64,000 bases of DNA from Psychromonas sp. psych-6C06 (lineage in GTDB: Bacteria > Pseudomonadota > Gammaproteobacteria > Enterobacterales > Psychromonadaceae). Position numbers and translations under genes: made by a program. The notes under the pieces are model-generated. The model saw only the letters and a list, made by a program, of their open reading frames with translations, was not told the origin of the DNA and did not search any database. Where the stretch lies: NCBI RefSeq assembly GCF_002835465.1, contig NZ_PIZM01000002.1, positions 610,398 through 674,397 of the forward strand. The letters are read 5' to 3'. Shown one piece after another: positions 1-64,000 of this stretch; position 1 is the stretch's first letter; the number at the start of each line of letters is the position of its first letter.

Positions 1-1339
1 TCTGCTCTTCAATATCAATAATGGCAGGGTGAATATGTAATAACACACTATCATCATCATTAATTTTAGGGGTTACATCAACCGATATACCGGAGAAGAA
101 AGGGGTGAGCTCGACACTTGGGTTAACTGAGTCGATACCACTGACCGTCGTAGTAGAAATATCCGTCACAAAGTACTCATCACCGCCGACTTTAATAATT
201 GCTTTTTGATTATTCATTGCCGTTATGCGTGGTTTCGAAAGAACATTGACATCCCCTTGCGTTGATAGCAATGAAACCACTGCACTGAATGAACCATTAG
301 AAATGGTTAATGCTCCACCGCCACCAATGGTATTTTTAATCACATTATCAGCAACTTTAGCTACACTATCAAAAAGTACATCGGTCGTCCCGATCGTATC
401 CCCTGCGTTAGTCCAGCTGACACCCTGTTGATACTCATCACTTAAAACGACTTCAATAAGTTGCATCTCTAAAATAACTTGGCGTGTTAAATGGTCAGTT
501 TCTTTTTCTAAAAAGTCACGCACCGAACGAATTTCATTTGGATATGCACGAATTGTGATCACCCCAGACATAGGGCTAACGATTACATCTCGTCCTTCCT
601 TATTTTCTAATAACGAGTTAATTTTATACTCTAAATAAGCCCAGTAATTGGTACTGGTTATCGTTGTAATTTTAGTTCCGTCTTGAAGGCCGTTAGATGA
701 AAATTGTCCACTAAACTCGTTATCTTTGGCATCATCTGCACGATTGCTACTATTCGAATTGCTTGAGTTGCTTGAACTTGAGCCACTTGAACTATCGTCA
801 TCATCGTCATCATCGTCATCATCGTCACTCAAATTACCCGCTAACACCGTGGTGCGGGAGCCCCCCATACGATTCATAAAAAGGTAATCTAAGGTAAAAC
901 TCGCAATTCGCATACCTGCAGGATAGATATGGTACACACGCCCTCTGAGTTTAATTTCATAACCATACATATCTTCAATTACACGGATAGCTTCCGCTAA
1001 CGTTACTTGTTTTAACACCAGCGTGATTTCACCCGTCACATCTGGGTGAATAGCAACACTATAATCTGAGTCATTAATTAGCGAAGCGAAAAAGATGCGT
1101 GCATCTGCATCACGAGCAGAGATATCAATACGACGCTCTTCAGGTGCAATTCGTTGCGTTTGCTCATCAAGGTCAGCATAAAGCTCATCTTCAATTTCAG
1201 AGGGTAAAATTAGCTCCGATATAAGTTGCTCATCCGGAGTTTGTAGCACCTCTTTTTGTGCTGCAGCATCATTTTTTTTGGTAATTTGACACGCTGTTAA
1301 CAGTAAAATACAACAGCTAATAGATATAATTTTTTTCAT
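1..1339 (-). CDS. mshL: MSHA pilus secretin MshL (partial, C-terminus outside window)
   Basis: Outer-membrane secretin of the mannose-sensitive haemagglutinin type IV pilus, the pore through which the pilus leaves the cell. The ATG at 1339 opens a lipoprotein signal with lipobox LLTAC. Next comes an STN-like N-domain (IDISARDADARIFFASL...), then a low-complexity linker of 11 Asp followed by Ser/Asn/Gly (about residues 170-205). Secretin-family sequence follows (VILEMQLIEVVLSDEYQQGV, VLSKPRITAMNNQKA, VELTPFFSGISVDVTPKI). About 446 codons are present and the reading frame is still open at the window edge. It is the last visible gene of the msh operon, 27 bp after mshK. The family call is secure. 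Confidence 0.93.
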   Translation of the reverse strand, partial: MKKIISISCCILLLTACQITKKNDAAAQKEVLQTPDEQLISELILPSEIEDELYADLDEQTQRIAPEERRIDISARDADARIFFASLINDSDYSVAIHPDVTGEITLVLKQVTLAEAIRVIEDMYGYEIKLRGRVYHIYPAGMRIASFTLDYLFMNRMGGSRTTVLAGNLSDDDDDDDDDDDSSSGSSSSNSSNSNSSNRADDAKDNEFSGQFSSNGLQDGTKITTITSTNYWAYLEYKINSLLENKEGRDVIVSPMSGVITIRAYPNEIRSVRDFLEKETDHLTRQVILEMQLIEVVLSDEYQQGVSWTNAGDTIGTTDVLFDSVAKVADNVIKNTIGGGGALTISNGSFSAVVSLLSTQGDVNVLSKPRITAMNNQKAIIKVGGDEYFVTDISTTTVSGIDSVNPSVELTPFFSGISVDVTPKINDDDSVLLHIHPAIIDIEEQ

Positions 1340-1366
1340 TTTTTATTTTCCATAATGCATCGCGCT

Positions 1367-1690
1367 TTAATGAGTAAATTGTTCATTAAATGAATATAAC
1401 GTTAATTTATATGACTTATTTTGGTATTCAAGTAACACTTTTTCGGCATCGATAGCAATAATTTTATACCCTGCAACGTATTGCCCTTTCTGATATAACT
1501 TATTATTCATTATTGCTTGTGGGTGTCCCGATTTCACAACTAAGCTTTGTAAACGCGGTAAAGGAGCACGGTAAGCTTTGGTGACTTTCTTTGCTTGAAA
1601 GTTCAAAGGTGCAGTCGGATCGACTAAGAGCGCACTTTGCGCAAATAGGTTTGAACTGATTAAAAGACTAAGAAATATAATTTTATCCAC
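1367..1690 (-). CDS. mshK: MSHA biogenesis protein MshK
   Basis: Small exported protein of 107 aa with an N-terminal signal sequence (about residues 1-18, ending near FAQS). The mature part carries the PilP-like pattern DPTAPL...RLQSLVV...AIMNNKLYQKGQ.V.GYKI.AI..EKVLLEYQNKSYKLTLY, typical of MshK. It probably links the inner-membrane MshI/J assembly to the MshL secretin, as PilP does in other type IV pili. It overlaps the end of mshJ by 8 bp, which suggests translational coupling. The call rests on gene order and this pattern. Confidence 0.85.
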   Translation of the reverse strand: MDKIIFLSLLISSNLFAQSALLVDPTAPLNFQAKKVTKAYRAPLPRLQSLVVKSGHPQAIMNNKLYQKGQYVAGYKIIAIDAEKVLLEYQNKSYKLTLYSFNEQFTH

Positions 1691-2345
1691 TGACTAAGTC
1701 CTGTTGGTCGCTTAATGTATAAATTTTAAGTGTCACCTCTGCAAGTGGGTAGTTACTTACTTTATAATTTAGAGAATGCCAATAAAATTTTTCAGGTATA
1801 GATTCCACATTCAATAAATATTGATAAATAGCATTGTAGTCACCCTGTAAGGTTATCTGTAATGTATGCTGGTAAAATGGACTTTTATTAACCTCTTCAG
1901 TTGCGCCTTTATCTGCATTAAAGACTTTAACAGGTAAAGAGGTTAACGCACTTATCCTGACCCCGGGCGACTTGCTTAACACCTTAGTTAATGCAATTGG
2001 CATTTTTTGAGCATGAATAAATTTAACTAATTTCTCGTCAAGCTGTTTGTCAAGCTGTACTAATGTTGCCTGGCTAAAAGCAATCTTATTATTAATCTCT
2101 TTAAGCGGATCTTCCTGCAACCGTTTATTAATCATTTCAATTTCATTGTTAATCACTTTCTCAGCTTGCACGCTTTTTTGTAACGTTCTTTGCAATTTAG
2201 CCTGTTGTATTGTTGCCGGATCAATGATCCAAAAGTAAGCAATCAAAAAAGTACAGATAATAAGTGCGCTGAACATGGTAAAGCGCTCTCTTAGCGTCAT
2301 CTGATTAAATAACTTCTCCAGCTTGCTATAACTAAATTTATTCAC
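1683..2345 (-). CDS. mshJ: MSHA biogenesis protein MshJ (PilO-like)
   Basis: Inner-membrane alignment-complex protein of 220 aa. It has a short cytoplasmic N-terminus, one membrane segment (about residues 22-41, FTMFSALIICTFLIAYFWII), a coiled-coil region rich in Lys, Gln and Glu (about 45-105), and a C-terminal periplasmic ferredoxin-like PilO-type domain (KSPFYQHTLQITLQGDYNAIYQYLLNVE). It overlaps the upstream PilN-like gene by 8 bp and mshK by 8 bp, so it sits in a tight operon. In type IV pilus systems PilN and PilO form a heterodimer; here the preceding gene is the likely partner. Confidence 0.88.
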   Translation of the reverse strand: MNKFSYSKLEKLFNQMTLRERFTMFSALIICTFLIAYFWIIDPATIQQAKLQRTLQKSVQAEKVINNEIEMINKRLQEDPLKEINNKIAFSQATLVQLDKQLDEKLVKFIHAQKMPIALTKVLSKSPGVRISALTSLPVKVFNADKGATEEVNKSPFYQHTLQITLQGDYNAIYQYLLNVESIPEKFYWHSLNYKVSNYPLAEVTLKIYTLSDQQDLVSG

Positions 2346-2937
2346 CTTTTCTTCCTTTTAAATCACTATTACTTAACTGAAAAGAAAAGAATCCTCTGTT
2401 CTCTTTTATTGTGATTGCTTTAAAAGCAACACCAGAAAGATCTTTAGTAACTTGCATGTTAGACAGCCAAAGAGGGACAGAGTCACTGTGCTTAGCATCC
2501 CCTGAAATATTTAATACTCCTTCAACCATAGAAAACTGATTAATACTTAAATCCGGCATATTGGCATCTGATAACCCACGCATTAAAGCAGAAAAACTGA
2601 CAATGTCTTCAACATCAATATCAGATAAGGTCGCTAATAAACGCTGCTTAGCAGCCACTTCATTTTGTAATGTACTAAATAGACGTAACTTTTCGTCGGG
2701 TGCTCTGCGCTTTTGTAGCTCTATAACTAAGTCAGACAAAACTAATTGCTGATCAGCGATTTTCGATTGCTGTATAACCAGAGAATCATTGAGCGATTTA
2801 GTTTGATAAGTACTCATAAAGTAACTGAAGACAGAAAGAGAGACACAGACAATGAAGACAATGACAAATTGTGTAAACGTTGCTTTTTCACGTTTCGGGT
2901 AACAGCTTGCCTGATAAAGATTAACCTGTTTTTTCAT
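2338..2937 (-). CDS. PilN-like MSHA biogenesis protein (second MshI-type subunit)
   Basis: Inner-membrane protein with the PilN signature: a short N-terminus KKQVNLYQ that in PilN binds the PilM-like ATPase-fold protein, one membrane segment (about residues 20-40, FVIVFIVCVSLSVFSYFM), a coiled coil, then a periplasmic domain. The ATG at 2937 is chosen because it overlaps the mshI stop as TAATG. An earlier in-frame ATG at 2952 lies inside mshI and would add only MGRKI. It is the likely partner of MshI (upstream) and MshJ (downstream). Some annotations call this gene mshI2. Confidence 0.85.
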   Translation of the reverse strand: MKKQVNLYQASCYPKREKATFTQFVIVFIVCVSLSVFSYFMSTYQTKSLNDSLVIQQSKIADQQLVLSDLVIELQKRRAPDEKLRLFSTLQNEVAAKQRLLATLSDIDVEDIVSFSALMRGLSDANMPDLSINQFSMVEGVLNISGDAKHSDSVPLWLSNMQVTKDLSGVAFKAITIKENRGFFSFQLSNSDLKGRKGE

Positions 2938-3809
2938 TATTTTTCGCCCCATGTTAAACCGCCATAGGCGATAATAGAGAGAAAATCATATTGCCCATCT
3001 TCACCATAGGGTTGCACATTACGCGCCAAGTAAGCGCCAAGCTTTTCCGAAAGTAGCGCAATATCAGGACAAACCAATGCAAGATAAAGCACACCAATAT
3101 TATTAATACGTAATTGCGAGCTAATGTAATCTAATACACGCTGAATCTCTAAGCTCAATCCATCTAATAATGCATTTTCAACATCCGCAAGTGGCAGTGC
3201 GATTAAGTCATTAAAGCCACGCAAGCGATGAGTGAAATAAAGCTGCCCCTCTTTAACGACGGTTAATACTAATTCGTTATTTTGCTGTGAAAGCAAGATG
3301 TTTGCCTCTTCATGGTCACCAAGTAAACGCGTTAAAGCGAGATCTTCAATAGTAATAACGTTGAGCTGACACCCAGTAGCAATGATCATGTCTCGAATCA
3401 TTAACACGCGTACTTTCGGCACACAAATAACCGTTATTTGCTCTCCTTTACGCTGTTGAAAAGGCATATCAAAGTAATCAACAATCAAATCAAACACACT
3501 TTCCGAAACCAGGTCTTTAATACTAAACGGCAAAGAAGCCATTAACTCTGATGCTTCTACTTTCGGTTTTTCGATATCAAAGGTTTGATAAAAATCACGC
3601 CCTAATACAACTGAAACAGTACAATCGGACAAATTATGTTCTGTAAATAACGCTGAAACGGCCTCTAACCACTGACCTTCAGAGTTCACTGCTTTTTTGG
3701 CGAGCAAAGTAGGCCGACCTTTAAATAGGTGACAAATTGCAATCTGCTTATCACCTAAGTACAGGCTAATCTCTTTTGTTGTTTTTTTACTTAACAATTT
3801 TTTAAGCAT
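2937..3809 (-). CDS. mshI: MSHA biogenesis protein MshI (PilM-like)
   Basis: Cytoplasmic actin-fold (PilM-type) protein of 290 aa that recruits the PilN-like subunit at the inner membrane during pilus assembly. The N-terminus EISLYLGDKQIAICHLFKG and the middle part (SVVLGRDFYQTFDIEKPKV, LPFSIKDLVSE) match the MshI pattern. No membrane segment is visible. It is the first gene of the minus-strand msh operon seen here and overlaps the next gene by one base (TAATG). The 118-bp gap to the divergent deaminase gene should hold the msh promoter; I could not define it. Confidence 0.88.
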   Translation of the reverse strand: MLKKLLSKKTTKEISLYLGDKQIAICHLFKGRPTLLAKKAVNSEGQWLEAVSALFTEHNLSDCTVSVVLGRDFYQTFDIEKPKVEASELMASLPFSIKDLVSESVFDLIVDYFDMPFQQRKGEQITVICVPKVRVLMIRDMIIATGCQLNVITIEDLALTRLLGDHEEANILLSQQNNELVLTVVKEGQLYFTHRLRGFNDLIALPLADVENALLDGLSLEIQRVLDYISSQLRINNIGVLYLALVCPDIALLSEKLGAYLARNVQPYGEDGQYDFLSIIAYGGLTWGEK

Positions 3810-3927
3810 AATAGCAGTTAAATTCTCTTTGTTTTATTGGTACTTAGTCACAAATAATAGAAGAATAATAAAGGATAAGACGATAAAATCTTATTTTATT
3901 TTTTAAATTCATATAGCAACTCTAAAA

Positions 3928-4893
3928 ATGCAACCTAAATCACTTTCGTCTTTGCATGAGCAGTTACAAGCTCTTATCTCTGAATCACCACTTCAGCGAG
4001 TCAGTCATCCTCTATTAAGCGCTAGAAATATAAGCTTGAGCATTAAAAGAGATGATCTTTTACACACGCATATTTCAGGCAATAAGTGGCGAAAATTAAA
4101 ATTTAATTTAATTGAAGCGAGATCACGTGGAGTAAACCATATTCTAAGCTTTGGTGGCGCTTATTCCAACCATATTCATGCACTTGCAGCGGCTGGCTTT
4201 CATTTTGGCTTTAAAACAAGCGCAATTATTCGTGGCGAGTCTCATTACGCAAATAATCCGACATTACAACAAGCCCAAAAATGGGGAATGCAATTACATT
4301 TTGTCACTCGTAAAGAGTACCAACTTCGAAATGAAGCAGATTACTTAATGCAGCTGCAAAAACGTTTTTCTGATGCGTTTATTCTACCGGAGGGGGGAAG
4401 CAATGCATTTGCAATTCCGGGTATTGCCGAAGCTTGCACAGAAATTAACCAGCAGTCAGATAACAGTGTCGACCATATCATTACTGCGACAGGAAGTGGG
4501 GGCACATTAGCAGGACTCGTCGCAGGTTGTTCAGCAACTAAAAATAAAATTAAGGTAACCGGCATTGCAGTACTGAAACAGGGTGAATATTTAAATCAAC
4601 AAATACAGGAATTGTTAAAGCAAACTGAGCACTGCTATGACACACAATGGCAATTACAAACTCAATTTCATGGCGGTGGATATGCGAAGGTTTCACCCGT
4701 ACTAAAAACTTTTTGCCGCACCTTTGAACAGCAATATGATATTCCCATTGAGCCTATCTACACCGGTAAAATGTTTTATGCGCTTTTTGAACTACTGAAA
4801 GAAGGGTATTTTAATGAAGGTGATCATATTGTTGCCCTGCATACTGGTGGTTTGCAAGGGCGACAAGGTTTTCAGCAAAATAAGCTTATATAG
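3928..4893 (+). CDS. ACC deaminase / D-cysteine desulfhydrase family protein
   Basis: Fold-type II PLP enzyme of 321 aa. The PLP-binding lysine is in SGNKWRKL (K53). The Ser/Asn substrate loop is GGAYSNH (near residue 80), the phosphate-binding glycine loop is ATGSGGTLAGL, and the C-terminal motif is LHTGGLQG. Family members remove the amino group from 1-aminocyclopropane-1-carboxylate or release sulfide from D-cysteine. In marine gammaproteobacteria D-cysteine desulfhydrase-type activity is the likelier one, but the sequence does not decide it. It lies between mshI and csrD on the opposite strand, and its 3' end overlaps the csrD stop by 8 bp (convergent). Confidence 0.85.
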   Translation: MQPKSLSSLHEQLQALISESPLQRVSHPLLSARNISLSIKRDDLLHTHISGNKWRKLKFNLIEARSRGVNHILSFGGAYSNHIHALAAAGFHFGFKTSAIIRGESHYANNPTLQQAQKWGMQLHFVTRKEYQLRNEADYLMQLQKRFSDAFILPEGGSNAFAIPGIAEACTEINQQSDNSVDHIITATGSGGTLAGLVAGCSATKNKIKVTGIAVLKQGEYLNQQIQELLKQTEHCYDTQWQLQTQFHGGGYAKVSPVLKTFCRTFEQQYDIPIEPIYTGKMFYALFELLKEGYFNEGDHIVALHTGGLQGRQGFQQNKLI

Positions 4894-6799
4894 GCATCGG
4901 CTGTGCCGTTGAAAACAATGTTCCTTGCCCTGCATAGATGCCTAGTTTAAGTAAGCATTTCCACTCTTCATTACTTTCAATGCCCACTGCAATTACCTTG
5001 GTTGGGCTATTGATACAACTTGCCATTAAACTCTGCAAAGCCATTTGATTAGTTTTACGTAGGTTGATATCTCGTACTAACCCAGTGTGTAGCTTTAAGT
5101 AATCGATAGAAAAGTCGAGAATGTACCCCGTATTAACGATCGACTTTCCAACATTATCAATGGCAATTTTACACCCCACTTTTTGTAATGATATTAATGC
5201 ATTACGCAGTGGATAATAGCTATCAACTAACAGGTGCTCTGAAACCTCAACAACAAGATTACGTCTAATAGGTTTTGATAGTTGCATTAACTCAAAGATA
5301 AACCATTTCATGCGTTCCCTATCCATGAGTATGCCACTGCTAAGGTTAATCGCGATTGGTTTACTCATTTCGCCACGCATCACGAGTAATGCCAGTATTT
5401 TTTCTAGCATTAATAGGTCAAAACGCTGTTGTAAGCCACACTTTTCAGCCATTGGTAAAAAGACACCCGCATCGATTACTTCTTCATCATATCCGATAAT
5501 CCTCGGCCACAGTTCAGAATACAATTCGCTCATGCTATCACGTAGCATCAACTGCTGTCGGTAGAGTAACAAACTGTCTTTTTCTAAGACTCGCTCTAGT
5601 AGTGATCGCCACCTCACAGTGCCTTTTATTAAACTAGAGTGCTTAACCTCTTGTTCAGCTAAATACCACCCACTCATAACCTGGTGCTTAGCGACTAATG
5701 AAGCACGGTTAAGATCTTCCATAATAACAAGAGGCTTGTCACCATAACTAAAATTAACTACGCCAATATAGAAAAAATCATCAATAGAAAAATCTTCAGG
5801 GAGCTGTAATTGCAGTAATAATTTAGTCAGTTGCTTAGCCGCTACCTCTGTTTCTTCATAGGACATTTGCGGCAGTATCAATGCAAACTCTGACTTATCA
5901 ATACGTCCGTAAAAAGGATCAGTGTAGCGACTCGAAAATTCAATCAACAGTTCCGTTATCTGCAATAACAATGCATTACGTTTATCTTTGCAGTAACTTT
6001 CTTCAATGGCATCCAATTCACTAAATTTAATCAACAACAGTGCGCTAGACAAAATAGCGACATCAAAAGAAGTGGCATCTAATTGGTTTTCAAAAGCAAG
6101 ACGATTACCAATGCCAGTTGTTTCATCTAAAAAAGCTTGACCACGAATATGCGCATCAAAGTAACTTCGCTCTTTTTTACTTTCTTCTAATTTCTGATTA
6201 AGCATGTCTAAAGCTTTACTGGCTGACATCGGCCACTCTCCGGGCTCGGCAATACGTGCAGTAGGGTTATTTTGTAAAATATATTTTGCACGCTTTTCTA
6301 GTAACTCAGCGCCCCTGAATTGTTTTTTTATCCAACGAATAGCAAAGCCTAATAACAAAAGACTGATTAAAATGGCCGCGCTCACCCCCAATAAAGGTCC
6401 AGCGGAAAAGGTTAAGGAGTCATAGGGTCTGCGAGTATGGATAACAAGCGTAACGCTTGGATATCGCGCTAACTTATATTGATACTCTAATAATAAGTGA
6501 TCAGGAAAAAAATCTCGGCTTTCATAATAATTTTGGAAAAGCACTAAATCATCACGCTGTATTTGTAAACGAACAATACCAGAGGCATCTAAAAGATCAG
6601 GTAACCATACATCGAACTGTTTTTTTTGTGCATGCTTATCTAATTGTGCTTCAATTACTTGAACGACACCATCTATTCTATTTTCATGAAATTTAAGGGA
6701 CAACGATCGAAGGCTAAAAAAGCCCCCAATTAAAACCAGCGCAATACAACTCAATACAACCGTCGTGGTGATAAAGGTAAATTTGTCCGTAAATTTCAT
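4886..6799 (-). CDS. csrD: CsrD/MshH, degenerate GGDEF-EAL RNase E specificity factor
   Basis: Membrane protein of 637 aa. In E. coli, CsrD makes the CsrB/C regulatory RNAs susceptible to RNase E. Two membrane segments (about residues 10-30 and 130-152) flank a periplasmic domain; a HAMP/coiled-coil region, a GGDEF-like domain and an EAL-like domain follow. Both catalytic motifs are lost: the GGDEF site reads GRIDKSEF and the EAL site reads ELW. This is the known CsrD pattern and argues against cyclic-di-GMP turnover. In vibrios the same gene is called mshH and lies next to mshI; here one deaminase gene separates them. The ATG at 6799 was kept. Confidence 0.9.
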   Translation of the reverse strand: MKFTDKFTFITTTVVLSCIALVLIGGFFSLRSLSLKFHENRIDGVVQVIEAQLDKHAQKKQFDVWLPDLLDASGIVRLQIQRDDLVLFQNYYESRDFFPDHLLLEYQYKLARYPSVTLVIHTRRPYDSLTFSAGPLLGVSAAILISLLLLGFAIRWIKKQFRGAELLEKRAKYILQNNPTARIAEPGEWPMSASKALDMLNQKLEESKKERSYFDAHIRGQAFLDETTGIGNRLAFENQLDATSFDVAILSSALLLIKFSELDAIEESYCKDKRNALLLQITELLIEFSSRYTDPFYGRIDKSEFALILPQMSYEETEVAAKQLTKLLLQLQLPEDFSIDDFFYIGVVNFSYGDKPLVIMEDLNRASLVAKHQVMSGWYLAEQEVKHSSLIKGTVRWRSLLERVLEKDSLLLYRQQLMLRDSMSELYSELWPRIIGYDEEVIDAGVFLPMAEKCGLQQRFDLLMLEKILALLVMRGEMSKPIAINLSSGILMDRERMKWFIFELMQLSKPIRRNLVVEVSEHLLVDSYYPLRNALISLQKVGCKIAIDNVGKSIVNTGYILDFSIDYLKLHTGLVRDINLRKTNQMALQSLMASCINSPTKVIAVGIESNEEWKCLLKLGIYAGQGTLFSTAQPMPI

Positions 6800-6902
6800 T
6801 AATCCCTGAGCGCCCTAATAATATAATGCTGAATTTGTAAATAACATTGATGAAAAGTGTACAATATCACGAACTAGAAGAAGTCAAAAACAGGAACAGC
6901 GA

Positions 6903-7949
6903 ATGTCAGTCACAAATACAACATATTCAAATCCAAGTCAGCTATTACAGCGTAATGAAGCCCTTTTTGAGGGTAAAAATATTTTAGTTGCCGGTAATAT
7001 CGATGATAATTACCCGTTGCATTTGCAGTCATTGGCGAGTTCAAGCACTTTTTGTTTTAGTGATTATCGCCATTTTAGCGCGATTGAAGCACAATTAACG
7101 CAATCAGAGCGAGTATTTACCGATAATTATCAAAGCAATAGTAAGTTTAATCTACTACTTATCTATATGCCTAAAGCAAAGCAAGAGGTGCAATACTTAT
7201 TAGCAAACCTATGCCCATATTTAACCCCAAACGCAGCCATTATTTTAGTTGGTGAGAAAAAATGTGGTATTAAAAGCGCAGCGAGCTTACTCAAGCCCTA
7301 TGCCGATAATATTAATATGCTCGATTCTGCTCGACACTGTTCAATTTTATACTGTGAATTATCACACCCCGTCGCAACTTTTAAACAAAGTGACTGGATT
7401 AAAACTTATCCAATTAGCGTCAACGATATTAACCTTGAAGTTTGTTCTTTACCTGGTGTTTTCAGCCATGGAGAGCTCGATAAAGGCAGTGAATTATTAC
7501 TTCAAAACTTACCTAAAAAACTAACGGGAAATTTGCTTGATTTTGGCTGTGGTGCAGGAGTACTTGGATGTTACCTGCTCAAAAACCACCCAGAACTAGA
7601 AATAGATATGGTTGATATAAATGCTTACGCTTTAGCCAGCGCAAAATTAACCATGATAAAAAATAAACTTAATGCTAACATTTTCCCTTCAAATGTATTT
7701 TCTGATATTGATAAAAAATACAACACCTTGCTATCTAACCCACCTTTCCATTCTGGGAAGGAAACCAATTATGTTGCCGCAGAAACTTTTATCAATCAAT
7801 CATCTAAACACCTAAAAACTGCAGGTGCGCTGATCATCGTGGCAAATAAATTTCTGCGTTACGAACCTCTACTATCAACAAGTTACAAAAAAATGGATAT
7901 TGTCGCCCAAAACAACAAGTTTAAAGTGTTGATGTGCCTCAACAAATAA
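6903..7949 (+). CDS. rsmC: 16S rRNA m2G1207 methyltransferase RsmC
   Basis: SAM-dependent methyltransferase of 348 aa that methylates the exocyclic amine of G1207 in 16S rRNA. The N-terminal half is the degenerate, non-catalytic methyltransferase-like domain of RsmC. The C-terminal half has the SAM-binding motif LLDFGCGAGVLG (about residues 212-223), the acidic motif VDINAYALASAK and the catalytic NPPFHSG motif. Length equals the usual RsmC. It is divergent from csrD with about 100 bp between them and is followed by a hairpin and T-run. Confidence 0.93.
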   Translation: MSVTNTTYSNPSQLLQRNEALFEGKNILVAGNIDDNYPLHLQSLASSSTFCFSDYRHFSAIEAQLTQSERVFTDNYQSNSKFNLLLIYMPKAKQEVQYLLANLCPYLTPNAAIILVGEKKCGIKSAASLLKPYADNINMLDSARHCSILYCELSHPVATFKQSDWIKTYPISVNDINLEVCSLPGVFSHGELDKGSELLLQNLPKKLTGNLLDFGCGAGVLGCYLLKNHPELEIDMVDINAYALASAKLTMIKNKLNANIFPSNVFSDIDKKYNTLLSNPPFHSGKETNYVAAETFINQSSKHLKTAGALIIVANKFLRYEPLLSTSYKKMDIVAQNNKFKVLMCLNK

Positions 7950-7951
7950 TC

Positions 7952-7985
7952 AAAAGCTGGCTTGGTGATGCTTTTAATTTTTTAT
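7952..7985 (+). terminator. Probable terminator after rsmC
   Basis: AAAAGC at 7952-7957 pairs with GCTTTT at 7970-7975 around a 12-nt loop, followed by a T-rich stretch (AATTTTTTA). The stem is short, so this is a moderate call. Confidence 0.5.
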
Positions 7986-8083
7986 CTTTTTTGTTACTGT
8001 TTCCAGACTTCAAGCAGATTAAGTTGAATACGCAATTTATTACAAATTTATGACACCTTTATCCCTTAAAACTGGAGACATTT

Positions 8084-9307
8084 ATGTCTGGCATTCTTGC
8101 TATGATTCTTGCGGGTGGTGAAGGCTCACGCCTTTACCCGTTAACCTCCACAAGAACAAAACCTGCAGTACCCTTCGGTGGTAATTACCGACTTGTTGAC
8201 TTTGCTTTAAACAATTTTGTTAATGCAGATTTAATGAAAATATACGTATTAACGCAGTTCAAATCCCAATCATTAAATATCCATCTCCGTAAAGCTTGGC
8301 GTTTATCAGGTTTCTCAAACCGATTCATCGAGGCGATTCCTGCTCAGCAACGTGTTAACAAAAACTGGTACAGTGGTACCGCGGATGCGATATACCAAAA
8401 TGCACGTTTTATTGAAAAAAGCGAACCTGATCATGTCGCCATTTTCGGCAGTGATCACATCTATAAAATGGATGTGCAGCAAATGGTTGAGTTCCATAAG
8501 CAAAAGGAAGGCTCATTAACCGTTGCAGCTATACGCGTTCAAAAATCACAAGCCTATCACTTTGGCATTATCGAAGTGGATGAAGATGGCCGAATGATAG
8601 GCTTCGCAGAAAAGCCAAATGTTGAAGATGCCAAAACTATCCCTGGCGATCCAGACCATGTACTGGCATCAATGGGGAACTACATTTTCAAATCTGATGT
8701 ATTGCTAAAAGAGCTATATATCGACGCTAAAGATGAAAATTCTAGCCATGATTTCGGTAAAGATATTATTGGTAAACTTTATCCTAAAGGTGATGTGTTT
8801 ATCTATAAGCTAAGTGATAACTACATCGAAGGCGAGCCAGAAACGGCTTACTGGCGTGATGTGGGTACACTAGATTCATACTGGGATGCGCATATGGACT
8901 TACTCAGCGATAATGCCCCCTTCTCTTTATATAATAAACATTGGCCGTTACATACCTATCACCCACCGCTTCCTCCGGCGACATTCCGTGATACACAAGA
9001 CAGTGTCAGCGATGTTTCAAAATCATTAATTGGTGCAGGATCTTATATTAATGGTGCAAAAATTGAGAACTCTGTACTCGGTTTTCGCAGTCATTTATGC
9101 AAAGGCGTTGTTATTAAAAACAGTGTCTTTTTGGGTAATGCAAAAATAGGGGCAGGTTGCCGTCTTAACAAAGTGATTCTGGATAAAGGTGTAGAGATAG
9201 CTCCCGGCACAGTGATTGGTGAAAACCTTGAAGAAGATCGCAAGCACTTTACTGTTTCTGACAATGGCGTTGTTGTTGTCGCTAAGGGCACTAAAGTTGG
9301 TTTCTAA
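8084..9307 (+). CDS. glgC: Glucose-1-phosphate adenylyltransferase, copy 1
   Basis: ADP-glucose pyrophosphorylase of 407 aa: makes ADP-glucose from ATP and glucose-1-phosphate, the committed step of bacterial glycogen synthesis. The N-terminal nucleotidyltransferase domain has GGEGSRLYPLT..RTKPAVPFGG, WY.GTADA and GSDHIYKMD; FAEKPN and AYWRDVGT follow. The C-terminal part (from about residue 290) is a left-handed beta-helix with hexapeptide repeats. RBS GGAG lies shortly before the ATG. It is 27 bp upstream of a second glgC and in the same direction as glgA. Fructose-bisphosphate/AMP control is known for the family; I did not verify the effector residues. Confidence 0.95.
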   Translation: MSGILAMILAGGEGSRLYPLTSTRTKPAVPFGGNYRLVDFALNNFVNADLMKIYVLTQFKSQSLNIHLRKAWRLSGFSNRFIEAIPAQQRVNKNWYSGTADAIYQNARFIEKSEPDHVAIFGSDHIYKMDVQQMVEFHKQKEGSLTVAAIRVQKSQAYHFGIIEVDEDGRMIGFAEKPNVEDAKTIPGDPDHVLASMGNYIFKSDVLLKELYIDAKDENSSHDFGKDIIGKLYPKGDVFIYKLSDNYIEGEPETAYWRDVGTLDSYWDAHMDLLSDNAPFSLYNKHWPLHTYHPPLPPATFRDTQDSVSDVSKSLIGAGSYINGAKIENSVLGFRSHLCKGVVIKNSVFLGNAKIGAGCRLNKVILDKGVEIAPGTVIGENLEEDRKHFTVSDNGVVVVAKGTKVGF

Positions 9308-9334
9308 CTCCCCACTACGTATATAGGTTTTAAT

Positions 9335-10558
9335 ATGGCAAAAGTTTTATCTATGATTTTAGCGGGTGGCGAAGGCTCTCGACTTTATCCTTTAACACAA
9401 TCACGCACAAAACCGTCTGTGCCCTTTGGTGGTAGTTACCGTTTAGTGGATTGTGTATTAAACAACTTCGTAAATTCGTCGTTACTACGTATTTATGTGT
9501 TAACTCAATTTAAGTCTCAATCACTGAACGAGCACCTTAACAAAGCTTGGGCATTAAACAGTATTACCGATACCTTTATTGATGCTATCCCCGCGCAGAT
9601 GCGAACCGGTAAACATTGGTATAGTGGTACCGCAGATGCTATATACCAAAACTTGCAATTCATAGAATCAGATGAAGCTGATTTAGTGTGTATTTTTGGT
9701 AGCGACCATATCTACAAAATGGATATCCGCCAAAAAATTGCATTTCATCAGAAAAAAGAGGCAGTATTAACCGTTTCTGCTATTCGCCTACCTAAAGAGC
9801 AGGCATATCACTTCGGTATCATCGAAGTTGATGATGAAGGGCGTATGGTTGGCTTTGCTGAAAAGCCATCCGTTGAAGAGGCAAAAACAATTCCAGGCGA
9901 TCCTGATCATGTTTTAGCATCTATGGGTAATTATGTATTTGACTCTAAAGAGCTACAAGCAGAGTTAATCCGTGATGCAAACACTGAAGGCTCAAGCCAT
10001 GATTTTGGGAAAGATATTATTCCAAATCTATACCCGCAGGGTAAAGTATTTGTTTATGACTTCACCAGTAATACCATTGCAGGGGAAAGTGGAGATGCGT
10101 ACTGGCGTGATGTAGGTACAATTGAGTCATATTGGGAAGCAAACATGGACTTAATTAAGTCTGAGCCTCCAATCTCACTTTATAATCGTAAGTGGCCAAT
10201 GCATACGCATTATCCGGCACTACCACCAGCAAACTTTCGTGATAGTGAGCAATTTGTATGTACTATTCGTAAATCACTGATTTCAGATGGATGTCATATA
10301 TCTGGCGCGACTATCAAAAAATCAGTATTAGGCTTCAACTGTTTTATTGGTACCAATACAAATATTTATGAATCGGTATTATTAGGCGATACCAAAGTAG
10401 GTAGTAACTGTATTCTGACTAAAGTGATTGTCGATAAAGATGTTAAAATTGCCGATAACATTCAAATTGGTGTCAATTTAGAAGAAGACAGAAAGCGCTT
10501 CACGGTTTCCGATGAAGGTATTGTTGTTATTCCTAAAGGCGCTAGAATAGGTTTTTAA
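9335..10558 (+). CDS. glgC: Glucose-1-phosphate adenylyltransferase, copy 2
   Basis: A second full-length ADP-glucose pyrophosphorylase of the same length (407 aa), lying 27 bp after the first. All catalytic motifs are kept (GGEGSRLYPLT, RTKPSVPFGG, GSDHIYKMD, FAEKPS, AYWRDVGT). The two proteins align without gaps by eye but differ at many surface positions, for example QRVNKNWYSG against QMRTGKHWYSG. That points to an old duplication rather than a recent one. Vibrios also carry two GlgC proteins. The copies could form mixed tetramers or differ in allosteric control; neither can be read from sequence. Confidence 0.94.
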   Translation: MAKVLSMILAGGEGSRLYPLTQSRTKPSVPFGGSYRLVDCVLNNFVNSSLLRIYVLTQFKSQSLNEHLNKAWALNSITDTFIDAIPAQMRTGKHWYSGTADAIYQNLQFIESDEADLVCIFGSDHIYKMDIRQKIAFHQKKEAVLTVSAIRLPKEQAYHFGIIEVDDEGRMVGFAEKPSVEEAKTIPGDPDHVLASMGNYVFDSKELQAELIRDANTEGSSHDFGKDIIPNLYPQGKVFVYDFTSNTIAGESGDAYWRDVGTIESYWEANMDLIKSEPPISLYNRKWPMHTHYPALPPANFRDSEQFVCTIRKSLISDGCHISGATIKKSVLGFNCFIGTNTNIYESVLLGDTKVGSNCILTKVIVDKDVKIADNIQIGVNLEEDRKRFTVSDEGIVVIPKGARIGF

Positions 10559-10585
10559 TTAAACCTATACTCGCTATACATTAAG

Positions 10586-10608
10586 CCACGGTTCGCTGTG
10601 GTTTTTTT
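10586..10608 (+). terminator. Rho-independent terminator after glgC copy 2
   Basis: CCACGG-TTCG-CTGTGG forms a 6-bp stem (one G-U pair) with a TTCG loop, directly followed by seven T. It separates the glgC pair from glgA, so glgA may have its own promoter or rely on readthrough. Confidence 0.8.
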
Positions 10609-10694
10609 ATTTTATACCTACACGACATTAACGTTTGAGGCTAGCAAAGCACACATAACAGAGTGTCAACGTCAGGTACCATAAGGAGTTACCT

Positions 10695-12167
10695 TTGGAT
10701 AATCGTAAATTAAAGATTCTTTTTGTTTCTTCGGAAGTGGAAGGCTTTTCAAAAACCGGCGGTCTTGCCGATGTAGCCAAAGCACTGCCTATTGAGTTAC
10801 GAAATTTAGGCCATGAAGTTAAGATCATCACCCCCTTTTACCGCACAATAAATCATCGAGAACATGCACAGCATCGATTTAATTTAACCCTCAATACAGA
10901 TTGTGCTCGCCCAGATATTCAGTTTCAAGTTCAACAGTTAGACCTTGATGGTATTCCTGTTTTAGCGCTCGATAATGCCCACTACTTTGACCGTGCAGGC
11001 CTCTATGGGGAAGACAATCATGCCTATCAAGATAACGGTGAACGTTTCGCATTTTTCTGTTTAGCCGCACTACAAGCCTGCGAAGCAGATGATTTTACAC
11101 CAGATATTATTCATTGTAATGATTGGCATACAGGCCTTATTCCGTACCTTTTAAAAACACGTTATCACGATCATTACCGTTTTACTCATACCAAAACCGT
11201 ACTAACGACCCATAATGCTTGTTATCAAGGTATCTTTGATAAATCTCAGCTTAACCTTATTCCAGAAGTAAGTGCTTGCATGGATGAGCGTGTCCTAGAG
11301 AACTATAACTATATCAATTATCTTAAAGTAGGCATTACCTACAGTGATAAAATTAATACCGTCAGCCCTAATTATGCCAGTGAGCTATTAACACCACTTG
11401 GCTCGCATGGAATGTCACATCACTTCTTATCGCGCATTCATGATTTTGAAGGAATATTAAATGGCTGTGATTATAACGATTGGAATCCAGAGACGGACCA
11501 ATACATTCCAGCAAACTTTAGTGCAGATGATTTAAGTGGTAAAGCTACCTGTAAAAAAGCATTACAGCAAGAGGTTGGCTTGCCGGTCAATGATCACCCA
11601 GTTTTTGGCATGGTATGCCGTTTAACAGATCAAAAAGGTTTTGGCTTAATTATTCCAATGCTAGATAGGCTGTTAAAACATAACTTGCAGTTGGTCATTG
11701 TTGGCTCTGGCGATCCTGCCATCACCGGCCAACTCACCGCTATCATGAATCATTACCCAGATAAGTTTAAGTTTATTGATATTTACAGTAACAAGCTTTC
11801 ACACATGGTTGAGGCTGGCTCTGACTTCTTCATGATGCCCTCTATCTTTGAACCATGTGGTTTAAATCAGCTATACAGTCTCGCTTATGGTACCTTACCT
11901 ATTGTTCGTGCTGTTGGCGGTTTAAAAGATACCGTGATTGATTACGACCAAGATCCAGATCATGCTAATGGTTTCGTTTTTTATGAAACCAACCCAAATC
12001 AATTATTAAATTTACTGCGTCGTGTAGTGCTACTTTATATTGAGCATCCAGAGGAAATGTTGCGCCTAAAACAACAAGCTATGCGCTCACACTTTTACTG
12101 GTCTGATGCTGCAAAGCATTATGCTAACTTATATTACAACGCGTTATACCGACAACAAAAATGGTAA
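10695..12167 (+). CDS. glgA: Glycogen synthase GlgA
   Basis: GT5-family glucosyltransferase of 490 aa that adds glucose from ADP-glucose to the growing alpha-1,4-glucan. The N-terminus carries the ADP-glucose-binding KTGGLADV motif (about residues 20-27). HCNDWHTGLIPYLL and TTHNACYQGIF are in the N-domain, and the C-domain has CRLTDQKGFGLI and the catalytic-region signature MMPSIFEPCGLNQLYSLAYGTLPIVR. The start is TTG at 10695, supported by AAGGAG at 10683-10688 and by the family N-terminus (KILFVSSEVEGFSKTGG). It works with the two GlgC proteins just upstream; no branching enzyme or phosphorylase is in the window. Confidence 0.95.
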   Translation: MDNRKLKILFVSSEVEGFSKTGGLADVAKALPIELRNLGHEVKIITPFYRTINHREHAQHRFNLTLNTDCARPDIQFQVQQLDLDGIPVLALDNAHYFDRAGLYGEDNHAYQDNGERFAFFCLAALQACEADDFTPDIIHCNDWHTGLIPYLLKTRYHDHYRFTHTKTVLTTHNACYQGIFDKSQLNLIPEVSACMDERVLENYNYINYLKVGITYSDKINTVSPNYASELLTPLGSHGMSHHFLSRIHDFEGILNGCDYNDWNPETDQYIPANFSADDLSGKATCKKALQQEVGLPVNDHPVFGMVCRLTDQKGFGLIIPMLDRLLKHNLQLVIVGSGDPAITGQLTAIMNHYPDKFKFIDIYSNKLSHMVEAGSDFFMMPSIFEPCGLNQLYSLAYGTLPIVRAVGGLKDTVIDYDQDPDHANGFVFYETNPNQLLNLLRRVVLLYIEHPEEMLRLKQQAMRSHFYWSDAAKHYANLYYNALYRQQKW

Positions 12168-12187
12168 TTTCCCCCTTTCATTAAAGT

Positions 12188-12222
12188 AAAAAGCCAATCA
12201 AAAATATTGATTGGCTTTTTTA
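12188..12222 (+). terminator. Rho-independent terminator after glgA
   Basis: AAAAAGCCAATCA and TGATTGGCTTTTTT form a 13-bp perfect stem around a 7-nt loop (AAAATAT), ending in a T-run. Confidence 0.9.
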
Positions 12223-12341
12223 TGCGCGTAGTTCACATAATCATAATTTAGTCACCTAAATCCTCTGCAAAGTTCACCTACAAACAGTAAGTCATCCTAA
12301 TATTTAACAGCACAATTAAATATATCTCGACAGGAGCTTTC

Positions 12342-14408
12342 ATGCGAAATAATCAGCCAGTTACTAGTCAACAAAGAAAATTTAAAGAGGGCTCAAGCCT
12401 TATTTCAGTCACAGACTTAAATGGTACGATTGAGTATGTAAATAGCAATTTTATTGAGATAAGTGGCTTTACCGAAAAAGAGTTGATAGGACAAAGTCAT
12501 AATATAGTGCGTCACCCGGATATGCCAGAAGCAGCCTTTGCTGATTTATGGAAAACAGTAAAGCAGGGGAGGGAGTGGCGAGGTATTGTAAAAAACCGAT
12601 GTAAAGACGGCAGTTATTATTGGGTTGATGCTTATGTGGTTCCCGTGATGAAAGAGGGCAAAAAATGTGGCTATCAATCTATAAGAAGCGTTCCTTCACA
12701 ACAGCAGATTACAGAAGCAGAAGCAATATACTCTAAAATGCGCAGTGATAAATCCCTTTCCCTACCTAAAAAGACACGCTGGTCAGATATTAATATGGCC
12801 AAAAAGACCACAATAGGCGTTACGGTAGTTGCCCTATTATTGGCTATTTTACTTGGCTTAGTGATCAACGAAGCACAACAAACAGATCATATTATCAATG
12901 CACAATTAACCCTTCTCAGTTCCTTACCAGAGCAACAAATACAACAGCAAGCTCTGCAGGTTTACCTCACTGAAATGCATTATGAAAACAACCTTATTTA
13001 CACTCTGATCGCCAGTATTACTCTAGGCGTTTTTTTTCTTTGGTGGCTGGTCAACAGCACACTAATTATTCCAATGTCCAAGTTAAGAAAACAGTTAAGA
13101 AGAATATCAGGTGGAGACTTAACTCAATCTATTGAGGCAAATAGTAACGATGAATTCGGCCGAACGGCAATGGCCGTTAAATTATTACAGGCAAGGTTAC
13201 GTACCATTTTCGATCAGTTTATCGGTACCACACAACAACTCGTTTCATCCGCTGACGGAGTCTCTAGCAGTAGCCATAATATGCAACATAGTATGCAACG
13301 TCAAAGTGATCAAACGAGTCTTATTGCCACGGCAATGAATGAAATGCTTGCATCAGTAGAAGAGGTTTCTAATAGCGCACTCACCGCTTCTCATGAAACA
13401 GCAACAGCCGATAGTAATGCCAACAACGGTGCAGAAGTCGTCAACACTGCGCATAATGCAATGACCCAACTCGTTGAAGAAGTACAACAAACAGCACAGG
13501 TTATCGACCAATTAGCAGAAGAAAGCACTAAAATTAGCACCATAACTGACACAATCAGCAGCATTGCAGAGCAAACTAATTTATTGGCGTTAAATGCAGC
13601 CATTGAAGCAGCCCGGGCAGGAGAGCAAGGTCGAGGCTTTGCAGTAGTTGCAGATGAAGTACGATCTCTTGCTTCGCGCACTCAAGAGGCGACCAATGAG
13701 ATCCGCACCATGATCAATAATCTACACGGGGGGATTGGTGGCGCCGTGTCAGCAATGGAAGGTAATATACAACAAGTTAGCTTAGCCTTAGCAGAGGTGG
13801 AGACCTCAAAAGATAGCTTTAATAGTATTAGTGTTGCTATTAATAGAATTAATGAGATGAACCTTCATATCGCCAGCGCGACCGAACAACAACAACAAGT
13901 TTCCGAAGAGATGAATCAAAATATACTTTCTATTAGTGACCAATCACAACTTGCCAATAGTGAAGCAACAGGATTACAAAATAGTGCACTCAAGCTTAAT
14001 GAGATGGCCCTTAATTTACAGAGCCAGCTAAATACTATCGACCTTGGCGCGACTGCCAGTGAATTCGATTTTGAAGGGGCCAAACAAGCCCATTTAGCCT
14101 GGAAGACCAGATTACGTACTTATTTAGATGGCGACCACTCAGTGTTAACCAAAGAGCAAGCCTGCTCACATCGAGACTGTAAACTCGGTTTATGGTATTA
14201 CAGTGAGGGGCAAAAACGCTACGGAAATAATGCTTCTTTCAAACAGATAGAATCACCACACGAGAAGCTCCACAAGGTAATAAAAAATATTATGGATGTT
14301 AATGAAAGCGGTAATAAAACAGAAGCAGAAAATCTTTATAAAGAAATAGAACCACTTTCACAGCAAATTGTAGATTTAATAGATAAAACCAAACACTCCC
14401 TTAAATGA
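12342..14408 (+). CDS. Methyl-accepting chemotaxis protein with PAS and CZB domains
   Basis: Chemoreceptor of 688 aa. An Aer-like PAS domain (about residues 15-118, [26 protein letters not shown]) is followed by two membrane segments (about 156-174 and 217-238) with a very short loop, HAMP (about 236-290) and the signalling hairpin ([20 protein letters not shown]). A C-terminal chemoreceptor zinc-binding domain is also present (His in [13 protein letters not shown], Cys in CKLGLWYY, later His in SPHEKLHKV). PAS in the cytoplasm suggests redox or energy sensing. CZB domains bind zinc and are linked to oxidant or zinc responses. Its PAS resembles that of the next gene, so the two may report the same type of cue to motility and to cyclic-di-GMP. 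Confidence 0.93.
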
Positions 14409-14434
14409 GTATAATGAAAGATAACCAACAATAA

Positions 14435-16897
14435 ATGAATGCGTTACGATTAACCAACCTATTACTATTATTGCTGATTATCTTTGCAAGGCCAGCCTAT
14501 GCCATTAACTCGATTGAATTAACGCTTAAAGAGCAACGGTTTATTGAAGATCATCCAACGATTACATTAGGCAGCGATATAGGCTGGGGCCCTTATGTTA
14601 TTGAAAATAGTGACGGAATAATTGGCTATGATGCGGATGTACTCGCGAAAATAAATGAAATCAGTGGCGCTAATTTTGTGTTAAAGCTCGACACGTGGCA
14701 AAAGGTCACCGAGCAGCAACAAAAAAGAGAGATTGATGGTTTAAGTACAGCAGTCGCCCACCAACGATTTGCTAAACACTCACTATTTTCTACCCCCTAT
14801 CTGTCCTTAGAAAAAATTATTTTTACACGCACTGACAACCCAAAATCTATCGAAAGTTTGGATGATTTAAAGGGCAAAAAATTTGGTATTTACAAAGCTA
14901 ACGATATAGCGAGAGAAACTGCAAATCAGATCAAAGATATTCAAATTATTGAGTTTGATGACACACAAAAACTTATTGAGGGGATCACCACAGGAAAAGC
15001 TGACTTTATGCTTGGCAATGCGGCGATGTTCTATCTGCTCAATAAATCGGGTAACCCATTTTTAAAACCGGCACTCTTTTTACAAAATGATCCTCTAGAT
15101 TTGGTTTTTGTTGTTCGTAATGATTTTCCTGAAGCAATCTCCATTATAAATAAGTCACTGCGTGCCCTCGGTGATGAGAAATTATTAGAAATAAAAAATA
15201 AATGGTTCTCTTTTTCCCCTCCAGTGCCCTCCTCACAAAAAGTTAAATTCTCAATGCAGGAGTTAGCTTATTTATCAGCAAAAAAACAGTTAAATGTGTG
15301 CGTTGACCCAGACTGGATGCCGTTAGAGAAAATAGAAAATGGCCTGCATATTGGTATGAGCGCTGATTACTTTAAACTTTTTCAGGCAAGTATTAATACC
15401 CCTTTTAAGTTAATCGAGACAAAGTCTTGGGATGAAACATTGCAATTTTCACAACAAAGAAAATGTGACATTATCTCGCTTGCGATGCCGACCAAAGAGA
15501 GAAAAAAATACCTTAATTTCACCACCCCCTTTATTAGAACGCCGGCAGTATTGGCTACAAAACCTCATATCACGTTTATCGATGAACTTAATATTATCAA
15601 CACTAAAAAAGTGGGTATTATAAAAGGTTATGCTTTTAATGAAATTATTCGAGAGCAGTATCCCAATATAGAAGTGGTTGATGTTAATAGTGCGAAAGAG
15701 GGGTTACAGCAGGTTGTCGAGGGTGAGCTATTTGGGTATATCGACACCTTAGCAACCGTCGGGTATATGTTTCAAACACAGTTTGTTGGTGAACTAAAAA
15801 TTTCTGGAAAATTTGATGACCAATGGAAGATGAGTGTCGCAACCCGCAACGATGAACCATTACTGAACTCGATTATGGATAAGTTAGTCACTCAGTTACC
15901 AGATGAAGAGCATCGTAAAATTTTTAATAAGTATATTGCAATTAATTTTAAACAAGGCTTCGATTACCAACTTTTTCAACAAATAATGATTGTATTACTT
16001 TTCATCTCTGCACTGTTTTTATTTCGTTATTACACTGTTGCTAGGTATAACCGTCGCATTGAAAGGCAGCTTTTCATTATTGACAATCATGTACTTACCA
16101 TCACTTCAGATACAGAGGGATATATTATACGTGTCAGTAATGCCCTATGTAAATTAACAGGTTATTGCAAAGAAGAGTTAATTGGAAAGCATCACAGCAT
16201 TTTTCGTCACCCTAAAACCGATATAGCAATTTATAAGGAGCTTTGGGCAACTATTACTGAAGGTAAAGTCTGGCAAGGTGAGTTGCTTAATTTAAATAAG
16301 AATGGTTCATCATATTGGTCACATGCCAAGATAACGCCTTCATATACACGAAAAGGTAAACTCATCGGTTATTCTTCGATATTCGATGATATCACTGACA
16401 AGAAAAGATTAGAAAAATTAGCGATCACTGACACCTTAACTCAACTTCCTAATCGCCTTTTTATCAATAATACCTTTGACCATGAATTTGAAAGAAGTAA
16501 ACGCTACAAAGGACATTTTTCGCTCATCCTTATCGATGCAGATAACTTTAAAACAATAAACGATACCTTTGGGCATAAAATGGGTGATGATGTTCTAATT
16601 AATCTGGCGACTATTTTAAAGCAAAACATTAGGCAACTCGATATCGTTGCTCGTTGGGGTGGTGAAGAGTTTTTGATTATTTGTCCAGAAACGAATAAAG
16701 AAAAAGCCTTTATCGTTGCAGAAAAAATAAGGGGTATTATTGAACAATTTGAATTTTCTTCCGACTTTAAGTTAACTTGTAGTTTTGGTATCGCACAATC
16801 CGAGCCGAATGATCATAAAGAAGCGATATTTCAACGTGTTGATAGCGCACTATATCAAGCTAAAAATGCAGGCAGAAACTGTATACGTAGCAAATAA
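14435..16897 (+). CDS. Diguanylate cyclase with two periplasmic SBP_bac_3 domains and PAS
   Basis: Membrane sensor of 820 aa: signal peptide, two successive solute-binding (SBP_bac_3) domains (about residues 30-265 and 280-510; the second begins LNVCVDPDWMPLEKIENG), one membrane segment (about 515-535), a PAS domain (about 545-655) and GGDEF (about 660-820). The active site is GGEEF at 742-746 and the inhibitory I-site RQLD lies five residues before it, so an active cyclase with product feedback is expected. The ligand is probably an amino acid or other small polar solute (inference from the family). It starts 26 bp after the chemoreceptor gene, probably in one transcript. Confidence 0.92.
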   Translation: MNALRLTNLLLLLLIIFARPAYAINSIELTLKEQRFIEDHPTITLGSDIGWGPYVIENSDGIIGYDADVLAKINEISGANFVLKLDTWQKVTEQQQKREIDGLSTAVAHQRFAKHSLFSTPYLSLEKIIFTRTDNPKSIESLDDLKGKKFGIYKANDIARETANQIKDIQIIEFDDTQKLIEGITTGKADFMLGNAAMFYLLNKSGNPFLKPALFLQNDPLDLVFVVRNDFPEAISIINKSLRALGDEKLLEIKNKWFSFSPPVPSSQKVKFSMQELAYLSAKKQLNVCVDPDWMPLEKIENGLHIGMSADYFKLFQASINTPFKLIETKSWDETLQFSQQRKCDIISLAMPTKERKKYLNFTTPFIRTPAVLATKPHITFIDELNIINTKKVGIIKGYAFNEIIREQYPNIEVVDVNSAKEGLQQVVEGELFGYIDTLATVGYMFQTQFVGELKISGKFDDQWKMSVATRNDEPLLNSIMDKLVTQLPDEEHRKIFNKYIAINFKQGFDYQLFQQIMIVLLFISALFLFRYYTVARYNRRIERQLFIIDNHVLTITSDTEGYIIRVSNALCKLTGYCKEELIGKHHSIFRHPKTDIAIYKELWATITEGKVWQGELLNLNKNGSSYWSHAKITPSYTRKGKLIGYSSIFDDITDKKRLEKLAITDTLTQLPNRLFINNTFDHEFERSKRYKGHFSLILIDADNFKTINDTFGHKMGDDVLINLATILKQNIRQLDIVARWGGEEFLIICPETNKEKAFIVAEKIRGIIEQFEFSSDFKLTCSFGIAQSEPNDHKEAIFQRVDSALYQAKNAGRNCIRSK

Positions 16898-17111
16898 TTT
16901 CATCATCTAGTTAATCCTACCTAGCTTAAAAAGGTTAATGAAAAATAAAATAAAATAAATAACTTTTAAAATCATAGACCTCCTTTAATTCGCATAAAAT
17001 AGTTTAAATAAATATCATTTTTGGGTTGCTTCCCATGGCAGATTCACTATATTTTATTGAGTGAATTTTGACCAAATTTAATGTAGTTATTTAAACAAAC
17101 TGGAGAAACAA

Positions 17112-17348
17112 ATGAAATTAAGTTACCTATTGTTTACTACCCTGTTATGTCTAACACTTACTTTAGCGATATTCTCATTTGCACTTAATGATCCGTTTCA
17201 CTTACTCAGCTGTAATGTGGGTTGTGTGTTATTGCTCGGTTTATTATTTGGCGCATCATTATTTGCTTTTGATGACTATTGTAGAGAGAAGCAAGGTAAT
17301 TTATGTACTATGGCAGCCATGACACGTAAAATTCTCAATTACTTATAA
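17112..17348 (+). CDS. Small membrane protein, unknown
   Basis: A 78-aa ORF with a good RBS (TGGAGA, 17101-17106) before the ATG. Two hydrophobic segments (about residues 4-25 and 35-55) are followed by a short charged tail with several cysteines (C32, C36, C60, C67 approximately). I do not recognise a family. The RBS, the codon use and its isolation between a finished gene and an AT-rich gap support a real small gene. Confidence 0.6.
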   Translation: MKLSYLLFTTLLCLTLTLAIFSFALNDPFHLLSCNVGCVLLLGLLFGASLFAFDDYCREKQGNLCTMAAMTRKILNYL

Positions 17349-17778
17349 CCTAGGTTTTATTAGAATAAAATCGTAATAATCAGTAAAGCTAAAGATGTAT
17401 AAGAGTGCAGACAAAAAGTGAATATCAAAACCCAACAACCATAGTGTTCACCATGTTATGCACTTTTATACAACAAGATAACAGTTATTTTATTAACCCA
17501 CCCAAAAGCCCAAGCAAATATATTCCCTTAAACTGCTAAGTAACTTACTTAAGTCATCATTATAAAACCCAGAATTTATTTAATTTTTCAAATAAAAAAG
17601 TATTTTTTTAATTTAATTAAAACTCGCCTGTAAACCTCATTTCTATTAGCGTTAATAACTATTTGCAACAACTCAAAAAGCCCCAAAAAGCATTTTTTTT
17701 GATGGAATAAAATAAATAATTGATCCATTCATTTTATGCCTGCGTATCTTTCTCGACACTAACAAATGGAGAATGATA
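17349..17778. other. AT-rich intergenic region before the DUF4397 gene
   Basis: About 430 bp without a convincing ORF. It is rich in A/T tracts (around 17580-17625 and 17690-17725) and presumably holds the promoter of the lipoprotein gene. I see no clear operator, hairpin or RNA gene. Confidence 0.5.
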
Positions 17779-19155
17779 ATGAGAAACATGAAAAAATTAG
17801 CCTTAGCTTCTGTAATTGCAGCAACATTAACAGCTTGTAATAGTAGTGATAATGACGATATGGATATGAGTCAAATTCGTGTATTCCATGCTTCGCCTGA
17901 TGCCCCTAAAGTGGACGTTTGGCTAGATGGAGAAAAAGCATTATCGGGTGTTGACTACCAACAAACATCAGGACAAATTAGTGTCACATCGGGAACCCAT
18001 ACGGTTCAAATTGAGGCTATCTTACCTAATGGGGAGACGGTCACTGTACTTGATGAAACGACACTTGATTTAATGTCAGGCACCGAATATAACGTGATCG
18101 CAACGGGTAAAGCGGCTTTACTTGGTGAAGACAATGCAATGGCTTTTGGACCATTAATCGTAGCCAGAGATGACATCGCTCCTTCAGGCGCCCGTGTTCA
18201 AGCGGTTCATAGTGCCCCTGATGCCCCAACAGTTGATGTATTTATTACAGCACCAGGCGCAGACCTCAGTGATGTAACCCCCTTTGCGGACGATCTCGCT
18301 TATAAAGCAAGCTCAGATGCTGTAGAAGTACCTGCCGGTGATTACCAAATTCGCATTACCAGTGATACGGACAGTAGCGTAGTTTATTATGACTCTGGCT
18401 CAATCAATGTACCAGCGGGCTCTGATTGGGTTGCACTCGCAACAAATAATACAGCAGGTGGTGATGCTCCTGTTTCGTTAGTGGTTGATACAGGAAGTGA
18501 CACCGTACTTGTCCACGACATGGACACAGGTAGTGATATTCGTGTTGCACACACTATTTCTGACGCTCCTGGTGTGGATGTATGGGTGAACTCAACGGCA
18601 CCAGCAATGGATAGCCCACTGTATAACTTAACATATCCAAACCATACCGATTACTTAACAGTACCAGCAGGTGAATATACTTTTAATGTTGCTGTGAATG
18701 GCACATCACCAGCACAAGTTGTTGATGCACTCACTTTAATGCCAACTTTAGAGAACGCTAAAATTTATACCGCACTTGCGATTGGAAACCTAGGTGATAG
18801 CATCGAAAATGATGAATTATTTGTTGTTGCTGATGATAAACGCAGAGTTGCAACGGCAGCCAAACTACGTGCAATACACGCGTCAACACTAGCAGGAAAT
18901 GTTGATATTTACGTAAGTGATGATGCCAGCCCAAGTGAAGATGATACCATTTTAAAAAATGTAGCTTACAAAGGTGACTCAACAATCCTCGATGTGATGC
19001 CAGGAGAAGCCTACATCATGATCACACCTACAGGCGATGCAAATAATATTGCTGTCGGCCCCGCTCTACTGCCACTTAAAGCAGGTACTTTAACTACCTT
19101 AGTTGCTGTTGATACTAAAGCAGGCGGTGTTGATGTGATTAGCTTAGACGATTAA
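17779..19155 (+). CDS. DUF4397 repeat lipoprotein
   Basis: Exported lipoprotein of about 458 aa. The ATG at 17779 is chosen for spacing to GGAG (17768-17771); an ATG six bases upstream also exists. The signal peptide ends in the lipobox LTAC, and the next residues (NSSDNDDMD) are acidic. The mature part has about four repeats of a DUF4397-type beta-sandwich, marked by IRVFHASPDAPKVDVWLDG, VQAVHSAPDAPTVDVFIT, IRVAHTISDAPGVDVWVN and LRAIHASTLAGNVDIYV. These domains are common in surface proteins of marine bacteria; the function is unknown. The low pI and repeats suggest an extracellular structural or binding role. Confidence 0.85.
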   Translation: MRNMKKLALASVIAATLTACNSSDNDDMDMSQIRVFHASPDAPKVDVWLDGEKALSGVDYQQTSGQISVTSGTHTVQIEAILPNGETVTVLDETTLDLMSGTEYNVIATGKAALLGEDNAMAFGPLIVARDDIAPSGARVQAVHSAPDAPTVDVFITAPGADLSDVTPFADDLAYKASSDAVEVPAGDYQIRITSDTDSSVVYYDSGSINVPAGSDWVALATNNTAGGDAPVSLVVDTGSDTVLVHDMDTGSDIRVAHTISDAPGVDVWVNSTAPAMDSPLYNLTYPNHTDYLTVPAGEYTFNVAVNGTSPAQVVDALTLMPTLENAKIYTALAIGNLGDSIENDELFVVADDKRRVATAAKLRAIHASTLAGNVDIYVSDDASPSEDDTILKNVAYKGDSTILDVMPGEAYIMITPTGDANNIAVGPALLPLKAGTLTTLVAVDTKAGGVDVISLDD

Positions 19156-19167
19156 TCCATACGCTAT

Positions 19168-19192
19168 AAAACAGCCCGTAAGGGCTGTTTAT
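19168..19192 (+). terminator. Terminator after the DUF4397 gene
   Basis: AACAGCCC-GTAA-GGGCTGTT is a perfect 8-bp stem with a 4-nt loop followed by TAT; the T-run is short. Confidence 0.75.
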
Positions 19193-19322
19193 CTACAAGC
19201 ATCACTTAAACCATTCCTTCCCTCTCTTTAATAACTGCAAAATTGGATTAAAACAGCTATTCACAATATAATTTTCAGTGCAGACTAAAATCTTTAGTAT
19301 CAACAAAAGAGAGCACTCTTCG

Positions 19323-19723
19323 ATGAGATTCAATGAACATGGTATTTTTGAAGTAAAAATAAAAGCAACTTGTTAATAATCGATGCAACGGGTCCTTTTA
19401 ATGAAGAGTTAATTTTGCACTGCCAACACTCATTAATGGCATGTATCAAAGTACTTGAGGTTAAGCCGTGGAAACAAGTTGTGATACTACATAAAATGAG
19501 CCTATTTACACCAGAAGCCGAGTTAGCGCTGACTCGCAAGTTTAATTGAACAAAAATGACGCAGGTTATACAAATGTGCTGTCGTCACTGGCGATTTAGA
19601 GTGTAAAAAAGTCGTAACGAAACAAATGAACCGTTGCTATCAATCAGCTGGAGTCACCCATCAATACTTTAATACTTTAATACTCTTGAGCAAGCTAAAC
19701 ATTGGTTAGAGCTAACAACATAA
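19323..19723 (+). pseudogene. Decayed gene with several frameshifts
   Basis: Three reading frames, read in turn, give one continuous plausible protein of about 130 aa. It begins MRFNEHGIFEVKIKA, continues LLIIDATGPFNEELILHCQ...VVILHKMSLFTPEAELALT, then LYKCAVVTGDLECKKVV..QMNRCYQSAGVTHQYFNTL, and ends LEQAKHWLELTT. Breaks lie near 19372, near 19540 and at 19666-19681, where an 8-bp tandem duplication (ACTTTAAT twice) shifts the frame. The parent looks like a small cytoplasmic protein of unknown function. The order and sense of the fragments make chance unlikely. Confidence 0.75.
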
Positions 19724-19732
19724 TTCATCCAA

Positions 19733-19770
19733 TAAAAAATAGGGGCTAACAGCTCTCACTATTACCCCCT
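19733..19770 (-). terminator. Terminator of the fructose operon
   Basis: Read on the minus strand, GGGGGTAA pairs with TTAGCCCC (one mismatch) around a 12-nt loop and is followed by TATTTTTTATT. It lies about 30 bp past the fruA stop. Confidence 0.6.
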
Positions 19771-19798
19771 GTTTATTTAATCAAAATGATTAAGCGCT

Positions 19799-21550
19799 TT
19801 AAGCGGCTACCGCTAATTTCTCATCAGCTCTTTTTTTCAAGAACGCATAACCAAAGCCAGTCACTGCGGTACCGGCGGCAATCGCTAGCAAATACATCAA
19901 CACAGGAGAAATCGCATTTGGAATCAGCAGAACAAATAGCCCACCATGAGGCGCTAATAATTCAGCACCAAATAGCATTGATAAACCGCCAGTTAGTGCG
20001 CCACCAGCCATACAAGCAGGGATAACACGCATTGGGTCTTTAGCTGCAAATGGAATCGCACCTTCAGAAATAAAGCACAAACCTAATACAAAAGAGGCTT
20101 TACCCGCTTCACGTTCACTCGCTTCAAACTTGTTTTTAGTAAGGAATGTCGCTAAGCCCATGCCTAATGCAGGCACCATACCAGCTGCCATAATAGCAGC
20201 CATCGGGCCGTAAGATTGAGAAGCTAATAGACCAACACCAAAGGTATAAGCAGCTTTATTTACCGGTCCACCTAAATCGAAACACATCATACAACCAAGT
20301 AAGATACCTAACATTACCGCATTCGCTGAGCCCATATTAGTTAAAAATTCAGTTAACCCAGTCATAATAGCAGCAACCGGGCCACCAACAACATAGATCA
20401 TCACTAAGCCGGTAAATAAACTTGCCACAAAAGGAATAATCAAAATCGGTTTCAGTGCTTCCATCGATTGTGGTAAAGACACTTTATCAGCAATAAATTT
20501 CGCAGCGTAACCGGCAATAAAGCCAGCCACGATACCACCTAGGAAACCAGCGCCAAGTTGGCTTGCCAACATACCACCAATTAAACCAGGCGCTAAACCA
20601 GGGCGATCCGCAATCGAAAAGGCAATAAAGCCTGCCAATACAGGAATCATGAGTGCAAAAGCGGCACCACCACCAATATCCATCAACGTAGCGGCAATGC
20701 TACCTTCCTCTTTAAAGGCTTCGATACCAAAAACAAAAGATAGTGCAATCAATAAACCACCCGCAATAACTACAGGTAACATGTGCGAAACACCTGTCAT
20801 CAAGTGTTTATAAACGCCTTTTTTCTCTTCTGTTTTAGCATTACTTGCATTACCTAATGCTTGAAAAATAGTTGCCTCAGCAAAGCCTTTATTCATTTCT
20901 TGTTCGGTTTTCTTAAGCGCCAAGCCGGTGCTCGTTTTATAGAGTCGCTTGCCATTGAAACGATCTAATGGCACTTCAATATCAGCGGCAATAATCACTA
21001 AATCGGCTTCACTAATATCTTCATCGGTTAACTGATTTTTTGCGCCAACCGAACCGCGTGTTTCAACCTTAATAATATGTCCTTGGCGTTTCGCTTCACC
21101 TTCTAGGGCTTCAGCCGCCATAAACGTATGTGCAACCCCTGTTGGACAAGCAGTAATGGCAACAATTTTCTTAATGCCTGCACTTTCAGTGTTAAGGATT
21201 GTTGCATCGGCAACGACGCCTAATGCTTGGGATTCGTTTAATGTTTGTGCACTTGCAAGTGCGTTTTCTAACCATGCTTGGGGATCAGAAGTACAAGCGG
21301 AAATTTCGCTTTGATATACTTTTTTACCAATAAATCGGGTTGTATCGATAACACAATTTGTGGCAATGATAATGGCATCAGCGGCATCAATATCTGAACT
21401 GTTTAGCAGTTCAACAGGCAAAACGCTTGATTGACACTCAATCGTTGCATTTAAGTTTAATGCCTCGCTTGCTTGCTTTAACAAGCCCGCTGCAATAATG
21501 CTGTTCGCTACGCCACTTGGGCAAGCTGTTACAATAGCTATATTTTTCAT
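19799..21550 (-). CDS. fruA: PTS fructose transporter subunit EIIB'BC (FruA)
   Basis: Inner-membrane permease of the fructose phosphotransferase system, 583 aa; it imports fructose as fructose-1-phosphate. Domains: EIIB' (about 1-100), EIIB (about 128-225, phosphorylated Cys in ITACPTGVAHTFMAAEAL) and EIIC (about 245-575) with many membrane segments (MLPVVIAGGLLIALSFVFG, GGPVNKAAYTFGVGLL, EGAIPFAA). Unlike the E. coli protein as I recall it, the B' domain also keeps a CPSGVANS loop with Cys near residue 9. It is the last gene of fruBKA, 31 bp after fruK. Confidence 0.95.
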   Translation of the reverse strand: MKNIAIVTACPSGVANSIIAAGLLKQASEALNLNATIECQSSVLPVELLNSSDIDAADAIIIATNCVIDTTRFIGKKVYQSEISACTSDPQAWLENALASAQTLNESQALGVVADATILNTESAGIKKIVAITACPTGVAHTFMAAEALEGEAKRQGHIIKVETRGSVGAKNQLTDEDISEADLVIIAADIEVPLDRFNGKRLYKTSTGLALKKTEQEMNKGFAEATIFQALGNASNAKTEEKKGVYKHLMTGVSHMLPVVIAGGLLIALSFVFGIEAFKEEGSIAATLMDIGGGAAFALMIPVLAGFIAFSIADRPGLAPGLIGGMLASQLGAGFLGGIVAGFIAGYAAKFIADKVSLPQSMEALKPILIIPFVASLFTGLVMIYVVGGPVAAIMTGLTEFLTNMGSANAVMLGILLGCMMCFDLGGPVNKAAYTFGVGLLASQSYGPMAAIMAAGMVPALGMGLATFLTKNKFEASEREAGKASFVLGLCFISEGAIPFAAKDPMRVIPACMAGGALTGGLSMLFGAELLAPHGGLFVLLIPNAISPVLMYLLAIAAGTAVTGFGYAFLKKRADEKLAVAA

Positions 21551-21581
21551 GTTCAGTCCTTAAGTTATATTTTGAACGCGA

Positions 21582-22565
21582 TTAAGCGTGGCTAGAAATA
21601 GGATTATTAAAAGTAACTTGTTTTTGTAATTCAGTGACAGCTTCAATGTCTGTCACACCCACACCAACTTGTGATACAGCCAGAGCGGAAAGCGCAGTAG
21701 CAAATGATAAGGTTTGCTCTGCTTGCCATTGGTTGAGATGCCCCCAGCACATCCCTGCTACTAAGGTATCGCCAGCACCCACTGTGCTAACAACATTCAT
21801 TTTCGGGGGTTGTGAATAACGCCATATTGGTTGATGCAACGTATCTTTACCTAACCACATCACCCCTTTTGAGCCCAATGAAACAACGATGTTTTCAATG
21901 CCTTTAGCGGCAAGATCTTGTGCTGCTTGTTGACACGCTTGAGGTGTTTGTAACGCACGACCCACAAATTCAGAAAGCTCTTCATCATTAGGCTTAATCA
22001 ACCAAGGATGTGCATCTAACCCAGCGGCAAGCGCAGCACGGCTACTATCAAAGATCACTTTTTTACCCATTTGATGTAGTTTTTCAATCCAACCTGCGCA
22101 CAACTCAGGCGAAATACCTTTTGGTAAACTCCCCGCCAATACAAAAAAATGATGGGTTTTAGCCAGATCAAATAAACACTGTTCAAATTCACTGATTGCT
22201 TGTGCTGAGATTTCACAGCCGGGGAAATTAATATCGCTAACTTGGCCATTTTTTTCGACTAATTTAACGTTAATGCGTGTTGCACCGTTAACACGAATAA
22301 ATTCATCATTAGCATTCATTTGTTTAAACAATTGGCAAAAAGCTTGTTCGTTATCGCGACCTAAAAAACCTGTTACCGTCACTTCTGCGCCTAAATCAGC
22401 AAGCACTTTTGCAACGTTAACGCCTTTACCAGCAGCATGAAGTGAGCCTTGGTTCGCTAAGTTCACTGACCCTAGCGCAAGAGAATCTAAACTTCCGGTT
22501 AAATCTAATGCTGGATTTAAGGTGATAGTGACTACTTTTTTAGTCGCTAAATCGTTATTATTCAT
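21582..22565 (-). CDS. fruK: 1-phosphofructokinase FruK
   Basis: PfkB-family sugar kinase of 327 aa that converts fructose-1-phosphate to fructose-1,6-bisphosphate with ATP. Visible motifs are the N-terminal GKGVNVAKVLADLG (ribokinase signature 1) and the C-terminal VVSTVGAGDTLVAGM, with the catalytic Asp in GAGD. SLPKGI and WLIKPNDEELSEF are also present. It is 6 bp after fruB and uses the product of FruA, so the operon is functionally complete. In enteric bacteria fructose-1-phosphate, its substrate, also releases Cra. Confidence 0.95.
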   Translation of the reverse strand: MNNNDLATKKVVTITLNPALDLTGSLDSLALGSVNLANQGSLHAAGKGVNVAKVLADLGAEVTVTGFLGRDNEQAFCQLFKQMNANDEFIRVNGATRINVKLVEKNGQVSDINFPGCEISAQAISEFEQCLFDLAKTHHFFVLAGSLPKGISPELCAGWIEKLHQMGKKVIFDSSRAALAAGLDAHPWLIKPNDEELSEFVGRALQTPQACQQAAQDLAAKGIENIVVSLGSKGVMWLGKDTLHQPIWRYSQPPKMNVVSTVGAGDTLVAGMCWGHLNQWQAEQTLSFATALSALAVSQVGVGVTDIEAVTELQKQVTFNNPISSHA

Positions 22566-22571
22566 CTTTAA

Positions 22572-23708
22572 TTACCCCTCGCTCAAGCCAGAACCAATCG
22601 CTTCACCAATGCCCGCTAACGCTTCTTTAGCATCAGGGCCGTCAGCGGTAAATTGCAATGTGTGACCATGTGATACGCCTAAACCAATCACTTTCATTAA
22701 ACTTTTGGCATCCACCGATTTTCCATCGCCGTCGAGATTGATAACGCTCACATTTGATTGGTATTGCTTAACCGCAGCGACCAACATGGCACTTGGGCGA
22801 GCATGTAAGCCATGGGCATTGTTTATTTTGAATTGTGCAACATTATCCGCACTGACTTCAGCCTCAGGCGCTTGTTCAGCATTAGCAAAAAATTCAACAA
22901 TTTGCTCTGCCGTTGCAGCCAGCAACAACGCCTGTTGTTGTTCAAAAACAACCCGAGTGATAGTAGATAAAAACGTGCAATGAGAAGCGTTGCAAGCAGC
23001 AATCGCAATCAAACCTTTAACAGGCAAGCCTTTAAACTGACATGATTCTGAAGTGGTTAATAATGACATTGCAGAACGTTTAACACCTTGATTGCTACTG
23101 ATTAGCCATAACCCGCCCCCAAGGTGTGTCGGCTCTTTAGAAACCAACTCAGCAACAAATTTGCTTTCAACCTGACCATTATTCTTTAATAATCCGCCAG
23201 CCACTGCACTCATTTGCATCATCTCTGTTGCAGGGAAGTTTAATTGAATAAGCGCACTATTAAAGTCAGCCTCAAACTGCACATCACCATTGAGTAAAGC
23301 AATAATATCCTCTGCACTTTTAGCTTGTTTAAGTTTCTCTTCAACACCGTCATTTGAAAGCACTTTCGTTAATTGCTTGAGAATACCAAGGTGTTCATCG
23401 GATTTAGCCGCGATACCAATTGCAACATAAGCGATGTTGCCATCTCCCCAATTCACCCCTTCAGGAAAGTGATGCACGACCACGCCAGTTTTATTCACTA
23501 AATCACGGGTATCGGTCGTACCATGAGGAATGGCTATACCATTTCCTAAAAAGGTTGAGTTTTGTTGCTCACGATTAAGCATACCGTCCACATAGCCATT
23601 GGCGACCAGGCCACTCTCGGTCAACTGCTGTGCGATTGCCTTAATCGCCGTCAGCTTGTCGTCTGCTGCTCGTTGTAAAGTTATATCATTGTTGGTTAAT
23701 TTCAGCAT
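22572..23708 (-). CDS. fruB: PTS fructose EIIA/HPr fusion (FruB, diphosphoryl transfer protein)
   Basis: Cytoplasmic phosphocarrier of 378 aa. The N-terminal EIIA domain has its active His in GNGIAIPHGTTD (about residue 62). A middle linker domain follows, and the C-terminal FPr/HPr-like domain has its active His in NNAHGLHARPSAMLV (about residue 300). It passes phosphate from enzyme I to the EIIB of FruA. It is the first gene of the operon, divergent from cra. The length matches the enterobacterial FruB (376 aa as I recall). Confidence 0.95.
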   Translation of the reverse strand: MLKLTNNDITLQRAADDKLTAIKAIAQQLTESGLVANGYVDGMLNREQQNSTFLGNGIAIPHGTTDTRDLVNKTGVVVHHFPEGVNWGDGNIAYVAIGIAAKSDEHLGILKQLTKVLSNDGVEEKLKQAKSAEDIIALLNGDVQFEADFNSALIQLNFPATEMMQMSAVAGGLLKNNGQVESKFVAELVSKEPTHLGGGLWLISSNQGVKRSAMSLLTTSESCQFKGLPVKGLIAIAACNASHCTFLSTITRVVFEQQQALLLAATAEQIVEFFANAEQAPEAEVSADNVAQFKINNAHGLHARPSAMLVAAVKQYQSNVSVINLDGDGKSVDAKSLMKVIGLGVSHGHTLQFTADGPDAKEALAGIGEAIGSGLSEG

Positions 23709-23768
23709 GGGTCATCGCCTCTCGCTTGGTTTATAAAATCGCTAATAAAAAATAGTTTACTGAACAAG

Positions 23769-23784
23769 GCTGAAACGATTCAGC
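23769..23784. promoter_or_regulatory. Cra (FruR) operator, site 1
   Basis: GCTGAAACGATTCAGC, a near-perfect palindrome matching the Cra consensus core TGAAnCGnTTCA. It is 60 bp upstream of fruB. Confidence 0.8.
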
Positions 23785-23865
23785 AAATAAGTCAAAAAAA
23801 TTCAGCAAATTGCTTTTTACTGTTTTAATAATAAAAATAGCATGAATTTCATACTTTTCAATTTT

Positions 23866-23881
23866 GCTGAAACCTTTCAGC
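23866..23881. promoter_or_regulatory. Cra (FruR) operator, site 2
   Basis: GCTGAAACCTTTCAGC, a palindrome with the TGAAAC..TTTCA pattern. It lies midway between fruB and cra, seven bases from site 3. Confidence 0.72.
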
Positions 23882-23888
23882 TTTTATA

Positions 23889-23903
23889 CTGAATCGATTC
23901 AGC
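23889..23903. promoter_or_regulatory. Cra (FruR) operator, site 3
   Basis: CTGAATCGATTCAGC; its core TGAATCGATTCA is a perfect 12-bp palindrome and fits the Cra consensus best of the three. It is 72 bp before the cra start, so autoregulation is likely. Confidence 0.8.
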
Positions 23904-23975
23904 GTATAATGCAAGTATTATATTATCAAGATCGAATTTTTTATGATCTTGTCGACAAAAATAAGGATCTTACCC

Positions 23976-24956
23976 ATGACATTAGATCAAATTGCCAAAC
24001 TTGCTGGCGTTTCAAAAACCACAGCCAGTTATGTCATTAATGGTAAAGCACAGAAGTACCGTATTAGTGAAAAAACCCAATTAAAGGTCATGGCGATCGT
24101 CAATGAACACAACTATCAGCCAGATCACGCAGCTTCTTCTTTGCGTGCCGGAAGTAGCCGATCTTTTGGTTTGATCATTCCCGATCTCGAAAACAGTAGT
24201 TATGCAAAATTAGCCAAGCTACTAGAGTCAAATTCGCGCAAAGCAGGCTATCAAATCTTAATCGCTTGTTCTGACGACGACCCAGAAATTGAAAAAAACG
24301 TGGTTCAAGCGTTATTAAGTCGTCGTGTTGATGCTCTATTTGTCGCTAGCGCACTGCCTAATGGCAGTGACTATTATTTAAAGATCCAACAACAAGGCAC
24401 GCCGATCATCGCACTAGATCGAGCCTTAGATGATGAGTTCTTTGGTTGCGTTATCAGTGAAGATTTCGATGGTGCTTATGAATTGACTGAATCAGTGATC
24501 AGCCCACAGGTAAAATCAATCGGTCTTATTGGCGCGCTTGCTGAACTTAATATTTCGCGTCAGCGTCATGCGGGTTTTCAGGCACAAGCAAAACTAAAAG
24601 GGATAAAAACGATCAGTGGTTACGGAGATCATTTTAATAGCGAAGCAGGTAAAACTATTTTTCAACAATGGATAAAAAATGACTGCGTTCCCGATGCCAT
24701 TATTACCACCTCCTATATTTTATTAGAAGGAGTACTAGATGTGATTATCGAACACCCTGAATTGATGTCAAAGGTCAAACTCGGCACCTTTGGTGATAAT
24801 CGTTTACTAGACTTTTTACCCTTTAAAATTAATTCGTTATCACAACAGTTTGAACTGATTGCAGAGAGCGCCTTAGGCTTAGGCTTAAATGCATCCGCTA
24901 AGCGTTATCAAGCCGGCATAGAATTAATTCCTCGAAAACTTATTCTGCGCCAATAA
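23976..24956 (+). CDS. cra: Catabolite repressor/activator Cra (FruR)
   Basis: LacI-family regulator of 326 aa. The helix-turn-helix is at the N-terminus (MTLDQIAKLAGVSKTTASYVINGKA) and a periplasmic-binding-protein-like effector domain follows (FGLIIPDLENSSYAKLAKLLE). The ATG at 23976 is preferred over 23943 because AAGGA at 23963-23967 is well spaced and the family begins MTLDEIA. It is divergent from fruBKA with three Cra-like palindromes between. It presumably represses the fru operon until fructose-1-phosphate accumulates, and it may also act on central carbon genes elsewhere. Confidence 0.94.
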   Translation: MTLDQIAKLAGVSKTTASYVINGKAQKYRISEKTQLKVMAIVNEHNYQPDHAASSLRAGSSRSFGLIIPDLENSSYAKLAKLLESNSRKAGYQILIACSDDDPEIEKNVVQALLSRRVDALFVASALPNGSDYYLKIQQQGTPIIALDRALDDEFFGCVISEDFDGAYELTESVISPQVKSIGLIGALAELNISRQRHAGFQAQAKLKGIKTISGYGDHFNSEAGKTIFQQWIKNDCVPDAIITTSYILLEGVLDVIIEHPELMSKVKLGTFGDNRLLDFLPFKINSLSQQFELIAESALGLGLNASAKRYQAGIELIPRKLILRQ

Positions 24957-24980
24957 AAAACCGAGTTAAACTCGGTTTTT
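24955..24980. terminator. Bidirectional terminator between cra and purK
   Basis: AAAAACCGAGT-TAA-ACTCGGTTTTT is a perfect stem with A-run and T-run on the two sides, so it can serve both convergent genes. Confidence 0.88.
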
Positions 24981-25002
24981 AAGGTAAGAGAGACTACTGA
25001 TA

Positions 25003-26151
25003 TTAACTCTTTATCAAGCGTTGCCCTGTCGCTAATACGCCGGGGTAATCTGCCTCAGGCAGAAGCGCTGCAAGTTGCAATAATTTTTGTCCAAGCTCAA
25101 CATTAGTTGGCGCAGAAACATTGATATGTCCCATTTTACGCCCTGCTCTTTGCGCTTTACCATACCAATGACTTTTCACATCACTGATTTCAAGTACCTT
25201 TGAACTAATACTTGCTTGGCCTAATACATTAATCATCACACTTGGCTTTTGTAGTTGTGTATCACCTAATGGTAGACCTGCAACAGCGCGTAAGTGATTC
25301 TCAAACTGGCTACAAGCAGTCCCCTGTTGGCTCCAATGTCCTGAGTTGTGTACACGAGGTGCAATCTCATTGACCATTAGCTGACCATCAACATCAAAGA
25401 ACTCAATCGCTAATACACCAACATAATCCATGCTTGTTGCTAGTTTATGGAAGGCATCGATCGCTTGTTGTTGCACATTAGCATCTATTTCCGCAGCCAA
25501 TGACAGAGTTAACACGCCATCAGTATGCTGATTTTCAGTAACCGGGTAGATATGCACATTACCCGCTTTATCACGCGCACCAATTACTGAAACTTCACGA
25601 TCAAAAGGGATCATCTTTTCAGCAATAATAGTGTGCGGGAAGTCATCACTACCACTGGCAATAAATCCAGCCATTTCAGCCCAGATTTCATCAACCTGCT
25701 CGAGTGACTTAAGACGCCATTGGCCTTTTCCATCATACCCTGCTTGACAAGTTTTGATTACCAAAGGCAAGCCTAATAACGATACGGCTTCAATAAGATG
25801 TTCACGCTCAGTAATTAATTTAAAGGGTGCTGAGGGTACGCCACTCTTTTCCAATAAGTTTTTTTCGATACTACGATCGCCACCTGTTTTAATGGCGGCC
25901 TTACCAGGGAAGAACTTCCCACTTTGACAACATAACTCAAGCACATCGTCAGGAATATGTTCGAATTCGCAGGTGATCACATCAACCATTGCTATCGCTT
26001 CAACTAACGTTTGCTCAAAAGAATGAAAAGTCAGAGGGTGAATTATTTGCTCTGACCCCACATCGTAAGCGCGCACATGCAAATTAAGCGGAGCGCCTTC
26101 TAAGCTCATCATGCGTGCAAGTTGCCCTGCACCTAAAACTAATATATTCAT
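25003..26151 (-). CDS. purK: N5-carboxyaminoimidazole ribonucleotide synthase PurK
   Basis: ATP-grasp enzyme of 382 aa: makes N5-CAIR from AIR, bicarbonate and ATP in purine synthesis. Visible parts are the N-terminal ILVLGAGQLARMM, ATP-grasp segments (LPLVIKTCQAGYDGKGQWRL, IIAEKMIPFDREVSVIGAR, VLAIEFFDVDGQLMVNEIAPRVHNSGHW) and the C-terminal GHINV. It begins one base after the purE stop, so the two are translationally coupled, as expected because PurE uses the product. Confidence 0.95.
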   Translation of the reverse strand: MNILVLGAGQLARMMSLEGAPLNLHVRAYDVGSEQIIHPLTFHSFEQTLVEAIAMVDVITCEFEHIPDDVLELCCQSGKFFPGKAAIKTGGDRSIEKNLLEKSGVPSAPFKLITEREHLIEAVSLLGLPLVIKTCQAGYDGKGQWRLKSLEQVDEIWAEMAGFIASGSDDFPHTIIAEKMIPFDREVSVIGARDKAGNVHIYPVTENQHTDGVLTLSLAAEIDANVQQQAIDAFHKLATSMDYVGVLAIEFFDVDGQLMVNEIAPRVHNSGHWSQQGTACSQFENHLRAVAGLPLGDTQLQKPSVMINVLGQASISSKVLEISDVKSHWYGKAQRAGRKMGHINVSAPTNVELGQKLLQLAALLPEADYPGVLATGQRLIKS

Positions 26152-26152
26152 A

Positions 26153-26635
26153 TTAAATCGCAGGATCTGGGTTAGCTAATACAGAATCAGTTTGCTGTGC
26201 ACGAAACTCATCGATTTTCGCAAGTAATTCAGGTTGCTGACAACCTAAAATTTGTGCGGCTAATAAACCCGCATTAGCAGCCCCGGCTTCACCAATAGCT
26301 AACGTACCAACTGCAACGCCTTTTGGCATCTGACAAATTGAAAGCAAAGAATCTATTCCTTTCAGGGCTTTTGACTGAACCGGAACACCTAACACAGGCA
26401 AGCTTGTAAAAGCGGCAGCCATACCAGGCAAGTGCGCAGCACCACCAGCACCAGCAATAATCACTTTAATGCCACGCTCAGCTGCACTTGATGCATAATC
26501 TGCTAATAATTGTGGGGTTCTATGTGCTGAAACAACACGTGTTTCATATGCAATTCCAAATGATTCTAACATATTCGCCGCGTGTTCCATGGTCGGCCAG
26601 TCAGACTTTGAGCCCATAATAATACCAACTTTCAT
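26153..26635 (-). CDS. purE: N5-CAIR mutase PurE
   Basis: Class I mutase of 160 aa that converts N5-CAIR to CAIR. The signature is complete: [12 protein letters not shown] (substrate phosphate and Asp), VVSAHRTP (catalytic His) and [12 protein letters not shown]. First gene of the purEK pair. A TATAAT hexamer lies on the minus strand at 26691-26686 and could be its -10 element; I could not define a convincing PurR box. Confidence 0.95.
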
Positions 26636-26917
26636 ACATACTCCTGCATAGGTTTTGGGGTGTTAACAATTACGATTTGTGCGTGATTATACACATAGCG
26701 AGTAGTTAATAGAACCAGTCAGAAGATACAAAATAGTGGAAAATTATCTTTGCTAGATAGATTTAACGGTGCGCTTGATAGAATGATCTACTTTTATTTT
26801 CTTATTAAGAGTTACTTTTATAGGGCCAGCAATAGTGACATGAATGACAGAAATTAATTAATTGACTTAACGCATTGATTTATTGATAATATTGACTTTT
26901 ATTTGACAAGGAAGATC

Positions 26918-28006
26918 ATGAAACTGCAACAAATTTACTTAGCACTAATGGCGACAGGACTAATCACCGCCTGTGCAAACACCGCTGTTGATAATACGCC
27001 ACAACATCCCACATCAGTACTAACAGCAAAATATACCTTAAATGGCCTATATATTCCCGATCACCAAGGCGTCCAGACTGTATATACACAAGCGGATAAA
27101 CGCACTATCCATGAAAAAGCAGAATTTGATAGCTTTTATATGGCGTGGGCAAATTATGATACAAGTGTCGTTTTTCGTATTGATCAAAACCTATTACTCA
27201 ACATTGATCACGAAGATGAATCTTATCTCGAGTGTCCTCTCGCAGGTTGTAAGAACCCACTTGAAGAATATATGGCAAAGGTCGAAGAGAGCCCAGAGGA
27301 GGAGGAGGAATACGAAAGCTATGAAGATAAAAGTTGTCAGGTATCAGTCGTTGAAAACAACTATGAAGTCAATAAAACAGGCCAGCAGAGAAGCATTTCC
27401 GGCCTACCGACTGAAGAGTATACGCTCACCTGGACACTGAGCTTTGAAGATGAAAAAGGTAAGAAAGATACTAATTTAATTCAATTTATATTTTGGACGA
27501 CAACGCCAAACGCTGAAATTAAAAAAGCGTGGAAGGTACATCAAACAGCAACAGATAATTACCTAGATGCAGTAGGCGACAATAATGCTATTGTGCGCTT
27601 ATTAGGCAAAGAGGGTTATAAAGCAATCAGTTCATTTACAGGTGATATTGAGAAAACAGATAGTGAAGCACTCAGTGAGTTTGTAGCAGAGCTTAATAAA
27701 ATTCAAGGTTATCCTCTCTCTATAAAGTTTGAATGGTTTCAAGACAACAAAGCCTGTGCTGAAGTAAAGCCCAAAAAAGAAAGCGCGAAACTAGATTTAA
27801 ATGCAGATTTAGCCGATACCGCAACTAATTTCTTAGGTGGGCTATTAAAAGATGAAGCAGAAAAAAACGCAGATAAAGTAATAGCAGAATGGATGAAAGA
27901 TGCACGCGTACGTTATATTTATGATGTTACTTCGGTATCAGAGAAAATGATTAACGACAGTAAATTTGAAGTTCCAGCTAATTACAAGTTAATAGATAGG
28001 CAGTAA
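26918..28006 (+). CDS. Lipoprotein, unknown function
   Basis: Exported lipoprotein of about 362 aa. The ATG at 26918 is preceded by AAGGAAG (26908-26914); a TTG at 26903 would add five residues and has no RBS. The signal peptide ends in lipobox LITAC. The mature protein has an acidic stretch (EESPEEEEEYESYEDK, about residues 120-137) beside cysteines (ECPLAGC, KSCQVS, KACAEV) that could pair. No known domain is recognised. The ending (YIYDVTSVSEKMI...YKLIDRQ) gives no further clue. It is monocistronic, closed by a strong terminator. Confidence 0.75.
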   Translation: MKLQQIYLALMATGLITACANTAVDNTPQHPTSVLTAKYTLNGLYIPDHQGVQTVYTQADKRTIHEKAEFDSFYMAWANYDTSVVFRIDQNLLLNIDHEDESYLECPLAGCKNPLEEYMAKVEESPEEEEEYESYEDKSCQVSVVENNYEVNKTGQQRSISGLPTEEYTLTWTLSFEDEKGKKDTNLIQFIFWTTTPNAEIKKAWKVHQTATDNYLDAVGDNNAIVRLLGKEGYKAISSFTGDIEKTDSEALSEFVAELNKIQGYPLSIKFEWFQDNKACAEVKPKKESAKLDLNADLADTATNFLGGLLKDEAEKNADKVIAEWMKDARVRYIYDVTSVSEKMINDSKFEVPANYKLIDRQ

Positions 28007-28014
28007 TTATACGC

Positions 28015-28051
28015 TAAGCCAATACCATTCATTGATGTGTTGGCTTTTTTA
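28015..28051 (+). terminator. Terminator after the lipoprotein gene
   Basis: AAGCCAATAC pairs with GTGTTGGCTT (one G-T) around an 11-nt loop, followed by a T-run. The remaining 270 bp up to the next start hold no convincing feature. Confidence 0.8.
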
Positions 28052-28322
28052 AGCTCACTCTCCGCCTTTACCATTCATTATAACCCTGACATTTCCTTAT
28101 AAGCTATTAATAAACAAGCACTCATTTTTTTCTTTCTCTTCACAACAAAAATAAACAACATTTTATAGCAAATATAAATAAAAAAAACACAGTGAATTGA
28201 ATGGTAAAAATACCAACTGGATACTATTGTTGCTATAACAAACGGTAGTAAGTACTGCATATGTACGCGCGTATTTTGACATTTGTAGCACTTCTCATCG
28301 ACTAGGGAAAAGGGAGTTGGTC

Positions 28323-29288
28323 ATGTCTACAATGCAACAAAAATCAATCCTAAGATTGATCTCATCACCACAGAATATCGCTTTATTAACCGTACTAGCA
28401 GCACTACTTTCATTTGTTAGTTATAGGGCTTGGCAAGAATACCTTATTTATCAAGTGAATGAGCTTACTGAATTATTTCCTACCGCAGCAGGAGGAGCTT
28501 CGGAAGTTGTCATTTCATGGGATGATTATGCAACCAATGAAGATGGTTATCAGGTCGTGCGTCGAGCAGAAGAGGAACAGGGGTATGACTTAATTGCTTC
28601 ACTGCCATTAAACTCGACAGATTATACTGACTCAGAAATTTTACCTGAAGGAGAATATTGCTACCGTATCGCTGCCTATAATCAAGCAGGAAAAAGCTAT
28701 TCTGACGATGCTTGTGTTTGGGTAGACGATCCCGCGGCAGCTACAGATCCAACAACCACAACAACAATTACATCACAATTCAGTGGCCGTCCAGGCAGGA
28801 TTAAACTTGATGGCCGTGAGTTTTATAGCTTCAAAAGTAATTACCCATACAACAGTGATTACACAATGGAAGAGGTTACCGACCTTAACTTTGATATTAA
28901 TGCAGGACTATTAAAGTTTAAGGATTCTGGCGCATACAGGTTTAAAGAGCAAGGGGAGGAGCTTGACAGAGGTTTTGCTAAATTTAAATTTAACGATAAA
29001 AATAACGTGACCTTTAGTTTACAAGGGTATGGAAAAAGACAAGTCGCTACATTATACCTATCGCTCGGAGTATGGGGCTTGGAAGGTGGTGACGCCGCAC
29101 TGCATATTCAAGCAGGAGAGATGTCTCACTTAATTACCTTACCTACTCTCGATACATGGCATTATGCAACCGTTGATATCTCCTTTGATGAGTATACGCC
29201 CGTGACAATAACTCCGCTTGGAAGACATAAAGGAAAAAGCGCAATTAGAGTTGCAGGGATAATATTTACCGAGGCAAATACAGAGTAG
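28323..29288 (+). CDS. Membrane-anchored protein with fibronectin type III-like domain
   Basis: Protein of about 321 aa with one N-terminal membrane segment (about residues 20-40) and the rest outside. A fibronectin type III-like domain spans about residues 55-135 (VVISWDDYATNEDGYQVVRRAEEEQGYDLIASLPLNS, YCYRIAAYNQAGKSYSD). A Thr-rich linker and a C-terminal beta-rich domain of unknown family (about 150-320) follow. The ATG at 28323 is six bases after AGGGAG. The Fn3 domain suggests a surface or carbohydrate-binding role, but no catalytic residues can be named. Confidence 0.72.
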   Translation: MSTMQQKSILRLISSPQNIALLTVLAALLSFVSYRAWQEYLIYQVNELTELFPTAAGGASEVVISWDDYATNEDGYQVVRRAEEEQGYDLIASLPLNSTDYTDSEILPEGEYCYRIAAYNQAGKSYSDDACVWVDDPAAATDPTTTTTITSQFSGRPGRIKLDGREFYSFKSNYPYNSDYTMEEVTDLNFDINAGLLKFKDSGAYRFKEQGEELDRGFAKFKFNDKNNVTFSLQGYGKRQVATLYLSLGVWGLEGGDAALHIQAGEMSHLITLPTLDTWHYATVDISFDEYTPVTITPLGRHKGKSAIRVAGIIFTEANTE

Positions 29289-29324
29289 CGATGCTTTAAA
29301 AATTATGTACTAAAAGTACTTTTC

Positions 29325-29361
29325 AAAGGCGACCATTCTTAATAATGCAGTCGCCTTTTTC
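29325..29361 (+). terminator. Terminator after the Fn3-like gene
   Basis: AAAGGCGAC (29325-29333) pairs perfectly with GTCGCCTTT (29350-29358), followed by TT. Confidence 0.82.
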
Positions 29362-29462
29362 ATAACTGTTTATTTTCAGTCCCAAATTGCGCCCTATATA
29401 ACCTCAGTTCTAGATAAGTAAATCCACACTGCTATTTCGGCCAACGTCTGCGTTAAGTTATC

Positions 29463-29628
29463 TAATACCAATCTAAATAAATAGCGGTTCTATTTTACAG
29501 GTTACAACAACTTATTTCTTGGTTATAAGTTTCACCAAAGGAACAGCCATTTATCTCAACTTATGCATTGAATTAAGCTATTTTTCCTACGAAAATTTAG
29601 ACCATATACTTAACTCAGTTTGGTATTA
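29463..29628. repeat. MITE-like dispersed repeat, copy 1
   Basis: A 166-bp non-coding element with 9-bp inverted ends TAATACCAA / TTGGTATTA. It shares ends and internal blocks (TCTATTTTAC.GGTTA, CTTAT, CATTTA, TTTTTCCT) with copies at 33968 and 47913. No ORF lies inside. It may be a non-autonomous transposon remnant. Confidence 0.7.
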
Positions 29629-29767
29629 CAATCTCCTATTATCACGACGGTAATTCGCCTGAATTACGCAAGTTGAACAGCACTGTATATTAAAAATCAC
29701 TACTCCCTAATTCAAAATACTATAACGCTTTCATTAACCAAATTAAGATTAATAGGCAAAGAAAATA

Positions 29768-29917
29768 GTAAGTAAACGCTTTTTAGGTAAATTCGGCATA
29801 GCGTGGTGGCTCATCAAAGTTACTGCGTCAAATGAAGCCTTAAAAGAGCAAGCAGTATTTCGCATTAAAAAACAAGTTTTGCCTTTATTAACATTATCGA
29901 AAAGTTATATCCGTTAA
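29768..29917 (+). pseudogene. Gene remnant (C-terminal fragment), unknown parent
   Basis: An open stretch without a start codon reads KRFLGKFGIAWWLIKV, then ALKEQAVFRIKKQVLPLL and ends SYIR stop. The composition is protein-like, but it has no RBS or beginning and its end overlaps the convergent solute-binding-protein gene. The parent is unknown. It could be chance. Confidence 0.3.
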
Positions 29918-30715
29918 ATGATTGGTGTAATGTTTATAAATCCGTTGAATTTTCTCCTCCTGTTTTATAAGTGCCCTTACCTCCTTATTAAAAGCATCAC
30001 GAGTTACTTCATCCCTAAACAAAAAAGCACAATAGTTACGTCCCAATATCGGTGCATAATCGACGCGGGCATAAGTATCTATTTTACCTTCTTGTGCTAA
30101 TTTATGACGTAGATAATGAAATATTTGAGTATCTAACTGTATGACATCGGTACGCTTTTTAAACAACATTTCAACTTGAGATTGCTGATTAAAAGTCTCT
30201 TTATAGAAAGGGTTAGACAATGCCATTAAAGCATATTCAGTACCTAATGTTTCAATCGCCCCTTGCCAAGCTAATATTCTCAGCGAGCTTATATCTTTTA
30301 AACTGTTTATTTTAAAGCTTTTTTCACTTAACGAAATGACAACATTCTCATAATAATAAAAACGATCAGAGAGGTACCCTATCAACTTCTCTTCAACCAC
30401 TACCTGTGGCGTAATATCGGTAACAACATCGACATGACCACTCTTATAAGCTTTAATTCTGCGGGCGTAAGGATAATAAACCGGTAACATTTGATAAGGA
30501 CTCTTATCAAATGAGGCGCGAGCAAGATCCACCAAAATACCGCGATCTTGATCCGGCATAACCCAAGGCAATAATGAATTTCCAAAAGCGACTTTTACTT
30601 GATTTTTCGCAAATAGAGGAGAGCACGTACTAAAAGTTATAAATAAGATAACAGTTATACAACACTTAAAAAAAAGCAGGGAAGAACAGGCACTTCTTCT
30701 CAATTTATTGTCCAT
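29894..30715 (-). CDS. SBP_bac_3-type periplasmic solute-binding protein
   Basis: Exported protein of 273 aa with an N-terminal signal (about residues 15-36, ending near LFAKN). The body is that of a family-3 periplasmic binding protein: VKVAFGNSLLPWVMPDQDRGILVDLARASF, VDVVTDITPQVV, and a second lobe with LKDISSLRILAWQGA. No ABC permease or ATPase is nearby, so it may act as a sensor or scavenging protein, or be an orphan paralogue. Ligand unknown. Three other stand-alone or fused members of this family occur in the window. Confidence 0.8.
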   Translation of the reverse strand: MDNKLRRSACSSLLFFKCCITVILFITFSTCSPLFAKNQVKVAFGNSLLPWVMPDQDRGILVDLARASFDKSPYQMLPVYYPYARRIKAYKSGHVDVVTDITPQVVVEEKLIGYLSDRFYYYENVVISLSEKSFKINSLKDISSLRILAWQGAIETLGTEYALMALSNPFYKETFNQQSQVEMLFKKRTDVIQLDTQIFHYLRHKLAQEGKIDTYARVDYAPILGRNYCAFLFRDEVTRDAFNKEVRALIKQEEKIQRIYKHYTNHLTDITFR

Positions 30716-30859
30716 CTTAATCCTTAATTTAATAACCCTTTATTTCAAAGTCATAAAAGATACTTAACCTCAATTCTGGTGAATGGAAGCGTTATGATGT
30801 TTAAAATCATGATGTTGCTACTTTTATAATACCGTACTGCTAGTTTTGCGTAGTTCAAG

Positions 30860-30991
30860 GCAAATTATCGTCGCAATAACGGGTTATTGGTAGATGATTT
30901 AACGCCGAAATTCACGCAAATAGCGGTATTGTATCGCTTTGCTTATCCAGAACTGAAGTTACTTAATAACGATAGTTCTTTAATCACATAA
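30860..30991 (+). pseudogene. Gene remnant, unknown parent
   Basis: An open frame without a start codon begins ANYRRNNGLLVDDLTPKF and ends with FAYPELKLLNNDSSLIT stop. It looks like the end of a decayed gene between a solute-binding-protein gene and a dispersed repeat. Low certainty. Confidence 0.3.
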
Positions 30992-31073
30992 CCGCGATAT
31001 TAATTGAAAATTTATGACAACATGAAGAGGAGTCTGAGATCTAGATAACGACATATTCGGATATGTATATAAC

Positions 31074-31343
31074 CTAGGGTCTGTTGATCTTTGCCGTTTA
31101 AATTTTGTTCAACACAACGCGTTTTGAGCAAGGCAGACGGGATGTGGCTTAGTCATTCTAAGCGAATTTCGTCTAACACAGGGCAAAGCGTGTTGTGTTG
31201 AACCCGAAGGGCAACATTTGTTGACCATTTTTACTGCGTTTTCGCCTATTGATGTGGAATAACCACACGGCATAGGCTCAGCCTTGTATAAATAGCCAAC
31301 AAATTGTTGCAAAAATAAACTTGAAAGATCAACAGACCCTAGT
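31074..31343. repeat. Dispersed element with perfect 19-bp inverted ends (best copy)
   Basis: A 270-bp element. CTAGGGTCTGTTGATCTTT at 31074-31092 is the exact reverse complement of 31325-31343. A nested inverted repeat lies inside (TTCAACACAACGC near 31108 against GCGTGTTGTGTTGAA near 31188). It encodes no convincing protein. Degraded relatives lie at 33754-33891, 45971-46031 and 52162-52543. It could be a MITE or a folded intergenic repeat. Confidence 0.75.
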
Positions 31344-31451
31344 AATTTGTAAAACAAATAGTATGCTTACCAAAATATTTAAGCGTGGGTGGTTTTACAT
31401 TTTATAATTATCAGGTAGATTGCATTACATTTGATCTAAAGGAGATTATTA

Positions 31452-31712
31452 ATGAATCCAATCATACAAACACTTAAAGAGCATAATGTTAGTGATGAAA
31501 AAATCGCAGAGGTTTTTCAAACATTAACCGAGAATCCACTCGGAGCAATGACGATTATTCAAAGCCTCGGCATTCCATCCGAAAAGTTACAACCACTAAT
31601 GATGTTAGTCATGAGCCAGCCTGATTTAATTAAACAAGCAGTGGAAGAACTAGGATTAGACTTTGCCAAAGTTGAAGCGGCCAAAGAAAAACTTCAACAG
31701 CAGCAACAATAA
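31452..31712 (+). CDS. DUF2999 family protein
   Basis: Small cytoplasmic protein of 86 aa with the DUF2999 pattern: NPIIQTLKEHNVSDEKIAEVFQTLTENPL.AM, then LGIPSEKLQPLM.LVM..PDLIKQAVEELGLDFAKVEAAK. The function is unknown; the family is found in vibrios, Shewanella and relatives. Strong RBS AAAGGAG before the ATG. Monocistronic, right after a dispersed repeat. Confidence 0.88.
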   Translation: MNPIIQTLKEHNVSDEKIAEVFQTLTENPLGAMTIIQSLGIPSEKLQPLMMLVMSQPDLIKQAVEELGLDFAKVEAAKEKLQQQQQ

Positions 31713-31829
31713 ACCTATTAGCAACATTACATAAGCTTCGGCTTTTCTATATCGCTCTATGGTGCCTTATAAGACAGTTCCTTGAAGGCACCAACATATT
31801 TTAAATACTGGTTCAATTTGCATTAACAG

Positions 31830-32576
31830 CTAATCGAAGTGATAGGCTTCAAGTATTTCTTGATACTGCGTTTGAAGTTTCAAATTATCTAAAGCCATTT
31901 GCCAACGCTTAATTTCTTGTACTGGGATATTTTTAGAAAAAGCTAGATAAAGATCCGTCGAAAAAAGCCTAATGCCAGTACGTTTAAAGTCTTTCGCTTG
32001 AAAGCCACTATTAACGACCAAATCATGCATGACAGCAGACCCTGCGGCCATTAATGGTACCCTTCCAGTCATTAACATTTTAACCGACTGCTTGGGATTA
32101 TTGGTTAATACTAAATTTGAAAAACCTAAATCTTCTAAGAAGACTTGCTCAGGAAAATCACGTGTAACTGCAATAAAATCAACTTGCTTTGCCTGCGATG
32201 TTAGTTGATAAAAAGTATCATGCTCAGCACGTTGAAATAGATAAATACTATCAGCTAATATGGGCCCAACCCATTGGTATTTATCCTCTCTATCAGCAGT
32301 TCTTGCCATGGCAAATAAAAGGTGATTAGGTTTATGTTCAATATTTTTTACAGCTCTTGCCCAAGGAAGAACTTGAATATTATCAGGGTGTCCGACTTCT
32401 TTGAGTAATAATCGAGTAATTTCAACGGCCACCCCAGTAAATTCTCCATCGTCGTTATAATAGCCAAAGGGGTGAAACTCTTCAGTCATTACCTTATAAA
32501 CCGATCCAGCATGCAATACGCCAGAAAAACATAAGGAAATGAGGATAAAAAAACGATATTTATTCGTATAGCGCAT
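31830..32576 (-). CDS. SBP_bac_3-type periplasmic solute-binding protein
   Basis: Exported protein of 248 aa with signal peptide (about residues 1-23, FSGVLHAG). The family-3 binding-protein body is visible: YKVMTEEFHPFGYYNDDGEFTGVAVEITRLLL, VLPWARAVKNIEHKPNHLLFAMARTADRE, YQWVGPI, and a second lobe. No transporter genes are next to it. The pattern GVAVEITR...PWARA occurs in many orphan marine members of this family. The ligand cannot be told. Confidence 0.82.
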   Translation of the reverse strand: MRYTNKYRFFILISLCFSGVLHAGSVYKVMTEEFHPFGYYNDDGEFTGVAVEITRLLLKEVGHPDNIQVLPWARAVKNIEHKPNHLLFAMARTADREDKYQWVGPILADSIYLFQRAEHDTFYQLTSQAKQVDFIAVTRDFPEQVFLEDLGFSNLVLTNNPKQSVKMLMTGRVPLMAAGSAVMHDLVVNSGFQAKDFKRTGIRLFSTDLYLAFSKNIPVQEIKRWQMALDNLKLQTQYQEILEAYHFD

Positions 32577-32679
32577 AACATAACCCGATCAATTAATTAA
32601 TAGATCTTTATTTTAGATTGGAAGATACTTTCTGCCCAACTCTCTTACTTAAAAATAAAGTAAATAGCTTTTTTTATGG

Positions 32680-33480
32680 TTATTGATTAGACATAAACAA
32701 AGATAGGTCAATACGTTGCTGAAAACTTTTGCTATAAAAAGGGGTCTCAATTTCAATACTTAGTGGTAGCTGAGGATCTAACAACAATGAAAAAATATTA
32801 CTAAAAAGATCGCTAGGTTTTATGCTTAGTGGGACTTCAATACTGTTTTTCCCATGCGAAATTTTTTGATTACTAAGCCCACCAGTAAATAACTCTTTAC
32901 CCGCAGATGACACTCCATAACGAACAGAATCAAGTGGGATTGAAAAATCATTAAGGTTTTCAATTTCAAGATTAAGTAATAGCGTTACCTCCTCGAAAGT
33001 GGCACTTTTAACCTGTAAGTCACCTATTTTAAGCTCAGGAAGAAATAGCACAGCGGATTTTTCAAAGGGAATAGTCATACCCAGCGTATTCACTGTTCCT
33101 TCAATTTGATAGGCGATCTTCTTTTCGTTTAACAATATATTTTTTAATGATGAAAGTGACTCCTGCGTCAACTTAATAGATAAATTCAGCTCTTTATCTG
33201 CATTTGCAGGTAAAGTACCAATAGCGTCAGTTTCTCCTTCTAATAGCGTTTTATTGTTTAAGGAAAGCTGATAATCAATACTATTAACCGGTATAGAAAA
33301 ATCATTTGTATTAATAATTTTAAACCTCGGTAATAGCTCAATTTCACTTGTTGAAACTTCTCCAAGGGCAATGGATTGATAACTGACTTTGGGCTGTTTG
33401 ACATAACTTTTTAGCTCATTTTGTAATGTAGAACAGCCAGTAAGTGTTACTAGCAACAAAGTAATCAGAATTTTTTTCAT
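32680..33480 (-). CDS. LEA type 2 (WHy domain) lipoprotein
   Basis: Lipoprotein of 266 aa with signal peptide and lipobox LTGC. It has two tandem LEA-2/WHy-type beta-sandwich domains: one from about residue 30 (PRFKIINTNDFSIPVNSIDYQLSLNNKTLLEGE) and one from about residue 150 (LLLNLEIENLNDFSIPLDSVRYGVSSAGKELFTGG). The repeated phrase N.NDFSIP...S..Y marks the duplication. Such domains occur in stress and desiccation proteins. The bacterial lipoproteins are probably envelope proteins, role not established. Confidence 0.82.
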   Translation of the reverse strand: MKKILITLLLVTLTGCSTLQNELKSYVKQPKVSYQSIALGEVSTSEIELLPRFKIINTNDFSIPVNSIDYQLSLNNKTLLEGETDAIGTLPANADKELNLSIKLTQESLSSLKNILLNEKKIAYQIEGTVNTLGMTIPFEKSAVLFLPELKIGDLQVKSATFEEVTLLLNLEIENLNDFSIPLDSVRYGVSSAGKELFTGGLSNQKISHGKNSIEVPLSIKPSDLFSNIFSLLLDPQLPLSIEIETPFYSKSFQQRIDLSLFMSNQ

Positions 33481-33753
33481 GAAAGGGCCTATGATTTCAG
33501 CAAAGTTATGGAACGTATTAATTGATTCTAGAGCTTATCGCACTTTTCCGTTTAAAGTTTTCAGCACAACCTCCATGTTAAGCGATTTTCAATCGGCCAA
33601 TAAGTAAAAGCTATTTTAGTTTTGCATTGCGCACTGTTTAACCCAGTCACATATTGCAAAGGCAAAGCCTATTATATCGAATTCAAAGGAGAAACACTTG
33701 TTGCCTACTTTACTACGATTTTGTTTACTGGAGGGAAATACTACACCTTATAG

Positions 33754-33891
33754 ACTCTGTCTTTTATAAATAGACAAATAGAGCAAAGGCAAAGTGGGAT
33801 GTTTACAACCCGTAGGGCAACCCTTGTTGTGTTGAACCCGAATGGCAACATTTGTTGTAAAAATAAACTCGAAAGATCAACAGCCCTCTAG
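33754..33891. repeat. Degraded copy of the CTAGGGTCTGTTGATC element
   Basis: The right end (TTGTTGTAAAAATAAACTCG, then AAAGATCAACAGccCTctAG) matches the right end of the 31074-31343 element. The internal GTTGAACCCGAAtGGCAACA block is also shared. The left part is lost or scrambled. The rest of 33481-33967 holds no convincing gene. Confidence 0.6.
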
Positions 33892-33967
33892 TAGCCTCTT
33901 CATGCTATACAGTTATTACGTTAAAGTCGGGAGAACCTGATTATAAAAACGACTTTGAGCAATAGTT

Positions 33968-34128
33968 ATACCAAACGAAATAAATAACAGATCTATTTTA
34001 CTGGTTAAAGTAACTTATCGCTTCGTTGAAATTTTCAAAAAAAGAAACAAACATTTAGGTAAATTTTCGCCTTGAGTTAAGTCTCTTTCCTGAGCAAATT
34101 TAAATCGAATGCTTAATTTGATTGGTAT
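33968..34128. repeat. MITE-like dispersed repeat, copy 2
   Basis: A 161-bp element starting ATACCAAA and ending TTGGTAT. It shares ACTGGTTAAAG, TTTTCGCCTTGA.TTAA and TTTCCTG with the copy at 47913, and TCTATTTTAC with the copy at 29463. It is non-coding and lies just past the ald 3' end. Confidence 0.7.
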
Positions 34129-34157
34129 TAACTGCACAAAGTCACGTAATAATGGTT

Positions 34158-35279
34158 TTACTTAATCATTGCCTCAGCAGGTACATAATATGACTGCATC
34201 TGATGTGCCTCAGCAACACTTTCACAAGTCAGTTTACCATTCATCACATTAAGCCCGTTCAATAACCCTTTATCGCTTTTAAGAGCGGCGTTGTATCCCA
34301 TATTGGCAATCTTAATAATATAGGGCAGGGTCGCGTTATTAAGCGCAAAAGTTGAAGTGCGTGCAACTGCACCTGGCATATTAGCTACGCAATAATGTAC
34401 AACTTCATCAACAATATAGGTGGGATCTTGATGTGTCGTAGCATGAGATGTTTCAAAGCACCCACCTTGGTCAATGGCAACATCAACAATTGCGGCCCCC
34501 GCTTTCATATGAGCTATATGTTCACGAGTAATCAACTTCGGTGCAGCAGCCCCCGGGATCAACACCGCGCCAATCACTAAATCGGCAGCTAACACCTCTT
34601 TTTCTAATGCGTCAGCAGTGGAATAAATTACTTTTGCTGTATTGCCGAACTGAATATTTAAATTACGTAACGTCTCTATATTACGATCCAATATGGTGAC
34701 ATCTGCACCTAGGCCTACCGCCATTTGCGCAGCATTATTGCCCACCATACCACCACCGACGATCACCACTTTGGCCGGAGCAACGCCGGGTACACCTCCG
34801 AGAAGTAACCCACAACCTTGATTAGATTTCTCTAAGGTTTGTGCGCCAGCTTGAATCGCCATACGCCCTGCAACCTCAGACATCGGCGCGAGAAGAGGTA
34901 ACCCTCCGCGAGCATCGGTCACGGTTTCATAGGCGATACAAATAGCTTGAGAATCTATTAAGTCTTTGGTTTGTGCTAAATCAGGCGCGAGGTGTAAGTA
35001 GGTAAATAAAATCTGTCCCTCTCGTAACATTGCACGCTCAACAGTAAGGGGCTCTTTTACCTTAACAACCATTTCTGCTTTAGCAAAAATATCAGTTGCG
35101 AATGGGTAAACGAGCGCTCCGGCATCAATATAATCTTGGTCGCTAAATCCAACACCAATACCTGCATCTTGTTGCACAATCACTTCATGGCCATTGTGCA
35201 CTAATTCACGCACACTAGCGGGGACCATACCAACACGATATTCATGATTTTTTATCTCTTTAGGCACACCAATAAGCAT
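34158..35279 (-). CDS. ald: Alanine dehydrogenase
   Basis: NAD-dependent L-alanine dehydrogenase of 373 aa, interconverting alanine with pyruvate and ammonia. The N-terminus MLIGVPKEIKNHEYRVGMVP is the family signature. The substrate Lys lies in VKVKEPL and the catalytic His in FTYLHLA. The Rossmann fold is VVIVGGGMVGNNAAQMAVGLGADVTILD. It is divergent from an Lrp gene, a frequent pairing in gammaproteobacteria, which suggests Lrp control by alanine or leucine. Confidence 0.96.
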   Translation of the reverse strand: MLIGVPKEIKNHEYRVGMVPASVRELVHNGHEVIVQQDAGIGVGFSDQDYIDAGALVYPFATDIFAKAEMVVKVKEPLTVERAMLREGQILFTYLHLAPDLAQTKDLIDSQAICIAYETVTDARGGLPLLAPMSEVAGRMAIQAGAQTLEKSNQGCGLLLGGVPGVAPAKVVIVGGGMVGNNAAQMAVGLGADVTILDRNIETLRNLNIQFGNTAKVIYSTADALEKEVLAADLVIGAVLIPGAAAPKLITREHIAHMKAGAAIVDVAIDQGGCFETSHATTHQDPTYIVDEVVHYCVANMPGAVARTSTFALNNATLPYIIKIANMGYNAALKSDKGLLNGLNVMNGKLTCESVAEAHQMQSYYVPAEAMIK

Positions 35280-35465
35280 AATATTCCCCTCTTGACTGAT
35301 TAATACCTATCTACATAAGTATCTGATCTAGCTTGTTGGTTTAATGACAGGTAAGTGCGCAATAGCAGCGATTACATAATCATACGCCTTGCTCTCTATC
35401 ATTTTTCTCAACACACTTTGACCGCCATATTATGCGCAATGGTATAATTGAAATTGTTATCAATT

Positions 35466-35479
35466 TGTTAACGTTAACA
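35466..35479. promoter_or_regulatory. Palindromic operator candidate between ald and lrp
   Basis: TGTTAACGTTAACA is a perfect 14-bp palindrome midway in the 335-bp divergent region. It does not resemble the usual Lrp consensus as I know it; the binding factor is unknown. The rest of the region shows no other clear feature. Confidence 0.4.
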
Positions 35480-35614
35480 GTGGTGCGTTTATTATAAGCA
35501 GCTTCTACTAGTTTTATTTACTCTATTCCTGCGTTTATCGACTAGTATTTAGTTGATATAACTACCAAGCGTACCATTTAAAGTTATTTAGTCTGCAAGC
35601 AGGAGGTGTTTAGG

Positions 35615-36082
35615 TTGATATCACTAGACAGAATAGATCGCCATATTTTACGAGCATTACAGAAAGAGGGGAGAATTTCTAATGTCGCTTTGTCCAAAAA
35701 AGTAGGCTTGAGCCCAACCCCTTGTTTAGAGCGAGTGAAACGTTTAGAAAAACAAGGCGTAATAAAATCGTACACCGCACTGCTCGATCCTAAACATTTA
35801 AATGCATCACTATTAGTATTTATCGAACTGACACTAAAACGCTCTAGCCCTGATGTATTTGAACGCTTCAATCAAGCAGCAAAAGAACTCGACTCTATTT
35901 TGGAGTGTCACCTTGTATCAGGCGACTTTGATTACCTATTAAAAACACGCGTTACAGATATGTCAGCCTATCGTAAAGTACTCAGCGAAACCTTAATTGC
36001 ATTGCCTGATATAAAAAGCTCACGTACTTATGTGGTAATGGAAGAAGTGAAAGATTTGACTGCAATTAATATTGCCCATTAG
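35615..36082 (+). CDS. lrp: Lrp/AsnC family regulator (probable Lrp)
   Basis: Feast/famine regulator of about 155 aa. It has an N-terminal helix-turn-helix (LDRIDRHILRALQKEGRISNVALSKKVGLSPTPCLERVKRLEKQG) and a C-terminal RAM effector domain (VFIELTLKRSSPDVFERF, GDFDYLLKTRV). The Lrp-specific phrase GLSPTPCLERV.RLE.QG supports Lrp itself. The start is TTG at 35615, eight bases after AGGAGG (35601-35606); a GTG at 35606 overlaps that RBS and is rejected. It probably regulates ald and, as a global regulator, many others. Confidence 0.9.
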   Translation: MISLDRIDRHILRALQKEGRISNVALSKKVGLSPTPCLERVKRLEKQGVIKSYTALLDPKHLNASLLVFIELTLKRSSPDVFERFNQAAKELDSILECHLVSGDFDYLLKTRVTDMSAYRKVLSETLIALPDIKSSRTYVVMEEVKDLTAINIAH

Positions 36083-36104
36083 GCGCATTAATGATGATTC
36101 AATA

Positions 36105-36133
36105 GTGGTTGAAATGATTTTACAATCAACCAC
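36105..36133. terminator. Hairpin after lrp
   Basis: GTGGTTGA and TCAACCAC form an 8-bp perfect stem with a 13-nt loop between two convergent genes. The T-run is weak on both sides. Confidence 0.45.
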
Positions 36134-36149
36134 ATAATATTGATTTATT

Positions 36150-36347
36150 TTAAAAGTTTATCTCCGATGCATGCACGCGCTTTTCGTCCAGTGTATTTTC
36201 ATAATGACTCGATTCTTTAATATATGACCATGAGTAAATACTGGTCTTATGTTGTTCTGCTAACTGCCAAATAACCGCATCAATATCTTTACCTGTAACG
36301 TCTTTAGTTGAAGTTAATAACTCTTTAATCATCGATACCATTTTCAT
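36150..36347 (-). CDS. Small hypothetical protein
   Basis: A 65-aa ORF (begins MKMVSMIKELLTSTKDVTGK) with an AAGAGA sequence just before the ATG. It is soluble and charged, with no cysteine and no membrane segment. I recognise no family. Spacing and RBS make it plausible, but a chance ORF is not excluded. Confidence 0.45.
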   Translation of the reverse strand: MKMVSMIKELLTSTKDVTGKDIDAVIWQLAEQHKTSIYSWSYIKESSHYENTLDEKRVHASEINF

Positions 36348-36536
36348 TTCTCTTTGTTAATAAACATTAATATTTGAACCCGTAAACAGATCTGCGATTT
36401 ATCTCGTTTACTATTACTTTCCTATGAAAAGTAAATCAGATAATCGGCAATTCAATTACTATGCTGACCTTAACTTTCACAGTTCCATATAAATTATTTT
36501 TCTACTTTTAATCGACACGCCTCTCGATAGCATCAA

Positions 36537-38270
36537 TTATTCTTTTTCAAGCGTTCTCTGATGAACATCGATATAACGTGCTCGTTTTTTTGCTTTTAGA
36601 TACTTAACATCCACGATAACCAGACCATCAATGCAATTGCTAAAATCCGGATCAATATTGAAATCAACAAATTGCACGCCACCATGTTCACAAAGCTCGG
36701 TGTATTGCTTATAAAGCGTTGGCACACTTACTCCCATATTGGCGAGCATTGTTTTAAGTTTTGCAAAATCCTTAGCGTAATCATCTGCGCTAAAAAAGCG
36801 CCATAGCTCATCCTCTAACTCTTCAGAAAGCTGATAACTGTCACGCCCGTAAGCGAGATCGCCTTGAGCAGGAAAATATAACTGATAGAAATACACTAAA
36901 AAGGCCTGCGCACGTTGAGGTAAAGCAGCGCTTAGGGTCACAGGACCAAGTAAGTAGCGGTACTGAGGGTTTTGCGCTAAAAATGCGCCAATACCTTGCC
37001 ATAAATAATCTAAACTCCTTTTTCCCCAATACCGCGGTTGCACAAAGCTACGCCCAAGCTCAATCCCTTTTTCAAAATAAGGCAACATCTCATCTTGGTA
37101 ATTAAAAAGTTTATCGGTATATAAACCACTGCTATCAGAACCTTTCATTAGCCTTTGTATTGGGCTAAAACGATAAGCGCCGACTATTTCTAAATCTTCC
37201 GGATCCCATAAAATCAGATGCATATATTGGTGATCAAAGGGATCTAAATCGCGCTTATTGCCCGTACCTTCACCGACAGAGCGAAAAGTGAATTCACGCA
37301 ATCGCCCTAGTTCCTTTAAAATAATGCTAGGTTGCTCTGACTGATATAGGTAGATCTGTTTACCATCATTAGTAGTGCCGAGTTGCTCACAATGCTCAAT
37401 GCTTTTCTTTAGCTCTACACGGTTAACCGGATGAGCAATTGCAGACTCGGTTTTAAATAAGCTCTCTTTCCTCTTCGCAACACGATATAACTGCTTCTGT
37501 AATAGTTTTATTTTTAATGTATTAGCTATTTTCGAATCACCATAACTTGTATAGGGAATAGACTTTCCAATACTAAGTTTTATGCAGGTATGATTGTGCT
37601 TAAACATCTCTTTAACTAATAACAGGCTAGCAAGCGGCTTATAAAACAAAGAGGTAGCATAAAAAGTGAGAGAGTTACGCGCTTGAATATGAATTGGTAA
37701 AATGGGAGCTTTAGCTCGTTCGGCAAAGGTTAAAAAACCCTTTTCCCAAGCCCTATCACGAATACCTTGCGGGGTTACCCTTGAAACCTCGCCAGCAGGA
37801 AAAATAATAAGTGCCCCTTCATCATCTAAAAATTGATGAATATTTTTCAGGTCACGCTTTAAGGTATTACCCGTTAAATTATTTACTGGTAATAAAATAT
37901 CTTGTAAAGGTGGCACTGACATTAGCAGTTCGTTTGCCACTACTTTTACATCTGGGCGTAATTTACGAATGGTATGTAATAACGCAAAGGCATCCAATGA
38001 ACCTATTGGGTGATTGGCGATAATCACCACACGACCAGTTACTGGAATATGTTCGATTTCACTATCAGTTGTAGCGATTTTAAATTCAAAATACTCTAAT
38101 GCTTTCTCGACAAAATCAAAACCAGAAAGCAAAGGGTAGCGCTGTGCAAAGTCGATAAACTCTTTTTCATGCAGTAAACGTTTAAAGACAAATTTAAGTA
38201 ACTTATGTCTTTTGCTTGCAATCGGCAATGCCGGAAACTGCTTTAATAAAAATTGCTCAGTAGAAATCAT
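36537..38270 (-). CDS. Two-domain acyltransferase, OlsF-like (ornithine lipid synthesis)
   Basis: About 577 aa. The N-terminal half is a PlsC-type acyltransferase (VVIIANHPIGSLDAF with the HX4D motif; FPAGEVSR). The C-terminal half is a GNAT/hemolysin-like acyltransferase of the OlsB type (LREFTFRSVGEGTGNKRDLDPFDHQYMHLILWDPEDLEIVGAYRF; GIELGRSFVQPRYW). This fusion matches OlsF, which acylates ornithine twice to make phosphate-free ornithine lipids. The ATG at 38270 has GAGG six bases upstream; a TTG at 38309 has no RBS. Monocistronic; phosphate control is likely from known biology but no Pho box was identified. Confidence 0.78.
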   Translation of the reverse strand: MISTEQFLLKQFPALPIASKRHKLLKFVFKRLLHEKEFIDFAQRYPLLSGFDFVEKALEYFEFKIATTDSEIEHIPVTGRVVIIANHPIGSLDAFALLHTIRKLRPDVKVVANELLMSVPPLQDILLPVNNLTGNTLKRDLKNIHQFLDDEGALIIFPAGEVSRVTPQGIRDRAWEKGFLTFAERAKAPILPIHIQARNSLTFYATSLFYKPLASLLLVKEMFKHNHTCIKLSIGKSIPYTSYGDSKIANTLKIKLLQKQLYRVAKRKESLFKTESAIAHPVNRVELKKSIEHCEQLGTTNDGKQIYLYQSEQPSIILKELGRLREFTFRSVGEGTGNKRDLDPFDHQYMHLILWDPEDLEIVGAYRFSPIQRLMKGSDSSGLYTDKLFNYQDEMLPYFEKGIELGRSFVQPRYWGKRSLDYLWQGIGAFLAQNPQYRYLLGPVTLSAALPQRAQAFLVYFYQLYFPAQGDLAYGRDSYQLSEELEDELWRFFSADDYAKDFAKLKTMLANMGVSVPTLYKQYTELCEHGGVQFVDFNIDPDFSNCIDGLVIVDVKYLKAKKRARYIDVHQRTLEKE

Positions 38271-38432
38271 AATCGCCTCAATCTCTCGCCCTGTTGTATT
38301 TGATGCCAAGAGAGTAAGAAAGACAGATGACAGAGGAATGACAGAAATATGTAGAATTAAATATTATTCAATAACAGCGAACAAGATAGAGAGAAAAGCT
38401 ATTTTTCTGATTAAATAATGGCAAGGTGTCAG

Positions 38433-38467
38433 TCTAAAAACCACCAAATAGGCTTACTTGGTGGTTT
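38433..38467 (-). terminator. Terminator of guaC
   Basis: AAACCACCAA (38438-38447) and TTGGTGGTTT (38458-38467) form a perfect 10-bp stem. On the minus strand it is followed by a T-run, about 70 bp past the guaC stop. Confidence 0.8.
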
Positions 38468-38537
38468 GGGAGCAATAATGCCGCTATTTTATAGTAGCAA
38501 ATGTAGCGCGCCGACTTAATTCGATCGCGATAACCGC

Positions 38538-39581
38538 TTACTCTTTTCCGTAAACGTTGTTTTCTTGCTCTAAAACACGAATAAAAGTCGTACGTTTAGT
38601 AAGCTCTTTTAACTTTGAAGCTCCGACATATGTACAGGTTGAGCGAACGCCCCCCATAATATCCTGAATAGTGTCAGCAACCGTACCTCGATAAGGTAAT
38701 AATACTGTTTTTCCTTCAGCTGCTCGATAATTAGCAACGCCTCCTGAATGTTTTTCCATAGCACTTTTTGAAGACATGCCATAAAACTTCATGAATTTTT
38801 TCCCCTCTTTTTCAATAATGTCACCGCCACTTTCAGTGTGCCCTGCTAACATACCGCCAAGCATCACAAAATCAGCGCCACCACCAAATGCTTTCGCAAC
38901 ATCACCCGCACAACTACAACCGCCATCGCCTATAATGTGCCCACCAAGACCATGGGCAGCATCTGCACATTCAATAATTGCAGAAAGTTGCGGGTAACCA
39001 ACACCAGTTTTAACGCGAGTAGTGCACACAGAACCGGGGCCAATGCCCACTTTAACAATGTCGGCGCCCGCGAGAATCAGTTCTTCCACCATATCGCCAG
39101 TGACAACGTTACCTGCAGTGATCACCTTATCAGGGAAGGCTTCTCTAATTTTAATAACATAATCAACAAGATGTTCAGAATAGCCATTAGCGATATCAAC
39201 ACAGATAAAAGCAATTTCATCCGATAACGCCATAATATCTTTGGTTTTTTGAAAATCGTTATCAGAGGTCCCCGTTGAAACCATGACATTTTGGATAACA
39301 GCACTGTCCGCTGATGCCACAAAACCAGCCCAATCAGCAACGGTATAGTGTTTATGAATAGCAGTTAATGCGCCATGTTGAGCCAATGTAGTTGCCATCG
39401 CAAAGCTTCCCACTGAATCCATATTAGCAGCGACAACCGGTACACCACTCCACTTGTGGCCACTATGCTTGAACGTATACTCTCGCGCTAGCTCTACCTG
39501 TGAGCGACTCTTAAGCGTTGAGCGTTTTGGACGGAAGAGGACATCTTTAAAACCTAACTTTATATCTTGTTCAATGCGCAT
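38538..39581 (-). CDS. guaC: GMP reductase GuaC
   Basis: NADPH-dependent reductive deamination of GMP to IMP, 347 aa. The IMPDH/GMPR barrel has [21 protein letters not shown] at the N-terminus, the catalytic-Cys loop [22 protein letters not shown] (about residue 186), [28 protein letters not shown] and the flap [22 protein letters not shown]. The absence of CBS domains and the short length separate it from IMP dehydrogenase. It is a single gene with its own terminator. Confidence 0.96.
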
Positions 39582-39650
39582 GACTGTTTCCTATGTTTAT
39601 TTAAAAAATATCAACAAGCTGGCTTTTATTGACTGATAAAACAACAGGCA

Positions 39651-39686
39651 AAAAAAAACCGAAACACTTTTACAAGTGCCCCGGTT
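39651..39686 (-). terminator. Terminator downstream of the isochorismatase-like gene
   Basis: On the minus strand, AACCG/CGGTT and CACTT/AAGTG form a two-part stem with a 4-nt loop, ending in a run of eight T. It lies about 110 bp past the stop at 39799. Confidence 0.75.
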
Positions 39687-39798
39687 GAAAACAGTATAGT
39701 GACAAAAATCAGTTAAACAAGCATACGAGCGTCAATCTATTAACATCAAAAAATAAAAGAAAGTCCCTGAGAACGCCAATACTCTAAGATATTGCTTG

Positions 39799-41169
39799 TT
39801 ACCTTAATGCAGGCATCAATTCAATTAATGTTTGCGTGTCTGAATTGTTATGCATATTAATAACGCTATTAATTTCATCTTCTGATAGGTCGATAAACTC
39901 AATCGCCTGAGTCATTTCATACCCGGTAGTTTTGAAAGTACTCGGAATGGCACCCAAGCTATATACGGTATCTAAAAAGTGAATTGGATCCATTTTTTTA
40001 CCCATCAAATTATCCTCTAAAATAACCGGCACAATCCCCGCTTCTATAAGCTTTATGGTCGCATTAATCAACTCTTTTTCCGAAACGACTCCCGAAATAA
40101 TCGCTTGATTCTTGCCAGCTTGTTGCATGCCTTTTACCACTTGATTGATATTACTCACCGATTGTAAATTAGCAGGTTTACTTAATGCTGCGGTATAACT
40201 TTTACCCTCTGCAGAAATATTAAAAGTCGCCATACCTGAACCTGGCACAAAGGAGTAAGTTACGTAATTACTCCATTGTCTCGCACGGTAAGCGATAGCT
40301 TCCTTATTATCATGTTCCGCTAATTTAATATTATTAGCATCAAGATTAAAGGTAACTGACGCCATTTTATGGCGATTCCCTTGGTATAAATTGTATCGTT
40401 GCTGAATACCATAACGCGGGCTTAAAATTATTTTTTCCTCACCATTCAACGCACCAAGAATTTGATCCGTTTTGGTTAACTTAATGCCAGCTTGCTGCAT
40501 ACGTTTAAAAGTGGGTCGAGTGTAAACTTCGGTGGAAAAAACAGCATCACTGACAACAAATACGTCAAACCCCATTTTTTTCAAACCTAATACTGTTTGC
40601 AAGACGCACACATCGGTTTCAGCACCAGCAACGATTATTTGCGTAATACCATTGTCTAATAATTGTTGCATTGCGTTATTAATTGGCGCTTCTTGGGTCG
40701 AATTAAAATAAGCCTTATAGAAACGTTGTGTTGTCTCTGATAACTCACTTTCTATTTGCGTAATAAACGGCGAGTGCATTTCAGGAAAACCTTCATAGGT
40801 AATGCTCGTTTTCAATCCAGCCTCTTTTGCACCTTGAGCAAGTGTAGCGATGCGAGTAATTTTATTTAAAATATCATGGTCAATATTTTGTGGTGGAACA
40901 GGGTATTGTGGATAATAAAGCGTTGGCCAAAAATCTGCAGTGCCAGGTACATAAGCTTGTTGCGCATCAATAATTAATAGCGCGCTATTATCCTTATTAA
41001 ATAAAACCTGTTTCTCAACTTCGATATGTTGATGCTGCGCATGCACTAACGCATGACTTCCCCACTGCAGATTTTTCTCTTTTTGCCAATGACCGCTACT
41101 TGCAGAATGCGATACAAAAGCACCTGCGATCAACAAACCACAAGCTAATTTTTGAGTGTTTTTAATCAT
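39799..41169 (-). CDS. Exported isochorismatase-family cysteine hydrolase with extra C-terminal domain
   Basis: 456 aa with an N-terminal signal peptide (about 1-25). The first half is a cysteine-hydrolase domain (isochorismatase/nicotinamidase superfamily): catalytic Asp in ALLIIDAQQAYVPG, Lys in RFYKAYFN, Cys in GAETDVCVLQTVLGL. The second half (about 265-456) has an order of elements that recalls a second, inactive isochorismatase-like fold (AIISGVVSEKELINATIKLIEAGIVPVILED, where no Cys is present). An amide of unknown identity in the periplasm is the likely substrate. The AraC-type gene just upstream on the same strand may control it. Confidence 0.8.
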   Translation of the reverse strand: MIKNTQKLACGLLIAGAFVSHSASSGHWQKEKNLQWGSHALVHAQHQHIEVEKQVLFNKDNSALLIIDAQQAYVPGTADFWPTLYYPQYPVPPQNIDHDILNKITRIATLAQGAKEAGLKTSITYEGFPEMHSPFITQIESELSETTQRFYKAYFNSTQEAPINNAMQQLLDNGITQIIVAGAETDVCVLQTVLGLKKMGFDVFVVSDAVFSTEVYTRPTFKRMQQAGIKLTKTDQILGALNGEEKIILSPRYGIQQRYNLYQGNRHKMASVTFNLDANNIKLAEHDNKEAIAYRARQWSNYVTYSFVPGSGMATFNISAEGKSYTAALSKPANLQSVSNINQVVKGMQQAGKNQAIISGVVSEKELINATIKLIEAGIVPVILEDNLMGKKMDPIHFLDTVYSLGAIPSTFKTTGYEMTQAIEFIDLSEDEINSVINMHNNSDTQTLIELMPALR

Positions 41170-41304
41170 TATTTTTCCTTATTTTATTGTTTAGTAAAAT
41201 CCATTTAATTCACAGCACGTTTTGCGAATTAAAAAATATATTCCAATAAAACAAGGTGTTATTCGTACAACATTATAAAGCTGAACCTTTGTAAACACTA
41301 TTAT

Positions 41305-42447
41305 TTAAGCTAGCTCACACTTTATTGCCAAGCCTTGCTTTCTAAACTGCGAAGGGGTAAATCCAGTATGTTTTTTAAATGCGCTATTAAAGGTCGATTT
41401 ACTATTAAAGCCATTTTCTAATGCTATTTCCAAAATGGTGAGGTGTCCGTATTGTTCATCTTTTAACTGTTTTTTAACCGACTTCAAACGATGACCATTC
41501 ACATAGTCGAAAAAGTTACATTGATAAAACTGATTAATCACCTGACTTACATAATGACTGGGCACATCAATTTTTTCAGAAACTTGAGCCAGTGTTAAAC
41601 GAGATTGAGAAAAAATTCCCTGGGCCATAATTTGCTCTAATTGCTCTGCAATCTCTGCTAATTGAGGTGAAGCTAATTTTGTCTGAGCATATTTTTCTGG
41701 TTTTGCTACGTCCACCGTTTTGTGCATAAAAGGAAGATAACAGAGACTTAGATAGGTCATGAGATTGATCCAAACAACAGTAGGAAGGTAGCTCAACATA
41801 TACAAAAGGGCAGCAGGTAATGGGATAAAAGCTAAGCCAAATATGACCACAAACCACATGATAATATGCACAATCAGCATCGATAATAGCCAGCTTGAGT
41901 GGCTTAATTGAGCACTAGCGGTACACTTTTGTTGCTTATATTTGCTGTGCAGAATTACCGCTAAGGCGCTGATTGAATAAAACAGGGGATGCCATAATGT
42001 GAGTGACTGAATAAGCATCACAGGCTCACTAAAAATAGCCCACTGCCCACCTTCTAAATAAGCATTAATAGCAGTTAAGCGCATCTCTGTAGTCAGCATA
42101 AATACTTCAGGAATAATCATCATAAAATACAATAAGGCAGGTAAAAAATGCATTAGATGCCAATAACTGAGCTTTTTGTCTGTAAGTAACTGCAAAACCC
42201 ACAATAACAACAATGGGCCATAAACTATGTCAAATGAGAACCAAAAACCAAACCACTGGCTAATCGGCAGTGCGATTTTAAAATAAAGCAGTAGCTTACT
42301 TATAATTTCAAATGAAAAAAGTGCTAGCCATCCAGAAAGCAGGAACTGCTTTTTACGATACATCAAGGTAGAAAAAATAAGAGATTGAAATACCCCAACC
42401 GATAACAGGGTATAGACAATCACGTTTAAACTGAGAAATTCATCCAT
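41305..42447 (-). CDS. Membrane-bound AraC-family regulator
   Basis: About 380 aa. The N-terminal part (about residues 1-235) is hydrophobic with around seven membrane segments; the C-terminal part is a two-HTH AraC DNA-binding domain (LTLAQVSEKIDVPSHYVSQVINQ and LTILEIALENGFNSKSTFNSAFKKHTGFTPSQFR). Such proteins sense a signal in or across the membrane. I chose the ATG at 42447; an ATG at 42456 and a GTG at 42477 are also open and no RBS decides. It precedes the exported hydrolase gene by 135 bp and is divergent from the zinc-type ABC operon. Confidence 0.85.
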   Translation of the reverse strand: MDEFLSLNVIVYTLLSVGVFQSLIFSTLMYRKKQFLLSGWLALFSFEIISKLLLYFKIALPISQWFGFWFSFDIVYGPLLLLWVLQLLTDKKLSYWHLMHFLPALLYFMMIIPEVFMLTTEMRLTAINAYLEGGQWAIFSEPVMLIQSLTLWHPLFYSISALAVILHSKYKQQKCTASAQLSHSSWLLSMLIVHIIMWFVVIFGLAFIPLPAALLYMLSYLPTVVWINLMTYLSLCYLPFMHKTVDVAKPEKYAQTKLASPQLAEIAEQLEQIMAQGIFSQSRLTLAQVSEKIDVPSHYVSQVINQFYQCNFFDYVNGHRLKSVKKQLKDEQYGHLTILEIALENGFNSKSTFNSAFKKHTGFTPSQFRKQGLAIKCELA

Positions 42448-42721
42448 AAATAACATCAGGTAAAAAAATGGTGGCACTATTATTCAGGCAATTAAGCATC
42501 GACTCAATGTAATACGATTAAATTTTTGTATAACATTGATTTAAAACAGAAGAGATAGCTTTCAATTGATTATCGACTTTAACCTCATAAATATACGATC
42601 TCATTATGCACTTACAATAGCTCGCGATAATGAAGGTGAAACGCATACTAATCACGCACTATAAAGCATAAAAATTTAATACCATAAGTACCTTTTAAAC
42701 GATTCCACCTCAACCCTATAT

Positions 42722-42736
42722 TGTTATATTATAACA
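42722..42736. promoter_or_regulatory. Zur-box-like operator upstream of the ABC operon
   Basis: TGTTATATTATAACA is a perfect inverted repeat around a central T and equals the core of the gammaproteobacterial Zur consensus (TGTTATAnTATAACA). It lies about 100 bp before the GTG of the ATPase gene and about 275 bp before the AraC-type gene. Zinc-bound Zur would repress here and zinc shortage would derepress. Confidence 0.75.
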
Positions 42737-42838
42737 TTATAGGTAACATGATCATAAAGTGGTAATGCACAAAAAAGATCGTATCGTTTCTAAGTCATTT
42801 CATGACTTTAGATTGTAAAAAAAGATAAAGGTATCACT

Positions 42839-43531
42839 GTGATAAAAATTAATAATTTATGTTTTTCGTGGGCGAATAAACCCATCATCGATATTCCTGA
42901 GCTTCTGATTAATCATGGTGAACACCTGTTTATTGAAGGGCCAAGTGGTTCTGGTAAAAGTACACTATTAAACTTATTGGCCGGTGTATTAATACCACAA
43001 GAAGGTGAAATAACTGTTTTAGATCAGCCTCTTAATAAGTTATCAGGCAGTGAAAAAGATAGCTTTAGAGCTAATCATATTGGCTTTATTTTTCAACAGT
43101 TTAATTTAATACCTTACCTCAGTGTTATTGATAACATCACCCTGCCCTGCTCATTTTCAAAATCTAGAAAAAACAAAGCGATCACCCGCAGTGGCAATTT
43201 AAAAAATGAAGCAATCCGTCTATTAAATGCATTAGGATTGGATGATAAGGAGCTGTTTCAACGTTCAGTCACTGAGTTAAGTGTCGGCCAGCAACAACGA
43301 GTGGCAGCAGCAAGAGCCATGTTAGGGTCACCTGATATTATTATTGCTGATGAGCCTACTTCTGCGTTGGACAATGAACATCGACAAGCATTCATTAAAA
43401 CACTGTTTATTGAATGTGAAAAAGAAAATATTACCCTCATTTTTGTTAGTCATGATAAAAGCCTAAAACAACATTTCAAGCACACGATTAACTTACCTGA
43501 AATAAATGCAATCATGATGGAGAACTTGTAA
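42839..43531 (+). CDS. ABC transporter ATP-binding protein (MacB/LolD type), zinc-linked
   Basis: 230-aa ATPase: Walker A GPSGSGKST (about residue 37), Q-loop FIFQQFNL, signature LSVGQQQR, Walker B IIIADEPTSALD, H-loop VSHD. GTG start at 42839 with AAAGG seven bases before. The stop overlaps the start of the permease gene (TAATG), so they are translated as a pair. The closest type is the LolD/MacB/FtsE group, which powers mechanotransmission rather than classic import. The Zur-like box upstream and the His-rich permease suggest a zinc role. Confidence 0.9.
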   Translation: MIKINNLCFSWANKPIIDIPELLINHGEHLFIEGPSGSGKSTLLNLLAGVLIPQEGEITVLDQPLNKLSGSEKDSFRANHIGFIFQQFNLIPYLSVIDNITLPCSFSKSRKNKAITRSGNLKNEAIRLLNALGLDDKELFQRSVTELSVGQQQRVAAARAMLGSPDIIIADEPTSALDNEHRQAFIKTLFIECEKENITLIFVSHDKSLKQHFKHTINLPEINAIMMENL

Positions 43532-45282
43532 TGGCTATTTTATCATTAGCGTTCAAGAGCTTATGGAACCGTAAACTCACATTTTTTATCACGCTTTTCT
43601 CGATAGCGATCAGTGTGACATTATTACTCGGCGTTCAGACATTAAAAGATGAAACAAAAACGAGTTTCATGAAAAGTATCTCTGGTACGGATCTCATTAT
43701 TGGTGCGCGTGGTGCATCATCACAGTTATTATTAAGCTCTGTTTTTCATATAGGTAATACGACCAACACTCTAAAATATAGCTCTTATGAACAGATAGCA
43801 AAATTACCTACTGTCGAGTGGGCAGTGCCAATCTCGCTCGGAGACTCGCACAAAGGTTATACAGTAATGGCTACTGATTTAAGCTTTTTTGAACATTATA
43901 GTTATGCCAATAAACAAAAGATTGCAATTCAAAAAGGAAAAATATCAACAGATATGTTTGCGGTTGCGATTGGTGCAGATGTTGCGAAAAAGCTCAACTA
44001 TAAAATTGGTGATAGCATTATCATGACCCATGGAGGAGGTGAAATTCATGGACATGATCATGATGATATCCCCTATTTTATTAGCGCCATTTTAAAGCCA
44101 ACCTTTACCGCTATTGATCAAACACTGATCATCTCATTAGAAGCAATGGAAGCAATGCATGCCGATGACCATGGGCATATAGGCGCGTTATCGCATGAGA
44201 CACACGCAAACCATGACGAGCACGAACATCATGAGTCACACGCAAACCATGACGATCATGAACACGAGCACCATGAATCACATGCAAGTCATGACGAACA
44301 CGAGCATCATGAATCACATGCAAGTCATGACGAACACGAACACGAGCATCATGAATCACACGCAAGTCATGACGAACACGAACACGCGCATCATGAATCA
44401 CACGCAAGTCATGACGAGCATGAACACGAGCATGAACACGAGCATCATGAATCACACGCAAACCATGACGAGAACGAACATCATGAGTCACACGCAAACC
44501 ATGACGAGCATGAACATGAGCACCATGAATCACACGCAAGTCATGACGAACACGAACACGAGCATAATGAATCACACGCAAGTCATGACGAGCATGAACA
44601 CGAGCATCATGAATCACACACAAGCCATGACGAGCACGAACACCATGAAACACATGCAAACCATGACGAGCACAAGCACCATCAAGACACACCAGAACAA
44701 AAGATTGCACGTTTACTAAAGTTAAAACCAGACAATATCAATGCGATTTTTGTCGGGCTTACCTCACGCCAATCAGTACTTGGCATGCAACGATATGTAA
44801 ACACTTTTCAAGCAGAGCCACTATCGGCGATCATGCCAGCAGTTGCACTTCAAGAGTTATGGCAATTCTTTAGCATTGCAGAAACGGCTTTAGATATCGT
44901 GACTATTTTTGTTGTTTTAGTTGGATTGCTAGGCATGCTGAGTATTATTTTGATGAGCCTAAATGAACGAAGAAGAGAGATGGCAATTTTACGCTCCGTA
45001 GGTGCTCGCCCAGCACATATATTTGCACTAATTATCGGTGAAGCAGGCTTTGTTTGTTTTGCTGGTATTATGCTTGGTATCGCGTTAATGTATTTCTTGC
45101 TATTAACGTTGCAAGCACCTTTAGCAACCTATTATGGCTTTTATCTTGATATCAATATGCTGACATCAAGCGATCTCTTTATTTTATTCATTATTCAGGC
45201 TAGTGCATTACTCATCGCATTAATTCCTGGTTTATTAATTTACAGGTACTCTTTGTCTGACGGCATGAGTATTAAATTTTAG
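43531..45282 (+). CDS. FtsX/MacB-type ABC permease with long histidine-rich repeat insert
   Basis: 583 aa. One membrane segment near the N-terminus (about 16-36), a periplasmic MacB-type core domain, then three C-terminal membrane segments (about 455-480, 500-530, 550-575) with the FtsX pattern SLNERRREMAILRSVGARP. A region of about 165 residues (221-385) in the periplasmic part consists of repeats such as HESHASHDEHEHEH, and is almost entirely His, Glu, Asp, Ser and Ala. A shorter GGGEIHGHDHDD lies just before. The insert should bind Zn or other divalent metals in the periplasm. It is coupled to the ATPase gene and followed after 8 bp by a DUF3299 gene. Confidence 0.9.
   Translation: MAILSLAFKSLWNRKLTFFITLFSIAISVTLLLGVQTLKDETKTSFMKSISGTDLIIGARGASSQLLLSSVFHIGNTTNTLKYSSYEQIAKLPTVEWAVPISLGDSHKGYTVMATDLSFFEHYSYANKQKIAIQKGKISTDMFAVAIGADVAKKLNYKIGDSIIMTHGGGEIHGHDHDDIPYFISAILKPTFTAIDQTLIISLEAMEAMHADDHGHIGALSHETHANHDEHEHHESHANHDDHEHEHHESHASHDEHEHHESHASHDEHEHEHHESHASHDEHEHAHHESHASHDEHEHEHEHEHHESHANHDENEHHESHANHDEHEHEHHESHASHDEHEHEHNESHASHDEHEHEHHESHTSHDEHEHHETHANHDEHKHHQDTPEQKIARLLKLKPDNINAIFVGLTSRQSVLGMQRYVNTFQAEPLSAIMPAVALQELWQFFSIAETALDIVTIFVVLVGLLGMLSIILMSLNERRREMAILRSVGARPAHIFALIIGEAGFVCFAGIMLGIALMYFLLLTLQAPLATYYGFYLDINMLTSSDLFILFIIQASALLIALIPGLLIYRYSLSDGMSIKF
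44191..44682 (+). repeat. In-frame His-rich tandem repeat inside the permease gene
   Basis: Degenerate tandem units of about 33-51 bp built on CATGAATCACACGCAAGTCATGACGAACACGAA-like blocks (split here as CATGAATCACACGCAAGT and CATGACGAACACGAA). All units are multiples of three, so the frame is kept. Unit lengths vary by HEHEH insertions, a pattern typical of slippage or unequal crossing-over. Long open frames on the other strand and in a second forward frame are by-products of the repeat. Confidence 0.9.
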
Positions 45283-45290
45283 GAAGTAAT

Positions 45291-45941
45291 ATGAAGCCCC
45301 TCTTCTTGCTATGCTTGTCACTCTGTTTTGCTTCAACGCTCCAAGCAGCTGAACCGATAAAAATAAGCTGGCAAGATTTGAGGGGGAAAATTGCTCCCTA
45401 CGAAGATCCTTTTATAGATCTCAGTAACGATCAACTTTATCACCTATCGATTTCAGCACGCATCACTGAGCTACAAAAAAAAGCCCCCGAAAAAGTGACC
45501 CCTGAAATGCTTGATGCAGCTGAAAGTGCAAAAGCAGCACTGATCGCAGAAAAGCTAGATATTGATTACCTACTTGCACAACGGCTTATTTTAATGGAAA
45601 AACGCCAGCAAGCGGCGGTAGCTACCAATCCGACACTAGCCGATAAACAGATAGAAATGCCCGGTTATATGCTCGCCATTGAATTTGATGGTGAGCTTGT
45701 TTCAGAATTTCTTTTAGTGCCCGTTGTTGGCGCTTGCTCACACAAGCCCGTTCCTCCAGCCAATCAAATCGTCTTCGTTAAAACTAAAACTCCCGTTAAA
45801 GCTGGCTCACCTTATATGCCAATTGTTGTTACCGGACAATTACGACTTAAGCCACAAGCAAAGGATCTATATTTAGTTGATGGCAGTAAACGCATCGAGA
45901 TGGCATATAGTATCGAAGATGCAACTATAGAGCCTTTTTAG
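45291..45941 (+). CDS. DUF3299 exported protein
   Basis: 216 aa with signal peptide (cleavage near LQAAE). The C-terminal part has the DUF3299 pattern: MPGYMLAIEFDGELVSEFLLVPVVGACSHKPVPPANQIVFVKTKTPV, with a conserved Cys-x-His that could bind metal. The middle part is helical. DUF3299 genes often follow MacB-type ABC genes in vibrios and relatives, and zinc-regulated clusters of this make-up are known there (zrg genes of V. cholerae). It is probably the periplasmic partner of the ABC pair upstream. Confidence 0.87.
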   Translation: MKPLFLLCLSLCFASTLQAAEPIKISWQDLRGKIAPYEDPFIDLSNDQLYHLSISARITELQKKAPEKVTPEMLDAAESAKAALIAEKLDIDYLLAQRLILMEKRQQAAVATNPTLADKQIEMPGYMLAIEFDGELVSEFLLVPVVGACSHKPVPPANQIVFVKTKTPVKAGSPYMPIVVTGQLRLKPQAKDLYLVDGSKRIEMAYSIEDATIEPF

Positions 45942-45970
45942 TCGCGAATAGACTGTCATTGTCTGCACAA

Positions 45971-46031
45971 CATTAAAAATACTCTATTTGCAGCAATTGA
46001 CTACATCAAGAGCAGAGAATACAAAATCAAC
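45971..46031. repeat. Fragment related to the CTAGGGTCTGTTGATC element
   Basis: CTATTTGCAGCAATTGACTA and the following CATCAAGAGCAGAGAATACA-like block resemble the interior of the 52162-52543 copy (CTATTTGCAGCGATTGACGG). ATCAACAGCCCC at the right resembles the terminal repeat. It is a short, decayed piece. Confidence 0.4.
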
Positions 46032-46051
46032 AGCCCCTTCTATTGCGCATA

Positions 46052-46080
46052 AAAATTTACACTATCAAGGTGTAAGTTTT
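46052..46080. promoter_or_regulatory. Inverted repeat upstream of the histidine kinase gene
   Basis: AAAATTTACAC and GTGTAAGTTTT form an 11-bp inverted repeat (one mismatch) with a 7-nt spacer, about 190 bp before the kinase start. It could be an operator or a weak hairpin. The rest of the 330-bp gap shows nothing clear. Confidence 0.35.
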
Positions 46081-46272
46081 GAAGTTAGTTGTTCTCCCTT
46101 AAAAACTCACAACACCGGTAGCGTAAATTTTAACAAGTAAGACGGATCACCTTTTTCATTCTTTTAGTATTATGATTATTCCGCAGTGTAAAACTTATTT
46201 TTTATGCCATATTTACTAAGGAAAATAAATTTACTCCCACTGCAGAATTTGTCACCGACAGTAAGGTTGCCT

Positions 46273-47595
46273 ATGGAAGATACTATTCGAAAGATAATTA
46301 AAGGGGTTTCAAATACCTTTGGCCATGACTTTCTTGATCAAATCTCATTAATTATGGCGGAGATAGTTGAAGCAGATTATCTTTTTGTTGCACGTCTTGA
46401 CGAAAAAAATAAAGTATCTCACACCCTCTCTTTAGTTCATCAAGGTGAACACTTACCCAATATTAGCTATGACTTAGCGGGCACGCCTTGCGCAAAAGTT
46501 ATTGAAGATACAATATGTTGCTATCCACGCGATGTTAGTCAGGTTTTCCCAGATGATCAATTACTCATCGATATGAACATTAAAGCCTACATCGGCACTC
46601 CACTCAAAAATGCACAGGGTGGTGTATTTGGGTTGATTGTTGCCCTCTATGAATCACCGATTGATAACCAAAGTGAAACCACCACATTATTTGAGCTGTT
46701 TTCTGGGCGTATTGCCGCAGAGGTCGTTAGAATGGAGTTTGAGCACCAACTGCGTAGCCTAAATGAACGACTTGAGCTTAAAGTCAAAAAGCGCACCAAA
46801 TCACTCGAAGATACCTTAAGTCGATTGGAGCATGCCAAAACCAAATTAGTTGAATCTGAAAAAATGGCAGCCTTAGGAAACTTAGTTGCCGGTGTTGCTC
46901 ATGAGGTTAATACCCCACTAGGCATTGCCATCACATCACATTCGATCATAGAAGATCAACATAAGAAGCTCAGTAAAAAAATAGAACAAAACAGCCTTAC
47001 TGTTTCTGATATGCAATCTTATTTAAAAGATGTTCATAGTTCGCTTGATTTACAATTTCATAATCTTGAACGCGCACGACACCTACTCGATAACTTTAAA
47101 CGTACCGCCACCGATCAACACATTGTCGAGTGTGAACAGATCAACCTTAAACAATATTATCAACGAGTGGTTGATACCTTACACTCTGTATTAAAAACTA
47201 AAAACGTAGATGTTGCTTTAACGATACCTGACGCGCTCACTGTCAATACATTACCGGGGATCCATGCTCAAATTATTACTAACCTAATTAACAACAGCCT
47301 AATGCATGGATTTAGTAATAAGAACAACAATAAAATAACGCTGATTATTAGCCAAAAGGAAAATGATCTTTATGAGGTTAACTATCAGGATAATGGGCTA
47401 GGAGTGAGTAAAGAAAAACATAAAAAGATATTCGAGCCTTTCTACACTACAGCAAGAAAGTCGGGAGGAAGTGGCCTAGGACTATCGATTGTTTATAACC
47501 TTATTACGCATAAACTAAACGGTAATATAAACGTCATTGATTGCGAAAAAGGATTTCATCTCCATTGGACTTTTAGACCTCAAAAAGGACTTTGA
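46273..47595 (+). CDS. GAF-domain sensor histidine kinase
   Basis: About 440 aa, no membrane segment. A GAF domain (about residues 10-160) is followed by a coiled coil (LNERLELKVKKRTKSLEDTLSRLEHAKTKL), a HisKA-type dimer domain with the phospho-His in GVAHEVNTPLG, and a HATPase_c domain with the N-box NLINNSLMHGF, G1 QDNGLGV and G2 GSGLGLSI. The ATG at 46273 has AAGG six bases upstream; the earlier ATG at 46204 has none. No response regulator is next to it, so it is an orphan kinase; the cue is unknown. Confidence 0.88.
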   Translation: MEDTIRKIIKGVSNTFGHDFLDQISLIMAEIVEADYLFVARLDEKNKVSHTLSLVHQGEHLPNISYDLAGTPCAKVIEDTICCYPRDVSQVFPDDQLLIDMNIKAYIGTPLKNAQGGVFGLIVALYESPIDNQSETTTLFELFSGRIAAEVVRMEFEHQLRSLNERLELKVKKRTKSLEDTLSRLEHAKTKLVESEKMAALGNLVAGVAHEVNTPLGIAITSHSIIEDQHKKLSKKIEQNSLTVSDMQSYLKDVHSSLDLQFHNLERARHLLDNFKRTATDQHIVECEQINLKQYYQRVVDTLHSVLKTKNVDVALTIPDALTVNTLPGIHAQIITNLINNSLMHGFSNKNNNKITLIISQKENDLYEVNYQDNGLGVSKEKHKKIFEPFYTTARKSGGSGLGLSIVYNLITHKLNGNINVIDCEKGFHLHWTFRPQKGL

Positions 47596-47628
47596 CCCTC
47601 CTTTCATGATGAATACTCAAAGATACGC

Positions 47629-47883
47629 TTATTTTTGAATCGCGTTATCACAGCCATCACGCGATTTATTCTCTTCATTCATTAACAATATCGTCAGATA
47701 TATTTTGGTTGGTAGCGAAAATATAATTCCACCAGCCACACAAGCAGCACTGATAATAATACCTGTTACCCCTAACTCTTTGATTGAATCACTATAATTG
47801 TGCAGATAAAAGCCCAGTGCAAATAGTAACAACCCTAATATAATGGAGCATTTGAGTAATCTGATTTGTGTTGCTGGACGCAT
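47629..47883 (-). CDS. Small two-segment membrane protein, unknown
   Basis: 84 aa from the ATG at 47883, which has GGAG five bases upstream; a GTG two codons earlier overlaps that RBS. Two hydrophobic segments (about residues 12-28 and 38-56) and a charged C-terminal tail (NEENKSRDGCDNAIQK). No family recognised. Confidence 0.6.
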   Translation of the reverse strand: MRPATQIRLLKCSIILGLLLFALGFYLHNYSDSIKELGVTGIIISAACVAGGIIFSLPTKIYLTILLMNEENKSRDGCDNAIQK

Positions 47884-47912
47884 AACCACTCCATATAAAA
47901 AATTAACGTATT

Positions 47913-48076
47913 TAATACCAAATCCACTAAATAACTGATCAATCTGACTGGTTAAAAGAAGCTATTTCAGCGTTAAAAATTTCGTAAAGGGAACAACCAT
48001 TTGCATCAATTTTCGCCTTGAACTAACTCCTTTTTCCTGCGTAAAATTTGATCACTATATTAGCGGAATTGGTATA
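47913..48076. repeat. MITE-like dispersed repeat, copy 3
   Basis: A 164-bp element beginning TAATACCAAA and ending TTGGTATA. It shares ACTGGTTAAA, GGGAACAACCATTT, TTTTCGCCTTGA and TTTTTCCTGCG-type blocks with the copies at 29463 and 33968. Non-coding. The remaining sequence up to the next gene (48077-48249) shows nothing clear. Confidence 0.7.
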
Positions 48077-48249
48077 AGTATAGAATGACTTTCACAGCTT
48101 AATGTAAATAAGAAAACGCTCAGGCACTGTTGTTCTTTGCACTTTAAGTTGTCTTCAAAATAGTGCAAAATAAAATAAAGATCTCTTCCATTTTATTGGT
48201 CAACACCGCTTATCTCAAAGTTAACACTTTCGTAAAAGACACCTTATCT

Positions 48250-48786
48250 TCAGAAGCTAGAGTTAGGCAGTGCAAGAAAAGTTATCTCTTCTTGCGTTGA
48301 TTGACGACCTAATATTTTATTTCGATGCGGATAACGACCAAACCTATCGATAATCGCTTTATGTTTATGCTCAAAGTCTAGGTTATTTTCATTACCAACA
48401 TCCTCAAACAACTTAACCGCTTCACGATGAATAAGCTCAGATTCACTGTGCATAAACGGCATATAGATAAAAATACGTTGTTTAGCAGGCAATGCTTTAT
48501 CAAAACCTTTTGCAATCGCAAACTGAGCCAAGGCTAACGCCATCGGGTCGCAGGAAAATGAATCGGCCTGATCACGATAAATATTACGCGAGAACTGATC
48601 TAATATAATGATCTCTGCCAAACTACCTAACGCCGTTGTACGCCAATCAGAAAGCTCCCCCGCCTTAGCTTTCTGATGTAGTTTTCCAAAACGTGTTTTG
48701 ATCATAGCGTCAAGTAGCTCATCCTTTTGCCACCATTGCATAGGTTTAAGTTCAATAAACCAAAAGTCGATAATTTCTTCGTACAT
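48250..48786 (-). CDS. DUF924 family protein
   Basis: 178-aa cytoplasmic helical protein with the DUF924 signature: EIIDFWFIELKPMQWWQKDE.LD..I..RF, LAEIIILDQFSRNIYRDQADSF..DPMAL, RIFIYMPFMHSES...H and the closing RFGRYPHRNKILGRQSTQEE..FL. The family is TPR-like in fold and widespread in proteobacteria; its biochemical role is unknown. It lies 30 bp after the DJ-1/PfpI-like gene on the same strand. Confidence 0.9.
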   Translation of the reverse strand: MYEEIIDFWFIELKPMQWWQKDELLDAMIKTRFGKLHQKAKAGELSDWRTTALGSLAEIIILDQFSRNIYRDQADSFSCDPMALALAQFAIAKGFDKALPAKQRIFIYMPFMHSESELIHREAVKLFEDVGNENNLDFEHKHKAIIDRFGRYPHRNKILGRQSTQEEITFLALPNSSF

Positions 48787-48815
48787 ATTTATTTCCCTAG
48801 GCGTAGCTATCTACA

Positions 48816-49394
48816 TTAACTATTTTTGTTCCAATTATATTCCATCTGCTTAGCTGTTTGTTCAGCGAGAGCCATCGAGCTCAAATCAGATAACAAATGT
48901 AAACTCATGTCGATACCTGCCGATATTCCGCCCGAAGTAATATATTTCCCATCACACACCCAGCGTTTATTTTCACGTACTTTTAGCTGAGGATAACCTG
49001 ATCTTAAATCAGCGATATCTTCCCAATGTGTAGTAACAGAAACACCATCAAGCAACCCTGCTTCGGCCAATAAAAATGCACCGGTACATACCGAGACGGT
49101 TTTTGTCGTTGTTGCACTGCAATTAGCAATCCATTTAATGACATTGGCCTTTTTAACTTCTTCCGTATGCACACCACCAACAACAATTAATAGATCTAAC
49201 AAAGGATGATTATCAAAACAATAATCGGGTGTCACCCAAAAGCCACCACGTGCTTTAACGGGCTGATCAGACTCAGCAATTAAAGCAATGCTCCAATCAT
49301 TACTAGCTAACCGCTTGGCAGTACTTAGCACTTCAAAAGGACCTGAAAAATCAAGCACCTCGGCATTTTCATAAATATAGATACCAATATTCAT
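48816..49394 (-). CDS. DJ-1/PfpI family protein
   Basis: 192-aa class-I glutamine-amidotransferase-like protein. The nucleophile elbow is in VSVCTGAFLLAEAGLLDG with Cys; Glu in the N-terminal NIGIYIYENAEVLDFSGPFEVL may support the site. THWEDIADLR follows, as in the sensor half of GATase1-AraC regulators, but no DNA-binding domain is attached. Such stand-alone proteins can be isonitrile hydratase-like or chaperone/deglycase-like; the substrate is unknown. Confidence 0.86.
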   Translation of the reverse strand: MNIGIYIYENAEVLDFSGPFEVLSTAKRLASNDWSIALIAESDQPVKARGGFWVTPDYCFDNHPLLDLLIVVGGVHTEEVKKANVIKWIANCSATTTKTVSVCTGAFLLAEAGLLDGVSVTTHWEDIADLRSGYPQLKVRENKRWVCDGKYITSGGISAGIDMSLHLLSDLSSMALAEQTAKQMEYNWNKNS

Positions 49395-49431
49395 TGTAGC
49401 TCCCCCGTTATTTATCTTTTTTCTGATGGCG

Positions 49432-49761
49432 TTAGCCTAAAAAAGCAAAACCTAACCCAACCGCGGCCATCGCTAAACCTAACTGCACACCAACACTAAT
49501 AGTCGCCAGTACAAACCCAGTTACCGTATTGGTTTTAAATAAAACAGAAAAGAAAAACCCTGTTATTAGCAAAGCGACAACACTTGGGAAAAAACCTTCT
49601 CCAATAAATGCAGTTGCTAAGACATTGGCAACGATTGATAACAACACTCCAATAAAACAAACGCCTAATGTTGCTCCCTCTATCTTTAATATATTTGCCC
49701 CAACTTTAACTGGCACGACGGTGAACAGAAACAGCAAGCTAATAGCGATTAACACTTCCAT
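49432..49761 (-). CDS. Small multi-span membrane protein, unknown
   Basis: 109 aa, almost entirely hydrophobic with about four membrane segments (around residues 1-20, 30-52, 58-78, 83-108). Gly/Ala-rich with no signature residues. It lies 37 bp upstream of the DJ-1-like gene and 27 bp after the acetyltransferase gene on the same strand, so it may share a transcript. No family is recognised. Confidence 0.65.
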   Translation of the reverse strand: MEVLIAISLLFLFTVVPVKVGANILKIEGATLGVCFIGVLLSIVANVLATAFIGEGFFPSVVALLITGFFFSVLFKTNTVTGFVLATISVGVQLGLAMAAVGLGFAFLG

Positions 49762-49788
49762 ATAATTACCCTATAAAGTTATATTTAT

Positions 49789-50193
49789 TTACAGCGCTAA
49801 GGAGAGCTTTAAATAAGGCACTTCTGACTTATAAAAACGCTCACTACATTGTTGCATACCAAAGCGCGCATAGAACCCTAAAGCAGACTCTCTCGCATCA
49901 CACCAGAAAGTGCTTGTATCGGTAGTTTTTAAAAAATCGATAATAAATGCCAATATTTTCGATCCGATCCCTTGATGCTGAAAATGGGGATCAGTTGCAA
50001 ATTTTCTTAATCGCGCACACTTATCATGCAAATAAACCGAGGCAACACAGATCAATTTATCATCGATAAAAGCACCAAAATGAAGGCCTAATTCATCATC
50101 GTCTATTTTACAAAACTCAAGAGGTTTATTCGGCCATAACACTTGATGGCGAAGTGGCATCGTCTCTTGCCAAGTAATTGTTTTAATATCCAT
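49789..50193 (-). CDS. GNAT family N-acetyltransferase
   Basis: 134-aa acetyl-CoA-dependent acetyltransferase. The acetyl-CoA loop is LRKFATDPHFQHQGIGSKILAFII (Q-x-x-G-I-G type). FWCDARESALGFYARFGMQ follows, as in ElaA-like and related small members. The N-terminus MDIKTITWQETMPLRHQVLWPNKPLE also fits that group. The acceptor substrate is unknown. Confidence 0.87.
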   Translation of the reverse strand: MDIKTITWQETMPLRHQVLWPNKPLEFCKIDDDELGLHFGAFIDDKLICVASVYLHDKCARLRKFATDPHFQHQGIGSKILAFIIDFLKTTDTSTFWCDARESALGFYARFGMQQCSERFYKSEVPYLKLSLAL

Positions 50194-50266
50194 AATCCAA
50201 TAATACCTCCTCCTTGAAGGCTAATAATTACAGTAGAAATACTTAATCGCATTATGTCCACTTTTA

Positions 50267-50878
50267 TTACTGTAAAAGCCTTTTAAATAACAAATCATAA
50301 ATAATGGGTGAAAAAACAGCTAAAGCAAAAACAATAATCACACCATAACTCAATAGCCCATTAGCCAACGAACTCTCTTTAGATAATGTTTTTTCTTTCG
50401 CTAGCGTGAAGTCAAAGTCAGAAAGTATCAGTGGTGTCCCTTGATGCACTAAACAATCGCGGGCCCCAGCACCAAGCGCCAACTCTTCAAACGCCCTTTG
50501 TTCAACCTGAGTGATTCCCCCCTCTAATTTTTCCATTGGGTGGATAATGATTAATGGTGATGCCGTTGCAAATCTCCCTTTAGTAGATTTATCAATGGCA
50601 TATTTTAAGAGTTGTTCTGCCACAGGAAAGTCAGCGATCAATATTCGAGGGTGCTCAAAAGGCCTCAACAATTTAATGTTCTGGGCTGAGGTAAGGCGAT
50701 TAACCTGCCCCCCGATACAAGCAATTACCTCATGCCCTTTTACATTAGTCCTGTATGCGATTAAAGCAGGCTCATCAAATATTGTACCGCGCGATTGATG
50801 CGTTATTATTATGCGTTTCTGCCATATTTGAACATACAGAACATTTTCCTTGAATAGCTTATTGAACACCCTTCTCAC
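50267..50878 (-). CDS. Membrane-anchored protein resembling the MreB N-terminal domain
   Basis: 203 aa. Residues 1-165 follow MreB: LFKENVLYVQIW..R for the first phosphate-loop strand, GTIFDEPALIAYRTN for the QGIVLNEPSVVAI region, LLRPFEHPRILIADFPVAEQLLKYAI for RPMKDGVIADF..TE.ML..FI, and ITQVEQRAFEELALGAGARDCLV for TQVERRAI.ESA..AGAREV. The rest of the actin fold, including the second nucleotide half, is absent. A C-terminal membrane segment (about 173-195) replaces it. The first strand lacks the DLGT nucleotide motif, so ATP binding is unlikely. It starts 7 bp after the next gene upstream, forming a pair. Confidence 0.72.
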   Translation of the reverse strand: MRRVFNKLFKENVLYVQIWQKRIIITHQSRGTIFDEPALIAYRTNVKGHEVIACIGGQVNRLTSAQNIKLLRPFEHPRILIADFPVAEQLLKYAIDKSTKGRFATASPLIIIHPMEKLEGGITQVEQRAFEELALGAGARDCLVHQGTPLILSDFDFTLAKEKTLSKESSLANGLLSYGVIIVFALAVFSPIIYDLLFKRLLQ

Positions 50879-50884
50879 CTTTTA

Positions 50885-51481
50885 TTACGCGATTTTTTTA
50901 CTACTATTATCCAATGAATCACAGTTTACTAATGAGCTAATAACATTCATCGCCCACTCATTTTTATCCTGTGAATTAGGCAAGTCTTTAATATCACCAT
51001 CCCAGACAGGACACATTGCGAAACATCGTTCAGCTAAGGTGATATTGATATAATTAACCAGGCTACTCTTATTTACCGCTTCAAAACTAAATTCATTCAC
51101 ATTACAACGCACCTCCCCCTGCAGGGTGCCTAATACCAACTCATCTTTTTCTCTGTATAAACCGCCGAGATTTTCTGATACAAACTTAAATTTCTCAGCC
51201 GTTTCAGGGCTTTCAACTTCAGCATACAAGACCATCGAGTTAATTACTTTAGATCCAGAAAATTGTGTCCATTTATAAGCACAAGCCACATTCAGATCAC
51301 CAAATTGCCAAAAAAGAAATACACCAACAGTTGCGATGCCTAAGCCAATTTTCCAATCCCAAAAAGCAACAATCAACGCCAAAGGTAACATCAGCATGCC
51401 ACTCATCTGACCTAGTGCAACGAGCATCATTAGTATGCGTCGATCTTTTTTATAATATTCTGAAATTTTACTACTATTCAT
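50885..51481 (-). CDS. Membrane protein of unknown function, partner of the MreB-like gene
   Basis: 198 aa with two N-terminal membrane segments (about residues 18-38 and 45-62) and a soluble C-terminal domain (about 70-198) containing five Cys. No family is recognised. It is immediately upstream of the MreB-like gene (7-bp gap), so co-expression and a shared envelope role are likely. The ATG at 51481 is preceded by AAGGAGAT, a strong RBS. Confidence 0.7.
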   Translation of the reverse strand: MNSSKISEYYKKDRRILMMLVALGQMSGMLMLPLALIVAFWDWKIGLGIATVGVFLFWQFGDLNVACAYKWTQFSGSKVINSMVLYAEVESPETAEKFKFVSENLGGLYREKDELVLGTLQGEVRCNVNEFSFEAVNKSSLVNYINITLAERCFAMCPVWDGDIKDLPNSQDKNEWAMNVISSLVNCDSLDNSSKKIA

Positions 51482-51681
51482 TCAATCTCCTTATTCCAAT
51501 ATAGTTTTTGATGTGATTTAAATTTGGATTTGGAAGATGACTTTATGCAGCGTAAATACTGTCATTATCCAACCCAGGATTCCCCTTAAAAAATCAAATA
51601 CTTAATCATTTTTAGACAAAGCGATTAACTCTCATATTTGGTGCTTTAAAAACAAAAAGTATCCCATTCGCAATCAATACA

Positions 51682-51972
51682 TTACTCGAAACTATCTAAA
51701 TCAATTTTATGCTCCCGAAGCACCTCACTGGCTTGCAGTTTTTTCTGTCCTGCAGCAACCGCCATCACTTTGGCAATCACTTCTGATATCTCACCTTTAC
51801 TAATCCCCACTTTCTTCGCTTGACGTAAATAATAATGAGTACAAGGTTTGCAGTTCATCGCAATGGCAGCAGCTAACCCCACCAGCACCTCTGTTTTAGC
51901 ATTCAGAAACTCATTCTCATGCGTTGAGGTATAGAACGCGTCATATTTCTCTTGTTGCTTTGAAGTAAGCAT
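51682..51972 (-). CDS. Carboxymuconolactone decarboxylase / AhpD-like protein
   Basis: About 96 aa. The redox motif is NCKPCTHYYLRQA (CxxC followed by His), as in AhpD-type alkylhydroperoxidases; the helix GISKGEISEVIAKVMAVAAGQ completes the CMD domain. The ATG at 51972 has AAGGAAAG upstream; a longer ORF to 52068 has no RBS and adds a hydrophobic, non-conserved leader. Probably a small peroxide- or thiol-linked enzyme. Confidence 0.82.
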   Translation of the reverse strand: MLTSKQQEKYDAFYTSTHENEFLNAKTEVLVGLAAAIAMNCKPCTHYYLRQAKKVGISKGEISEVIAKVMAVAAGQKKLQASEVLREHKIDLDSFE

Positions 51973-52161
51973 TACTCTTTCCTTGTTATTAATCGCTAAT
52001 GTCTGCATTGATAAAGGCCCATGCGCATTAAGTCTTAAATAACAGAGCAATAAAAGCACGGCAACCATTTAATCAAAAATAAAGCCACAATACATCAAAC
52101 CACTTACAATCGAAAGATTAGCTTAATTAACGAGAGGTAATTAAATGGATAATTTAAGGGG

Positions 52162-52543
52162 CTAGAGTCTGTTGATATTTCGAGTTTATTTTTACAACAA
52201 TTTTGGGGCTATTTGCAGCGATTGACGGCATCAATAGCAAGCAATACAAAATAAAGAGCCATTTTGCTGTTTAAATAAGGCAGAGCCTATGCAGTGCGGC
52301 TACTCCACATAAATAGGCGAAAACCGAGTAAAAATAGTCAACGAATGTTGCCCTGCGGGTTCAATACAACACTCTTTTTCCTTGCTCTATTTGACTATAT
52401 CAAACAGTACGCAATACAAAACGAAAAGACGTTTTGCTATCCATTAGACGAAACTCGCTTAGAATGAGTAAGCTACATTCCGTCTACCTTGCTCAAAATA
52501 CGTTGTGTTGAACAAAGTTTAAACGGCAAAGTTCCCCCCCTAG
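52162..52543. repeat. Inverted, longer copy of the CTAGGGTCTGTTGATC element
   Basis: It starts CTAGAGTCTGTTGATATTTCG and runs in opposite orientation to 31074-31343: CTTGCTCAAAATACGTTGTG, GTTGAACAAAGTTTAAACGG and CAAAG appear near the right end, which closes CCCTAG at 52538-52543. It has an extra central block (near 52370-52450). The inner terminal repeat on the right is replaced by a C-run. Non-coding. Confidence 0.65.
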
Positions 52544-52723
52544 GGAGGTTACAATAAACAACATCGGAAAACGGTGAATTTCATACAGCTAATTATTTGT
52601 TTAAAAAATAACAGCCAAGCTCTAACAAAATTTAAAAGAGAGGTAAGTCTTAACATTTATCGCAAACAAGCAATATAAATAGTCTATTTTTTAGGCTATA
52701 CATTTAATTTGATAGGTCACATA

Positions 52724-53434
52724 ATGAAGCTAATTTGGACTTTAACTCTTTTTATTTTTTCGTCGGTTATTTTCGCAAAAGATATTGTATTAAGTACCCA
52801 TAATCTTTATCCCTATGGAAGTTATCCAGATGATCAGCCTATTAAAAAATCTGCATCTAAGAACTTTACAGGTATTGCAGTCGATCGCGTACGCTGTGCG
52901 TTTTCACACATGAATGAATCCCTACACATTTTAGTCGTTCCATGGACTCGGGCACAATATTTAGCAGAAGGTGATGCTGTAGACGGTTTTTTTGCCGGTT
53001 CTCAAAATAGTTATCGTGATGCTTACGCTAAAAAAAGCGATATTATTGCAGAGCAAAAGTGGAAATGGTATTGGCTTAAAAACAATCCGCAAAACCCTCA
53101 GGATATGTCTCAACTGGCACGAATAGGTAGCTTTAGAGGCTCTAATATGTCGAAATGGTTAGAAGCCAACAAGTACCCTATTTATAGTCGCCCGAAAACC
53201 ACTGAACAACTTCTTTTACAGTTAAAAAGTCAACGTATCGATCTCTTTATTGCCAATAACCTCGTCGCCGAGAAATTACTAAAAAAATATAATATGTCCG
53301 AGCAAGTAGACTCTGCGATTATTAAGGATAAACCCTTACATTTATATATTACAAACCGCTCATTAATTGATAACCCGACCTTACTTAAACGCTTTAATAA
53401 GGGTTTAGCATTGTGTTATCAAGAGCAAGGGTAG
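52724..53434 (+). CDS. SBP_bac_3-type periplasmic solute-binding protein
   Basis: About 236 aa with signal peptide (about 1-18, SSVIFAK). Family-3 binding-protein features: IVLSTHNLYPYGSY, FTGIAVDRVRCAF, VVPWTRAQYLAEG, a second-lobe segment RIGSFRGSNMSKWLE and LLLQLKSQRIDLFIANN. The ATG at 52724 has AGG upstream; a TTG at 52709 was not chosen. No permease is nearby. It is the third stand-alone member of this family in the window. Confidence 0.82.
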   Translation: MKLIWTLTLFIFSSVIFAKDIVLSTHNLYPYGSYPDDQPIKKSASKNFTGIAVDRVRCAFSHMNESLHILVVPWTRAQYLAEGDAVDGFFAGSQNSYRDAYAKKSDIIAEQKWKWYWLKNNPQNPQDMSQLARIGSFRGSNMSKWLEANKYPIYSRPKTTEQLLLQLKSQRIDLFIANNLVAEKLLKKYNMSEQVDSAIIKDKPLHLYITNRSLIDNPTLLKRFNKGLALCYQEQG

Positions 53435-53721
53435 TTACTTATAGTGCTGGCGTGCAAGAAAATGCACGGGTTAAATGGGCTGATGGCACTAATACCCTTA
53501 GATTCATCGAAGAAAGACAAAGCCCAATGTAAAAAACAGGACATGAACCATAAGTGCATATAAAGGTATCGTTGAGTACCAAACGAAAAGAATAATGAGG
53601 GATTTTTAGGCGTAGATAAGGCTTGAGGTAATACGCTAACTGCTTGATTAATTTATATAACTCCTAATACAACAAAGCCCCGAATCTATTATTACAAGAC
53701 ATCGATGCTTTATCATTTGTA

Positions 53722-53773
53722 TGGTACCGCTGGACGGACTTGAACCGTCACTTCTTTCGAAATCGGATTTTGA
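53722..53773 (-). repeat. 52-bp copy of the tRNA-Leu 3' half (attachment-site candidate)
   Basis: Identical over 52 bases to 57495-57546, that is, from the CCA end of tRNA-Leu(CAA) through the anticodon. Beyond 53773 the sequence departs completely. Such a copy in the same orientation is what a tRNA-targeting integrase leaves at the far end of an island. The rest of 53435-54037 has only short open fragments and the C/G hairpin. Confidence 0.7.
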
Positions 53774-53930
53774 TTCCTGATATGTACTAGCTCAGACTTG
53801 ATCTATCACTCCCCAAATTGTATGTTCACACATCGCTTTGGGGCACAAACCTAGCTAGGAATTATTGTTGTTTTCTCTGAATCAGTAGTAAAATTACTTT
53901 GTCATAACACAATTACAAATCATGTTTTAA

Positions 53931-53975
53931 ATATCCCCCCCCTCTTAACTATCACTTAATTGGGGGGGGGGGATA
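53931..53975. terminator. Poly-C/poly-G hairpin after phoH
   Basis: Eight C (53935-53942) face eleven G (53962-53972) across a 19-nt loop, flanked by ATAT and ATAAT. On the minus strand the hairpin lies about 65 bp past the PhoH stop and may terminate it. Homopolymers of this length are prone to slippage. Confidence 0.5.
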
Positions 53976-54037
53976 ATTTTTAACGAAGGTAATAAATAGG
54001 AACTCTTTCGTTTTTAGATTAATTTATTTCAAATAAC

Positions 54038-55417
54038 TTATAAATTCTCTTCTGCAAATGAAGCTAAGCGACTTCTTACAACACCATTAAGGTAAACATT
54101 TGCACTGCCTTCAAAAGCCTTAAAACGCTCGACAATATAAGTTAAACCTGAGGTGACAGGAGTTAAGTAATTACTGTCTATTTGCGCTAAATTGCCAGAA
54201 CATACAATTTTAGTTCCCTCCCCACATCGAGTAATGATCGTTTTTAGCTGTGATGCTGTTAAATTCTGGCACTCATCTAACAATACAAATGAGTTTTGGA
54301 TGCTACGTCCACGCATAAAATTAACCGATTTAAATTGAATGTTGGCTTTTTCCATAATGTAATCCAATGATCCATTCGGACACTCATCATTTTTATGCAA
54401 GACTTCCAATGTATCGGTAATCGCCGCCAACCAAGGCATCATCTTATCTTCTTCAGTGCCTGGTAAAAAACCAATTGATTCAGCGATTTCAGGCGTATTT
54501 CTAGTAACAATCACTTTGTCATAAATACCCTGTTCAATCACTAACTCAAGCGCAGTCGCCATGGCCAATAACGTTTTCCCACATCCAGCAGGCCCGGTCA
54601 GAATAACTAATTCAATGTCGGGATCAAGCAGTGCATCAATTGCCATCGCTTGGTAAATGTTCTTAGGTTGTACTCCCCAAGCACTGCAAGACATTAATTT
54701 ATCTCGCCCTAAATCCTGTAACCGAAGTACTCCGGCTTGTTCTGAGATGACTTTAGCCGCAAACTGCTTAGTCTCATCCAAGATATATTCATTACAATAA
54801 GTCCCTTCAATTAAGTTTGCATCCAAGTGATGAAAGGTATCTCGACCTTGAGTATCACTTTCACAATCTTCTACTTGGTCCCAAAAACTCCCATTTAAAC
54901 AGCGAAAACCTTTCGACAATAGTTGAATGTCGTCGATAAGCTGGTCTTTGCGGTAATCTTCGACATAATGCAGACCAGCCCCTTTAGCTTTCAAACGCAT
55001 ATTGATGTCTTTTGTCACCAGTATTACTTGTGTGCGCTCTTTAACTTGTTGTAAATATAAAGCCGAATTAATAATGCGATTATCCGGCTCGTCTTCGGTA
55101 AAAAACTCTTGGCTTATCGGCTGATGATGATCAGTAAAAATAGCAATTCGGCCAGACTTCTCAGTATTATCTGTATATAAAGGAACTCCTTGCGAAATAG
55201 CCTCTGGAGAAGCATCTTTGAAAATATCTTCTAGAGAACGAATCACAATTCGAGCATCTCGACTGACTTCTTTTTGCCTGTCTTTGATACGGTCTAACTC
55301 TTCTAAAACTGTCATTGGAATAACCACGTTATGCTCTTTAAAGGCGTAAATGGCGAGAGGATCATGTAGCAATATATTTGTATCTAGAATAAAAAACTTA
55401 CGATCTTCATTTCCCAT
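54038..55417 (-). CDS. PIN-PhoH family protein (PhoH2 type)
   Basis: 459 aa. The N-terminal PIN ribonuclease-like domain (FILDTNILLHDP, LEELD, VSRDARI, LVTKDINMRLKA) is fused to a PhoH ATPase domain (Walker A LTGPAGCGKTLLAMATAL; Walker B NSFVLLDECQNLT; sensor IVCSGNLAQID). Studied relatives unwind and cleave RNA. The gene is monocistronic. It lies between the putative attachment sites, but the protein is widespread in gammaproteobacteria, so it may be resident rather than cargo. Confidence 0.92.
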   Translation of the reverse strand: MGNEDRKFFILDTNILLHDPLAIYAFKEHNVVIPMTVLEELDRIKDRQKEVSRDARIVIRSLEDIFKDASPEAISQGVPLYTDNTEKSGRIAIFTDHHQPISQEFFTEDEPDNRIINSALYLQQVKERTQVILVTKDINMRLKAKGAGLHYVEDYRKDQLIDDIQLLSKGFRCLNGSFWDQVEDCESDTQGRDTFHHLDANLIEGTYCNEYILDETKQFAAKVISEQAGVLRLQDLGRDKLMSCSAWGVQPKNIYQAMAIDALLDPDIELVILTGPAGCGKTLLAMATALELVIEQGIYDKVIVTRNTPEIAESIGFLPGTEEDKMMPWLAAITDTLEVLHKNDECPNGSLDYIMEKANIQFKSVNFMRGRSIQNSFVLLDECQNLTASQLKTIITRCGEGTKIVCSGNLAQIDSNYLTPVTSGLTYIVERFKAFEGSANVYLNGVVRSRLASFAEENL

Positions 55418-55586
55418 CAGGAGACTCCTTATCCGCTATTTGTACAAGTGATCCAACTTATTCAGTTGAATTGATTAACTTCTACAGTAGCGATCCAGCA
55501 ATGACAGTTTTATGACAAAAGTAAAAACAATACGCTTAATCAACAAAATAGAGAGAGGCCCCATAGTTACTTTAAATAAACTACCG

Positions 55587-55808
55587 TCAAATGTTTATTC
55601 CATCGGAAAAATTTAGGACCAATAATTTAGGTGAACTTTTAATTATTGGGTTGATAATTAATAATTGTTTGGTGCTTTCTTCTGTATAAAAAGAAATAAG
55701 GTTATCTGTTAATTTTTGATATGGTTTTACAATACTCCCCTCTTTACCACTTTTGGTTTTGATGGTTTGCATATTATATAAATCTACATCGCGCATTAAC
55801 GATTCCAT
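55587..55808 (-). CDS. Hypothetical ORF after the integrase
   Basis: 73-aa ORF overlapping the last 35 bp of the integrase remnant in another frame. It is soluble, with no motif recognised. It could be a small element gene or chance reading. Confidence 0.3.
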   Translation of the reverse strand: MESLMRDVDLYNMQTIKTKSGKEGSIVKPYQKLTDNLISFYTEESTKQLLIINPIIKSSPKLLVLNFSDGINI

Positions 55809-56778
55809 TGAATACCCTATCTGTTAAGTTTGCTTTATTCTCAGTGCAAAGGTGACTATACCTTTGTGTCATTGTTATCGACTTATGCCCTAATACTTCT
55901 GCTATTTCAAGCAAGCTAGCGCAGGTATGGCGTAAGTCATGAAACCTGAAATCACGAATGATTGCTTCATTTAAAGCCCCACTGCCAGTGAATATCAAAA
56001 TTCTTAAAATATCTTTTCTGGTCATTGGGATGTGGAAAAACGAAGCCACCAATTTTCGTATATTTAATTAATTCAGTAACAACATCACTGGTAAGAGTTA
56101 ATATACGTTGCTCACCATTCTTGGTTTTAGGGAGATATGCAGTTTTTGTTTTAAAATTAATATCCCCCCATGTAAGTGAAGTTATTTCAGTACGCCTTGC
56201 ACCTGTAGTCACAACCATCAAAACTAATAAATACAATTGTTCCCAATTGGATTTCTTTACTGCTTGAAATAAACGATGTAACTCCTCACTGCTCAAAAAA
56301 CGAGTGTGAGCATTATTTTCTGTATATTGCTTGATGCCTTTGACAGGATTGTAATCAACGTCGAATTCATGAAGTAAGAAGCTATATAGGGAGCCAATTG
56401 ATGATTTATAGCGGTTTAAGGTCGCAGGGGCTTTATCCAACGATAACAACTTCAGTTCAGCTTTAATTTGCTGACGAGTTACTTTGCCGACGGGTTTATC
56501 TGCAAAGACAGACACCCAATGTAACAATCGCTGTTGCTTACTTGGATCTTTACCAACACCTTGATCTAAAAACTGCTTTGCAGCATCAGAAAAAGCTAAG
56601 GAAGTTAACGTATGATTAGTTAAAGAATGCGCAAAATCATTATCCACCAGCAGTAAAGCTCGGAATTTTTCAGCTTCTTTTTTTATTTTGAAAGATTTAG
56701 ATATTCGATTGCCATCGCGCATGAATTCAACACGATAAGTAGTAGTTTTTTGCCCTTTCGTACTTGTAGAGTTTCCAT
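55774..56778 (-). pseudogene. Tyrosine recombinase (phage-type integrase), broken
   Basis: Frame one (to 55967) carries the N-terminal SAM-like domain and the first half of the catalytic domain, with Arg in VTTGARRTEITSLTW. Frame two (to 55774) carries HDLRHTCASLL, EVLGHKSITMTQRYSHL with the remaining His/Arg and the Tyr nucleophile. The frames meet near 55985 at CAGTGGGGCTTT. About eight residues normally between CAS and LLEIAEVLGH are also missing. A good RBS and ATG at 56778 are out of frame with the body, which can be rejoined at the A-run near 56740. It is inactive as written. It lies beside the tRNA-Leu repeats. Confidence 0.85.
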
Positions 56779-56788
56779 TTTATTTCCT

Positions 56789-56818
56789 TTACGCCAAATT
56801 ACGCCAAATTACGCCAAA
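56789..56818. repeat. Three tandem copies of TTACGCCAAA
   Basis: TTACGCCAAA occurs three times in direct tandem (56789, 56799, 56809), just upstream of the integrase start. This is the usual place for recombinase arm sites or for operator repeats of an excisionase/regulator. Confidence 0.55.
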
Positions 56819-56899
56819 AACGTAACCGAGTATCAGGAAAACAAAACCAGACTGACTTTTTCTTTCTCTTAACTAGTTGACTAAACTATATAAAATATT

Positions 56900-57494
56900 T
56901 GGTACCGCTGGACAAACTTGAACCATCACTTCTTTCGGATATTTTGAGGTATAGAGATTTTGAGCGGTGTTAGAAAGACAAAAGGCCTAAGTCATTCCTG
57001 ACTTAGCCCTATCAAATTTGGTACCGCTGGACGGACTTGAACCGTCACTTCTTTCGCATATTTTGAGGTATAGAGATTTTGAGTGGTGTTAGAAAGCAAA
57101 AAGGCCTAAGTCATTTCTGACTTAGGCCTTTTAAATTTGGTACCGCTGGACAGACTTGAACCGTCACTTCTTTCGCATATTTTGAGGTATAGAGATTTTG
57201 AGCGGTGTTAGAAAGACAAAAGGGCTAAGTCATTCCTGACTTAGCCCTATCAAATTTGGTACCGCTGGACGGACTTGAACCGTCACTTCTTTCGCATATT
57301 TTGAGGTATAGCGATTTTGAGCGGTGTTAGAAAGACAAAAGGGCTAAGTCATTCCTGACTTAGCCCTATCAAATTTGGTACCGCTGGACGGACTTGAACC
57401 GTCACTTCTTTCGCATATTTTGAGGTATAGAGATTTTGAGTGGTGTTAGAAAGCAAAAAGGCCTAAGTCATTTCTGACTTAGGCCTTTTAAATT
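56900..57494 (-). repeat. Five 119-bp tandem repeats carrying tRNA-Leu 3' ends and terminator hairpins
   Basis: Units start at 56900, 57019, 57138, 57257 and 57376, each exactly 119 bp, and the array abuts the intact tRNA-Leu. Read on the minus strand each unit has a hairpin with T-run (GGCCTAAGTCA/TGACTTAGGCC or GGGCTAAGTCA/TGACTTAGCCC), about 45 nt of spacer, then the last ~38 nt of the tRNA (variable-arm end, T-arm, acceptor 3' strand, CCA). The hairpin changes between units are compensatory. In three units ACCGCT in the spacer could pair with AGCGGT, giving a tRNA-like acceptor stem. Unit 1 is the most diverged. Confidence 0.92.
57455..57490 (-). terminator. Terminator of tRNA-Leu (first hairpin of the array)
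   Basis: AAGGCCTAAGTCA and TGACTTAGGCCTT form a 13-bp perfect stem with a 4-nt loop; on the minus strand TTTTT follows. It begins 8 bases past the tRNA CCA end. Confidence 0.85.
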
Positions 57495-57579
57495 TGGTAC
57501 CGCTGGACGGACTTGAACCGTCACTTCTTTCGAAATCGGATTTTGAATCCGACGTGTCTACCAATTCCACCACAGCGGC
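57495..57579 (-). tRNA. tRNA-Leu (anticodon CAA)
   Basis: 85 nt including an encoded CCA. The acceptor stem is GCCGCTG/CAGCGGT (first pair G-U). The D-arm has GGTGGAATTGGTAGACAC, the anticodon loop TTCAAAA gives CAA (reads UUG), the variable arm is the long class-II type, and the T-arm is GACGG-TTCAAGT-CCGTC. It is the parent of the 3' fragments in the adjacent array and at 53722. Confidence 0.96.
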
Positions 57580-57759
57580 ATTAGATAGGCTAAAGTAACT
57601 AGCTTCTCATTAAGTGGCGTTGATTATACTCATCAAAGAATTACAAACAAGTATTTTTAAGCTCACCATCACTAAATGCTCAAAAAGTCAGCGCTAGGCC
57701 TAGTTATAATTTTGCTACAAAATGCTACACTGCGATCTTCTATTTTCAAAGGAACCATC

Positions 57760-58314
57760 ATGGCTAAGCGTAATCAGAAAAAAGTATCAAAACTTACTAT
57801 TCAAGAGCAATATCAAAGTTGTCCTCGTGCGAACCTATTTAAACGATTAGGTGCCTATATCTATGATTTATTTGCATTAGCAGCGGTACTGATGTTCTCT
57901 GTTATTTTTGCACTATTAGTGGTAATTATATTTAATAATATGGGCTTAATTAATCTTGATGCCTATAAAGATATTGCAGACTATTTATCACAGAGTTCCG
58001 CATTTGCAGTGTATTTAGCAATGGTGATTATTGGTTTTTATGCATATTTTTGGACCAAAGGTGGACAAACTATTGGTATGAAAGCATGGCGTTTACGAGT
58101 TCAAAATAGTGATGGTAGTAACATCAGTTTTACGCAAGCGTTAATTCGACTAGCGACTTCCGCTTTTGGATTAGGGAATATTATGGCTCTTTTAAAAAAC
58201 CGCAATGCATTTCAAGATTTATGGGCCGAGTGCGAAGTGATTGTGCTAACCAAAGAGCTAAGCTCATGGAAAGGGTTTAAAGGTATGGGATTTATGGACG
58301 AAGATAAGAAATAA
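57760..58314 (+). CDS. RDD family membrane protein
   Basis: 184 aa from the ATG at 57760, which has AAAGGA upstream; the frame is open further back but without RBS. The RDD domain has RANLFKRLGAYIYDLFALAAVLMFSVIFA (Arg and Asp of the name), a second segment FAVYLAMVIIGFYAYFWTKGGQTIGMKAWRLRV, and a third near TSAFGLGNIMALL. Function of the family is unsettled; some members are Na+/H+ antiporters. It is closed by a hairpin convergent with lptG. Confidence 0.85.
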   Translation: MAKRNQKKVSKLTIQEQYQSCPRANLFKRLGAYIYDLFALAAVLMFSVIFALLVVIIFNNMGLINLDAYKDIADYLSQSSAFAVYLAMVIIGFYAYFWTKGGQTIGMKAWRLRVQNSDGSNISFTQALIRLATSAFGLGNIMALLKNRNAFQDLWAECEVIVLTKELSSWKGFKGMGFMDEDKK

Positions 58315-58334
58315 TTAAGGGTTATGAAGGCAGG

Positions 58335-58425
58335 AAAGCTTGAAAGTAAGAATGAATGCCTGAGGCTGAAGGCTGAAGGCTGAATCTCATTCAAGCGTTC
58401 CAGCCTTATGGCTTCAAGCTTTTTT
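58335..58425 (+). terminator. Large hairpin terminator after the RDD gene
   Basis: AAAGCTTGAA (58335-58344) pairs perfectly with TTCAAGCTTT (58413-58422) and is followed by T's. The long loop holds three tandem GGCTGAA units and a possible inner GGCTG/CAGCC stem. Confidence 0.65.
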
Positions 58426-58426
58426 A

Positions 58427-59494
58427 TTAGCTTTGTTTTTTCAGCAGATACATAGCAACCAACAGCACCAGTAGACTCGGTAACAGAGCACCTAATGCAG
58501 GTGGCAACCCAAAGACTAGGCTCGCTGGGCCAAACAGTTCACCTGAAACGTGGAAAGTAAAGCCACTGGCTATACCAAATATTAAACGCGTCCCCATGGT
58601 CACCGTACGTAACCCGCCAAAAATAAATGACACCGATAGCAGCATCATCACTACGATCGTGAAAGGTAGTACCGCTTTACGCCAAAAAGTAAGCCAGTAA
58701 CGGTTGGCATCTTGCTCATTAGTCTCAAGGTAGGTGATATAATTATATACATCACGCATCGACATTTTATCTGGGTCGCTAAGCACCACTTCAAGTTTTT
58801 TAGGCGTTAACTCCGTTTTCCAGATGTATTCATTTTGTACAGAAACAGACGTTTTTTCTTCACTAAACTCGGTACTACTAATATTGGTTAGTAACCATGA
58901 GTTTTCTTGATAAACCGCTTTTCTTGCTAATAGCGCTCGCTCAAGTTGCATCTGCTTATCAAAGAAGTACAACTGCACATCAAACAGCTGCGCCTGACTA
59001 TTCATCCGTCCGATACTGACAAAAGCATCACCATCTTTAACCCAAACACCGTATTTATTGCTGACTTTTTGCTGACCACTTCTTGCTTGGTCACGCATCG
59101 AGTAGGCTTCTTTATCAGTCACTGGGGCTACAAACTCTCCTAAGACCATTACTGCTAGCACCATCGGAATTGCGGTTTTTAATACCGCACCAGCAATACG
59201 CAATTTAGATAAACCAGCGGCCTGCATTACCACTAACTCACTACTGCTCGCTAAACTTCCTAAACCAATAAGTGCACCAATAAGCGCTGCCATCGGAAAA
59301 AAGACAGCAATTTCAACGGGCATTTTAAGTAACACAAAATATCCTGCGCTCCATACATCATAGGTTCCCTGTCCGACATTCTTCATCTGCTCTACAAATT
59401 TAATAATGCTACTTAAGCCGATCAACACAAACAGGCTTAAAAATGTAGATGCAAAAATTGTTTTACCAATATAACGATCGATAATTCCCATCAT
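58427..59494 (-). CDS. lptG: LPS export permease LptG
   Basis: 355-aa inner-membrane permease of the LptB2FG ABC transporter that lifts lipopolysaccharide from the inner membrane to LptC. N-terminus IIDRYIGKTIFASTFLSLFVLIGLSSIIKFVEQM, periplasmic jelly-roll domain in the middle, about six membrane segments in all, ending in ALGALLPSLLVLLVAMYLLKK. It starts one base after the lptF stop, the standard gene order. Confidence 0.95.
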   Translation of the reverse strand: MMGIIDRYIGKTIFASTFLSLFVLIGLSSIIKFVEQMKNVGQGTYDVWSAGYFVLLKMPVEIAVFFPMAALIGALIGLGSLASSSELVVMQAAGLSKLRIAGAVLKTAIPMVLAVMVLGEFVAPVTDKEAYSMRDQARSGQQKVSNKYGVWVKDGDAFVSIGRMNSQAQLFDVQLYFFDKQMQLERALLARKAVYQENSWLLTNISSTEFSEEKTSVSVQNEYIWKTELTPKKLEVVLSDPDKMSMRDVYNYITYLETNEQDANRYWLTFWRKAVLPFTIVVMMLLSVSFIFGGLRTVTMGTRLIFGIASGFTFHVSGELFGPASLVFGLPPALGALLPSLLVLLVAMYLLKKQS

Positions 59495-59495
59495 A

Positions 59496-60596
59496 TTATG
59501 CGCTAACCTTTAACTTATTCTTGATTTTTTTTGCCCCAGAAAATTTACCCAGCGCCTGCATATGAAGCACTATACCCGCGCCTAAGAAGATAAATAACAC
59601 CCCCCAAATCGACGTTGCAGGCAATGAGCCATCTTCTATTAAACTTCGCGAGGTACTCAACAATAAAAAGAAGGTTAAATATAACGCCAGTGCCGGTAAC
59701 AACTTAGCATAACGACCTTGTCGTGGGTTTACTTTTGCCATTGGGACCGCCATAAAGGTAATCATTAATATTGATATCGGAATTGCAAAGCGCCAATGAA
59801 GCTCAGCTTGATAATTCGGGTTATCCACTGCAAAAAGTTGTTCTGTCGATAATGCTTCAACGCCACGCTTTTTTTCTGTTACTTCACGATTAGCAATATG
59901 CACCTCAAAACGATCAAATTCACTATTGTCGAAGTTTGGTTGGCCGATAATACCAGCATAGCGTTGTCCATCCATTAGAGTTAACCAAGTACCGTCCTGT
60001 TTATTTTCTACGACCCCTTGTAAAGAGGTCAATACAGAAGGGGCTCTTCCCTCCTCTTTAGGCCAATGTGCGGCAAACACCCGCTCTAATTTTTGCCCTT
60101 GCATAAATTTTTCAACGTATACCACGCCCCCTTTGTCTGATGTTGTATGAAAGCGCCCTTCAATTAAAGTTGCGGCGCCAGCATCAGATTCCGCCTCTTC
60201 AATAACGCTAACCATTTTATCTTCCGCCATCGGCGCAAGATATAAACTATTAAAAGCAGCAAAAGCAAAAGTAAAAAGAGATAACAACAGTGTCGCTTTT
60301 AAAACATTATTCGGACTGTAGCCACACGAGGTCATTGCGACCATTTCACTCTCGCCATGTAATCGACCATGCGCGAAAAGGACCGCCAAGTAGAAACTGA
60401 TTGGCAACATTAACGTGCCTAACGTTGGTAAATTAAGGTACAGCAGTGTTAAAACAAGATCAGGGGGAATAACACCGTTAATCGCTTTGGCGAGAATGGC
60501 AATAAATTTTTGGCTTACAAAAATAAGCAACAGAACAAATAGAATACCCACTTGGCTTTTAAATGTTTCTAGCATGAGGTAACGAAGAAGTATCAC
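59496..60596 (-). CDS. lptF: LPS export permease LptF
   Basis: Partner of LptG, about 366 aa. Six membrane segments around a periplasmic domain; SQVGILFVLLLIFVSQKFIAILAKAINGVIPPDLVLTLLYLNLPTLGTLMLPISFYLAVLFAHGRLHGESEMVAMTSCGYS is typical (motif positions about 10-90). The GTG at 60596 has AGGAG six bases before it and gives the family N-terminus; an ORF up to 60677 has an unrelated leader and is rejected. It is divergent from pepA, as in many gammaproteobacteria. Confidence 0.95.
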   Translation of the reverse strand: MILLRYLMLETFKSQVGILFVLLLIFVSQKFIAILAKAINGVIPPDLVLTLLYLNLPTLGTLMLPISFYLAVLFAHGRLHGESEMVAMTSCGYSPNNVLKATLLLSLFTFAFAAFNSLYLAPMAEDKMVSVIEEAESDAGAATLIEGRFHTTSDKGGVVYVEKFMQGQKLERVFAAHWPKEEGRAPSVLTSLQGVVENKQDGTWLTLMDGQRYAGIIGQPNFDNSEFDRFEVHIANREVTEKKRGVEALSTEQLFAVDNPNYQAELHWRFAIPISILMITFMAVPMAKVNPRQGRYAKLLPALALYLTFFLLLSTSRSLIEDGSLPATSIWGVLFIFLGAGIVLHMQALGKFSGAKKIKNKLKVSA

Positions 60597-60863
60597 CCTG
60601 TTCTCCTGTCTGAAATTAGCGTTATTAAGGATTGTCTTCAAAACTACTTGCGATTTTGCTTTAAAATAGCCAGTCATTTAAGGCTTTTTGGAAACAATTT
60701 ATCGCAAGTTATTTTGTAACGATTCCTAAAAGGGTGGATTAAGCAAGTAATTACGGTAAAATTGCTGTTTTGAGAGTTTTGAATCCACAAACATCTATAA
60801 TAACTGCATTTTTGTAAAAAGAGCATTGTTAATATAAATAAAATCACTGCATTAAGGGTATAT

Positions 60864-62375
60864 ATGGAATTTCTTGTAAAAAGTGGTAGTCCTGAAAAAC
60901 AGCGCAGTGCGTGTATCGTAGTTGGCGTTTTTGAGCCACGTCGCTTATCAAATTCAGCGGAAGTACTAGATGAAATCAGTGAAGGTTATTTAACCGCACT
61001 GCTCCGCCGTGGTGACATAGAAGGTAAAGTTGGTCAGGTGTTGTTTTTACATCATGTGCCTAACGTGCCAAGCGAACGCGTTTTATTAGTCGGTTGCGGT
61101 AAAGAGCGTGATTTAACAGAAACTCAATACAAGCAAATTATTGCTAAAACCATCGCGACATTAAACGATACAGGTTCACTAGAGGCGATTTGCTTCTTGT
61201 CTGAATTGCATATCAAAGGCCGCGACAGTTACTGGGCAGTTCGCCAAGCAGTTGAAGCCGCGCAGGATTCTTTATATAGCTTTAATCAATTCAAAACAAC
61301 TAAAGACAATGCACGTCGTCCGCTACGTAAACTCACCTTTAATGTGCCAAGCCGTAAAGAGCTACCGCGTGCAGAGCTTGCACTGCAACATGGTATCGCT
61401 ATCGCATCGGGCGCAAAAATATGTAAAGACTTAGCCAATATGCCACCGAATATCTGTACGCCACTGTATTTAGCAGAGCAAGCACAGGCGCTAGCAGAGC
61501 AGTTCGACAAAGTTGAAACTGAAATCGTTGATACTGCGCAGATGACCGAGCTTAACATGGACAGCTACCTCGCTGTTGCGCGTGGCTCTGATAACCCTGC
61601 TTATATGTCTATCATGCGTTATAACGGCGCAGAAACAGATCAAAAACCGATTGTATTAATTGGTAAAGGTCTCACCTTTGACTCAGGTGGTATCTCATTA
61701 AAACCAGGTGCAGGCATGGATGAGATGAAATACGACATGGGCGGGGCAGCATCTGTTTATGGCACCATGAAGGCACTGGCAAAATTAGATCTGCCGATTA
61801 ATGTTATCGGTATTTTAGCGGGTGCAGAAAATATGCCAGCAGCCAACGCTTATCGCCCTGGTGATATTTTAACGACCATGTCAGGGCAAACAGTAGAAGT
61901 GTTAAACACCGATGCTGAAGGGCGCCTAGTGTTATGTGATGTCCTCACTTACGCAGAGCGCTTTGAACCAGAATGTGTGATTGATGTGGCGACGCTAACT
62001 GGCGCTTGCATCATGGCATTAGGTCATAATATCAGTGCGATGTTAAGCCCGCACAAAGGACTTGCACACGAACTATTAAACGCAGCATCACAATCAAATG
62101 ATAAAGCGTGGCAACTGCCAATGGATGACGAGTTCCAAAAACAACTCGATAGTCCCTTTGCCGATATGGCAAATATTGGTGGGCGCCCAGCAGGCACGAT
62201 CACAGCAGCTTGTTTCCTTTCTCGTTTTACCAAAAAGTATAACTGGGCACATTTAGATGTGGCAGGAACAGCATGGCGACCAGCCGGTGCTAACAAAGGT
62301 GCAACAGGGCGTCCTGTACCGCTACTAACGCAATTTTTAATTAATCGTAGCGATAACGAACATAACGAAGCATGA
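60864..62375 (+). CDS. pepA: Leucyl aminopeptidase PepA
   Basis: M17 dizinc aminopeptidase of 503 aa. The catalytic domain has the metal and active-site segments [32 protein letters not shown] and the signature [18 protein letters not shown]; Lys and Arg of the active site are in these. The E. coli homologue also binds DNA (Xer recombination, carAB control). It is followed by holC with a 4-bp overlap (ATGA). Confidence 0.96.
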
Positions 62376-62854
62376 GCCAAGTTACCTTTTATATTCTCAA
62401 TGAAACCAGCAATGAGCCAGTCCCTGCACAAATTTCGCAGGCTTGCTCTTTGGCGGCATTTTATTATCAGCAGAATAGAAAAGTGTTTATCTATACCGAT
62501 AATCAACAAGATGCATTCATGGTAGATGAGTACCTATGGCAATTTGATGGCGACAGTTTCGTGCCACATAACTTACTCGGCGAAGGCCCTAAATTTGGTA
62601 CTCCCGTCGAGATAAGCTGGATGCCTCCCACACATCCGCGCCCGATACTCATTAATTTAAGTTTACAGTTACCTGATTTTTCTAGTAATTTTCAACAAAT
62701 TATTGATTTTGTCCCCCATGATGAACAATTAAAAACAGCAGCCCGTTTACGCTATAGCGCCTATAAAAAATTAGGCCATACGCTTTCGACAGAGACGCTT
62801 TTAAGCGACACGACTGAAAATTCAAATTCAAACAACCAAACAGAAGATAAGTAA
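62372..62854 (+). CDS. holC: DNA polymerase III chi subunit HolC
   Basis: 160 aa; links the clamp loader to single-strand-binding protein. Pattern: VTFYILNE...[50 protein letters not shown], then [13 protein letters not shown] and [25 protein letters not shown]. It is a little longer than the E. coli protein because of a Ser/Thr/Asn-rich tail. It overlaps pepA by 4 bp and valS by 1 bp, the conserved pepA-holC-valS operon. Confidence 0.95.
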
Positions 62855-64000
62855 TGGAAAAGACATATAACCCAAGTGCCATCGAGCAAAAAAACTACCA
62901 AACGTGGGAAGAGAAAGGTTACTTCAAGCCTCACGGTGATACGGATAAAGAAAGCTACTGCATCATGATCCCACCGCCAAACGTCACGGGTAGCTTGCAC
63001 ATGGGTCATGCTTTCCAAGATACCATCATGGATACGTTAATTCGTTACCAACGTATGCAGGGCAAAAATACGCTATGGCAAATGGGTACTGACCACGCAG
63101 GTATCGCAACACAGATGGTGGTTGAACGTAAACTGTTTGCTGAAACGGGGCAAACACGTAAAGAATTAGGCCGTGAAACTTTCATTGACAAAATTTGGGA
63201 TTGGAAAGCAGAATCAGGCGGTAACATCTCTAAACAGATGCGTCGTTTAGGTACATCTGTTGACTGGGAGCGTGAGCGCTTCACCATGGATGATGGGCTA
63301 TCGGAAGCGGTTAAGAAAGTATTCGTTGATTTATACAACGATGATCTTATCTATCGTGGTAAACGTCTGGTTAACTGGGATCCAAAACTACACACTGCGA
63401 TTTCAGATTTAGAAGTTGAAAACAAAGATGTTAAAGGTTTCATGTGGCATTTCCGCTACCCACTCGCTGATGGTGCGTTAACCGCAGATGGCAAAGATCA
63501 CTTAGTGGTTGCAACAACTCGTCCTGAAACAATGTTAGGTGATACCGCGGTTGCAGTTAATCCAGAAGATCCACGTTACAAAGACCTGATCGGCAAAAAG
63601 ATCCTGTTACCTTTTGTTGGCCGTGAAATTCCAATTGTGGGTGATGAACATGCCGATATGGAAAAAGGCACTGGTTGTGTAAAAATCACACCTGCCCATG
63701 ACTTTAACGATTACGAAGTCGGTAAACGTAATAACCTACCAATGATCAATGTATTAACTTTTGATGCGTGTATCCGCACAGAGTCTGAAGTGTTTAATAG
63801 CAACGGTGAAAAGAGTGACGATTACGCAACTGATTTACCCGAGATGTTCCAAGGTTTAACACGTGAAGATGCGCGTAAACTGGTGGTTGCTGAGCTTGAA
63901 AAATTAGACTTATTAGATGAAATTAAACCCCACGACTTAACCGTACCTTACGGCGACCGTGGTGGCGTTGTTATCGAACCAATGCTAACTGACCAATGGT
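62854..64000 (+). CDS. valS: Valyl-tRNA synthetase (partial, C-terminus outside window)
   Basis: Class I synthetase that charges tRNA-Val. The first 382 residues are present: [24 protein letters not shown], the ATP-binding HIGH-type motif [12 protein letters not shown] (about residues 44-55), [27 protein letters not shown]-like segment ([15 protein letters not shown]) and the editing domain with [17 protein letters not shown]. Frame open at the window edge. Start ATG overlaps the holC stop (TAATG). Confidence 0.97.

Follow-up and report, generated by a model that had tools for sequence, protein, structure and literature searches.

The window, that is, the whole 64,000-nucleotide stretch of Psychromonas sp. 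psych-6C06 DNA analysed here, carries on its minus strand an intact tRNA-Leu(CAA) gene, followed by a tandem array, an integrase island, a distal copy of the 3' part of the tRNA and an old chromosomal terminator. Each unit of the array consists, in this order, of a terminator hairpin, a spacer of approximately 27 nt (S) and the final 38 nt of the tRNA (the tail). The features are listed below.

57495..57579, minus strand: intact tRNA-Leu(CAA) (ARAGORN; Rfam RF00005, 59.9 bits)
57376..57494, minus strand: unit 1, haplotype A hairpin 57489-57456, S 57414-57440, tail copy 57376-57413; same sequence as unit 4
57257..57375, minus strand: unit 2, haplotype B hairpin 57367-57340, S 57295-57321, tail copy 57257-57294
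57138..57256, minus strand: unit 3, haplotype B hairpin 57248-57221, S 57176-57202, tail copy 57138-57175 (one mismatch)
57019..57137, minus strand: unit 4, haplotype A hairpin 57132-57099, S 57057-57083, tail copy 57019-57056; same sequence as unit 1
56900..57018, minus strand: unit 5, haplotype B' hairpin (core stem 57006-56987; G-G mismatch), S 56938-56964, tail copy 56900-56937 with 3 mismatches
56760..56899, minus strand: island left end, alignable with the islands directly behind tRNA-Leu(CAA) in four relatives (G005, G006, G011, G019)
56789-56818, in the island left end, before the integrase: three tandem 10-bp direct repeats TTTGGCGTAA (TRF)
55774..56722, minus strand: tyrosine integrase broken into two parts that lie in different frames (55967-56722, Pfam Phage_integrase 8.5e-13, and 55774-56052, 6.3e-08)
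54038..55417, minus strand: PIN-PhoH gene, between the integrase and the distal copy (Pfam PhoH 1.2e-47, PIN_4 2e-33)
53722..53773, minus strand: 52-bp distal copy of the 3' part of the tRNA, on the island's attR side; no difference from the tRNA from the anticodon loop onward
53664..53721, minus strand: old chromosomal terminator and flank, homologous to the sequence after the tail copy in P. marina

The interval 57494-56900, 3' of the tRNA, was filled exactly by five units of 119 bp arranged head to tail. TRF reported a period of 119 over 56897-57532, with 5.3 copies, 94% matches and a score of 1118. The tail copies started at 57413, 57294, 57175, 57056 and 56937, a spacing of exactly 119, with 0, 0, 1, 0 and 3 mismatches in units 1 to 5, and the tail copy of unit 5 directly abutted the island left end. 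Units 1 and 4 were identical over 119 bp, and the remaining pairs differed at 2-11 of 119 bases, with 13 variable sites overall, counted in the register of an earlier note on this DNA (unit 1 = 57494-57376, and so on) and without the tail of the tRNA itself. The five exact 119-bp repeats described in that note were exact in their period, and units 1 and 4 in their sequence, but the other pairs were not. Its account of a terminator hairpin and the last ~38 nt of the tRNA in each unit was borne out by the tail copies and by a terminator scan. The variable sites of hairpin and spacer were linked, and defined two haplotypes in the array order A-B-B-A-B'.

Behind the tyrT tRNA gene of E. coli, the locus of rtT RNA, lie tandem units of ~178 bp that contain the tRNA 3' end. 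The analogy with this locus drawn in the earlier note was fair as regards anatomy: tandem repeats with the tRNA 3' end, as in rtT-type loci, were present here according to both TRF and the tail copies. The two loci differ in the tRNA, the sequence and the unit length (119 versus ~178 bp), the RtT model was not among the Rfam matches at E <= 10, and each unit of the Psychromonas array holds an intrinsic-terminator-like hairpin.

Elsewhere in the window, the plus-strand ORF 43531-45282 specifies a 583-aa protein that by eye resembles an ABC transporter permease and has a His-rich loop (HANHDEHEHHESH and similar), for which a long imperfect repeat at 44194-44682 codes; a 193-aa ORF is open on the opposite strand. 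That the His-rich loop binds metal is a guess.

The integrase island and the distal tRNA copy

The 3.1-kb segment from 56899 to 53774 had a tRNA 3' fragment at both ends, oriented as the tRNA, and its tyrosine integrase adjoined the tRNA-side end. The integrase reading frame was not intact, being split over two frames, and the segment is an integrase island that is now decayed rather than an active element. The integrase, the distal tail copy (an exact 38-nt copy at 53759-53722, within the 52-bp block 53773-53722) and the island context had been overlooked in the earlier note. The integrase pieces were 71-75% identical to the integrases of the compared islands, and the island left end plus integrase was 72.7% identical over 1184 nt to the G006 island. 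The same kind of left end was present directly behind tRNA-Leu(CAA) in at least 6 of the 24 genus genomes (G003, G005, G006, G011, G019 and G022); in the window, that left end was placed behind the fifth array copy instead of behind the tRNA.

The distal copies in relatives consisted of the island end, a GATTCAAAATCCG-like start, the tRNA tail and a terminator. In the window, the flank at the old terminator was compared with that of P. marina and scored 138 after the CCA, which was equalled by 0 of 500 shuffles (maximum 53). S is found left of the fifth copy, and beyond the distal copy, to its right, come the old terminator and flank; the last S-tail junction is therefore interrupted by the island. 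Judging from the sequences on either side, the crossover point could lie anywhere from the shared CGAAAGAAGTGA rightward.

A small ORF was also present between the last array copy and the distal copy. The PIN-PhoH gene is likely to be either island cargo or a separate insertion, and may be island cargo. Full-length homologues of it (71-72%) were present in 9 of the other 23 genus genomes, never on the contig that bears tRNA-Leu(CAA), and G012 additionally had one in two pieces. Just a 34-35% match, over the PhoH half, was seen in P. marina, P. hadalis and Psychromonas sp. Urea-02u-13. Behind the PhoH gene (53935-53972), the minus strand reads 11 C (53972-53962) and 8 G (53942-53935) around a short loop, an unusual poly-C/poly-G hairpin.

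The 10-bp repeats TTTGGCGTAA were seen in about two copies in four related islands, and four of five right ends also showed two; they are possible integrase arm sites. At the island right ends (L048, L055, L064, L065, L067), the ~80 bases that precede the distal tRNA copy (near position 1500 of these loci) contained a promoter-like sequence directed outward across the att core. It read TTGAAA-N17-TATACT in L048 and TTGAAA with TAAACT or TACACT in L055 and L064, and was weaker in L065 and L067. In an excised island circle, this sequence would read into the integrase gene; integrase promoters across att are described in passages of PMC2951348.

Relatives with S and tail

By similarity search, S plus tail was present in 4 of 24 genus genomes, namely the window, P. 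marina, P. hadalis and Psychromonas sp. Urea-02u-13; 19 of the 24 genomes gave a match, which outside these four covered the query only from base 28 on, the tail. Of 394 genomes of the order, 4 contained the exact S pattern, all of them Psychromonas, and a profile of S plus the tail start, for which the five window S sequences were entered as four distinct ones, gave 9 strong hits in 4 of 60 relatives, with the next hit at E 0.006 (stricter filters). Both the pattern and the profile were built from these same copies, and more diverged copies may escape them. A tree of LptG placed the four species with S and tail on one side of a branch with a support of 94/92 and paired the window with P. marina (88/74); as a single-gene tree covering 23 of the 24 genomes (G012 had no LptG match), it is a modest one.

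The minimal state was that of P. marina, in which the tRNA is followed by a hairpin, S, a tail copy and the old terminator, forming one unit of 138 bp with a different hairpin. In Urea-02u-13, two tails lay 119 bp apart and the hairpin resembled haplotype A. At least two S-tail junctions were present in P. hadalis, on two contigs, and the assembly breaks there; the second junction was on a contig other than that of the tRNA and was followed by the old terminator. The window and Urea-02u-13 thus share the hairpin type and the 119-bp period, despite the pairing of the window with P. marina in the tree; a multi-unit ancestor or exchange would account for this.

Two further observations were made at this tRNA. 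In P. ossibalaenae (L165, minus strand), a hairpin terminator lies behind tRNA-Leu(CAA), and a worn copy of the tRNA tail with an island-type right end is located ~3.2 kb downstream, which is another eroded island at this tRNA. In L164 (G022), near position 1000, the tRNA-Leu(CAA) before the island has GGTTAAGTCC where the others have GGTTCAAGTCC; it is one base short in the T-loop, and the distal copy of the same genome (L048) has the full form.

Hairpins, folds and conservation

The co-changing hairpin stem had been taken in the earlier note as a sign that the fold is kept. The stem swap (C-G to G-C) was indeed compensated in four of the five units, and the hairpin behind the intact tRNA in Urea-02u-13 was homologous and fully paired, with an extra double change (G-C to U-A). 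However, unit 5 (B') had the A-type base on one side of the stem only, which produces its G-G mismatch, and the second hairpin of Urea-02u-13 was broken. The predicted energy of the unit 5 hairpin was -16.5 kcal/mol, versus -20.9 and -23.5 kcal/mol for the other types in the window. Among five distinct hairpins (three of the window and two of Urea-02u-13, those of P. marina and P. hadalis being omitted as unlike), covariation was not above shuffles, with double changes at 2 of 15 pairs, a count reached by 204 of 500 shuffles. The swap is one linked pair change that divides the two haplotypes and is common to the copies, and does not amount to repeated covariation.

Nine terminator-like sites were found in a scan of 56700-57800, against a shuffle mean of 0.8; five of them were the array hairpins, which lie on the minus strand, and the remaining four, on the plus strand, were T-arms. 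A consensus scan for sigma-70-like promoters gave none inside the array and two hits in all (1.7 expected), one of which (56869-56896) lies on the plus strand just outside the array, to which it is antisense. S as a promoter was rejected, the array having no consensus site. With no promoter-like site inside the array and a hairpin before each later unit, transcription of the later units would need read-through of the hairpins. Six S-tail sequences from four species (the fold and tail comparison omitted had1, the P. hadalis copy truncated at a contig end) had no shared fold beyond the T-arm, whose five pairs were retained in 5 of the 6 aligned sequences, some as G-U. The tRNA was the only match at the Rfam gathering score in the whole window. 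Rfam contains an RtT model, and this was absent among the 15 Rfam matches at E <= 10 in 56700-57700.

Fourfold sites of LptG, calculated for 8 named relatives, were saturated among the four species (identity 0.36-0.45). The S identity was 28/29 between the window and P. marina, and 17/28 to 22/28 (or 22/29) for the other between-species pairs. The region upstream of the tRNA, promoter included, was 0.61-0.77 identical among species, so that only the window-P. marina pair stands out for S. Strong purifying selection on S was dropped as an explanation because, outside this pair, S is about as conserved as the upstream region. Many columns of S and of part of the tail were invariant, including ten bases near the tail start (AAAGAAGTGA) that were invariant in the copies, P. 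hadalis included. As the P. hadalis tRNA differs by one base in AAAGAAGTGA, this invariance is not simply conversion from the tRNA.

Origin of the array

The array is best explained as the relic of an old att-flanked insertion at tRNA-Leu(CAA) that was amplified, and the last copy of which then became the attB of the island; we give this reading a probability of roughly 0.55. The observations behind it are the att-like layout, the distribution within one clade among the searched genomes, and an S that is undetectable after the old terminator. The order tail, hairpin, S, tail and old terminator is the one that an insertion at a tRNA att site would produce. In the ancestor of the four Psychromonas species, a segment of terminator, S and tRNA tail would have come between the tRNA and the old terminator, laid out as an att-flanked element with a lost interior and presumably made by an integrase. 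In the lineage of the window, the 119-bp unit was probably multiplied to five by recombination between repeats, as suggested by the A-B-B-A-B' mosaic with its identical A units. By its position, the first hairpin would terminate tRNA-Leu transcription, and the later hairpins would be mostly redundant behind it. Finally, as the junctions show, the last tail copy served as landing site for an island of a type that elsewhere lies directly behind this tRNA.

The 119-bp units contain no gene and have a tRNA fragment at both borders, and S was undetected in the flank, yet S matches no compared island end. S was unlike the five compared island right ends and the hairpin was unlike the four left ends. 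S as a decayed right end of a Psychromonas island was rejected, since its scores were below the shuffled mean in four of five comparisons and at the mean in the fifth; the hairpin as an island left end was likewise rejected, with 3 of 3 hairpins near the shuffled mean. S as part of the tRNA anticodon region was a weak candidate (scores reached by 4-53 of 500 shuffles), and S as chromosome flank was undetectable in the flank after the old terminator. A larger element ending in S was sought with exact patterns in the 394 order genomes and viral contigs, and with one unit against phages and plasmids, and none was found: the S pattern had 0 hits in the viral contigs, the exact tail-plus-hairpin pattern had 0 hits in the genome collection (which may omit the window's own or a very near genome), and one unit had no match among plasmids. 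Among the 19 phage records matched by one unit, the best 10 match the query only in its tail portion (positions 1-44 or 9-39), with at most 37% covered. Along with these negative results, further points count against an amplified att relic: the tail copies of the window begin at the variable arm (38 nt) and those of the islands at the anticodon loop, S and tail have invariant columns which a dead relic need not have, and the grouping of the window with Urea-02u-13 by hairpin type and period conflicts with the LptG pairing.

The array might instead have arisen by plain tandem duplication, in which slippage copied the tRNA 3' half, the terminator and the downstream spacer, and unequal crossing-over expanded the copies with no integrase involved. 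The period of exactly 119 in both the window and Urea-02u-13 is in keeping with this, unequal exchange is expected to yield a two-haplotype mosaic like this one, in which both A units are identical, and the first P. hadalis hairpin resembles, by eye, a copy of the old terminator. Such a duplication predicts S after the last old terminator, where it was undetected in P. marina, P. hadalis and the window: when S alone was compared with each species' own flank, 490, 284 and 76 of 500 shuffles, respectively, scored as high, and 36 of 500 did so in the best cross-species comparison, that of P. marina S with the flank in the window. Strong divergence of the flank could, however, mask S, and as S resembles no compared island end, slippage remains a real, if unlikely, rival. 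It is improbable, by our estimate, that each unit of 119-138 bp is a minimal non-autonomous integrative element composed solely of an att core, S as its right arm, and a terminator of its own. If it were, it would be a mini-element moved by an integrase in trans and stacking in tandem behind tRNA-Leu, harmlessly because every copy restores the tRNA tail and terminator, and giving islands spare landing sites.

The earlier note had suggested that the units could be a source of tRNA-like small RNAs. Read-through of the tRNA and processing would then free S-tail-hairpin RNAs, and these might sequester T-arm enzymes or other RNAs, as sponges or decoys. The retained T-arm pairs, the presence of S in four species and its near identity between the window and P. 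marina are compatible with such RNAs, and there is a precedent in E. coli, where the 3' external transcribed spacer of the leuZ tRNA precursor acts as a sponge of sRNAs. Here too the sequence lies directly behind a leucine tRNA and is possibly transcribed; in contrast to leuZ, S is located behind the terminator hairpin and not between the tRNA and its terminator. Against this role stand the hairpin before every later unit, the lack of a promoter-like site in the array, of a common fold past the T-arm and of an RtT match, the mismatched or broken hairpins of the pseudo-copies in one window unit and in Urea-02u-13, and a conservation of S that, the window-P. marina pair excepted, only equals that of the region upstream of the tRNA. 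The sequence thus lends the small-RNA proposal no support, and we consider it quite improbable. Very improbable is the idea that the hairpins are serial terminators kept by selection, insulating the genes behind a very active tRNA: the five have predicted energies of -16.5 to -23.5 kcal/mol, but in P. marina the old terminator is preceded by just one unit of this kind, Urea-02u-13 has a decayed second hairpin, and the other relatives have one hairpin within 80 bases behind the tail.

Passages of PMC4383910 describe how islands leave displaced tRNA 3' fragments on the same strand as the intact tRNA, state that tandem fragment arrays occur, and note that the Islander software discards candidates under 2 kb; tRNA fragments also figure in parts of PMC9897764. 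The present locus has the arrangement of an intact tRNA with displaced 3' fragments, an integrase island between two of them and a tandem array in common with the Islander-type tDNA fragments in those passages of PMC4383910, and differs from them in fragment intervals that are 81 bp, gene-free and repeated five times over. In the open-access literature, no paper was found on rtT with tyrT or on Psychromonas islands at tRNA-Leu, and none of the titles listed for broader topics named such an array.

An amplified att relic is the most likely origin of the array, and what is new lies in its compactness and in its re-use by an island; the kind itself is ordinary. Fragments of tRNA 3' ends are the standard footprint of mobile DNA. 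In this case, the footprint would have been turned into a short tandem repeat with its own terminators, common to four species, and re-used as an island landing site. This makes it testable whether tRNA tail repeats, those of the tyrT type included, begin as att relics, and whether spare tail copies divert integration from the real tRNA gene.
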